Shown here: piece after piece, positions 1 to 43,782 of the stretch
How positions within the stretch are numbered: position 1 is the stretch's first letter
Layout of the letters: every line of letters begins with the position of its first letter
From: Flavobacteriales bacterium
Lineage (GTDB): Bacteria; Bacteroidota; Bacteroidia; Flavobacteriales; Flavobacteriaceae
Length of the DNA: 43,782 nucleotides
Assembly: GCA_027065715.1 (NCBI GenBank)
Contig: JAMONO010000049.1
Span: 1-43,782, forward strand
Reading direction: 5' to 3'
Notes under the pieces: model-generated
Seen by the model: the letters and a program-made list of their open reading frames with translations, nothing else
The model's database searches: none
Told to the model about the DNA's origin: nothing
Position numbers and translations under genes: made by a program

Positions 1-135
1 TTTTATAGGGTTAAGTGAATAATTTTGTGCAAATATATAAAAAATACCCTAATATTTTTAACATTATTGGATTTTATTTTTTTTACAAACATCTTTTTCA
101 AAAGATTACTTAACTTTGTGTTCAAATATATATTG

Positions 136-660
136 ATGAAAATAAAACTTTTTATTACCGATATAGACGGTGTGTGGACTGACGGAGGAATGTATTACGG
201 CGATTCGCCCGAGTGTGAAATGAAAAAATTTAATACGTCCGACAGTGCCGGTGTGCTTTTTTTAAAATTGGCAAAAATAAAAACCGCCATTATAACAGGT
301 GAAAAAAGCAAAACGGTTCAAAGAAGGTATCTAAAACTCAAAATGGACGAACTTTTTATGGGGGTATCCGATAAGGTAACTGCTGCCGAATTTATTAAGA
401 ACAAATATGCTTTGACATGGAACGAAATAGCTTATATCGGCGATGATATCAATGATATTTTGTTGCTTAGAAAAGTGGGATTGAGTGCTTGTCCTTCATC
501 TGCCGAAGATTATATCAAAAAAGAAGTGGATTGGGTCTTGAGCAAAAAAGGCGGTGAAGGTGTTTTTAGAGAATTTGTTCAAAAATACTTACAACACGAA
601 AATATGTTGAAAGAAATTATCGACCGGTATTTATTCCAAATAGAAAACGAAAAAAAATGA
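136..660 (+). CDS. KdsC/CMAS-C-type HAD phosphatase, probable nonulosonate-9-phosphate (or KDO-8-P) phosphatase
   Basis: HAD motifs FITDIDGVWTDGG, AIITGEKS and IGDDINDILLL. The ORF track starts at 25, but the conserved protein begins at MKIKLFITDIDG (ATG at 136), and a TAACTTTG element lies at 111-118. The stop overlaps the next gene by 4 nt (ATGA). Confidence 0.8.
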   Translation: MKIKLFITDIDGVWTDGGMYYGDSPECEMKKFNTSDSAGVLFLKLAKIKTAIITGEKSKTVQRRYLKLKMDELFMGVSDKVTAAEFIKNKYALTWNEIAYIGDDINDILLLRKVGLSACPSSAEDYIKKEVDWVLSKKGGEGVFREFVQKYLQHENMLKEIIDRYLFQIENEKK

Positions 661-2411
661 AAAAAATAGCAATAATACAAGCCCGCATGCTCAGTAGCCG
701 GTTGCGGGGCAAGTCATTAATGTCTGTCAATGGCATACCGTTGTTATACAGGGTTATCCAATCCGTAAAAAATATCGGTATATTTGATGATATAATTGTA
801 GCAACAACCCGATTTGTAGCTGATGACCCGATAGAAGCGGCTTTGAAGGATTTTGCGCCCGGTGTTAAAGTTGTCCGAGGCGACTCGCAAGATGTTTTAA
901 ACCGGTTTGCCGAAGCCTTGCATAATTATCACGAAGAAGATATCTTAGCCCGTTTTACTGCTGACAATCCTATTTATAACAAACAAATTACCCGTTCGGT
1001 TTTCGATTTGCATCAAAAACAATCGGCGGATTATACCTATATTGACGGATTATCACCTCTGGCACCCGAATTTTTAAAAGTAGGTTTGATAAGAGAAGCC
1101 AATCGATTAACACAAGACGAGTTTGACCGTGAGCATGTTACGCCTTTTTTTAGAAAAAATGCTCAAAACTATAAAATCATAAAATTGCCAAAAAACTGGA
1201 AAGATTTGCGTCCCGAATTAAACCGATATTTGACAATTGATACCCGCGAACAGCTCGAAATCATCGAAAAAATGATGAAAACTTTGGATTTTGATACCCG
1301 TTCGCCTTATTTGAAAGATATTTATGATTTTTTGGAACGGGAAATCAAACCGGAAATATCCCGAAACAAATTTCATGTCTTGTTGGACGGAACACCCGTT
1401 GGCGAAGATTTACCTGCTTATATTGTTGCCGAAATTGGACAAAATCATAACGGAAGTATCGATTTGGCTAAACAATTAATTGATTTGGCGGTCGATGCCG
1501 GTGCCAATGCCGTAAAATTTCAAAAAAGAGACATGTCCTCGGAACTAACCAAAGCCGCTTTTGATAAACCTTACGATAATCCGAATTCGTTTGGAAAAAC
1601 CTACGGTGAACACAGATTGGCTTTGGAATTGAACGAAGAACAACATAAAGAATTAAAAGAGTATGCCCAAGCCAGAGGTATAACCTACTTTGTTACGCCA
1701 ACCGATATTCCTTCGGTTGAAATGATGGAACGTCTCGATGTCCCTTTTTACAAAGTTGCTTCGCGCGATCTGACCAACTTGCCTTTATTGAAACGACTCG
1801 CAAAGACCCGCAAACCCGTTATTATTTCAACCGGTATGGCAAGCCTCGAAGATATTGACGATGCTTTGGAAATCTTGGGTAAAGACAGAAAAGATATTAT
1901 TATTTTGCAGTGTATCTCTCAATATCCCGCCGATTTGGAACGGGTTAATTTGAAAGTGATGGATACGCTAAAACAAAAATACGGCAAAATTACCGGTTAC
2001 TCCGATCATACAACCGGTATGGTTGCAGCGGTAACAGCTTCGGTTTTAGGTGCTTCTGTTATTGAAAAACATATTACTTTAAATAAAGCCATGAAAGGCA
2101 GCGACCATGCAGGAAGTGCCGAAAAAGATGAATTTATGCAAATGATCAAATGCATCAGAGATGCGCGAAAAACTATCGGCGACGGAATTAAAACCATTGA
2201 CCCTGTTACCCAAGCCGCCAAAGAAAAATTGGCTCGTAGCCTGGTTAGTAAAATACCCATAAAGAAAGGAACCGTTTTGACCGAAGATATGCTTGTGTTA
2301 AAAAGTCCCGGAACCGGATTAAAATGGAAAGAAAAAGATATGATTTTGGGTAAAAAAGCAATTGTGGATATAGAAGCGGATGTAACTTTGCAAAAGAATT
2401 TTTTTGAATGA
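657..2411 (+). CDS. Fusion protein: N-terminal SpsF/NeuA-type cytidylyltransferase plus C-terminal NeuB-type nonulosonate synthase with SAF domain
   Basis: Residues 1 to ~235 start IAIIQARMLSSRLRGKSL, typical of the CTP_transf_3/SpsF family. From ~253, PAYIVAEIGQNHNGS...ANAVKFQKR...PTDIPSVEMMERL...STGMAS...GYSDHT...EKHITLNK is NeuB. The C-terminal IPIKKGTVLTEDMLVLKSPGTGL is SAF. Confidence 0.88.
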   Translation: MKKIAIIQARMLSSRLRGKSLMSVNGIPLLYRVIQSVKNIGIFDDIIVATTRFVADDPIEAALKDFAPGVKVVRGDSQDVLNRFAEALHNYHEEDILARFTADNPIYNKQITRSVFDLHQKQSADYTYIDGLSPLAPEFLKVGLIREANRLTQDEFDREHVTPFFRKNAQNYKIIKLPKNWKDLRPELNRYLTIDTREQLEIIEKMMKTLDFDTRSPYLKDIYDFLEREIKPEISRNKFHVLLDGTPVGEDLPAYIVAEIGQNHNGSIDLAKQLIDLAVDAGANAVKFQKRDMSSELTKAAFDKPYDNPNSFGKTYGEHRLALELNEEQHKELKEYAQARGITYFVTPTDIPSVEMMERLDVPFYKVASRDLTNLPLLKRLAKTRKPVIISTGMASLEDIDDALEILGKDRKDIIILQCISQYPADLERVNLKVMDTLKQKYGKITGYSDHTTGMVAAVTASVLGASVIEKHITLNKAMKGSDHAGSAEKDEFMQMIKCIRDARKTIGDGIKTIDPVTQAAKEKLARSLVSKIPIKKGTVLTEDMLVLKSPGTGLKWKEKDMILGKKAIVDIEADVTLQKNFFE

Positions 2412-2550
2412 AAGGAAAATAATTAATATTTTTCGGTTAATTTTTTACTTTAAATCTAAAAATAATCACCAATTGACCAATTTTAACAGATTTTTATAAA
2501 CTTACCGATTGCAATTTTTTACTTTTATAAGCAAATCAAAGATTTGTCTT

Positions 2551-5500
2551 ATGAAAAAATATATTTTGACTGCTTTTATCGGCGTATTTTTTTTGTTTTC
2601 GGGACGAGGACAAAATTCTGAAAATCTTTCAAAACTTTTAAAAGGAGTATCTATGCGCAATATCGGTCCGGCTTTTATGTCGGGGCGAATTGCCGATATC
2701 GCCATTCATCCCGAAAATCCTCATATTTGGTATGTAGCCGTAGGTTCGGGGGGTGTTTGGAAAACCGAAAACTCGGGCACCACTTGGCAGCCTGTATTTG
2801 ACCGACAAAAATCTTATTCGATAGGTTGTATAACAATTGACCCCAACAATCCGCATACCGTTTGGGTAGGAACCGGTGAGAACGTAGGAGGGCGACATGT
2901 GGGTTTTGGCGATGGAATTTATGTTTCTTATGACGATGGAAAAACCTGGCAAAATACCGGTTTAAAAAAATCGGAACACATATCGGAAATCATAGTGCAT
3001 CCGGACAATTCCGATATTATTTATGTCGCCGCCCAAGGACCGCTATGGTCCCCCGGAGGACAACGGGGTTTTTATAAATCTTCCGACGGAGGAAAAACAT
3101 GGAAAAAAACTCTGGGAGACGATATGTGGACAGGAGTTACCGATATAGCTATTGACCCGCGTAATCCCGACCGAATTTATGCTGCAACTTGGGAACGACA
3201 TCGCACTGTTGCCAACTATATGGGTGGCGGACAAAAGACAGCCGTTTACCGTTCGGAAGACGGAGGTGAAACCTGGAAGAAAATCATGAAGGGTATTAAC
3301 AGTAATAAAAACGGGAAAATAGGTATTGCCGTATCACCCGTTAATCCCGATGTTATTTATGCCGCCGTAGAACACAATCGCCGCAAAGGAGCTGTTTACA
3401 AATCGACCAATCGGGGCGAAAGTTGGGTAAAACAATCAGATGCCGTATCGGCAGCCACAGGCCCGCATTATTATCAAGAATTATACGTTAGTCCGCATCG
3501 TTTTGACCAAATTTATTTAGCCAATGTTCGTATGTTGGTTTCAAACGATGGCGGCAAGCACTTTATTCAAATGAAAGAAACTCATAAACATTCCGATAAT
3601 CATGTGTTAAAATTTAGAAAAGATGACCCCGAATATATGTTGGTAGGAACAGACGGCGGTTTATACGAGAGTTTTGACGGAGGTAAAAATTGGCGATTTA
3701 TCAACAACTTACCCGTAACCCAGTTTTACAAAATCGCTTTGGACGATACACAACCGTTTTATTATGTTTACGGTGGCACACAAGACAACAGTACGGAACG
3801 CGGTCCTTCGCGAACAGACAATTTGCACGGCATTGCCAATCGCGACTGGGAAGTGGTTTTATTTGCCGACGGACATCAACCGGCTACCGAACCCGGCAAT
3901 CCCGATATTGTTTATGCCGAATGGCAAGAAGGAAATTTGGTGCGAAAAGACATGAAAACCGGCGAAATGACTTATATTCAACCGCAACCGGCTGCCGGTG
4001 AACCTTTTGAACGCTTTAATTGGGACGCTCCTATATTGATAAGTCCCCACAATCCTCAACGAATTTATTACGCATCTTATCGGGTGTGGCGCTCCGATAA
4101 TCGCGGCGATGATTGGACAGCTGTATCGGGCGATTTAACTCAATATGATGAACGTTTTGATAAACCTATTATGGGCAAAAAACAAAGTTGGGATTCGCCT
4201 TGGGACGTTTATGCCATGTCCACCTTTCATACGATTACTTCTTTGGCAGAATCGCCCTTGCAAGAAGGTTTAATATATGCCGGAACCGACGACGGACTTA
4301 TTCAAGTAACAGATAACGGAGGTAAAACCTGGCGCAAAATACTAGTCAGTCAATTGCCCGGCGTACCCCTTCATGCTTTTGTCAATGATATTAAGGCGGA
4401 TTTGTTTGATAAAAATACCGTTTATGTAGCACTCGACAATCATAAAGAAGGTGATTTTACACCTTATCTTTATAAAAGTACCGATAAAGGAAAAACCTGG
4501 ATAAAAATTACGGGTAATTTAACCAAACCTTTGATTGTGTGGCGTTTGGTTCAAGATTATAAAAATCCGGATTTGTTGTTTATAGGAACGGAATTCGGCA
4601 TTTATGTCAGTGTAAACGGCGGAAAAAAATGGCATAAACTCAATACGCAAGCCAACATTTCTTTTCGTGATTTGGCTATAAAAAAAGACTATGACGATTT
4701 GGTAGGAGCAAGTTTTGGTCGTGGTATTTTTATTTTTGACGACTACGGTTTTTTGCGTGACATAACCTCCGAAAATTTAAAAAAACAAGCGGTTCTTTTT
4801 AAACCGCGTAATAGTTGGTGGTATTTTCAACGAGGTATATTGGGACGTGAAAAAAAAGGTAGCCAAGGAGCCGGTTATTTTTTGGCTCCCAATCCGCCAT
4901 ACGGAACTACTTTTACCTATTATTTGAAAAATACTTACAAGTCTTTGAAACAACAAAGACAAGACCAAGAACGAAAACGTGAAAAACAGCAGCTAAGTAT
5001 CGATTTTCCCGGGTGGGACAAATTAGATGAGGAAATGAACGAAGAAAAAATTAAAGTTTTTGTAAATATTTTGGGACAAGACAATCAAATAATAAATCGA
5101 ATTATTGCCAAAAATCAAAAAGGTTTTCACAGAGCAACTTGGAACCATACGCATTTTTCAAAATCACCTGCAATGCGTTCGCACGGAGCGGGTCAAAACG
5201 GAGGTGTGCGTGTTGCTCCCGGAACCTATGGTGCATATTTGAGTGTGGTGTTACCAAACGGAGAGGAACAAATTTTGTCTGATACCGTTTCATTTAAGCT
5301 AAAAAGATTGTATAAAGGAAGTTTAAAAGGAAAAAATCTAAAAGAAGTTACAACTTTTTGGCAAGAAGTTGACGATTTGCGTAGTCAAATCAGACTGTTG
5401 GATAAGGATTTTGACAGGCAAAAGAAAGCGTATGAAATAATGAATGAAGCTTATTTTAGGGCTCGTAAAAATGATGCAAGTATATTGAAAACATTGCGCA

Positions 5501-5802
5501 ATCTGCATAAAAAAATGTTAGCCTTGGAAAAACGTTTGACGGGTAGTCCGGCAAAAAACGAAGTAGGTGAAAAAAATATGCCGGGCTTGTTTTATCGATT
5601 GAACAAATTAAACATGAATACGCGTATGTCGTCATACGGACCTACCGGCACCGATTTGAAAACTTTGAAAATAGTTCGCGATGAATATCAAAACGTAAAA
5701 AATCAGTTACAAATCAACCGAAAGCAATTAGTTCAATTGAAGAAACGAATGACACAACTCGATATTCCGTTGATTGATATGGAATTGTGCCCGAAACCTT
5801 AA
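2551..5802 (+). CDS. Secreted VPS10/sortilin-like BNR-repeat (beta-propeller) protein
   Basis: Signal peptide MKKYILTAFIGVFFLFSGRGQ; repeated SxDGGKTW/SEDGGETWKK BNR motifs; NIGPAFMSGRIADIAI N-terminus. Start moved from 2509 to the ATG at 2551. Confidence 0.85.
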   Translation: MKKYILTAFIGVFFLFSGRGQNSENLSKLLKGVSMRNIGPAFMSGRIADIAIHPENPHIWYVAVGSGGVWKTENSGTTWQPVFDRQKSYSIGCITIDPNNPHTVWVGTGENVGGRHVGFGDGIYVSYDDGKTWQNTGLKKSEHISEIIVHPDNSDIIYVAAQGPLWSPGGQRGFYKSSDGGKTWKKTLGDDMWTGVTDIAIDPRNPDRIYAATWERHRTVANYMGGGQKTAVYRSEDGGETWKKIMKGINSNKNGKIGIAVSPVNPDVIYAAVEHNRRKGAVYKSTNRGESWVKQSDAVSAATGPHYYQELYVSPHRFDQIYLANVRMLVSNDGGKHFIQMKETHKHSDNHVLKFRKDDPEYMLVGTDGGLYESFDGGKNWRFINNLPVTQFYKIALDDTQPFYYVYGGTQDNSTERGPSRTDNLHGIANRDWEVVLFADGHQPATEPGNPDIVYAEWQEGNLVRKDMKTGEMTYIQPQPAAGEPFERFNWDAPILISPHNPQRIYYASYRVWRSDNRGDDWTAVSGDLTQYDERFDKPIMGKKQSWDSPWDVYAMSTFHTITSLAESPLQEGLIYAGTDDGLIQVTDNGGKTWRKILVSQLPGVPLHAFVNDIKADLFDKNTVYVALDNHKEGDFTPYLYKSTDKGKTWIKITGNLTKPLIVWRLVQDYKNPDLLFIGTEFGIYVSVNGGKKWHKLNTQANISFRDLAIKKDYDDLVGASFGRGIFIFDDYGFLRDITSENLKKQAVLFKPRNSWWYFQRGILGREKKGSQGAGYFLAPNPPYGTTFTYYLKNTYKSLKQQRQDQERKREKQQLSIDFPGWDKLDEEMNEEKIKVFVNILGQDNQIINRIIAKNQKGFHRATWNHTHFSKSPAMRSHGAGQNGGVRVAPGTYGAYLSVVLPNGEEQILSDTVSFKLKRLYKGSLKGKNLKEVTTFWQEVDDLRSQIRLLDKDFDRQKKAYEIMNEAYFRARKNDASILKTLRNLHKKMLALEKRLTGSPAKNEVGEKNMPGLFYRLNKLNMNTRMSSYGPTGTDLKTLKIVRDEYQNVKNQLQINRKQLVQLKKRMTQLDIPLIDMELCPKP

Positions 5803-5816
5803 AGATGTATAGAGTT

Positions 5817-5870
5817 GTAATACCAAATTGGTTTATGTTTCGGGCTAAAAATAAACCAATTTGGTATTAT
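5817..5870. terminator. Bidirectional hairpin between convergent genes
   Basis: Perfect 18-bp inverted repeat taataccaaattggttta (5818-5835) / taaaccaatttggtatta (5852-5869), located between the stop at 5802 (+) and the secA stop at 5876 (-). Confidence 0.75.
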
Positions 5871-5875
5871 TAGTC

Positions 5876-8800
5876 TCAGTTGTCTTGTATAACCCATTCG
5901 CCACTATCTAACAAAGTGCGGGCTTTTTTGTATTTGATTTGTTTTTTTTCACCGTTGTTTACATTCATAATGGTAACAATTTCATTACGTCCGTAAGTTT
6001 TTCCTTTTCTGATAGGTGAAGTGATTTCTTGTCGTTGTCCGCCCTGCATGGCTTGTCGGTTGTTTGCCGCCATTTCTTCCAATGAAGGTATGTTGTCGGT
6101 ACGACTTTCTCTTAGTTTTTGTTTGGGGCGACGAGTTTGACGGGCTTCACGTACTTGATTAGGGTCTTGTGTAGGTAAATCGCCTTTAAACAAAAACGAT
6201 AAAACATCTTTGTTCACTTTGTCCAGCATGTTTCTAAACAGTTCAAAAGCTTCAAATTTGTATATCAATACCGGATCTTTTTGTTCGTAAGATGCCATTT
6301 GCACAGATGTTTTCAATTGATCCATTTTGTGCAAGTGTTCTTTCCAAGCTTCATCGATAATAGCCAAAGTTATGTTTTTTTCAAAATCGTCCACCAATTT
6401 TTTTCCTTGCGATTCGTAAGCTTCTTTTAGGTCAGTGGTTACTTTTATTTCGCGGGTTCCGTCGGTAAAAGGCACGACAATTCTTTTATAACGGTCGCCT
6501 TCGTTTTCATAAACTTCTTTGATGACAGGGAAGGCAATTTGAGCCGAACGGGCTATTTTGTCTCGATAATGTTGTGTTGCCACTTCAAAAACTTTATTGA
6601 CAATTTCATGGTCGGATAAATACAAAAATTGTTCTTTGTCAATAGGAGCATCGATGGCAAAAGTAGTAATGAGTTCTTGTGCAAACTCATCGTAGTTTTT
6701 GGTGGGTTTTGTTTTTTCGACTATGGCTTGAATGGCTTCGTATATCATATTGGATATATCGACTTTGAGTCTTTCGCCATGTAGTGCATGACGACGCCGT
6801 TTATAAACCAATTCGCGTTGTGCGTTCATTACGTCGTCGTATTCGAGTAATCTTTTACGAATGCCGAAATTGTTTTCTTCAACTTTTTTTTGGGCTCTTT
6901 CTATTGATTTTGAGATCATGGGGTGTTGGATAACATCACCTTCTTTCATGCCCATTCGGTCCATTATTTTGGCTATTTTTTCGGATCCGAACAAACGCAT
7001 CAAATTGTCTTCCAACGATACGTAGAATTGCGACGAACCGGGGTCTCCTTGACGTCCGGCGCGACCACGTAGCTGTCTGTCCACTCTTCGCGAGTCGTGT
7101 CGTTCGGTTCCTATTATTGCCAGACCGCCTGCTTTTATTACTTCGGGCGATAATTTGATGTCGGTTCCACGACCTGCCATATTGGTGGCAATGGTTACGA
7201 CTCCCGGATTGCCGGCTTCGGCAACTATTTCGGCTTCGCGTTTGTGGTGCTTGGCGTTCAATACATTGTGAGGTATCTTGACGTAGTGCAACATTTTGCT
7301 CAAAAGTTCGGAAGTTTCGACCGAAGTGGTTCCGACCAATACGGGTCTGCCTTGTTCGGTGAGTTCTTTTATTTCTTGAATAATGGCATTGTATTTTTCG
7401 CGTTTGGTTTTGTATATTTTGTCGTCTTTGTCGATACGAGCCAAAGGTTTGTTGGTAGGCACTTCGACTACGTCGAGTTTGTAAATATCCCAAAATTCGC
7501 CTGCTTCGGTAATGGCGGTTCCTGTCATACCTGCCAATTTGCGATACATACGGAAAAAGTTTTGCAGTGTAACCGTTGCATAGGTTTGGGTGGCGTCTTC
7601 AATTTTGACATTTTCTTTGGCTTCAATGGCTTGATGTAGTCCGTCGGAATAACGTCGTCCGTCCATGATACGACCGGTTTGTTCATCGACAATTTTTACT
7701 TGTCCGTCCATAACGACGTATTCAACGTCTTTTTCAAACAAGGTATAAGCTTTGAGCAACTGATTTAAGGTATGCAAGCGTTCGCTTTTGGCGGCATATT
7801 CTCTAAACAGTTGGTCTTTTTTCTTGGCTTTTTCTGCGGGTTCGTCGTCCGATTTATCAATTTTTCCGATTTCTTCGCTGATATTGGGTAAGATAAAAAA
7901 GTCGGGTGCGGTATCTTTGGATAAAAATTCGACACCTTTGTCTGTGAGTTCAATCGAATTGTTTTTTTCGTCAATAACAAACAACAACTCTTCATCTACC
8001 TGTGGCATCAGTGCGTTGTTGTTTTCCATATATTTTGATTCGGTTTTTTGCAACAATTGTTTGACTCCTTCTTCGCTTAAAAATTTGATAAGAGCATGGT
8101 TTTTGGGTAAACCTCTGTAAACGCGTAACAGGTGAAATCCGCCTTCTTTGGTATTGCCTTCTTTGATAAGTTTTTTTGCCAAAGTAAGTTCTTTGAGCAT
8201 GTTTTTCTTTTGTTCTTGATAAATTTTTTCGATAAAGGGTTTGAGTTCGTTAAATTCATGCCGGTCGCCTTGTTCTACGGGACCTGAAATAATTAAAGGG
8301 GTTCGAGCGTCGTCTATTAAAACCGAATCGACTTCATCGACTATGGCATAGTTGTGTTCGCGTTGCACCAAATCGTCAATGGTATGAGCCATATTGTCGC
8401 GCAGGTAGTCAAATCCGAATTCGTTGTTGGTTCCGTAAGTGATGTCGGCGGTATAGGCTTTGCGTCGTTGGGGGGTATTGGGTTTGTGTCGATCTATACA
8501 ATCTACTCGTAATCCCAGGAACTCAAAAATGGGTCCCATCCAAGCGGCGTCTCGTTTTGCCAAATAGTCGTTTACGGTTACCAAATGGGCACCGCGACCG
8601 GGGAGTGCGTTGAGGTAAAGTGGCAGGGTGGCTACCAGCGTTTTACCTTCACCGGTCATCATTTCGGCTATTTTTCCTTGATGCAGAACAATACCTCCTA
8701 GTATTTGTACGTCGTAGTGCACCATATCCCATACTACTTCTTTGCCTTCTGCATTCCAACGATTTTTCCAAATGGTTTTGTTGTCGTTTATCGTAATGTA

Positions 8801-9235
8801 TTCGCGGGTTGCCGACAGTTCTCTGTCCAAAGGTGTGGTGGTTACTTCCAGTTCTTCGTTTTCTTTAAAACGACGGGCGGTTTCGCGCACTACGGCAAAA
8901 GCTTCGGGAAGTATGTCATTTAGAACTTTTTCTTCTATTTTGTATATTTCATCTTCGAGTTTGTCTATTTGGTCGTAAATTTCTTCTCGTGCTTCCAAGT
9001 TGTTTTCTTGTTCGGCTTTTAGACGCAAGTCGTTTTGTTGTTTTCTAAGGTCGGCGGTTGCATCTTTTATTTGATTTCTAAATTCTTGGGTTTTGTTTCG
9101 GAGTTCGTCCAACGAGAGTTGTTTTAAGGCGTTGCCAAAGTCGTTTACTTTGTTTAACAGCGGTTGCATTTGTTTGATGTCTTTGGATTTTTTATCGCCC
9201 AAAAATACTTTTAAAAGAGAATTGACTATCTTCAT
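5876..9235 (-). CDS. secA: Preprotein translocase ATPase SecA
   Basis: Full-length 1119 aa with MTGEGKTLVATLPLYLNAL, VDEVDSVLIDDARTPLIISG, ATNMAGRGTDIKL and GRAGRQGDPGSSQFY. Confidence 0.98.
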   Translation of the reverse strand: MKIVNSLLKVFLGDKKSKDIKQMQPLLNKVNDFGNALKQLSLDELRNKTQEFRNQIKDATADLRKQQNDLRLKAEQENNLEAREEIYDQIDKLEDEIYKIEEKVLNDILPEAFAVVRETARRFKENEELEVTTTPLDRELSATREYITINDNKTIWKNRWNAEGKEVVWDMVHYDVQILGGIVLHQGKIAEMMTGEGKTLVATLPLYLNALPGRGAHLVTVNDYLAKRDAAWMGPIFEFLGLRVDCIDRHKPNTPQRRKAYTADITYGTNNEFGFDYLRDNMAHTIDDLVQREHNYAIVDEVDSVLIDDARTPLIISGPVEQGDRHEFNELKPFIEKIYQEQKKNMLKELTLAKKLIKEGNTKEGGFHLLRVYRGLPKNHALIKFLSEEGVKQLLQKTESKYMENNNALMPQVDEELLFVIDEKNNSIELTDKGVEFLSKDTAPDFFILPNISEEIGKIDKSDDEPAEKAKKKDQLFREYAAKSERLHTLNQLLKAYTLFEKDVEYVVMDGQVKIVDEQTGRIMDGRRYSDGLHQAIEAKENVKIEDATQTYATVTLQNFFRMYRKLAGMTGTAITEAGEFWDIYKLDVVEVPTNKPLARIDKDDKIYKTKREKYNAIIQEIKELTEQGRPVLVGTTSVETSELLSKMLHYVKIPHNVLNAKHHKREAEIVAEAGNPGVVTIATNMAGRGTDIKLSPEVIKAGGLAIIGTERHDSRRVDRQLRGRAGRQGDPGSSQFYVSLEDNLMRLFGSEKIAKIMDRMGMKEGDVIQHPMISKSIERAQKKVEENNFGIRKRLLEYDDVMNAQRELVYKRRRHALHGERLKVDISNMIYEAIQAIVEKTKPTKNYDEFAQELITTFAIDAPIDKEQFLYLSDHEIVNKVFEVATQHYRDKIARSAQIAFPVIKEVYENEGDRYKRIVVPFTDGTREIKVTTDLKEAYESQGKKLVDDFEKNITLAIIDEAWKEHLHKMDQLKTSVQMASYEQKDPVLIYKFEAFELFRNMLDKVNKDVLSFLFKGDLPTQDPNQVREARQTRRPKQKLRESRTDNIPSLEEMAANNRQAMQGGQRQEITSPIRKGKTYGRNEIVTIMNVNNGEKKQIKYKKARTLLDSGEWVIQDN

Positions 9236-9350
9236 TAGTTTGAAAGTTTTTTGTTAAAAAGTTTATTCATAAACAGTACCATGCCTTTAAAAGGTGACAA
9301 ATATGCAGGTAAAGTGTTGAAATAAATTTTATGGTTTCAAAAATATAAAA

Positions 9351-9376
9351 AAAAAGTCTCTTTTGGGAGACTTTTT
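9351..9376 (-). terminator. Intrinsic terminator
   Basis: aaaaagtctc (9351-9360) / gagacttttt (9367-9376). On the minus strand the stem is followed by a U-rich tract, downstream of the 73-aa gene. Confidence 0.75.
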
Positions 9377-9401
9377 AGTATTTATTAACGTAAAAACGTT
9401 T

Positions 9402-9623
9402 TTAGTATTCATCTTCGTTCCAAAGAAAATCTTCTTCGGTCGGATAATCGGGCCAAATATCTTGAATGGTTTCAAATACTTCTTCTTCTTCTTCAATTTC
9501 TTGCAGGTTTTCAACCACTTCAAGAGGTGCGCCGGTTCTGATAGCATAATCTATCAGTTCGTCTTTTGTTGCAGGCCATGGGGCGTCACTTAAATAAGAA
9601 GCTAGTTCTAATGTCCAATACAT
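9402..9623 (-). CDS. DUF2795-like conserved small acidic protein
   Basis: 73-aa ORF MYWTLELASYLSDAPWPATKDELIDYAIRTGAPLEVVENLQ..., recognised as a small protein strongly conserved in Bacteroidota. Confidence 0.75.
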   Translation of the reverse strand: MYWTLELASYLSDAPWPATKDELIDYAIRTGAPLEVVENLQEIEEEEEVFETIQDIWPDYPTEEDFLWNEDEY

Positions 9624-9681
9624 AGTCTATAAATTTTTAAAAGTTGGCAAAAATAATAAAAAATTTTTAACTTTTCAATAA

Positions 9682-10245
9682 TTATTTTGGTATCCAAGGA
9701 ATTTCCTCGGCTTTCAAATCCATAGACAATTTTCGTGCCAAGACAAACAGGTAGTCGGATAAACGGTTTAAATAGGTTATCAGGTTTGGCGACAGTTTTT
9801 CTATTTGATTTAAATAGGCGGTTTTGCGTTCGGCACGTCGGCAAACGGTTCTGCAAATATGACAGGTTGATACTTGCGGGTGTCCGCCGGGTAAGATAAA
9901 ATGTGTCATAGCGGGAAGTTCTGCTTCCATGTTGTCAATTTTTTCTTCCAAAAATTTAACATCTTCGTTGTCAATGGGTTTGATGTCCAAACGAGGTTTG
10001 CCGCCGGGTAGGTTTTCTTTTTCGGGGTCTAGTGCCAAGAATGAGCCCAGTGTAAACAATTTGTTTTGAATTTGCACTATTTCGTCGTGATAAGTCGGGT
10101 CTATTTGATCACGCAATAAACCCAAAAATGAGTTGAGTTCGTCCACGGTTCCGTAGGCTTCTATTTTAATATGATGTTTGGGTACCCTTGTGCCTCCTAT
10201 CAGTAAAGTGGTGCCTTTATCGCCTGTTTTGGTGTAAACTTTCAT
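9682..10245 (-). CDS. PduO-type ATP:cob(I)alamin adenosyltransferase
   Basis: MKVYTKTGDKGTTLLIGGTRVPKHHIKIEAYGTVDELNSFLG and CRTVCRRAERKTAYL...YLNRLSDYLFVLAR. Confidence 0.92.
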   Translation of the reverse strand: MKVYTKTGDKGTTLLIGGTRVPKHHIKIEAYGTVDELNSFLGLLRDQIDPTYHDEIVQIQNKLFTLGSFLALDPEKENLPGGKPRLDIKPIDNEDVKFLEEKIDNMEAELPAMTHFILPGGHPQVSTCHICRTVCRRAERKTAYLNQIEKLSPNLITYLNRLSDYLFVLARKLSMDLKAEEIPWIPK

Positions 10246-10313
10246 TTTGATGAAATTATAATTTGATGTTGGATTGGTCGAAAATGTAAATTATATTCAC
10301 TAATGACAGGATT

Positions 10314-11090
10314 TTATTTTCCTTTGTTGGCTTCGCGTATGTATTTTTGTAGTGCCATGGTCATAGAAGGTGTTTCGGGGGTGGGTGCCATAATGTCAAT
10401 TCGCAAACCTTTGTCTTTTGCCGCTTGTATGGTCGATTTGCCGTAAACTGCAATACGGGTATCATTTTGTTTGAAATCGGGAAAATTGTGATACAACGAT
10501 TCTATGCCCGAAGGACTGTAAAATACCAATATATCGTAGTAAACGTCTTTTAAATCGGACAAGTCGCTGATACAGGTTTTGAAAAATGTAGCCGATTTCC
10601 AATCAATACCTATTTCGTTTAGGGCTTTGGGTATTTCGGGTTTGAGTTTGTCCGATGAAGGCAGCAGAAATTTTCCGTCGGGATTTTTGCTGATGATATT
10701 TGCCAAATCTTTTATGGTTTTATTGCCATACGATATTTTTCGCTTGCGATATACAATGTATCGTTGTAAGTACAAAGCAATGGCTTCCGATTGACAATAA
10801 TACCGCATGGTGTTGGGAACCGTATATCGCATTTCTTCCGCCAGTCTGAAAAAATGATCCACGGCATTGCGACTGGTAAAAATAATGGCATTGTATTCGG
10901 GTAAATTTATTTTTTGTTTTCTGATATCACGTGCAGTGGCACCTTCAACGTGTATAAAAGGTCTGAAATCTATTTTGACTTTTTCATTTTCGGCTAAGGC
11001 TATGTAAGGTGAGTTTTCTGACGTAGGTTCGGGTTGAGAAACTAAAATTGTTTTAATTTTCTTCTTTTTTAAGACTGTTTTTTCACTCAT
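10314..11090 (-). CDS. hemD: Uroporphyrinogen-III synthase (HemD family)
   Basis: IKTILVSQPEPTSENSPYIALAE...YNAIIFTSRNAVDHFF...ILVFYSPSGIESL. Start moved from 11234 to the ATG at 11090, giving a 4-bp ATGA overlap with the upstream gene. Confidence 0.8.
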   Translation of the reverse strand: MSEKTVLKKKKIKTILVSQPEPTSENSPYIALAENEKVKIDFRPFIHVEGATARDIRKQKINLPEYNAIIFTSRNAVDHFFRLAEEMRYTVPNTMRYYCQSEAIALYLQRYIVYRKRKISYGNKTIKDLANIISKNPDGKFLLPSSDKLKPEIPKALNEIGIDWKSATFFKTCISDLSDLKDVYYDILVFYSPSGIESLYHNFPDFKQNDTRIAVYGKSTIQAAKDKGLRIDIMAPTPETPSMTMALQKYIREANKGK

Positions 11091-11767
11091 AGAATTTGAA
11101 AACTTATCCACCAAATCAATATGATTAATGGTAAAATTTCTGATAGGCAAAGATACAAAAATAATTGATATGTTTTCATATTTGTATGTCGCATCATGTT
11201 TTGAATCATATTGAGCCAGTTTATCACTAACCAAACGATTGATATGACAATGATTAGATATAAAAACACATGTGTTTTGACCGGCAAAAAATAAAATAAA
11301 AATGAGGCTGCAAAGAAATAAAAGTTGATGTATGTTTCGTAAATTACCCTGATGATGTTAATTTTATTGCTTTCTTTTCGTTTTTTGGGCAAAATATAAA
11401 ACAAAATTGCCATTAAGTTTTTACCTGTAAAATACGTTAATATTCCGTAAAAAAGACTGACCGTCAAATGAAGGTATGATAAAAAATCAAGTTGTCGAAC
11501 GGTTTGTAAAAAGGATAAAAATGAAAGAAGTATTAACAGATAAGTGCCCAAACGCAAAAATATATTGAGTATGTTATATAATGAAAACCAACGTTGTGAG
11601 TGCGATTCGTATTCGAAAACATATACATTGGGGCGACTGATATTTAACCTGAAACGGGATTTGTAAAAAAAATTGTTAAGCAAGAGCACCATTGCCGTCA
11701 AGAAAAATATACTTATAAAAAAGTTGTTTTGTTCCCATTGTATTTTTGATATAAGCCGGTAATCCAT
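11087..11767 (-). CDS. DUF4271-like multi-pass membrane protein
   Basis: 226 aa with several hydrophobic helices, translationally coupled to hemD as is typical in Flavobacteriia. Confidence 0.7.
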   Translation of the reverse strand: MDYRLISKIQWEQNNFFISIFFLTAMVLLLNNFFYKSRFRLNISRPNVYVFEYESHSQRWFSLYNILNIFLRLGTYLLILLSFLSFLQTVRQLDFLSYLHLTVSLFYGILTYFTGKNLMAILFYILPKKRKESNKINIIRVIYETYINFYFFAASFLFYFLPVKTHVFLYLIIVISIVWLVINWLNMIQNMMRHTNMKTYQLFLYLCLSEILPLIILIWWISFQIL

Positions 11768-11787
11768 TGAAAAAATTGATTTGCAAA

Positions 11788-11815
11788 CAAATTTAAGACA
11801 TTTGTGTTAAAACAA
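11788..11815 (-). promoter_or_regulatory. Bacteroidota-type promoter for the DUF4271-hemD operon
   Basis: On the minus strand TTG-N17-TAAATTTG; the -7 element (TAnnTTTG) is at 11795-11788, about 20 nt before the start codon at 11767. Confidence 0.6.
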
Positions 11816-11838
11816 GTCTGTTTTTAATATAATTAATC

Positions 11839-11893
11839 GTGTCATTAGTTCTATAAAAAGTGTCATTCGTAAAGTCAAACGTGCATTTGACAC
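11839..11893. repeat. GTGTCATT direct repeats plus a related inverted copy
   Basis: gtgtcatt at 11839-11846 and 11860-11867 (21-bp spacing), and tttgacac at 11886-11893. Confidence 0.5.
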
Positions 11894-11935
11894 ATTTTTA
11901 ACCGTGAGTATGGTATTTTGTTATACATTTGTATT

Positions 11936-12036
11936 AGAAATAGAGGAAAAAGTAGTTTTTTTCATATTTCATTGTTTTATTTGTGTTGTTAATTGAGTTA
12001 AGCTGTCCGTAAAGAACGGGCGGCTTTTCTTTTTTT
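11936..12036 (+). ncRNA. Candidate small non-coding RNA (orphan transcription unit)
   Basis: TACATTTG -7 element at 11924-11931, no ATG between 11936 and 12000, and an 11-bp hairpin followed by a U-rich tract at 12000-12040. No plus-strand CDS lies upstream to be terminated. Confidence 0.45.
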
Positions 12037-12039
12037 ATT
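12000..12039 (+). terminator. Strong plus-strand intrinsic terminator
   Basis: aagctgtccgt (12000-12010) / acgggcggctt (12016-12026), 11 bp with two G-U pairs and a 5-nt loop, followed by ttctttttttatt. Confidence 0.8.
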
Positions 12040-12090
12040 GTAATTAAATGGCATTAAACTGACGGGTGATATTTTTTTGAAAAAAATTGC

Positions 12091-12121
12091 TTGACAACGG
12101 ATAGCTGATTTTGTAATTTTA
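12091..12121 (+). promoter_or_regulatory. Near-consensus Bacteroidota promoter
   Basis: TTG (12091-12093)-N20-TAATTTTA (12114-12121), upstream of the ATG at 12149. Confidence 0.4.
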
Positions 12122-12148
12122 ATACGGTTAATTATAAAATTTGTCATT

Positions 12149-13528
12149 ATGAAAAAAATACTATTCTCATGGGGAAGTGTTTTATTGTTGTTAGGCAGTT
12201 ATGCGCAGCAGTTACCCAATAACAGTTTTGAAAATTGGGATACGGAACACTTTGACGATTTGTCGTATTATTACGATTCAAGTGATGAAGGTCATCATAA
12301 TTTGATTAAATCAACCGACCGTGTCGAAGGAAATTATTCGGCGAGATTGGAAAGTATTATTGAAAACGGTGATTTTGAAGTAGGCTATTTTATCAATTTT
12401 GACCCTGATGATTTTTCGGGTGGTATTCCTTATTCGGCTCATGTCGATACCATAAAGTTTAATTATAAAGCATATTTGGTAGCACAAGATTCGGCTTTGG
12501 TTTTGGCATTTTTTAAAAAGAACGGTACTATAATAGGAGGCAAGTTGGTAAAAATTGCAGCCGACAGAAACACTAATAGTTGGTCGGAATATACTTTTGC
12601 AACCGATATGCCGCAAGGTATGACACCCGATACTTTGATGTTTGGTGCAGCCAGTAGTAACGCTATTAGCGAAATAGGGATGGAAGCAGGCAGTTGGATT
12701 ATGCTCGACAATTTCAGATTTATTTCAAACAACGGTTCCGCACCCGGCATTCCCAATGACGGTTTTGAAGAATGGAATGACAAAACCATTGAAAAACCTC
12801 AGGGATATCAAACTTCTATCGAGTGGGATTCTTCAACCATTACGGTTGAAAAAAACAGTGAAGCAACCGATGGTTTATACAGTATTAAACTAATTAATAA
12901 GATTAATGACGCGGGTGATTTGACCCATGCAACGGTTACCAACGGTGATATTTTTTCGTCATGGCCTTATTCCGGCGGTATGCCGCTTGTCAATGTGCCC
13001 GATGCCGTTAGTTTTGATGTAAAAGCACATCGTATAAACAACGATGAGGCTGGTATTACTTTTATTTTTAAAAATCAGGGTAATAGCGTGTACGAAGACG
13101 GACGAACTTATCGTTTTGACATAAACAATTTTCAACGCGATACTATACAATTTAATATCACACAACCCGTAGATACATTGACCGTAGTGATGTGGAACGG
13201 TGATGTAGAAAATTCAACCATTCAATTTGACAATATTGTTTTGTACTATCCGGTTGGAATCCAATCCAATCTTAAAATTTCAGAGTTGAAAGCTTTTCCT
13301 GTGCCTGCTCGCAATTTTTTGCAATTTGAAATAGAAGCAATTGAACCGGAAAAAATTCAAATTGAAATTGACGATATGAACGGCAAACGAATAGTATCGA
13401 GAACATTTATTTTGCAATCCGGTACTAACCGCTTAAAAATGGATACCGGTATGTTACCACAAGGAAATTATGTATATCAAATATCCGCTTCCGGTGGTCA
13501 AATAGCCCGAACTTTTATTAAAAAGTAA
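12149..13528 (+). CDS. Secreted protein with T9SS C-terminal sorting domain
   Basis: Signal peptide MKKILFSWGSVLLLLGSYAQ; two similar beta-sandwich-like modules (NNSFENWDTEHFDD / NDGFEEWNDKTIEKP); C-terminus LKAFPVPARNFLQFEI...GNYVYQISASGGQIARTFIKK. Confidence 0.8.
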   Translation: MKKILFSWGSVLLLLGSYAQQLPNNSFENWDTEHFDDLSYYYDSSDEGHHNLIKSTDRVEGNYSARLESIIENGDFEVGYFINFDPDDFSGGIPYSAHVDTIKFNYKAYLVAQDSALVLAFFKKNGTIIGGKLVKIAADRNTNSWSEYTFATDMPQGMTPDTLMFGAASSNAISEIGMEAGSWIMLDNFRFISNNGSAPGIPNDGFEEWNDKTIEKPQGYQTSIEWDSSTITVEKNSEATDGLYSIKLINKINDAGDLTHATVTNGDIFSSWPYSGGMPLVNVPDAVSFDVKAHRINNDEAGITFIFKNQGNSVYEDGRTYRFDINNFQRDTIQFNITQPVDTLTVVMWNGDVENSTIQFDNIVLYYPVGIQSNLKISELKAFPVPARNFLQFEIEAIEPEKIQIEIDDMNGKRIVSRTFILQSGTNRLKMDTGMLPQGNYVYQISASGGQIARTFIKK

Positions 13529-13557
13529 ATATATCGATGCGGTAATTTAAATTTTGG

Positions 13558-13614
13558 ATCGCCTCAAAAATTTAGTTTTGTGTTATGCGGCAACAGCTTG
13601 ATTTTTGAGGCGAT
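13558..13614. terminator. Bidirectional hairpin between convergent genes
   Basis: Perfect 14-bp inverted repeat atcgcctcaaaaat (13558-13571) / atttttgaggcgat (13601-13614). Confidence 0.75.
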
Positions 13615-13615
13615 T

Positions 13616-15286
13616 TTATTTTGGTTTTTTATTTTTATTGGGGCGTATGTGAGGTATTTTATTAGGTAGTCGATCTAAATCGGGGAGGTGTCGCAATCTC
13701 ATATTGTTATCGATAATTTCTTCTTGTTGATAAACAGACATTTGTTTACTTTGAGCTTCAAAAACCGGTTCGGGTGTTCCGGTCAGTTGTTTTTTTGAGG
13801 TAATTTGTTCATTGCCTCGCCAATTAAAACCTTTAAAATATTTTTCTTTTTCGGGAAAATCTTGATAAGGGTAAATTATACCTTCCGGTTTGTCATACAA
13901 TCTGATTAAGGCTATTTTGCCTTGTTCAAATTCGATATATATGTGACTCGACTTGTTTTTTTCGATACCGGTAAGTTGTCCGTTATCTTCGCGTAAATAA
14001 TAAATAACCTCGGTGTTGCCGTATATATCAATGGTTTTGAGATGACCGTCTTTAATTTTTCCCAGTAGTTTTTTGCCTTTTATTTGATTGTATCCTATGC
14101 TGTCTTTTTGTATGATAAAGACTTTTTGCGGTATAATCAACGAATCGAGTTTGTTTAAGCTGTCGTTTTTTAGCAAAATAATTGTTCCTGTGATTTGACT
14201 TTTGTTGCTCCACAATACCGGTTTTTTCATCAGTTTCATGGTTTTTAAGCGGTCGCTTCTAAATAGCGAATCGGCTTTGCCCGAAAAATCGTTTGAAAAG
14301 AAACGCACTTTGGGATAAGCCCACAATTTACGCCGGTTTTCTTTTCCGGCTGTGATTATTTGGCGGGCACGCATATACAAAGTGTCTTTTTCGGAAACGG
14401 ATACCACTAATGGTTTTTGACTTACTCTGGTCGAATCGAGTTTTGCCCAACGCTGGGCATAATCGGCAAATATCCAAGTATTGTTAATTGAATCAAAAAC
14501 TACCACATGCCGATTGCCTGTTGCATATTCTTTTTTTCGGTCGTAATACAAACTGTCGGCTTTGATACTGGTGTGTTTGTGTTTGATAAAAGCGTTTTTG
14601 ACAAACCACGAAATGTCTTTTTGTGAATCGTAATGTCCTTTTTCGGCATAGATATAACTTTGTTCGTTGTAAATTTTGGTTGGACCGAAAAAATCGGAAA
14701 TACCGGTTTCGGTAAAATAGTCGAGGCGGTAGGAATCTATTTGGTAGTCGGGGTTGTTGATATGCACATTGTTGATAAAACGAAATCGTTTGTCGTTTAA
14801 AAAATATTTACCGATTTTGCTGGTTAAGGTATTGACACTGTCGCGGATAATTCCTCCTGTGGTATAGTATGAAATTTGTTTTTTTCGGTCCAAATACAAG
14901 GTGTCGGTGTGCAGGTTCATTTTGGGGTCGGTCAGAATTACATTGTCGTAGGCTTCGGCAAAACTGTCGTTGCCGTTATATTTAATGTATCCTGCACGCA
15001 TGCTAACCGTATCACCTTGTTTGAGCAATACATTGCCTACGGCTATAGCCGTATTTTCTTTTTTATCTACAATGGCTTTATCGCAATACAAAAAGGCTCC
15101 GTTGTGTTGAATTTGAACATCGCCCGACAATAATTGTTTACCCGGATATTTGTTGCTGGTAACAGCATGGTCGGCATATAATATATGTATAAAATCCGTC
15201 GTATCTTTGACTTGATTTTGAGCATATATACCGTAATAAAGAGATAAAAATATAACGAAAAGATTATTTTTTGAATAAAGCTGCAT
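13616..15286 (-). CDS. OstA/LptA-like exported protein
   Basis: Signal sequence, then IHILYADHAVTSNKYPGKQLLSGDVQIQHNGAFLYCDKAIVDKKENTAIAVGNVLLKQGDTVSMRAGYIKYNG, characteristic of OstA-like_N. Confidence 0.82.
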   Translation of the reverse strand: MQLYSKNNLFVIFLSLYYGIYAQNQVKDTTDFIHILYADHAVTSNKYPGKQLLSGDVQIQHNGAFLYCDKAIVDKKENTAIAVGNVLLKQGDTVSMRAGYIKYNGNDSFAEAYDNVILTDPKMNLHTDTLYLDRKKQISYYTTGGIIRDSVNTLTSKIGKYFLNDKRFRFINNVHINNPDYQIDSYRLDYFTETGISDFFGPTKIYNEQSYIYAEKGHYDSQKDISWFVKNAFIKHKHTSIKADSLYYDRKKEYATGNRHVVVFDSINNTWIFADYAQRWAKLDSTRVSQKPLVVSVSEKDTLYMRARQIITAGKENRRKLWAYPKVRFFSNDFSGKADSLFRSDRLKTMKLMKKPVLWSNKSQITGTIILLKNDSLNKLDSLIIPQKVFIIQKDSIGYNQIKGKKLLGKIKDGHLKTIDIYGNTEVIYYLREDNGQLTGIEKNKSSHIYIEFEQGKIALIRLYDKPEGIIYPYQDFPEKEKYFKGFNWRGNEQITSKKQLTGTPEPVFEAQSKQMSVYQQEEIIDNNMRLRHLPDLDRLPNKIPHIRPNKNKKPK

Positions 15287-16094
15287 TGTCTTTAAATGTC
15301 TTCAAGTTGATTTTAGCATTTCCCAAAAGTGTGGTTTCCGATTCGTTCGACAATTTTAATACTACCGAGTTGGAAACATTAATTTTTACTTTGGTTTTTT
15401 CGGAAGCGGTAAGGACGGCTTCTTTTACTTCGAATTTGGTCGATTCGTATTCGGCTTTGGTTTGCACAGAGAGTTTTAATTGTTTGGCGGCGCCTTCCAA
15501 TTTGCAATAGGCATGATCATCCAAATCTATACCGGCATCTTTGACACTGAGTTTGCCTTTGAGTTCGGCATTTTCGGTTAAATGTATGGTAGCGGCTGAG
15601 GTGGTCGCGTCTATTTTGATTTGGCTTTTGTCGGTAGCTTCTATTTGTAAGGTTTGTTGGATATTAAGCCATAAGTCGGCTTGACTTTTTTCAATGGCTT
15701 CAATATATAATGACTTTAAGTTTAGAACTTCTTCGTTGTAAACTTTGCCTTTTTCCGTTAATTTTATTTTATGAAAGTTTTCGGGGACAAATACCGTTAT
15801 TCGCAAACGCTTTTTTTTGACAATATCCATTGATGTATAAAATTTCAACACTTCGTTTTCGACGGAAAAGTGAATTACGTCAAATAAATTGTCATCTGTT
15901 TCGATTACCACTCTTGTTGTGTCAGTGGTTTTTTGTAAAGCAACTTCAAATTTTTCGCCTATTTCGATAGCGGTAAATTTCGGAATTGTAAATTTTTTGA
16001 TTAGTACTTCGCGGTTTCCTTTTATTTTGGCTTTTTTTTGGGCGGAAACACCTATGCTTAGCAGTGCGATACTTAGGATTAATAATTTTTTCAT
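15264..16094 (-). CDS. GIN/DUF2807-domain putative auto-transporter adhesin head protein
   Basis: Signal peptide MKKLLILSIALLSIGVSAQ, then repetitive beta-helix-like sequence (TEKGKVYNEEVLNLKSLYIEAIEKSQADL...). Overlaps the downstream OstA-like start by 23 bp. Confidence 0.72.
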   Translation of the reverse strand: MKKLLILSIALLSIGVSAQKKAKIKGNREVLIKKFTIPKFTAIEIGEKFEVALQKTTDTTRVVIETDDNLFDVIHFSVENEVLKFYTSMDIVKKKRLRITVFVPENFHKIKLTEKGKVYNEEVLNLKSLYIEAIEKSQADLWLNIQQTLQIEATDKSQIKIDATTSAATIHLTENAELKGKLSVKDAGIDLDDHAYCKLEGAAKQLKLSVQTKAEYESTKFEVKEAVLTASEKTKVKINVSNSVVLKLSNESETTLLGNAKINLKTFKDNAALFKK

Positions 16095-16168
16095 TGTATA
16101 TTTTATTTAAATTTGTTGTAATGTATAAAAAATACCGACAATAATGTCATGTTCTTTGATTACAAACA

Positions 16169-16984
16169 TCAAGCCAAATTGAGTTCGTTGATACGAATTA
16201 GTTTTTGTAACAAATTTTCCAGTTTATCCAACGGTAACATATTGGCGGCATCGGATTGAGCTTCTGTCGGATTGTAGTGGGTTTCCAAAAAAATACCGTC
16301 CACACCTACTGCCATACCGGCTTTGGCAATGGTTTCTATCAATTCGGGACGTCCTCCCGTTACGCCGTCGGTTTGATTGGGCTGTTGCAACGAATGGGTA
16401 ATATCCAAAATAACCGGTGCAAATTGTTGCATAACGGGTATGCTTCTGTAATCGACAATTAAATCGCCGTATCCGAACATGGTGCCTCGTTCGGTAACGG
16501 TAACTTGTGTATTGCCGGAAAAAATTACTTTATCGACGGCAAACTTCATGCTTTCGGGACTCATAAATTGTCCTTTTTTCAAATTGACGGTTTTTCCGGT
16601 TTGAGCGGCGGCTACTACCAAATCGGTTTGACGCACCAAAAAAGCAGGTATTTGCAATACATCGACATAAGCTGCCGCCATGGGCGCATCGGAAGGCAGA
16701 TGAATATCGGTTACCGTTGGAATGTCAAAAGTTTTGCCTACTTTTTCCAATATTTTTAGTGCTTTTTCATCGCCTATTCCGGTAAAACTATCCAAACGCG
16801 AACGATTGGCTTTTTTAAAACTTCCTTTAAAAATATAAGGTATTTTATATTTTTCCGACAGATTTACAATTTGTTCGGCAATTCGCATTGCCATTTCTTC
16901 GCCTTCAATGGCACATGGTCCTGCCAGCATAAAAAAATGTTTGGATTGGAGATGTTTTATTTTGGGTATTAGGTCTAATTTCAT
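16169..16984 (-). CDS. kdsA: 3-deoxy-8-phosphooctulonate synthase
   Basis: FFMLAGPCAIEGEEMAMRIAEQIV...FKGSFKKANRSRLDSFTGIGDEKALKIL...TVTDIHLPSDA...DITHSLQQPN...GVDGIFLETHYNP. Confidence 0.97.
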   Translation of the reverse strand: MKLDLIPKIKHLQSKHFFMLAGPCAIEGEEMAMRIAEQIVNLSEKYKIPYIFKGSFKKANRSRLDSFTGIGDEKALKILEKVGKTFDIPTVTDIHLPSDAPMAAAYVDVLQIPAFLVRQTDLVVAAAQTGKTVNLKKGQFMSPESMKFAVDKVIFSGNTQVTVTERGTMFGYGDLIVDYRSIPVMQQFAPVILDITHSLQQPNQTDGVTGGRPELIETIAKAGMAVGVDGIFLETHYNPTEAQSDAANMLPLDKLENLLQKLIRINELNLA

Positions 16985-17023
16985 ATATTTAACTTTTTAA
17001 AAAAAAAGAAGCGGTATAAAAGT

Positions 17024-18052
17024 ATGAAAAATTTATCAATCACCCGAAAAATAATTTTGGTTTTCAACGACTTGTTTGCCCTATTGCTTTTATTGGCATT
17101 TATAAGTCCTTATATGCCGCAGGGGGTATTGTCTGTTTTGTCGTTAAGTGCTTTGATATTTCCTTTTTTAGTGCTTATTAATGTTTTTTTTGTGATATAT
17201 TGGTTGGTGCAATTCAAAAAATACTTTTTTATTTCGCTATTGGTTTTATTGATAAACTTCAACAATATTCAAGCTGTTTATCAGTGGGAAGGCAAACACC
17301 CTATTGAGCCCAAAGGTTTTTTGATAATGAGTTATAATGTGCGATTGTTTAACGCTTATAACTGGATAAAAAAACAGGCGGTTGATGTTGATATTTCCAA
17401 TTATTTAAAAGATCAAAATCCACATATATTGTTGTTGCAAGAATACAGGAATGACCCTAAAACCGACTTTACGCAATACCAATACCGTCATATAGTTTTA
17501 AAAGGCAAAAAACACAAAGCGGGTTTGGCTATTTTTTCCAAGTTTAAAATTATAAATTCGGGAAATTTGGATTTTGCCGATACTTATAACAATGCCATTT
17601 GGGCTGATATTGTGGTTCAAAACGATACTTTAAGGGTTTATAACTTGCACTTGCAATCGTATAAAATTGTCAATCCTGATACTTGGGTTGAGCAAGATAA
17701 AGCTCTGATAACCGGCAAGTTGCAAAAAGTTTTTGACAAGCAACGGGAGCAAGCCGATAGGGTGCAACAACATATTGCCGACAGTCCGTATCCGGTAGTG
17801 GTGGGAGGTGATTTTAACAATACGGCTTTTTCGGCGCCTTATCGTATATTGAAGAAAAACAAAAACGATGCTTTTGTTGAGGCAGGTGAGGGTTTCGGAA
17901 TTACTTGGCGTTATAAATTGTTGCCTCTTCGAATTGATTTTATTTTGTCGGATAAAAATCGTTTGGAAGTTTTGGCTTTCGAAACCCTCAATCATATCAA
18001 ATTTTCCGATCATTTTCCTATCAAAGTCCGGTTAAGGTTTAAAGAATTTTGA
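17024..18052 (+). CDS. Membrane-anchored endonuclease/exonuclease/phosphatase family protein
   Basis: Two N-terminal TM helices, then ILIMSYNVRLFN-like (LIMSYNVRLFNAYNW), ILLLQEYRND, VVGGDFNNTAFSAPYR and SDHFPIKVRL. Confidence 0.88.
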   Translation: MKNLSITRKIILVFNDLFALLLLLAFISPYMPQGVLSVLSLSALIFPFLVLINVFFVIYWLVQFKKYFFISLLVLLINFNNIQAVYQWEGKHPIEPKGFLIMSYNVRLFNAYNWIKKQAVDVDISNYLKDQNPHILLLQEYRNDPKTDFTQYQYRHIVLKGKKHKAGLAIFSKFKIINSGNLDFADTYNNAIWADIVVQNDTLRVYNLHLQSYKIVNPDTWVEQDKALITGKLQKVFDKQREQADRVQQHIADSPYPVVVGGDFNNTAFSAPYRILKKNKNDAFVEAGEGFGITWRYKLLPLRIDFILSDKNRLEVLAFETLNHIKFSDHFPIKVRLRFKEF

Positions 18053-18146
18053 CCGGCAAAGGCTTGCTTTATGAGTTTTTTGTGATACATTCATTCGGTA
18101 TTGCCAAAATAATTTTTTTTGTGTTATTTTCAGATGTTGTGATTGA

Positions 18147-18905
18147 TTATTTTTTTTTGGCAAAAGCCTGCATGCGTTTTTGCCATTCGGCTGTTTGCGA
18201 CAAAAAGGCAAAATTGTCGGCGGCATAGAGTTTGGCGGCTTCTATTTCGCGTGCGGTATTGTAATTGACTGTTTTTTTTGTATAAAACAGTGCCAGTTGA
18301 GGTGCTTCCATTATTTGCTTGGCTTTATCGACTGCTGTTTCCAACAATTTGTCGGGTGGAGCAACATAATTTACCAATCCGATTTTAAGTGCTTCTTCGG
18401 CTTGCAACATACGACCGGTCAGTAACAAATCTTTGGTGCGACCGTCTCCGATTAAGGCTTTGAGATACAATGTGCAGGTAGCGGGCAAAATAGCACCGAG
18501 TTTGACAGCCGGGTAACCTATTTTTGCCGTTTCGGACATGATGCGAATATCGGTAGCCGTGGCGTAGCCCATACCACCTCCCAAAGCAATACCGTTGATA
18601 ATGGCTATGGTGGGTTTTGAAAAATGATAAATTAACTCCGAAGTGCCTTCCAATAGCAGGGCAAAATTGCGGGCTTGTTCCACATTTTTTAAATCGAGGA
18701 GTGCTTTTAAATCCACTCCCGACGAAAAAGCTTTGCCGGTTCCGGAGATTATAAGCACTTTTAGAGCTTTATTTTGGTTTTCTTGTTTTAAAAGTTTTGA
18801 TAATTCTTGTAATAATTCCGTGTTAAAAGCATTGTATTTTTCGGGACGATTAAAGTGTAAAAAACCGATGCCGTTTTTTTCTATTCGATAAGTTATATGT
18901 CTCAT
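18147..18905 (-). CDS. Enoyl-CoA hydratase/isomerase family protein
   Basis: FNRPEKYNAFNTELLQEL, ISGTGKAFSSGVDLKAL, PTIAIINGIALGGGMGYATATDIRIMSETAKIGYPAVKLG. Confidence 0.9.
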   Translation of the reverse strand: MRHITYRIEKNGIGFLHFNRPEKYNAFNTELLQELSKLLKQENQNKALKVLIISGTGKAFSSGVDLKALLDLKNVEQARNFALLLEGTSELIYHFSKPTIAIINGIALGGGMGYATATDIRIMSETAKIGYPAVKLGAILPATCTLYLKALIGDGRTKDLLLTGRMLQAEEALKIGLVNYVAPPDKLLETAVDKAKQIMEAPQLALFYTKKTVNYNTAREIEAAKLYAADNFAFLSQTAEWQKRMQAFAKKK

Positions 18906-19039
18906 TTTTAATGTATTAAATTGTTTAAAAACAGCAGATTGATATAATTTTGTGAAAAATGTGCATAAGACATCGACTGTTTTCGATTTTTATTTGGTGC
19001 AAAATTACATTATTTCGTTTCAATACGGGTAAGTTTTTA

Positions 19040-22000
19040 TTAAAAAATCATTTTTAATTGTATGCCGCCGGTATGAATGGCTTGATGATTTTCCGATATT
19101 CTAAAACCATATTGCAAATTTAGTAACAGATAAGACTTTATTTCTTGTTGTAACAGGCTGTTCAAAACTATATTTTTTCCGGTTTGTAAGCCTTCGAGCA
19201 TCTGATAGGCAACCGGCGAAAAATTATTTCCGGTCAGTTGATTTTGAACAAATTGCAATTCGATATCAAAGCGGTTTTGTTTGTTGGTATGAAAGTAATG
19301 TAAACCGGTTTTATAACGTTGAAGTTTTTCATTGCCCCAAAGGTTTTTTTGATAATCGTAGCGGGCAAATAGATTAAAAGATGACCGGTTTAATTTGTGC
19401 CAACTCAAATTTTGTTCTATACTTTTTGATTGTAAACGAAAATTTTTTGAACTGTAATTTTCCGACCGGTTTTCTGTATTTTTTTGTTCAAATTTTTGTT
19501 TCCAAACAAGCTGTTTGTTAAAACTGTGAGCGGATTGAAAAGTATATTTTTCGGACAAGCGAGTTTGCAGTCCAACATATAACAATTGTTTTTGCTCGAT
19601 GAATTGATAGGTAACATGCAAATGATATTTTTTTCGGGATCGGTTTAGAAACCAGTCTTGTTGCCAGAGTTGTTGTTTTGATAAAGTAACGGCGGGATTT
19701 AAAAAGTGTTGAAAATCAAACTGTTCTATCGGTGTATCGTATTTTAATTGAAAACGAAATATACCGAAAATTCTTTTAAAAAAAGATTTTTTTTGCCAAG
19801 TGCCGGGGTTAAAACTAATTTCGCTGTTAAAAAGGTTGTTGCGAGTAGCTATATAGTTTTTTGAGGGCAAAATTACTCTGATGTAACGAGCTTGGTCGCT
19901 GTAAACCGCTACTTCAAATTCGTTTATTTCTTTTATTCCGTTTTGGTTGTAGTCGTTCCACGTATAAACTCCTTGTCCGGGAGGTGTTTCAACAAAAATA
20001 ACTTCATCGCGTAAGGTATTTCCGTTGTAACTGCCCAAGTGTATGTCGGTTGCAAAAAGTTTGTCAATAAAAGTTTGTTTCCAACGCAATTGTATATTGA
20101 AATAATTATGTAAACTGTCTTTTGCGATATATCGGGTATGACGCCATTGGGAAAAAAAGTTTAATTTGCCTGTCGTATAATTTTTTATTAATTTGAAACC
20201 GGTTATGTCGGATATTTGCATCTTTTGCCAAAGTTGTTTAATTATGCTGTCGTTTGTTTCGTGTCGCCACAAAATTTCATATCCGGTTCGACTGCTGTCT
20301 TTTTTCAAATATTTGAATTCGATATATTGTTGTTTGTAATTTAAACTGTCAAGAATATTTGCTCGGTTTAGATTTCTTTTGTCATAAAAAAAACCACCGG
20401 TAATTTGATGTTTGTCAAAGTTATAGGTTAATTGTTGTTGCCATTTTATTGCTTCCAAATTTTCACCTGTCAAGCGTTTTAGCCATGTCAATCGGGTTTT
20501 GGTATGCCATTTTTTCCAATAAAGTTCGGAATGAGTATAAAATTGTCCCGATTGCAAACTGTCGCGTAATTGGTAATAACGGTAACCGCTTTGCCAGTTG
20601 TTGCGATTAGTATTGTAATGAACACTCATGTCAAGAAAATGTTGTTTACCAAAAATACTGTCTGTTTGCCAGTCTCTGTTAAATTCGGGAGAACGGTATG
20701 GGTCCAAGGGAGCAAAATCGGGGTGAATGAAATCGTAGTTTAAAATTGTTTTGAGATTTTTGTCATGTTTATGCCAAATATTTTGTATCCAAGAGGTGTG
20801 AATGGCACCACCTGTATTATCATTATCATTGATATTTGAAAAAGTATTTTGGTCGTAGTTATTGACAATTCCGTCCAATATGATTTGGGTTTTGTTTGAA
20901 GGTCGGTAATTTAGTCCGAAACCGAGATAAGCTTTTTGTTGCGGCGGAGTTAAACGAAGGTAGGGGGTATAATCGCCTTGCAGAGAGCCGGCATACTCAT
21001 ATATTTTGCCGATAGCCGTTACTTTTTTTATTTTGTAATCACCTTTGTTTTTGCCTGCATAGGTAAATTTTACTTCATATAAATCGGGGACATCGGCGTC
21101 TGTATATTCAAAATAAAAATTGTTGCCGTCGGATATTTTTCGATACAAAATTTTGTTTTGGTTAAAAGCGGACGGCATGGCTGCCAGTGTCCACATATTT
21201 TGGGGCTTGTCACCGGCGTTGCGTAGTTTTTCGACTTGATTTTTGGTCAAATCGTATAACAAAGTTTGATTTTTGATGTCGCCTTCAAAGAAGTTTATGA
21301 CCGACCAAGTGAGTTTGTTACTTTGGTGCCTGTATTTGTTATAGCTCAGATATCGGACATATTGTTGATTTGAATAATTAAATTCTACCGTGATACGATG
21401 GTTGGCAATAATAGGAAAAGTAGGGTTGAAACGGAGTTCGGCGGTTTCGTAATTGATAGTATAGTCAGCACTTTCACCTCGTTGGAGTAGCTTTCCGTTT
21501 ACATAGACTTTTTCGCTTTGCGGAATAATGAAAATATAAGTTTCGTCGTGATTGCCTTTGAGCAGATAAGGACCTTGATTACCGTCAATGCCGTTAAATC
21601 GATTAAGCGCAAACCTACCTTCGACATAGGCACCTGATATTTGCAATTGATTGCTGTCTTTTCCGAATTGCAATGACAAACCTTGTGTTTTGCGGTTAAA
21701 CTTTAAAAAATAATTGTTTTGTTCGTTCCAAATTAAGTCTCCTCCCGTTGCTTCCCATGCCGGTGCGGACAGTTGCATGTAAATTCGGTTAAATTCTTTA
21801 TAAGATTTGGAAATACCGGCATAAGCTTGTGGCAGGTTGTCGTCGGACAATACGGCTTTTATTTTGATTTTTTCCGATAGTTTTCCTTCTATTTTTAAGT
21901 CCAATCCCGAAATCATGACCAAACTTTGTCGGTTGCCGGCATTAAATCCGCGGGTAATACTACCTTTGGTTTCAAGTCCGTCAAATGGTTTTCTTTCGGG

Positions 22001-22372
22001 AGGTGAGCCGGTTGGCGGTAATATCAAACTTTTGATACTGTCTTTTTGAATTTTGACCGGTTGGTATCTTTGGTAAGTTTTGCGCAAATATTCGGGAAAT
22101 ACCCGATATTTTATTGCCAAAGTTTTGTTTTTGAGGTTTTGAAAATTTTTTAGATATAAACGCGCATTAACAAAATCGATGCGGTAAGTTGTTTCGGGTA
22201 GTTTTCGGTTGTTAATAAAAATAGCAAAGTCAAAAGGTTGAATACTAAATGTGTCAATTTGTATTTCGGGTTGAAATACGATGATTTTTTTAAATCGTAG
22301 GTTTTCGGACACATTTTGACCATGTGTCCACAGACTGACAAAAAGCAATAAAACAAAAGTAGGTTGCTTCAA
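19040..22372 (-). CDS. Large outer-membrane beta-barrel-like protein (SprA-reminiscent)
   Basis: 1110 aa, TTG start, signal peptide (FVLLLFVSLWTHGQ), GSITRGFNAGNRQSLVMISGLDLKIEGKLSEKIKIKAVLSDDNLP, YTWNDYNQNGIKEINEFEVAVYSDQARYIRVILPSKNYIATRNN; aromatic/polar alternation to the C-terminus. Confidence 0.65.
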   Translation of the reverse strand: MKQPTFVLLLFVSLWTHGQNVSENLRFKKIIVFQPEIQIDTFSIQPFDFAIFINNRKLPETTYRIDFVNARLYLKNFQNLKNKTLAIKYRVFPEYLRKTYQRYQPVKIQKDSIKSLILPPTGSPPERKPFDGLETKGSITRGFNAGNRQSLVMISGLDLKIEGKLSEKIKIKAVLSDDNLPQAYAGISKSYKEFNRIYMQLSAPAWEATGGDLIWNEQNNYFLKFNRKTQGLSLQFGKDSNQLQISGAYVEGRFALNRFNGIDGNQGPYLLKGNHDETYIFIIPQSEKVYVNGKLLQRGESADYTINYETAELRFNPTFPIIANHRITVEFNYSNQQYVRYLSYNKYRHQSNKLTWSVINFFEGDIKNQTLLYDLTKNQVEKLRNAGDKPQNMWTLAAMPSAFNQNKILYRKISDGNNFYFEYTDADVPDLYEVKFTYAGKNKGDYKIKKVTAIGKIYEYAGSLQGDYTPYLRLTPPQQKAYLGFGLNYRPSNKTQIILDGIVNNYDQNTFSNINDNDNTGGAIHTSWIQNIWHKHDKNLKTILNYDFIHPDFAPLDPYRSPEFNRDWQTDSIFGKQHFLDMSVHYNTNRNNWQSGYRYYQLRDSLQSGQFYTHSELYWKKWHTKTRLTWLKRLTGENLEAIKWQQQLTYNFDKHQITGGFFYDKRNLNRANILDSLNYKQQYIEFKYLKKDSSRTGYEILWRHETNDSIIKQLWQKMQISDITGFKLIKNYTTGKLNFFSQWRHTRYIAKDSLHNYFNIQLRWKQTFIDKLFATDIHLGSYNGNTLRDEVIFVETPPGQGVYTWNDYNQNGIKEINEFEVAVYSDQARYIRVILPSKNYIATRNNLFNSEISFNPGTWQKKSFFKRIFGIFRFQLKYDTPIEQFDFQHFLNPAVTLSKQQLWQQDWFLNRSRKKYHLHVTYQFIEQKQLLYVGLQTRLSEKYTFQSAHSFNKQLVWKQKFEQKNTENRSENYSSKNFRLQSKSIEQNLSWHKLNRSSFNLFARYDYQKNLWGNEKLQRYKTGLHYFHTNKQNRFDIELQFVQNQLTGNNFSPVAYQMLEGLQTGKNIVLNSLLQQEIKSYLLLNLQYGFRISENHQAIHTGGIQLKMIF

Positions 22373-22440
22373 GGTTTTTTTATGAATTTAAACGCAGTTG
22401 CTAAATTAATATTTTATGATTTGTCTGTAAAACGGGTTTA

Positions 22441-22495
22441 AAAAAAAGTAACACTTGTCAGAGCGAGATTGAACATATCGGGCTTTGACAAGTGT
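22441..22495 (-). terminator. Intrinsic terminator of the 2-oxoacid oxidoreductase operon
   Basis: acacttgtcagagc (22451-22464) / gctttgacaagtgt (22482-22495); on the minus strand followed by ta-c-tttttttt. Confidence 0.75.
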
Positions 22496-22521
22496 CAAGT
22501 GTGTTTTTGAGTTGATATGTA

Positions 22522-23781
22522 TTAGTATTGGCTTGCTTTTTCGATAACTTCAACAAAGATGTCTTTTAAACGATGTGTTCCTACGGCTTCTTTGAGTGCT
22601 TCCAAAGGCAAAATATTTTCTTTGTTTAAGACGTAGGTTGTGGCAGCCAAAGCGGTGCTTTTGCGATTTGCCATTTTGCCGAAAGCTACCGGAATAATAT
22701 TGGAGTATTTTTCTTTCAATTCGTCCGTTACCAATTTTTCTTCAATATATATTTTGCTGTCTTTGTTGAGTTTGTTTTTTACTTTGATCAAACCATCTTG
22801 GGTAACGATTATAAAGTAATCGGGTTTTTCAAGTCCGGTATAATTGATGGGATTATGGTCAAAGATGACTTCTGCCACCGAAAACCCGGTTCCAACGGTA
22901 ATAGGGTATTCGCCTTTCATGGTTGCTTGCAGTCCGGCATACATACCTGCCATAGCCAAAAAACGGGCTACCGATTGGGCGCCGCCTCCGGCACTTCCGG
23001 CTATTAAAATTCCTTTTCGATTGGTTAGATTAGCTTTATATTTGGGAGTTATACGCGGGGTTTTGTCTAGCAGTGAGGTAGTTAGTTGGTCTTTTATTCG
23101 GGTAGCAGGGCGTTGGTGTTCCAAAATATTTTCTTCTTCAACTACTTCAATGAGTTCATTCATACGCTTCATTCCGTAAGAAGGACACAAGCTAGCCGCT
23201 TCGACCAGCGAAAACCCTTTGGTTTTGATAGCTTTTTTCAGGGTATCTTTTATTTTGTTGGGGGCATTAACCCGCACGGCAAAGCGGGCTCCGGAAGCAT
23301 GAGCCAGTTGCACCAAATCAAATGGCGGAATATCTTTTTCGAAATCGATGATTTCTTTAAATTTTTGTGTAGAAAGTCCGCTTATTTGTCCGCCGGTCAT
23401 ACCGTAAAGCAAGTTGTTTAGAACGATTAATGTCATATCGACATTGCGACGGGCAGCTTCCAAAATATGTTGTAAGCCTATGGTGGCACCTCCGTCTCCT
23501 ATAAAGGCTATTACTTTTTTGTTTTGTTTTTGAGCTACTCCCATAGCAACACCCAATCCCAGAGCGGGCGAGCGTCCGTGTAAACCGTGAATGGTATGGG
23601 TGGCAAACAACGGGTCGATTAAGCCGCTGCAACCGATATCACTGACAACAATAATATCGTGTGCCGTGTAGTTGAGTTCTTGCAGGGCTTTGTTGAGGGC
23701 ATTGATTGAAATACCGTGACCGCAGCCCGGGCAAAACGGAAATTTTTTATCGGTGAGAAAAGTATTCGGATTTTTTGTCAT
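22522..23781 (-). CDS. 2-oxoacid:acceptor oxidoreductase, fused beta (TPP) and gamma subunits
   Basis: Beta: PFCPGCGHGISINAL...SDIGCSGLID...HGRSPALGLGVAMG...GDGGATIGLQH...NNLLYGMTGGQ. Gamma: GILIAGSAGGGAQSVARFLAMAGMYAGLQATMKGEYPITVGTGFSVAEVIF. Confidence 0.9.
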   Translation of the reverse strand: MTKNPNTFLTDKKFPFCPGCGHGISINALNKALQELNYTAHDIIVVSDIGCSGLIDPLFATHTIHGLHGRSPALGLGVAMGVAQKQNKKVIAFIGDGGATIGLQHILEAARRNVDMTLIVLNNLLYGMTGGQISGLSTQKFKEIIDFEKDIPPFDLVQLAHASGARFAVRVNAPNKIKDTLKKAIKTKGFSLVEAASLCPSYGMKRMNELIEVVEEENILEHQRPATRIKDQLTTSLLDKTPRITPKYKANLTNRKGILIAGSAGGGAQSVARFLAMAGMYAGLQATMKGEYPITVGTGFSVAEVIFDHNPINYTGLEKPDYFIIVTQDGLIKVKNKLNKDSKIYIEEKLVTDELKEKYSNIIPVAFGKMANRKSTALAATTYVLNKENILPLEALKEAVGTHRLKDIFVEVIEKASQY

Positions 23782-23800
23782 TGTCTTTTTTTTTAAAGAA

Positions 23801-24922
23801 TTATGCTTGTATTACACCGCTTACAATTTCGTCGGGTGTAATCATATTACCCATTTTATTAATTTGTTTGACGTGTGGAAGCGGTCGGGCTCCATACATG
23901 ATTTCTTTGAGTTGTCCGGTTAAATTTTCTTCGGCTATGATGATTTTTTTGTAGCTATCCAGTATTTTATAAATTTCGGGAGATACCGGTAGTAGCGATT
24001 TTAAAATCAACAAATCGATTTTTTCGCCTCGATTTCTCAGTTGAGTTATGGCATCACGGGCGGCATCGGCTGTTATTCCCCAAGTCATTAGTATTTTTTG
24101 ACTGCCTTCTTGTTTGTCGAGTTCATAGAGGCTTATTTCGTCAATACGTTTTATAAATTTATCGTGAAGTCTTCGGGTATTTGCCAGTGCTTCGGGGTCG
24201 TTTTTGCGAATATTGGCGGCTTCGTCGTGTGTTGAGGCGGTTATTCTGACTAAATGTTGGTCGTTACCCAAAGGAATAAATGGCGGCACCAAATTTTTGC
24301 CGGCTTTATAAGGAAGATATTCACCTTCAATTTGAGGTTGTTCTCTTTTGACTTTATTAATGGGTTTGAGTTTGTTTAAGTCAAAAGATTTTTGATACAT
24401 TACCATTTCTTTTGATGTTAAAAGAAAAACGGGAGTTCTAAAATTTACAGCTGTTTCGACGGCTTTTGCCGATAGTTCCCAAGCATCTTCAAAGTTTGAA
24501 GGAGAAAATACGGGGACGGGATAACCGCCCGAAATAATGCCGTTGAGAATAGCCAAATCACCTTGTGCTCCGGTAGTTGCCGAGCCCGTGCTGGGTCCTA
24601 AACGTTGGGTAATGATGATAATCACAGGTAATTCCATGGCATAAGCCATGTTGATGCTTTCTACCATTAATGCTATACCGGGGAAGGCACTTGATGTGGC
24701 AGGAAGTCGTCCGGCAGCTGACAGTCCGGCCATCCATTGAAAAGTGGTAATTTCGTCAGGTGCGGCATAAAACTGCGGAAAACGTTCTTTGCCGTATTTA
24801 TACATCCAGTTTGAAGGTGTGATGGGATAGGCGACAAATGTGTCGGCACCGGCTTGAACCAAAGCTTCAATCATGAGTTTGGAGCCGTCTATAAGTGTAG
24901 TTTGTGGCGTTTTTGTTTCCAA
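23801..24922 (-). CDS. 2-oxoacid:acceptor oxidoreductase alpha subunit
   Basis: AGADTFVAYPITPSNWMYKYG...MAGLSAAGRLPATSSAFPGIALMVESINMAYAMELPVIIIITQRLGPSTG. TTG start; TACATTTG -7 element at 24949-24942 on the minus strand. Confidence 0.9.
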   Translation of the reverse strand: METKTPQTTLIDGSKLMIEALVQAGADTFVAYPITPSNWMYKYGKERFPQFYAAPDEITTFQWMAGLSAAGRLPATSSAFPGIALMVESINMAYAMELPVIIIITQRLGPSTGSATTGAQGDLAILNGIISGGYPVPVFSPSNFEDAWELSAKAVETAVNFRTPVFLLTSKEMVMYQKSFDLNKLKPINKVKREQPQIEGEYLPYKAGKNLVPPFIPLGNDQHLVRITASTHDEAANIRKNDPEALANTRRLHDKFIKRIDEISLYELDKQEGSQKILMTWGITADAARDAITQLRNRGEKIDLLILKSLLPVSPEIYKILDSYKKIIIAEENLTGQLKEIMYGARPLPHVKQINKMGNMITPDEIVSGVIQA

Positions 24923-25010
24923 TTTTGTAAAATTTTTTAGACAAATGTATATATTTATCGGTTAAAATAAAGTGCAAATGTCAGTTTTTTTCTTATACAA
25001 AAAATAATTG

Positions 25011-26507
25011 TTATAAGTTTTCCAAATGAATATTTTCCAAAAAAGCAATGGATTGTTCAATATCTATGTGCAGATTTCTATCTTCTTCAATAAATGGCAC
25101 TTCTTGGCGATAGGCTTTTACAAAACTTTGCAAAAAACTTGATGTTTTCATGGTTCTAAATTCGATGGCTTGGGTGGCGGTAAGAAGTTCAATGGCTAAA
25201 ACTTTTTGCACATTGTTGATAACGCTGTATGCTTTGGTGGCTGCATTGGCACCCATACTTACGTGGTCTTCTTGACCGTTGCTCGATTCTATGGAATCGA
25301 CACTTGCCGGTGTGCAGAGTTGTTTGTTTTGGCTTACGGCACTGGCTGAGGCATATTGCGGTATCATTAATCCCGAATTTAGCCCCGGATTATTGACCAA
25401 AAAAGCAGGTAAATTTCGTTTTCCACTGATTAATTGATAAGTTCTTCTCTCGGAGATATTGGCTATTTCACTCATTGCAATGGCAAGCATATCTAATGAT
25501 AAGGCTAAGGGTTGCCCGTGAAAATTACCTCCCGATATAATTTTGTCTTCATCGGGAAAAATAAGCGGATTGTCCGTTACGGCATTGATTTCGTTGATAA
25601 TGGTTCGTTGCACGTAGGCAATAGCGTCTTTACTGGCACCGTGCACTTGCGGAATACATCGAAATGAATACGGGTCTTGCACGTGTTTTTTGGGTTGTGC
25701 CAATAGTTCACTATCATGCAATATATCTTGAAAAAATCGGGCGGTTTCAATTTGTCCGCGATGCGGACGAACCTCTTGCACCAACATATCAAAGGGTTCA
25801 ATACGTCCGTCAAAGGCATCGAGAGAGAGTGCCGCTATAACGTCAGACAAGTAAATGAGTTTGCGGGCTTTAAAAAGATTGTAAACGCCGTATGCTCCCA
25901 TAAATTGGGTGCCGTTTAACAGTGCCAATCCTTCTTTGGCTTGAAGCTTGATTTTTTGCCAACCGAACTTTTTTAGAATTTGTTCTCCGGTATATTTTTT
26001 ATTTTGATAAATAACTTCACCTTCTCCCATTAAGGGTAAAGACAGGTGTGCCAGTGGCACCAGGTCGCCCGAAGCTCCTAATGAACCTTGTGTATAAACT
26101 ACGGGATAAATTTGGTGGTTATAAAAATTTATCAACAGTTCGACGGTTTCCAATTGTACCCCGGAATGTCCTTTGGACAGAGATAAAATTTTAAGCAACA
26201 ACATCAATTTAACAATAGGCTCAGGCACTTGTTCCCCAATACCGCATGCATGACTTCTGACCAAATTTTCTTGCAATTGATTTATTTGGTTGTCGTTAAT
26301 TTTGATATTGTGCAAAGCCCCGAAACCGGTATTGATACCATAAATAGGACGGTCGGTTTGTTGAAGTTTCAGGTTTAAAAAATTACGGGCTTTTCTTATT
26401 TTTTCGCATGAATCTTCGGATAGTTTCAATTTTTTGTTTTCGGAAAAAATATGCCAAAGATCGTTCAGATTTAAAAAATCGGAGTTGATAAGATGATGTG
26501 TTTCCAC
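25011..26507 (-). CDS. hutH: Histidine ammonia-lyase
   Basis: MIO motif GASGDLVPLAHLSLPLMGEGE, INTGFGALHNIKI, NLVRSHACGIGE (SH selectivity pair) and GQEDHVSMGANAA. GTG start; TATATTTG -7 element at 26539-26532 on the minus strand. Confidence 0.87.
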   Translation of the reverse strand: METHHLINSDFLNLNDLWHIFSENKKLKLSEDSCEKIRKARNFLNLKLQQTDRPIYGINTGFGALHNIKINDNQINQLQENLVRSHACGIGEQVPEPIVKLMLLLKILSLSKGHSGVQLETVELLINFYNHQIYPVVYTQGSLGASGDLVPLAHLSLPLMGEGEVIYQNKKYTGEQILKKFGWQKIKLQAKEGLALLNGTQFMGAYGVYNLFKARKLIYLSDVIAALSLDAFDGRIEPFDMLVQEVRPHRGQIETARFFQDILHDSELLAQPKKHVQDPYSFRCIPQVHGASKDAIAYVQRTIINEINAVTDNPLIFPDEDKIISGGNFHGQPLALSLDMLAIAMSEIANISERRTYQLISGKRNLPAFLVNNPGLNSGLMIPQYASASAVSQNKQLCTPASVDSIESSNGQEDHVSMGANAATKAYSVINNVQKVLAIELLTATQAIEFRTMKTSSFLQSFVKAYRQEVPFIEEDRNLHIDIEQSIAFLENIHLENL

Positions 26508-26636
26508 GTTTTTGCGTTTTTATATTTTGCCCAAATATACAATTTTATATGCAAAATGAAACTGATTAATTTTGTAGAGTGGAATTTATTTTACACCTGT
26601 TAAGTAATTGATATACAGACTTATAATAAACAAAAC

Positions 26637-26749
26637 GGGCTGTCTCGAAAGTCATTGATTTGGTATTAAATATTGATTAATGATAAGATTTATTATTCTT
26701 TAATTACAGGGTTTGAAATGATAAATTATTTGTTTTTTGAGACAGCCTT
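26637..26749. repeat. MITE-like element or IS remnant bounded by GGCTGTCTC inverted repeats
   Basis: gggctgtctcgaaa at 26637-26650 and ttttttgagacagcc at 26733-26747 form inverted termini about 113 bp apart. Confidence 0.4.
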
Positions 26750-26812
26750 ATAACATACCATTAGAAATTATTCTAAGTAGGCAAGGTAAGAGGTCGTATA
26801 TGACTCCTATGT

Positions 26813-26826
26813 TTTTTGAGACAGTT
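26813..26826. repeat. Third GGCTGTCTC-family copy (ttttttgagacagt)
   Basis: Same motif and orientation as the 26733-26747 arm, 25 bp from the PPIase stop. Confidence 0.4.
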
Positions 26827-26850
26827 TTTTGTATTATTAATTGAATGTTT

Positions 26851-27804
26851 TTATTCGGTTTTGACCAGTTCAACATCAAATATTAAGGTGGCATTGGGAG
26901 GGATAACACCGCCGGCTCCCGATTCGCCGTAAGCCAGATACGACGGAATGATGAAAGTGGCTTTATCGCCTTCTTCGAGCAGACGAATACCTTCGTCCCA
27001 ACCCGGAATTACATATCCGATCCCTATGGGGAATTCTATTGGTTCGCCGCGTCCGTATGAATTGTCAAAAACGGTGCCGTCTGTCAATTTGCCTACATAG
27101 TGAACAGCAACATTTTTGCCTTTTTCGGGTTTTTTGCCGCTACCGCTTTTGTGTGTGATTTTGTATCTCAAGCCCGACTTGGTTCTTTCAAATCCTTCGG
27201 CAAGTTTGTTGAGTTTGGCATCGGCTTCGGCTTTGGCTTTTTTGATACGTTCTTCTTTGGCGTTGTTAAATTTGATAAATTCGGCAGGTGCGTCAAATTG
27301 TTGGGCTTTTTCACCGACTCTGATTATTTCAATTGATTGCATTTGATCGCCTTGTGATATTTTATTTACCACGTCTTGTCCTTCAATTACTTTGCCGAAA
27401 ACAGTATGTTTGCCGTCGAGCCATGGGGTTGCTTCGTGGGTGATAAAAAATTGACTGCCATTGGTGCCGGGTCCGGCATTAGCCATTGATAAAATACCGG
27501 CACTGTCGTGTTTGAGTTCGGGGTGTATTTCATCATCAAATTTATATCCGGGACCACCGGCTCCGCTTCCTGTCGGGTCTCCTCCTTGTATCATAAAATT
27601 GTCTATGACGCGATGAAAACGGAGACCGTTATAGTATTTTTTGTCTTTATGAGCTTCGGCAACGGTAGGGTGATTACCTTCTGCCAAAGCAATAAAATTG
27701 GCAACTGTTCCGGGTGTTTTTTCATATTCCAAACGGGCTAAAATGTCGCCTTTATTTGTTTTTATTTTGGCATAAATTCCTTCGGGTAAATTGTTGATAT
27801 TCAT
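26851..27804 (-). CDS. Dual-domain peptidyl-prolyl isomerase (cyclophilin + FKBP)
   Basis: N-terminal cyclophilin: [34 protein letters not shown]...NGSQFFIT. C-terminal [66 protein letters not shown]. Confidence 0.96.
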
Positions 27805-27837
27805 ATTGTTATTTTTATTTTTTTATGTTTGCAATAA

Positions 27838-27850
27838 GAGGCTGTCTCAA
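27838..27850. repeat. Fourth GGCTGTCTC-family copy (gaggctgtctcaa)
   Basis: Directly read; inverted with respect to the 26813 copy, on the other side of the PPIase gene. Confidence 0.4.
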
Positions 27851-28015
27851 TAGAGTTTTGTTTAAATATTTTGACAATAAATTAGTTGTAAAGTTGCTGA
27901 TTTTTTGGTTAAAGATTTTTCACTGTCTTCCAAACGATATGTTTCGATAGACGATGTATTTTGTTTTAATCGGTACATCACTAAAATATACAGTAGAGCA
28001 AAAAAATCTATACTA

Positions 28016-29905
28016 TTACATTATCAATCGAACTCCACCAAGTTCTTCCAATCTGTAAGGGAATTTTTCGTCGGGTGATCCTATAAACATAAAGTTAATG
28101 GGTATTTTCCATTTTTCGGATAATTCTTTGATGAGTTCCGGACCAAATTCTCCTTCAATAGGTACAAATTCGATATCAATTTCGGGGTATTCTTCATCTA
28201 GTATTTTAATATTTCGTATGAGTTCTTCCGAAGGTTTTTCGCCGGGTTTTAAAACTTTAACGATTTTTACTTTTTTGGTATGTTCGTTATCGCGTATGTA
28301 CAGCATGGCTTTGTTCATGTTGGCAATACTTTTGCCTTTGGTAAAAAACACGAATTCTTGAGAGTTTATTTCGTTAATCAACTTGTCGATACCTTTGTGT
28401 AAACGCAAGAAAAATTTTCTAATAGGTTCAAATATGTATTGAACAATGTTTAGCAATAGTTTTAGCAGCATGGTTCTGTTGAGCATAATCATAACAAAAA
28501 CAAGAGTTGGCAGGAAGTATATAAAGAATATGTTCATATTTTCACTTCCTTTGATATGGTTGGGTAAGGCTTGTTCCAAATCAGGCATCAAGGTATTGCC
28601 TATCAGAGCGATTAATACAGCCGTAAAGGCAACCATTATACCCAGCCAGGGTGCTCTTTCGGGACGGGGCAAATGTTTTCTTTTGACTTTTAATAAAATG
28701 TTACCGACCACAAACAACAACATCACCGATAAGAAAGATATGGTATAAACACCTGCCAAAGTAGTTACTTTACCATTGGACAACAAGAGTACCGAGACGT
28801 TAAGCAAAAAGAAAAAGATAATGATACGGTATGAGGCGTTTCGGTTGTTCTTTTTTAAGAAATAATTGGGCATAATTCTGTCCAAAGTCATTCGTTCCAA
28901 CAAACCGGTTACACCAATGTAACTGGTCAATACGGCACCGGACAGCACCAAGAAAGCATCGATGGAAATAAACGCTGCCAACCATTCGCCGGCTGAGTTT
29001 TCACTTAGTTGGATTAATAAGGTGTTTTCGTCCACTTGGTTGATTGGTAGTGCCGATAGTGCCAAAAAAGCCATGAGCGGATTGAGTATGCTGACTACTA
29101 TCCACATATTTCGCAGGGTTTTTGGAAATACACCTTGTTTTTGTTCTTCGACAAAGTTTGCCGAACTTTCAAAGCCCGAAATACCGAGCATGGAAGCGGC
29201 GAATCCGAAAAATATTGCTTCCCAAACATTGCCATACCGGTTTGACGAATTCCAATTTTCCAGAAAGATATCCCAACCGTGATTGGCTATGTAAACGATA
29301 AGCGACAAAATCAAAGCGGTCATAACCGTTAAGTGAAAAATAAAGATAGCAATAGCTACTTTGGAAGATTCTTTGATACCCATGATTGCCAATCCGGCAA
29401 ATGCCGCCAGTAAAACAACGGTTGCCACAATAACAAAATTGTTGTATTCAATTTTGTTTAGGTGTAAGTTTTCAATTAAATAATGATGTATGGGTTGTAA
29501 TCTAAATAAATAATGTATGGCTTCGTTGGCTGAAATTACAGCGGTTGCCATATAAGACAACAAGGTTAAAGAAGCGGCAATACTCGACATGCGTTTGCTG
29601 GTAGTGTTGAGCAAGGCGTTGTAAGCACCACCGTTTAACGGCAAGGCGCCTACTACTTCGCCGTATATTTTTCTAAAAAAGTATAAAACCAAAGCAACAA
29701 TGCCCAAAGTAATCCAAGCATATTGTCCGGCATAGGTAATAGCCAATGCCGATACATATAATACTGACGAACTGATGTCGTTACCACTGATTGCGGTAGC
29801 TGCCAGTTCTCCTAATTTTTCGTGTTTTTTGAGTTCGGGTTTATTAAAATGTATAACATTATCTCCGGTGTGATTGCCGTGAGTGGTGTTTGATTTCATA
29901 TTCAT
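28016..29905 (-). CDS. APC-family amino acid permease with C-terminal cytosolic domain
   Basis: About 12 TM helices, ATAISGNDISSSVLYVSALAITYAGQYAW, GALPLNGGAYNALLNTTSKRMSSIAASLTLLSY; ~130-aa soluble tail (NMNKAMLYIRDNEHTKKVKIVKVLKPGEKPSEEL...). Confidence 0.88.
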   Translation of the reverse strand: MNMKSNTTHGNHTGDNVIHFNKPELKKHEKLGELAATAISGNDISSSVLYVSALAITYAGQYAWITLGIVALVLYFFRKIYGEVVGALPLNGGAYNALLNTTSKRMSSIAASLTLLSYMATAVISANEAIHYLFRLQPIHHYLIENLHLNKIEYNNFVIVATVVLLAAFAGLAIMGIKESSKVAIAIFIFHLTVMTALILSLIVYIANHGWDIFLENWNSSNRYGNVWEAIFFGFAASMLGISGFESSANFVEEQKQGVFPKTLRNMWIVVSILNPLMAFLALSALPINQVDENTLLIQLSENSAGEWLAAFISIDAFLVLSGAVLTSYIGVTGLLERMTLDRIMPNYFLKKNNRNASYRIIIFFFLLNVSVLLLSNGKVTTLAGVYTISFLSVMLLFVVGNILLKVKRKHLPRPERAPWLGIMVAFTAVLIALIGNTLMPDLEQALPNHIKGSENMNIFFIYFLPTLVFVMIMLNRTMLLKLLLNIVQYIFEPIRKFFLRLHKGIDKLINEINSQEFVFFTKGKSIANMNKAMLYIRDNEHTKKVKIVKVLKPGEKPSEELIRNIKILDEEYPEIDIEFVPIEGEFGPELIKELSEKWKIPINFMFIGSPDEKFPYRLEELGGVRLIM

Positions 29906-29973
29906 AATAAAAAGTTATTTGCAGTTGCGAAGTTAATAAAAAAGTGTTAAAATGATAACTTTAGGCACAAAAA

Positions 29974-30003
29974 AACCTGTCAAAAAAAAGACTTTGACAG
30001 GTT
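29974..30003 (-). terminator. Intrinsic terminator of rpmE2
   Basis: aacctgtcaaa (29974-29984) / tttgacaggtt (29993-30003); on the minus strand followed by a U-tract. Confidence 0.8.
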
Positions 30004-30024
30004 AAGTATATTGTATCGGCTTGT

Positions 30025-30276
30025 TTATTTGTTAAACTTAGCGTATTTTTTCTTAAATTTATCAATACGTCCCGCAGTATCGACCAATTTCATTTTTCCG
30101 GTATAAAAGGGGTGTGAAGTTCGCGAAATCTCCACTTTTACCAACGGATATTCAACGCCGTCCACTTCAATAGTTTCTTTGGCTTCGGCAGTAGAACGGG
30201 TGATATAAATTTCGCCGTTAGACATATCTTTGAATGCAACCATTCTATAATTATCGGGGTGAATTCCTTTTTTCAT
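30025..30276 (-). CDS. rpmE2: 50S ribosomal protein L31 type B
   Basis: [30 protein letters not shown]...[37 protein letters not shown]. Confidence 0.96.
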
Positions 30277-30311
30277 CTTATTCTTATTTTAAGTTCCTTA
30301 TTTAGAGTGTG

Positions 30312-30341
30312 CAAATTTATAAACTTTTTTTGAATATACAA
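30312..30341 (-). promoter_or_regulatory. Consensus Bacteroidota promoter of rpmE2
   Basis: On the minus strand TTG-N19-TAAATTTG (30341-30339 and 30319-30312). Confidence 0.7.
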
Positions 30342-30475
30342 TATTTATTTATGTATTTTTTCGAGTAAAAATATCGGGGCAAAATAGTTTCGGACGGTTT
30401 TGTGTATAATTCAATAACAAATATCAATAAAACTTTGTTGCTGCTATTTTTTTATTTAATGTTAAATCAAAAAAA

Positions 30476-30754
30476 TTAAATAAAATACATTATCGAAACC
30501 GTTAAAGCATACAAAAGAGAGGCGCCCGTTACACCGTTGAGTTTTTGGTTTTCTTTGCGACTGTTATAGACAAAAAGCGGCAATAAATTGGTTAGTATGC
30601 TCAGTGCCAACACTTGCGAAAATAGATTTTCGTGCCATAATTGTTTTAATCCCGTTTCAAATCCGGACTGTAATACGAGTGTTACATAAAAATATAAACC
30701 TATAACAGGCACAATCATGCCTATGGCAAAACCTTTGAGAAAATTTGATGTCAT
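30476..30754 (-). CDS. Small membrane protein of unknown function
   Basis: 92 aa, three hydrophobic segments (FAIGMIVPVIGLYFYVTLVL, VLALSILTNLLPLFVY, GASLLYALTVSIMYFI). Confidence 0.7.
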   Translation of the reverse strand: MTSNFLKGFAIGMIVPVIGLYFYVTLVLQSGFETGLKQLWHENLFSQVLALSILTNLLPLFVYNSRKENQKLNGVTGASLLYALTVSIMYFI

Positions 30755-30774
30755 GATTTCTTTTTTTAAATATA

Positions 30775-30816
30775 TTGCAAAATTTGTGGTAATTACTTAC
30801 CTTTGGAACAAAGTTA
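30775..30816. promoter_or_regulatory. Divergent promoter pair with face-to-face -7 elements
   Basis: Plus: TTG(30775)-N20-TACCTTTG (30798-30805). Minus: TAACTTTG (30816-30809). Combined sequence TACCTTTGgaaCAAAGTTA. Confidence 0.55.
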
Positions 30817-30824
30817 CGTAAAAA

Positions 30825-30992
30825 ATGAGCAAAAAAGTAAAATTTTCTCTTGCTGCAACCCTTCAATTGGGGTTAATCGCTTCCATAGGCGATTTTGTAG
30901 GTTGGTCTTATATGAATTTTGTTTTGGCTGCCACTATTGTTTTTTTTCTTTTAACGTTGATTTTCTTGATATACGACCTTTCCAAAGATTAA
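30825..30992 (+). CDS. Small membrane protein, 55 aa (absent from the supplied ORF track)
   Basis: MSKKVKFSLAATLQLGLIASIGDFVGWSYMNFVLAATIVFFLLTLIFLIYDLSKD; two hydrophobic helices, charged ends, promoter immediately upstream. Confidence 0.6.
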   Translation: MSKKVKFSLAATLQLGLIASIGDFVGWSYMNFVLAATIVFFLLTLIFLIYDLSKD

Positions 30993-31060
30993 TTTTGTAA
31001 CAAAAGACACATATTGAGAGTGTATTTTTTTAAGGATTTTTCAAAATACATAAAATACTG

Positions 31061-31084
31061 ACACAAATCATTTTATATTTGTGT
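31061..31084. promoter_or_regulatory. Palindrome overlapping the norC -7 element
   Basis: acacaaat-N8-atttgtgt (31061-31068 / 31077-31084) overlapping TATATTTG (31074-31081). Confidence 0.5.
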
Positions 31085-31163
31085 ATAGTGTGTTAATTTT
31101 ATAGCTATAAAAGACAAAAAAGTCTTTTATTTGGAGAAAAACTATTAACCAAAATTAATCACT

Positions 31164-31598
31164 ATGTTATCAAAAAAACAAGCAAAACTATTTTTTTTGG
31201 TTGGAACGTTTGTAACCTTTGCAATCTTTATCGGATTGACGGTTTTTTCACTCAAACAAGTGCAAACAAACATTCCGCCCGATGTAGCCCACGGTAAGCA
31301 TCTGTGGGAGAAAAACAATTGTATGGGTTGCCATACAATTATGGGAGAAGGGGCATATTATGCACCTGAACTGACTAATGTTATTGAAAGACGCGGCGAA
31401 GATTATGTACGCGGTGTTTTAATGTCTCAATCGCCATGGCAACCCCGTGGTCGTAAAATGGTGGCTTATGCCATGAGCGAATCCGATGCCAATGATATGA
31501 TTGCTTTCTTTAAATGGATAAGCAATTTGGATTTAAACGGCTTTGAAAAAGTTGATAAAAAAGTATCTCCTTTGGCAAAAGACAATATGAAAAACTAA
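31164..31598 (+). CDS. norC: Nitric oxide reductase subunit C (cytochrome c)
   Basis: N-terminal TM anchor, GKHLWEKNNCMGCHTIMGEGAYYAPELTNVIERRG, MVAYAMSESDANDMIAFFKWIS. Confidence 0.95.
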   Translation: MLSKKQAKLFFLVGTFVTFAIFIGLTVFSLKQVQTNIPPDVAHGKHLWEKNNCMGCHTIMGEGAYYAPELTNVIERRGEDYVRGVLMSQSPWQPRGRKMVAYAMSESDANDMIAFFKWISNLDLNGFEKVDKKVSPLAKDNMKN

Positions 31599-31616
31599 TT
31601 TTAAAAACGAATTATC

Positions 31617-32948
31617 ATGAAATATAAAACACAAAAAGTTGCCTATTGGTTTTGGGCATTGTCCATGCTGTTGTGGACTATTCAATTGACCTACGGCTTT
31701 ATTATGGGATTTGCCCGTGTAGGAATGGACGGATTACATCAGTGGATACCTTTTAATACGGCTCATACCGTTCACTTGAATACATTGGTGGTATGGTTAC
31801 TTGCCGGTTTTATGGGAGCTGCATATTATATCATTCCCGAAGAAGCCGAAACCGAACTTTGGAAACCCAAGTTGGCTTATCTTCAATTAATAGCTTTGAC
31901 CGTAGTTGGTGTAGCTGCTTTAACCGGTTATCACTTTAATATTTGGGAAGGACGTAAGTTTTTGGAAATTCCGAGAGAACTTGATTGGCTTGTGGCAATC
32001 GATGTAATTTTGTTTTTGGTTATTTTATTGATGACTATTATCAAAGGAAAGAAAAAATCTACTACGGCATGGGTATTATACGGTGGTTTGGTAGGTGCCG
32101 CTCTATTGTATTTGCCCGGTATGATTACCTTTGACAGTCAAGTATTGGATTCTTTCTTCCGTTGGTGGGTAGTTCACCTTTGGGTTGAAGGAGTTTGGGA
32201 ATTAATCATGGGAGGTATTTTGGCTTTCTTGTTGATTAAACTGACAGGAGTCGATAGAGAAGTTATCGAAAAATGGTTGTATGTGGTTATCGGATTGACA
32301 TTTTTGTCAGGTATTTTGGGAACCGGACACCATTATTATTATATAGGTGTAAACAAAATTTGGTTAATCGTAGGTGGTATCTTTTCTTCATTGGAACCGC
32401 TTGCTTTCTTAGCCATGACCCTTTGGGCATTAAATATGTATCGCAAAGGTGAGAAAAAACACCCCAATACCGTAGCTATTTATTGGACATTGGGAGCAGC
32501 TATTGTTTCGTTCTTGGGTGCCGGTTTGCTCGGTTTGGCTCACACCTTACCTCAAACCAACCTTTATACTCACGGAACATTGGTAACAGCCATGCATGGG
32601 CACTTGGCTTTTTGGGGAGCTTATGCTTCCATAGTATTGGCAATTATGTTTTATGCCTTGCCTAACTTAACCGGACGTAAACTATATACCCACGCCCGTG
32701 GAAAAGCAGCTTTTTGGCTGACCAATATCGGTATTTTTACCATGGTTTCCGCTTTTGCAGCCGCCGGCGTGGCGCAAGTATATCTCGAAAGAATATTGGG
32801 ATACGATTTTGGCGATGTGCAAAATGAAATACAAGTTCATTTTTGGGTGTTGATTATAGGAGCCACCATACTTTCAACAGGAGCCATTATTTTAATAATC
32901 GATTTTATTAAATACGGATTACCTACTGATGAAGCACTTGAACAATAA
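31617..32948 (+). CDS. norB: Nitric oxide reductase subunit B (cNOR catalytic subunit)
   Basis: VVHLWVEGVWELIMGG, GTGHHYYYIG, LYTHGTLVTAMHGHLAFWGAY and AHTVHLNTLVVWLLAG carry the expected haem and FeB ligands. Confidence 0.97.
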   Translation: MKYKTQKVAYWFWALSMLLWTIQLTYGFIMGFARVGMDGLHQWIPFNTAHTVHLNTLVVWLLAGFMGAAYYIIPEEAETELWKPKLAYLQLIALTVVGVAALTGYHFNIWEGRKFLEIPRELDWLVAIDVILFLVILLMTIIKGKKKSTTAWVLYGGLVGAALLYLPGMITFDSQVLDSFFRWWVVHLWVEGVWELIMGGILAFLLIKLTGVDREVIEKWLYVVIGLTFLSGILGTGHHYYYIGVNKIWLIVGGIFSSLEPLAFLAMTLWALNMYRKGEKKHPNTVAIYWTLGAAIVSFLGAGLLGLAHTLPQTNLYTHGTLVTAMHGHLAFWGAYASIVLAIMFYALPNLTGRKLYTHARGKAAFWLTNIGIFTMVSAFAAAGVAQVYLERILGYDFGDVQNEIQVHFWVLIIGATILSTGAIILIIDFIKYGLPTDEALEQ

Positions 32949-32981
32949 TCCTAATTAACCAAATTAATCTTCATCAATATT

Positions 32982-33011
32982 AAGAGATTGTCAAGCAATT
33001 GGCAATCTCTT
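32982..33011 (+). other. Intercistronic hairpin with GCAA tetraloop in the nor operon
   Basis: aagagattgtcaa (32982-32994)-GCAA-ttggcaatctctt (32999-33011), 13 bp with one G-U pair. Confidence 0.65.
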
Positions 33012-33102
33012 TTAAAATAAGATAAAATGGCTTGCAATAATTATTACAAATCCAAAGTACAATTGTAACCGATTAATGACATAAAAGATAAAAATAACGA
33101 AT

Positions 33103-33876
33103 ATGAAAAATATTTATTATCAAGCTGTTGGAAAAGAAAAAGAAGTCTTTGAAAAAGCTTTTCAAAACAAACTTCCTTTTTTGTTAAAAGGTCCTACCGG
33201 AACAGGCAAGTCGCGTTTTGTAGAATATATGGCTGAAAAATTGGGAAAAAAATTACTGACCGTAGCTTGTCATGAAGAAACCTCATCGACCGACCTTATC
33301 GGCCGTTACATCATAAAAGGGACCGAAACAGTATGGCTCGACGGTCCATTGACCAAAGCCGTGCGTGAAGGATACATAATCTATTTGGACGAAATAGCCG
33401 AAGCACGCCCCGATGTAATTGTTGCCATTCACCCGCTAACCGACCATAGACGCGAACTGTATATCGACAAATTGGGTGAAACCATCAAAGCTCATGACGA
33501 TTTTATGCTGGTGGCTTCGTTTAACCCGGGTTATCAACGCGGTTTTAAAGAATTAAAACCTTCTACCAAACAACGTTTCATAGCTATGAGCTTTAATTAT
33601 CCCGAAGAAAAAACAGAACAAGAAATACTAGTCAATGAAACCGGAATAGATAGCGATATAGCCAAAAAATTGGTTAATATCGGAACCAAAATTCGCAATC
33701 TGACCGAATTGGGGTTATCCGAAACCGTTTCGACCCGTTTGTTAGTCGATGCCGCAAAATTGATTAAAGCCGGACTACCCAAACGATTGGCTGTGCATGT
33801 TGCCGTAGTCGAGCCGTTAAGCGATGAGCCCGAAATAATAGAGGCTCTGCAAGATTTGACCAATCTGTTGATATGA
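33103..33876 (+). CDS. norQ: NorQ/CbbQ-type MoxR AAA+ ATPase
   Basis: PFLLKGPTGTGKSRFVEYMAEKLGKKLLTVACHEETSSTDLIGRYIIKG, YIIYLDEIAEARPDVIVAIHPLTDHRRELYID. Confidence 0.93.
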   Translation: MKNIYYQAVGKEKEVFEKAFQNKLPFLLKGPTGTGKSRFVEYMAEKLGKKLLTVACHEETSSTDLIGRYIIKGTETVWLDGPLTKAVREGYIIYLDEIAEARPDVIVAIHPLTDHRRELYIDKLGETIKAHDDFMLVASFNPGYQRGFKELKPSTKQRFIAMSFNYPEEKTEQEILVNETGIDSDIAKKLVNIGTKIRNLTELGLSETVSTRLLVDAAKLIKAGLPKRLAVHVAVVEPLSDEPEIIEALQDLTNLLI

Positions 33877-34043
33877 TTTGAAATGAAAATTTTGATAATA
33901 GGAACTAAACGGCAGATATTACATTCATGGCTTGACATAATTAAAGTCTTTTGACAATTGAAACACAAATACTTCGATTACAACAACAATGATGCAATCA
34001 TGCAATTCATCAATTAATCATACCTCAATAAATCTATAAACAA

Positions 34044-35816
34044 ATGAGTTGGGACGAAATATTAAGCGGTATTTTTGACGGATTTTTTAAAGTAAGCGAT
34101 AAATTGTCCGAAAGACGACGCAAAGCTTTAATTACAGCTCCTAATACGGTTCGCTTGGACGATATAAAAGCCAAATTAAGTATCATTGCCAGAGCGCTTA
34201 CCGGAAAACCCGTTAATATATTTCCGGCAGAACGAGAAGGCGGATACAAAAACGACCATTTCTTTTTACCCGAATTTTATGCCGTTTTTGATAATTTTGA
34301 CGACAATTTGCAATTTTATTTATTTCGTACGCTGTATCTCACAATACAAAAACGGCTTCATTTCAATTGGAAACAAAACGAACAAAAATCTTTGGAAGAA
34401 TCCAGACAAAAAGCTTTTGAAACCGCTCCGAAAGTCCTAAAAATTCTATTTGAAGAATTTCCTTCTATGCAAAATGTTTATCATAACCTATACGAATATT
34501 ATTCAAAAGCTCAAAAACAACCCGATTATTCGTTTATTTACGGCAAATGGATGCGAAATTTGCCCGAAGACGAAGAAGTCAATCAATTAAAAAATATCAA
34601 TCGCAATGTAAAAAAAGCCATCGAAGACGAAATTGAAACCATTTTACAAGCCAAACCGGTAGAAGAAATGGAAACCATGCAAGTTGATAAAAAACAACAA
34701 GCCGACCAAGTGGTGCACAATTTTTTTGAAAAAGTTGAAACACTCGAAGAACACAAAGGAGGAATTTGGAAAGATTTTGACGGGGACGACGAATTGGAAC
34801 AACATCAAAATGCCCTTGACCAATTACAAATGAGCCGAACGGTTAGAGTAGATGAAGATACCCATTCGGTATATCAAACGGAGTTTTTAGAAAACATTAC
34901 GGTATCCGAAAGTGTAGAAATAAAAGCCGAAGATTATTTTTTGACTTATGACGAATGGGATTTTGCCAAACGTTCATACAAAAAAAATTTTTGCAAATTG
35001 TATCCAAAAAAAGTAACGCAAACCGATGTAGCATATTATAAAAAAACCATTGAAGAAAATACGGTTACTTTAACCGGATTGCGCAAAATGCTAACCAATA
35101 TCAATAATCGATATCAAGAACAACGACGCCAACCACAAGGAGACAATTTTGACATCGATGCCTTAACCGATATGTTTATCGATATTCATTCGAGGCATAC
35201 ACCCGACGAAAAAATTTATTTATCAAAACGAAAACGCGAAAAAGATTTATCCATTTTACTGTTACTCGATATAAGTCTATCCAGTGACGGATATGCCAAT
35301 AACAACCGTGTGATTGATGTAGAAAAACAAGTCAGTATTTTGTTTGGTGAAATACTAAACGAGTTTAAAGTGGACTTTTCCATTGACGCTTTTTATTCCA
35401 AAACACGCAATTACAGCACTTTTGTCAATTTGAAAGCCTTTGATGAAAATTGGCAACGTGCCAAATACAAAATAGGAACAGTGCAACCACAAGGATATAC
35501 CCGTATCGGAACAGCTTTGCGTCATGCAGGTACTTTGCTTGAAAAACGCCCGACCAAAAACAAATGGGTAATTCTTATTTCCGATGGAAAACCCAACGAT
35601 TACGACCGTTATGAAGGCAAATACGGTATCAATGATGTAAAACAAGCCTTACGCGAACTCAAAGAAAAAAATATCAATTCGTATGCACTGGCTATCGAAG
35701 CCGAAGCAAAATATTATTTACCGCAAATGTTCGGACAAAATCATTATCAGATATTGACTACACCGGTTGAATTGTTGCAATCTTTGGTAAAATTATACGA
35801 AAAAATAAGACATTAA
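34044..35816 (+). CDS. norD: NorD-type VWA-domain NOR activation protein
   Basis: C-terminal VWA with MIDAS-like LLLLDISLSSDGYANNN, GYTRIGTALRHAGTLL and WVILISDGKPNDYDRYEGKYGINDVKQAL; follows norQ. Confidence 0.93.
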   Translation: MSWDEILSGIFDGFFKVSDKLSERRRKALITAPNTVRLDDIKAKLSIIARALTGKPVNIFPAEREGGYKNDHFFLPEFYAVFDNFDDNLQFYLFRTLYLTIQKRLHFNWKQNEQKSLEESRQKAFETAPKVLKILFEEFPSMQNVYHNLYEYYSKAQKQPDYSFIYGKWMRNLPEDEEVNQLKNINRNVKKAIEDEIETILQAKPVEEMETMQVDKKQQADQVVHNFFEKVETLEEHKGGIWKDFDGDDELEQHQNALDQLQMSRTVRVDEDTHSVYQTEFLENITVSESVEIKAEDYFLTYDEWDFAKRSYKKNFCKLYPKKVTQTDVAYYKKTIEENTVTLTGLRKMLTNINNRYQEQRRQPQGDNFDIDALTDMFIDIHSRHTPDEKIYLSKRKREKDLSILLLLDISLSSDGYANNNRVIDVEKQVSILFGEILNEFKVDFSIDAFYSKTRNYSTFVNLKAFDENWQRAKYKIGTVQPQGYTRIGTALRHAGTLLEKRPTKNKWVILISDGKPNDYDRYEGKYGINDVKQALRELKEKNINSYALAIEAEAKYYLPQMFGQNHYQILTTPVELLQSLVKLYEKIRH

Positions 35817-35854
35817 CAACAGAACAAAATCGATTACGATAAAACCAAAACATT

Positions 35855-36430
35855 ATGAAAAGTTCAAAAATTGATTACAAAAACATTTTTTATCCTCCGG
35901 GGGGTATATTAATTTGGATATTAATAGCGGTCGAATTGATAACCTTTGGTGTGGCTCTTATAGTTTTGGCGGTTTACAGTCGCGAAGACCCCGAAGCTTA
36001 CCACAGCGCACGCTTACAACTCAATGCAACTTACGGAGCTGTAAATACATTGTTTTTATTGACAAGCGGTTTTTTTATGGCGGTTGCCGTACAAAAAATT
36101 CATGCCGGCAATTATGCAAAAGCAGCTTTCAATACCAAAATGGCCATGTTAGGCGGTTGGCTCTTTATCGCTTTAAAGTCGGTAGAGTATTACGAAAAAA
36201 TAGAACACGGGTTGGTTATGGGCAAAAACACTTTTTTTACGTTTTATTGGTTACTGACCGGTTTTCATGTCATACATGTATTAGTTGGTTTGGGCATACT
36301 GTTTTTTATGTATAGAGGTATGAAAAAATCCGTTTCCAATGTGCTGGATGTAGAAGCGGGGGCATCGTTTTGGCACATGTGCGATTTGATTTGGCTCTTA
36401 TTGTTTCCTATGTTATATTTGGTTTTTTAA
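35855..36430 (+). CDS. norE: NorE / cytochrome c oxidase subunit III-like protein
   Basis: Five TM helices, PPGGILIWILIAVELITFGVALIVLAVYSRE, FHVIHVLVGLGILFFMYRGM, FWHMCDLIWLLLFPMLYLV; adjacent to norD. Confidence 0.85.
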   Translation: MKSSKIDYKNIFYPPGGILIWILIAVELITFGVALIVLAVYSREDPEAYHSARLQLNATYGAVNTLFLLTSGFFMAVAVQKIHAGNYAKAAFNTKMAMLGGWLFIALKSVEYYEKIEHGLVMGKNTFFTFYWLLTGFHVIHVLVGLGILFFMYRGMKKSVSNVLDVEAGASFWHMCDLIWLLLFPMLYLVF

Positions 36431-36591
36431 CAATAATATTTTTGTCATGGCATTTTAAAAAATATAAAAAACTTTTTTATAACACTATAACCAAACCATT
36501 GTTAATAACAAATGGAATAATAAAGAAAAACAGTTGTATGTTCAAACAAAAATTTTTTTAATTTTACCGGACATTTGGCAAGAGATTTTTT

Positions 36592-39240
36592 ATGGACGAA
36601 CAGCAACAATTTAACGAACAAGAAAGTATAAAAAAAGTAAGCGGAAAGTTTCGTGAGTGGTTCCTCGACTATGCTTCGTATGTAATTTTGGAACGTGCAG
36701 TGCCGGCTATTGAAGACGGTTTTAAACCGGTACAACGCCGTATTATGCACTCTATGCGCGAACTGCACGACGGACGATACAACAAAGTTGCCAATTTGGT
36801 AGGACATACCATGCAATATCACCCGCATGGGGACGCTTCCATAGCCGACGCCATGGTTAATATGGGACAAAAAGACCTGCTTATTGATACACAAGGAAAC
36901 TGGGGAAATATATTGACAGGCGACAGTGCGGCGGCCTCACGTTATATCGAAGCTCGGTTGAGTAAGTTTGCACTTGATGTGCTTTTTAATCCCAAAATTA
37001 CTACTTGGGCAGCTTCTTATGACGGTCGAAAAAAAGAACCGGTACACTTGCCGGCAAAATTTCCCATTGTTTTGGCACAAGGAGCAGAAGGTATAGCCGT
37101 AGGACTTTCAACAACAATTTTACCGCACAACTTTATCGAATTGATAGATGCTTCCATAAAAGTATTACAAGGCAAAAAGTTTATTTTATACCCCGATTTT
37201 CCTACCGGTGGAATGATAGATGTAAGCAATTACAATGACGGAAAACGCGGTGGCAAAGTTCGAATCAGAGCTAAAATAAATGTTGAAAACAACAAAACTC
37301 TTGTTATCACCGAAATTCCTTATAAAACCACAACAGGAAGCCTTATTGACAGTATTATAAAAGCAAATAACAAGGGAAAAATCAAAATTAAAAAGATTGA
37401 AGACAATACGTCCGAAAACGTAGAAATCAGATTGCATTTACCCCCCGGCGTTTCACCCGATAAAACCATTGACGCTCTGTATGCTTTTACCAATTGCGAA
37501 ATGTCCGTATCGCCGCTTGGTGTAGTTATTGAAAACAACAAACCCTTGTTTTTGGGTGTAAGCGAAATATTGGAACGTTCTACCATGCGAACCAAAGAAT
37601 TGTTGCAACGCGAACTTGAAATTGAATTGGGAGAACTACAAGACCAGTGGCATGCAGCGTCATTGGAACGAATTTTTATCGAAAATCGTATTTATCGCGA
37701 TATTGAACAGGAAGAAACCTGGGAAGGTGTTTTACATGCCATTAACGAAGGATTAAAACCACATATTCAACACTTAAAACGTCCTGTCGTTGAAGCCGAC
37801 TTGATACGTCTGACCGAAATAAAAATAAAACGTATTTCAAAATTCGATATCGATAAGGCACGTAAAAATATTGAAGCTATTGAAGAAAAAATCGCCGAAA
37901 AAAAATATCATCTCGAACACTTAACCGAATTTACCATCGATTTTTTCAAAGAACTAAAAAAGAAATACGGTAAAGGACGCGAACGAAAAACAGAAATAAA
38001 AACATTTGACGATATTGAAGCTACCAAGGTGGTTATGCGTAATGTAAAACTCTATGTAAACAGAGAAGAAGGTTTTGTGGGAACTTCGTTACGCAAAGAC
38101 GAATATGTCGGAGATGTATCGGATATAGATGATATTATCGTGATTCGTAGAGACGGCAAATTGATGGTTTCAAAAGTAGCCGACAAAAAGTTTTTTGGTA
38201 AGGATATTATTTATGTCAATGTTTTTAAGAAAAAAGACAAACGAACCATATATAATTTAATCTATCGTGACGGTAAACGAGGACCTTCCTACATGAAGCG
38301 TTTTTTTGTCAGTGGTGTTACACGCGACAAAGAATATGATTTAACTAATGGTAATCAGGGTTCACAAATATTGTATTTTTCCGCCAATCCCAACGGCGAA
38401 GCCGAAGTGGTAACGGTACATTTGCGACAAACAGGCAGTTTGCGAAAAACCAAATTTGATATAGATTTTAAAGAACTGGCAATCAAAGGACGCGGCGTAA
38501 AAGGAAATTTGGTTACCAAGTTGTCGGTAAAATACATTAAATTAAAAGAAGCCGGTGTTTCAACCTTGAAACCTCGCAAAATTTGGTTTGACGATGTGGT
38601 GATGCGTCTCAATACCGAAGAACGAGGTCGATTTTTGGGTGAATTTAGCGGTGAAGACAGCTTGGTAATGATACTGGATGATGGACGTATCAACCGGTTT
38701 GTACCCGATTTGGAAAAACACTTTCCCGACAATATTTTATTGCTCGAAAAATATGTGCCCCAAAAACCCGTTACGGCAGCTTATTATGATAAAGACAAGA
38801 AACGTTATTATATCAAACGTTTTTTATTGGAAGACTTGAAAAAAGAAGAAATTTTTATCCCCGACCATGCCGAACTCTTGCAAATATCTTATGACTGGTT
38901 GCCTGTTTGGGAATTACACTACGCCAAAGAACGTGGCAAAAAACAAAAAGAACCCCAACAAATCAATGTAAATGAATTTATTGCTGTTAAAGGTATTAAA
39001 GCACAAGGTAATATGCTGAGTAAAATCAAATTGAAAAAAATAGAAGTTTTGCCTTCCATGCCTTACCAAACAACAGTTGCAACTACATCAGACGATGAAG
39101 ATGTCAAGCCGGCAGAACAACTTATCGATGAAGTGGAATTTGAAATAAAAATACCGAAGCCGGAAGAAACAGTTGAAGAAAACAACCCGAATAATCAACC
39201 GAAAAAACCGAATAATAACGAACCGCCTACTTTGTTTTAA
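36592..39240 (+). CDS. parC: DNA gyrase/topoisomerase IV subunit A
   Basis: FREWFLDYASYVILERAVPAIEDGFKPVQRRIMHSMRELHDGRYNKVANLVGHTMQYHPHGDASIADAMVNMGQ. Confidence 0.93.
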   Translation: MDEQQQFNEQESIKKVSGKFREWFLDYASYVILERAVPAIEDGFKPVQRRIMHSMRELHDGRYNKVANLVGHTMQYHPHGDASIADAMVNMGQKDLLIDTQGNWGNILTGDSAAASRYIEARLSKFALDVLFNPKITTWAASYDGRKKEPVHLPAKFPIVLAQGAEGIAVGLSTTILPHNFIELIDASIKVLQGKKFILYPDFPTGGMIDVSNYNDGKRGGKVRIRAKINVENNKTLVITEIPYKTTTGSLIDSIIKANNKGKIKIKKIEDNTSENVEIRLHLPPGVSPDKTIDALYAFTNCEMSVSPLGVVIENNKPLFLGVSEILERSTMRTKELLQRELEIELGELQDQWHAASLERIFIENRIYRDIEQEETWEGVLHAINEGLKPHIQHLKRPVVEADLIRLTEIKIKRISKFDIDKARKNIEAIEEKIAEKKYHLEHLTEFTIDFFKELKKKYGKGRERKTEIKTFDDIEATKVVMRNVKLYVNREEGFVGTSLRKDEYVGDVSDIDDIIVIRRDGKLMVSKVADKKFFGKDIIYVNVFKKKDKRTIYNLIYRDGKRGPSYMKRFFVSGVTRDKEYDLTNGNQGSQILYFSANPNGEAEVVTVHLRQTGSLRKTKFDIDFKELAIKGRGVKGNLVTKLSVKYIKLKEAGVSTLKPRKIWFDDVVMRLNTEERGRFLGEFSGEDSLVMILDDGRINRFVPDLEKHFPDNILLLEKYVPQKPVTAAYYDKDKKRYYIKRFLLEDLKKEEIFIPDHAELLQISYDWLPVWELHYAKERGKKQKEPQQINVNEFIAVKGIKAQGNMLSKIKLKKIEVLPSMPYQTTVATTSDDEDVKPAEQLIDEVEFEIKIPKPEETVEENNPNNQPKKPNNNEPPTLF

Positions 39241-39280
39241 CAATCCTTACAAAATAATTAAAGCAAAATAACCTCCTGTT

Positions 39281-39691
39281 ATGAAACTATTGATGATTTA
39301 TTGTAATCGTTTCGGATACAAACCTCAAGTAAAGTCTTTGCCTGATTTTCCCGATTTTCATGATGAAAAAATATTTGAAAATACTTTGGTTGCTTTTATT
39401 CAAATGGAAAAAGAAGATGAAGCTAATCCTAAATATTTTGAAACCAAACTTGTAAAAAGTTTAAAATGGGCAGCCAAAAAAAACGAAACCAATCATATTA
39501 TTTTGCACTCGTTTGCTCATTTGTCCGTAAGTAAAGCAACTCCTCATATCACCAAAGATTTGTTTGATTCGGTAGAACTGCGATTGCACAATGCGGGTTA
39601 TCAATGCGTTCAAACACCTTTCGGGTATTTTTTGGATATTGAGGTCAAAGCACCCGGACGTTCAAGTGCACGTATTTTTAAAAGTTTTTAA
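39281..39691 (+). CDS. Stand-alone archaeal-type threonyl-tRNA synthetase editing domain protein
   Basis: MKLLMIYCNRFGYKP...NHIILHSFAHLSVSKATPHITKDLFDSVELRLHNAGYQCVQTPFGYFLDIEVKAPG, resembling the tRNA-Thr_ED fold family; no synthetase domains. Confidence 0.75.
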   Translation: MKLLMIYCNRFGYKPQVKSLPDFPDFHDEKIFENTLVAFIQMEKEDEANPKYFETKLVKSLKWAAKKNETNHIILHSFAHLSVSKATPHITKDLFDSVELRLHNAGYQCVQTPFGYFLDIEVKAPGRSSARIFKSF

Positions 39692-39787
39692 GACCAAATC
39701 GATTTATAAAATATTGGACTAATTTGTATGTCGTTTTGGTATGATACCGTGTGATTTTTCAATTATAGCATTTGTAAGGAAGATAAA

Positions 39788-39827
39788 AATCAAAAGCCCG
39801 CCGGCAGTAGCCGGCGGGCTTTTGATT
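39788..39827 (-). terminator. Strong GC-rich hairpin terminator
   Basis: 17-bp perfect stem aatcaaaagcccgccgg (39788-39804)-cagtag-ccggcgggcttttgatt (39811-39827), just after the minus-strand stop at 39845. Confidence 0.9.
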
Positions 39828-39844
39828 AAAAGGGAAAATTTAAC

Positions 39845-42673
39845 CTATTCCTTAACTATTTTGAAGGTGGTTAGTTGATCATTAACCAATATTTTTACAA
39901 AGTAGATGCCCTTGTTTAAATGACCGATGTTCAATTGTGTTTCATTGGTATCGGGAGACAAACTCATAACTTCTTTTCCTGCAATATCAAATAAACTGAT
40001 ATGTTGAATATTGTCGGGAGTTGAAATGTTGAGTATGTCATTGGCGGGATTAGGATAGTATTTTAATCCTTCTATATGATTGTCAGCTAAGGCTTGTACC
40101 GTAGGATCATAAGCACATATATAAAAGTTTCCGAAACTATTATTACCGTATTCATAAACTCTGACATAAATAACATCACCGGGATTTAAACCTGTTAATT
40201 CAATTTTGGAAAATAGTCCGGAACCGCCATCGTCGTCGCAGTCCATTTCGGTAAGATTGGTACAATCGCCCGAGTATGCCGCCATAACCGTATCGTTAAT
40301 ATCGCTACCAGGAGCAGCCGAAGTAGATATGGTTACTTCACCTGAATCAGGAACGGTAACTGTAAACCATACATCGCCGCCGCTTCCATAACCGTTACTG
40401 TTTGAACATGAAGGAATTCCAATACCCGAATCCGTGGCATATTCGTTATTTCCTGTTACATACGAACTGCACTGACCGGAAGTGGTATCAACAGGGATGT
40501 CAATGGCATTCATACATTCGTCATTGACGGGAAGTGGCGGTGCTATTTCAACGGCTATATTAAACAAACCTTCATCACCGGCATCGTGCCAAGCTTGAAT
40601 AATATAAGTGCTTCCGGCAGTTAAACCACGTAAAAAATATCTGTTTTCATCTTCAAGACATGCAACTTCATTACCGCCACATGAATCATAAACAGCCAAT
40701 TTTAGGTCGTTACCTGCATCACCACCGACAAAAATTGTAACGTCGGTTTGATCGGCTGGAAGAGTGAATTGATAAAATAAATCTTTTTCGGCATTTGCGG
40801 CACAACCGGCTTGTAAACCACTGGTTGATGCATATTGAGTATTTCCGCTTGTTTCATTACCGGCAGAGCCGCCGACTGGATATACAGGTAAATTTTGAGC
40901 TGTATCACAATCATTATTGCCGGGTTCGGGAATATATTCCAATACTATATTGAAATCACCTTTTTCAAAACTGTCATGCCATACCTGTAAGAAGTATTGT
41001 TGTCCTCCGGTTAAGTTGGTAAAGGCTTTTTCCGAACTTCTACCTTCACATGCCAATTCGGTTCCGCCACAACTGTCGTATATGGCAGCTTCTATTTTGT
41101 CTCCTTTATCGCCCGATGTGATGACTTTTATGCCTGTATGTCCCTGCGGCAATATAAATGTATAGAATAAGTCTAAGTTTTCACCTATATCATCGCAAGA
41201 GGTATGCATGCCGCTATCGGTTACATAGTTGGCGGTAGAACCTGCAGTTTCGTGCCCCGAAGATTGACCGATATTGTAAACATATAAAGGTAAAGCACCG
41301 GAGCAAATACTGTTTTGAATAGTGGTGCTAAAGCTAAGCGGACCGACTACTTGACTAACCAAACCGTTTCCACAATCTGCCATAATATAGACATCGTAAT
41401 CGGAAGCTTCGGTTAAACCGGTCAATTGATATTGGGGATTTCCATTAACATCAATAACATTGGCGGAAGCCGAAAAGTCGGGTGTAAATCCGGTTGCTCC
41501 CCAAGTTATTTTCCAATCATTAGCTCCGTTGCCTTCCCAAGTAATGTCGGCGGTTGTGTCAGTAATATTTTCGGCTTGTAAGTTGGACGGATTGGGACAA
41601 GCAGGTGCTTCGGCAACCACTACATCATCAATATACCATTCGGATGCATAATCACCAACATATTGAAAGGCAATGTGAACATTGGCAACTTTGTATGCCG
41701 ATAAATCAAAAGTTTTTTCTTCCCAAGTATCTTCAGTTCCAATAACATCGTTTAGTACCGTCCATGTAGCAGTGGAGGGATCATTACCATCTATGTAGTC
41801 AGTGGAAATTAACACATTGTGCTGGTCTGCCCAACTGCCATAGTTTATATTTTCAAAATAGGATAGTTCGGGTCTGTTACTGGTTGATAAATCTAGTGCA
41901 GGAGTGATCAACCAATCGTTACAACTTGTAGAAACATTATCATCATCATGAAATGCCGAATGGGTAGGAGAATTTGCTCTACTTGTTGATTCTTGCCAAC
42001 CGGCAGGATCTCCGGCTTGAAAATTGGTCCAACCGGCAGGCGGGAAAGTTCCGCTTTCAAAATCTTCATTTAAAAAGTCTCCGGATGCAGGTGCTACATA
42101 GTAAGTTTGAATACCTCCCATGGCAGTTTCCAAAGAACCGCATTGTCCGTCCAAAAAGTCGGGACCGCCAAATGTCCATTGAGAAGCATCAAAAGTAGCC
42201 GATGCCGGTGCACCGGTATTTCTTTTGGCATAAGAGTCTTTATATTCCCAAACCTTGCCTGAACCGTCTTCATTTTCAACGCCAAAGACGTCAATCACAT
42301 TGTTTGAGTTGTCCACAATTCTAAAAGCATCGTCTCCGTTGCCCGAAATATAACTGTCGGCTAGTTGGGGTTTGCCGGAAGTAGCGGGAAAATTGGAAGC
42401 AAAAGCCCCCGAATTACTCCCGTCGTTGTATAAATAAACATAGTCATTGGTTACGGTTCCCAATGAACTTAAATCCAAATTTCCGGAAAATCCGTTTCCG
42501 TTGGACTGTTTTTCCAATTTATACTGGGAAAAATCAACTGTTCCCTGTGCAAAAATTTCAATCATTTTGGGCGTTCCGCCACTACATGTACCATCTACGA
42601 TACCTGTTATCACGGGTTGTCCGAATGAAACAGTTGTTATTAAGGCTAACAACAAAGTGTAAAATTTTTTCAT
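39845..42673 (-). CDS. Large secreted T9SS adhesin-like protein (lamin-tail-like, choice-of-anchor-like, FnIII, repeated PPC-like modules)
   Basis: Signal peptide MKKFYTLLLALITTVSFGQ; FNIV repeats DLFYTFxLPxGxTxI...AxYDSCGGxExAC...LTxGxxYxLQVWHD; FnIII-like block CPNPSNLQAENITDTTADITWEGNG; C-terminus LKYYPNPANDILNIST...GIYFVKILVNDQLTTFKIVKE. Start moved to 42673; TATATTTG element at 42708-42701. Confidence 0.85.
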   Translation of the reverse strand: MKKFYTLLLALITTVSFGQPVITGIVDGTCSGGTPKMIEIFAQGTVDFSQYKLEKQSNGNGFSGNLDLSSLGTVTNDYVYLYNDGSNSGAFASNFPATSGKPQLADSYISGNGDDAFRIVDNSNNVIDVFGVENEDGSGKVWEYKDSYAKRNTGAPASATFDASQWTFGGPDFLDGQCGSLETAMGGIQTYYVAPASGDFLNEDFESGTFPPAGWTNFQAGDPAGWQESTSRANSPTHSAFHDDDNVSTSCNDWLITPALDLSTSNRPELSYFENINYGSWADQHNVLISTDYIDGNDPSTATWTVLNDVIGTEDTWEEKTFDLSAYKVANVHIAFQYVGDYASEWYIDDVVVAEAPACPNPSNLQAENITDTTADITWEGNGANDWKITWGATGFTPDFSASANVIDVNGNPQYQLTGLTEASDYDVYIMADCGNGLVSQVVGPLSFSTTIQNSICSGALPLYVYNIGQSSGHETAGSTANYVTDSGMHTSCDDIGENLDLFYTFILPQGHTGIKVITSGDKGDKIEAAIYDSCGGTELACEGRSSEKAFTNLTGGQQYFLQVWHDSFEKGDFNIVLEYIPEPGNNDCDTAQNLPVYPVGGSAGNETSGNTQYASTSGLQAGCAANAEKDLFYQFTLPADQTDVTIFVGGDAGNDLKLAVYDSCGGNEVACLEDENRYFLRGLTAGSTYIIQAWHDAGDEGLFNIAVEIAPPLPVNDECMNAIDIPVDTTSGQCSSYVTGNNEYATDSGIGIPSCSNSNGYGSGGDVWFTVTVPDSGEVTISTSAAPGSDINDTVMAAYSGDCTNLTEMDCDDDGGSGLFSKIELTGLNPGDVIYVRVYEYGNNSFGNFYICAYDPTVQALADNHIEGLKYYPNPANDILNISTPDNIQHISLFDIAGKEVMSLSPDTNETQLNIGHLNKGIYFVKILVNDQLTTFKIVKE

Positions 42674-42814
42674 ATTAATATATTTTATGGTTAAAGTATT
42701 CAAATATAGGAATATTTTTTTTGAAATATCCTTTGTAAACTTATAAAAGTTTTATTTTTTGTATATTTTGAACAAAATGTTTTATTTAATTAATTTTTAT
42801 AATAAGAAATTAAT

Positions 42815-42845
42815 AAAAAAGCCCTCAAAACGAGAGCTTTTTTAT
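42815..42845 (-). terminator. Intrinsic terminator
   Basis: aaaaaagccctc / gagagctttttt hairpin with one mismatch and a U-tract on the minus strand, 20 nt after the stop at 42864. Confidence 0.65.
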
Positions 42846-42863
42846 ATTTATTCTAATAATAAT

Positions 42864-43782
42864 TTATTTTTTGATAACTTTAAAAGCGGTTGTATTACCT
42901 TGTGAGGTTAATTTTACAAAATAAATACCGTTTTGTAAATGTTGCATATTGACTTGTGCTTGATTGGCATCAGGTTTTACCTTTATGATTTCTTTACCGG
43001 ATAAGTCGAATATGCTTATTTGGTCAATGTTATCTTTTGTAGAAACACTTAAAATATTAGTTACGGGATTGGGATAATATTTCAATCCTTCAACAGTATT
43101 TTCATCCAATGAAACAGAAGAGTCGTAAGCACAAACACCTATTTCTCCGAAACTGTTATTGCCATATTGCCAAACTCTGATATATATAACTTCACCCTCA
43201 GTTCTGCCTGTTAATATTACTTGTGAGAATAAACCCGGGCCGTCATCATCGTTACATTCTATTAAGTTTAAGTTATTACAATCTCCTTCATATACTGCCA
43301 TCCCGGTATCTGACACACTGCCGTTGTTGCCCTGAGAGGTTTCAATAGTTAGATTGCCCCCGGCAGGTATGGTAGTCTTGAACCAAATATCACCGCCGGA
43401 ATAATTGGCACAACCCGGATCAGCTATTCCCGAATCAGTAGCTGCCAAGTTTGAAGAATAAACAGGTAGGCATGTATTGGTAGGGGTGACATTAATGGCA
43501 TTATCACAGGTGTCATTTGCCGGAGGGGCGGGTAGACTCTCAATTACAATATTGAAATCACCACTGTTAAAGTCGTCTAACCATACTTGTACGTAATAAG
43601 TTTGTCCTCCTGTTAATCCGGTTACAAATTTTGAGGTGCTACCTCCAAAGCAAGCAATTTCATTACCCGGGCAAGCATCATATACGGCAGCTTCAATATC
43701 ACCACCTTGTGCTCCCGAAGTAATTATATTAAAACCGTTTTCGCCTTGTGGTACGGTTACTTCATACCATATATCCAAATTG
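42864..43782 (-). CDS. T9SS adhesin-like protein, 5' end outside the window (paralogue of the 39845-42673 gene)
   Basis: DIWYEVTVPQGENGFNIITSGAQGGDIEAAVYDACPGNEIAC...LTGGQTYYVQVWLDDFNSGDFNIVIES and LKYYPNPVTNILSVST...GIYFVKLTSQGNTTAFKVIKK; the reading frame is open to the window end. Confidence 0.85.
   Translation of the reverse strand, partial: NLDIWYEVTVPQGENGFNIITSGAQGGDIEAAVYDACPGNEIACFGGSTSKFVTGLTGGQTYYVQVWLDDFNSGDFNIVIESLPAPPANDTCDNAINVTPTNTCLPVYSSNLAATDSGIADPGCANYSGGDIWFKTTIPAGGNLTIETSQGNNGSVSDTGMAVYEGDCNNLNLIECNDDDGPGLFSQVILTGRTEGEVIYIRVWQYGNNSFGEIGVCAYDSSVSLDENTVEGLKYYPNPVTNILSVSTKDNIDQISIFDLSGKEIIKVKPDANQAQVNMQHLQNGIYFVKLTSQGNTTAFKVIKK

Follow-up and report, generated by a model that had tools for sequence, protein, structure and literature searches.

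The gene pair analysed here raises two questions: which sugar it serves, and how its enzyme steps are shared between two proteins, the longer of which appears to skip the middle step of a pathway whereas fusions usually join consecutive steps. The window (i.e., the whole stretch of DNA analysed) is the entire contig C49, 43,782 nucleotides long, of the 2.2-Mb draft genome G000 (G, C and L labels denote genomes, contigs and loci, respectively); it starts 135 bases 5' of a HAD-family phosphatase gene, with sequence further upstream lying outside the contig. The two overlapping genes most likely encode the last three enzyme steps toward an activated nine-carbon, sialic-acid-like sugar, KDN, and we assign a probability of roughly 0.7 to the reading in which they provide the last three steps to CMP-KDN and a fusion of single origin joins steps 1 and 3. 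Specifically, the NeuB plus SAF half of the fusion would condense mannose-6-phosphate (Man-6-P) and PEP to KDN-9-phosphate (KDN-9-P), the separate HAD protein would take off the phosphate, and the cytidylyltransferase half would activate KDN with CTP to CMP-KDN, which is probably destined for a surface polysaccharide. Domains, catalytic motifs, the gene pair and clades are read from the sequence, and we infer the substrate, the product, its use and any complex.

Two overlapping genes with three predicted functions

A sequence-only reading of this DNA had described a two-gene, three-function module with a cytidylyltransferase-NeuB-SAF fusion, and this description holds (Table 1). Within the single open frame, a Pfam search, which had been proposed as a check of each half, placed CTP_transf_3 at residues 4-206, NeuB at 274-512 and SAF at 527-580, all above the Pfam cut-offs. 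The junction, previously put at about residues 235-252, agrees with a fast-changing linker, and each of the three domains retains its catalytic motifs, the loss of which had been named as refuting. The ATGA overlap of the two frames was likewise confirmed, and it suggests that their translation may be coupled. A frameshift, an assembly artefact or chance could be ruled out because the fusion was found again in independent genomes, including three more from the genus, where the HAD gene lies upstream of, and overlaps, the fusion. The next gene (2509-5802) has, by eye, no apparent relation to the pathway.

Table 1. Features of the gene pair in the window, and fusions at other loci
Feature	Position	Strand	Evidence or remark
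KDN-9-P phosphatase (HAD, 174 aa), predicted	136..660	+	ATG at 136, TGA at 658-660
Cytidylyltransferase-NeuB-SAF fused protein, 584 aa	657..2411	+	Single open frame (ATG at 657, no internal stop); Pfam domains; recurrence in other genomes
ATGA overlap, phosphatase stop and fusion start	657..660	+	Sequence; G697 and G696 likewise overlap by 4 bases
Cytidylyltransferase half, residues 1-225, SpsF/KdsB-like fold family	657..1331	+	CTP_transf_3 94.4 bits
Variable inter-enzyme linker, residues 226-252	1332..1412	+	Identity between fusions 19-56%, vs 53-94% in the flanking domains
NeuB synthase barrel, residues 253-516, with KRD...SFGKTYGEHR stretch	1413..2204	+	NeuB 278.8 bits
SAF (antifreeze-like) domain; Ser550 at the Neisseria NeuB Arg314 position	2205..2408	+	SAF 34.4 bits
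Second fusion copy, G000 contig C40	L003 8427-10169	-	74% identical overall to the window copy
Reverse fusions	L050 8051-9811, L051 5638-7302, L053 6040-7713, L141 10256-11920, L144 3025-4689, L167 4841-6517		NeuB-like domain, then cytidylyltransferase; 554-586 aa

The phosphatase

The shorter frame is, by predicted activity, a KDN-9-P phosphatase: it passes NF058599, the NCBIfam equivalog of that enzyme (212.4 bits, cut-off 180), and its best solved relative is 3e81, i.e., BT1713 (E 6e-47). In the alignment it keeps the HAD catalytic motifs as well as the counterparts of Glu56 and Lys67 in BT1713, which we take to be specificity residues (in the BT1713 variant 4hgq, Ala takes the place of the Glu). 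The motif FNTSDSAGV, which the sequence-only reading had noted in place of the DG-G pattern of KdsC and regarded as nearer to KDN-9-P phosphatases, reads FNTSDSAGI in BT1713 and MHTKDGFAI in the genome's own KdsC-like protein.

That the protein might instead be a plain KdsC acting for KDO, its overlap with the fusion being incidental, is very improbable. While it passes the broad KdsC-phosphatas subfamily model (137.8 vs a cut-off of 106.95), it fails the KdsC equivalog PRK09484 (128.5 vs 208); further, the genome encodes a separate KdsC-like protein (C8), which lacks both the Glu and the Lys, and a KdsB-like cytidylyltransferase (C175), so the phosphatase is present besides, and not as, the KdsC-like protein, and KdsC identity was rejected. 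The pairing with the fusion is also conserved: a gene of the KDN-9-P phosphatase family adjoins the fusion in the window, G697, G694, G696 and G999, and lies 0.6 kb off in G288. The neighbour of the G878 fusion is a HAD protein outside this family; there (L164 6567-9118) the fusion comes first and the HAD gene overlaps it by 4 bases, as if the phosphatase had been swapped for another kind.

The synthase half

In the alignment, the NeuB half keeps Glu259, Lys287, Lys366, Ser369, Asp371, Ser391, Tyr423, Ser449, His451, His472 and Asp483, which we assign to the sites that bind PEP, metal and sugar in the Neisseria enzyme. In a careful tree of 73 proteins (BT1714 is not among them), the NeuB halves of the fusions form a clade (95/78) that is sister to, not inside, a clade of 34 KDN-operon-type synthases (100/100), with a joint support of 100/97 and a long branch (1.24) between the two, and NeuB, PseI and the other synthase types fall outside the joint clade, the PseI type far away. 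That is, the tree, which had been set as a test, groups the NeuB half with synthases of KDN-9-P phosphatase operons and not with NeuB or PseI. Fourteen alignment columns, several of them in the KRD...SFGKTYGEHR stretch, are shared, with few or no exceptions, by 35 fusion and operon rows and are rare elsewhere. Where Neisseria NeuB has Arg314, which presumably contacts the N-acetyl group, 5/5 fusions and 30/30 operon synthases have Ser, as opposed to Arg in 28 of 37 others; the most distant fusion, that of G878, retains the motif and yet carries Arg at this position. The 9-phosphate route suggested earlier is supported by the grouping, the 14 shared columns and the Ser for Arg.

Over-cut-off KDN-9-P phosphatases occur in 20 of the 396 genomes of the class sample, and the best 14 unfused matches to the NeuB half in this sample all come from such genomes, where they share a phosphatase neighbourhood (mostly cytidylyltransferase-NeuB-phosphatase operons). 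Neither synthase model was passed, TIGR03569 (N-acetylneuraminate synthase) being the best at 335.6 vs a cut-off of 399.65, and TIGR03586 (pseudaminic acid synthase) reaching 262.4 vs 340.25 bits.

The likely sugar

The final sugar, left as unknown by the sequence-only reading, need not stay fully open. The catalytic domain of mannose-6-phosphate isomerase (PMI; PF20511) is encoded in all five fusion genomes checked (the PF01238 profile, which describes the C-terminal domain, gave no PMI match), NanE exceeds its cut-off in none of these five draft genomes, and the sole over-cut-off UDP-GlcNAc 2-epimerase of the window's genome is of the non-hydrolysing wecB type and adjoins a UDP-sugar dehydrogenase-like gene. 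Because of this gene content, Man-6-P is likely on hand, ManNAc or ManNAc-6-P has no visible source, and KDN is the likeliest sugar, a best guess that depends on genes being missing from draft genomes. The characterised KDN-9-P synthases of B. thetaiotaomicron and P. parvum use Man-6-P (PMC6200933), and animal synthases take either Man-6-P or ManNAc-6-P, according to a table quoted in the same paper.

Alternatively, the same 9-phosphate route might start from ManNAc-6-P, as in the animal enzyme, and end at CMP-Neu5Ac, which we consider unlikely. The dual substrate use of the animal synthases would agree with it, as would the rank of TIGR03569 as best, if unpassed, model and the fact that the NeuB half of the fusion lacks an insertion present in the operon synthases and retains Gln289 in place of their Thr, but NanE is over the cut-off in 0/5 fusion genomes, wecB is the only over-cut-off epimerase, Ser replaces the presumed N-acetyl-contact Arg, and the phosphatase passes the KDN-9-P cut-off. 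Hence, we favor KDN. Counted against the main reading as a whole were the sister-only placement of the NeuB half, the non-orthologous cytidylyltransferase, the presence of both cytidylyltransferase kinds in G288, the Arg of G878, and a second fusion copy (on contig C40) with no adjoining phosphatase.

The cytidylyltransferase half and the order of steps

The CYTIDYLYLTRANSFERASE half (cytidylyltransferase half) keeps the QARMxSxRLxGK, TADNP and TIDT motifs in alignments with 6oew and KdsB. The cytidylyltransferases of the fusions and those of ordinary KDN operons form separate clades (each 100/100), and orthology of the two is not borne out by this tree; G288 carries both the fusion type and the operon type, the latter adjoining its phosphatase. 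Because the subfamily differs from that of the ordinary KDN operons, we infer KDN activation by this half from the fusion and from its position in the gene pair. It is conceivable, although improbable, that this half acts on a substrate other than the product of the NeuB half, with the fusion serving regulation or stability only. The separate clade and the additional operon-type enzyme beside the G288 phosphatase would fit such a division; however, the catalytic motifs are kept, and cytidylyltransferase and synthase genes adjoin in unfused operons too, which argues for consecutive use of the two enzymes.

If the two halves indeed catalyse steps 1 and 3 of the CMP-KDN route, the intermediate would have to leave the fused protein and come back, by free diffusion or inside a complex, since step 2 belongs to a separate protein from the overlapping gene. 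With steps 1 and 3 joined, the fusion alone would offer no direct site-to-site hand-over, unless the phosphatase docks or the cytidylyltransferase takes the 9-phosphate itself. The earlier suggestion that the fusion would couple synthesis and activation should thus be read as co-production rather than channelling, given that dephosphorylation intervenes. A doubtful variant is that the fusion acts as a scaffold, with the phosphatase docking between the domains and KDN-9-P channelled apart from the cell pool. If so, the first and third steps would have been fused to build a channelled nonulosonate pathway, and the replacement of one whole domain in the second copy (below) would show that the halves are exchangeable as units.

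Distribution and origin of the fusion

The fusion is rare. Including the window's own genome, it occurs in 4 of the 13 genus genomes (one is cut by a contig end yet spans the junction), 2/301 of the family sample, 2/396 of the class sample and 4/396 (about 1%) of the phylum sample; further fusions come from a second genus of the family and from two additional families. The genus-mates G520 and G690 have an unfused three-gene operon instead. A scan of genome contigs with a single fusion protein returned one distant Clostridiales locus only, and no fusion was seen in the phages searched. Some candidates were rejected: near full-length matches in G123, G684 and G676 are split by a stop codon into adjacent genes, and plasmid matches are about 35% identical and in two pieces, the annotated ones being pseI plus a neighbouring gene.

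In both trees the fusion halves form a single clade with no unfused member seen, for which reason the fusion appears to be old, to have a single origin, and to have been sparsely retained or passed around. Most simply, it would have arisen once, from a cytidylyltransferase gene located 5' of a synthase gene. Recent origin from an ordinary KDN operon via loss of a stop codon was ruled out, despite the abutting genes of such operons, since both halves belong to clades apart from the operon enzymes.

A second, probably recombinant copy

The second fusion in the window's genome belongs to a polysaccharide cluster of low GC content that also encodes a flippase, a glycosyltransferase, a Gfo/Idh protein and a PtmA-like SDR, and no phosphatase stands beside it. 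Its two halves differ in relatedness, the cytidylyltransferase half sharing 60% identity with the window copy and 63% with G288, and the NeuB half 86% and 71%, respectively. Where the two domains meet, third-position GC rises from 0.20 to 0.38 (codon-shuffle p ≤ 5e-5), a step with no comparable counterpart in the window copy, G697, G694 or G288, and base composition of the cytidylyltransferase half resembles that of the surrounding cluster, while that of the NeuB half resembles a neighbouring core gene and the window copy. Because of this shift at the boundary the copy is likely recombinant, the simplest reading being that an imported fusion had its NeuB half replaced from a resident copy. Since it is not accompanied by a phosphatase, it presumably shares that of the window. 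A 533-546-aa protein, possibly a transferase, is common to both fusion-holding polysaccharide clusters (L040 15877-17478 and L003 4983-6623; the L003 copy had no Pfam or NCBIfam match).

The neighbours of this copy raise the possibility, to our minds quite a slim one, of a different nonulosonate, with the SDR and Gfo/Idh proteins supplying or modifying an unusual sugar and the window pair making a related product. Gfo/Idh and PtmA-like SDR genes are immediately 3' of the C40 fusion, and in G999 the fusion, the phosphatase and a related Gfo/Idh are consecutive genes; yet no such Gfo/Idh or SDR was found in the stretches read of the window, G697, G694, G696 and G288, and the C40 NeuB half is nearly the same as that of the window.

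Comparison with known systems and related architectures

A close parallel to the predicted KDN route is the KDN pathway of B. thetaiotaomicron (BT1713, KDN-9-P phosphatase; BT1714, KDN-9-P synthase), which has the same phosphatase family; the synthase half belongs to the sister clade of phosphatase-adjoining operon synthases, BT1714 itself being outside the comparison. In the window, however, the synthase and the cytidylyltransferase are fused, and the latter comes from another subfamily. Unfused operons of Bacteroidia (e.g., G520, G690) have the same three functions, with the cytidylyltransferase gene just 5' of NeuB and abutting or overlapping genes, but encode three proteins, have the phosphatase last rather than first, and draw their NeuB and cytidylyltransferase from other clades. 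A NeuB-family synthase and a putative cytidylyltransferase also serve one pathway, to legionaminic acid, in B. subtilis SpsE/SpsF (PMC7439481), although these are separate proteins for a 6-deoxy sugar, with no 9-phosphate and no phosphatase. A CTP_transf_3-HAD fusion (L009, Clostridiales) and animal CMAS also fuse two of the three activities, but join phosphatase-type and activating domains, whereas the window protein joins synthase and activating domains. The reverse fusions of Table 1 hold both domain families in one protein, like the window fusion, but in the opposite order, with a diverged NeuB domain that lacks SAF, and the architecture is not homologous.

We found no described synthase-cytidylyltransferase fusion in the literature, of which our coverage is partial; the biochemistry is known, and the fusion architecture and its separate clade are, as far as we found, undescribed. 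A natural nonulosonate synthase-activator fusion with a matched phosphatase might serve as a compact one-pot tool for making CMP-KDN.

Several other architectures were seen along the way. The reverse fusions lie near a KDN-type synthase and phosphatase. At L059 (5811-7238), a HAD phosphatase is fused 5' of a NeuB synthase (475 aa), joining steps 1 and 2. NeuB plus SAF is fused to a xylose-isomerase-like TIM barrel at L056 3632-5893, L057 1253-3508, L147 6866-8761 and L058 3351-5243 (Pfam was run on L056 and L147), with a CBS domain ahead of the fusion in L056. Small reading frames between or near pathway genes (L042 8771-9091; L040 6113-6472 and 9607-9879) look, by eye, like a GxxExxY protein and four-helix-bundle (S23-like) proteins. 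Finally, L170 844-2331 (contig C131 of the window's genome) encodes a NUDIX domain fused to phosphomannose isomerase (495 aa), and G697 has a similar gene about 4 kb upstream of its own phosphatase-fusion pair.
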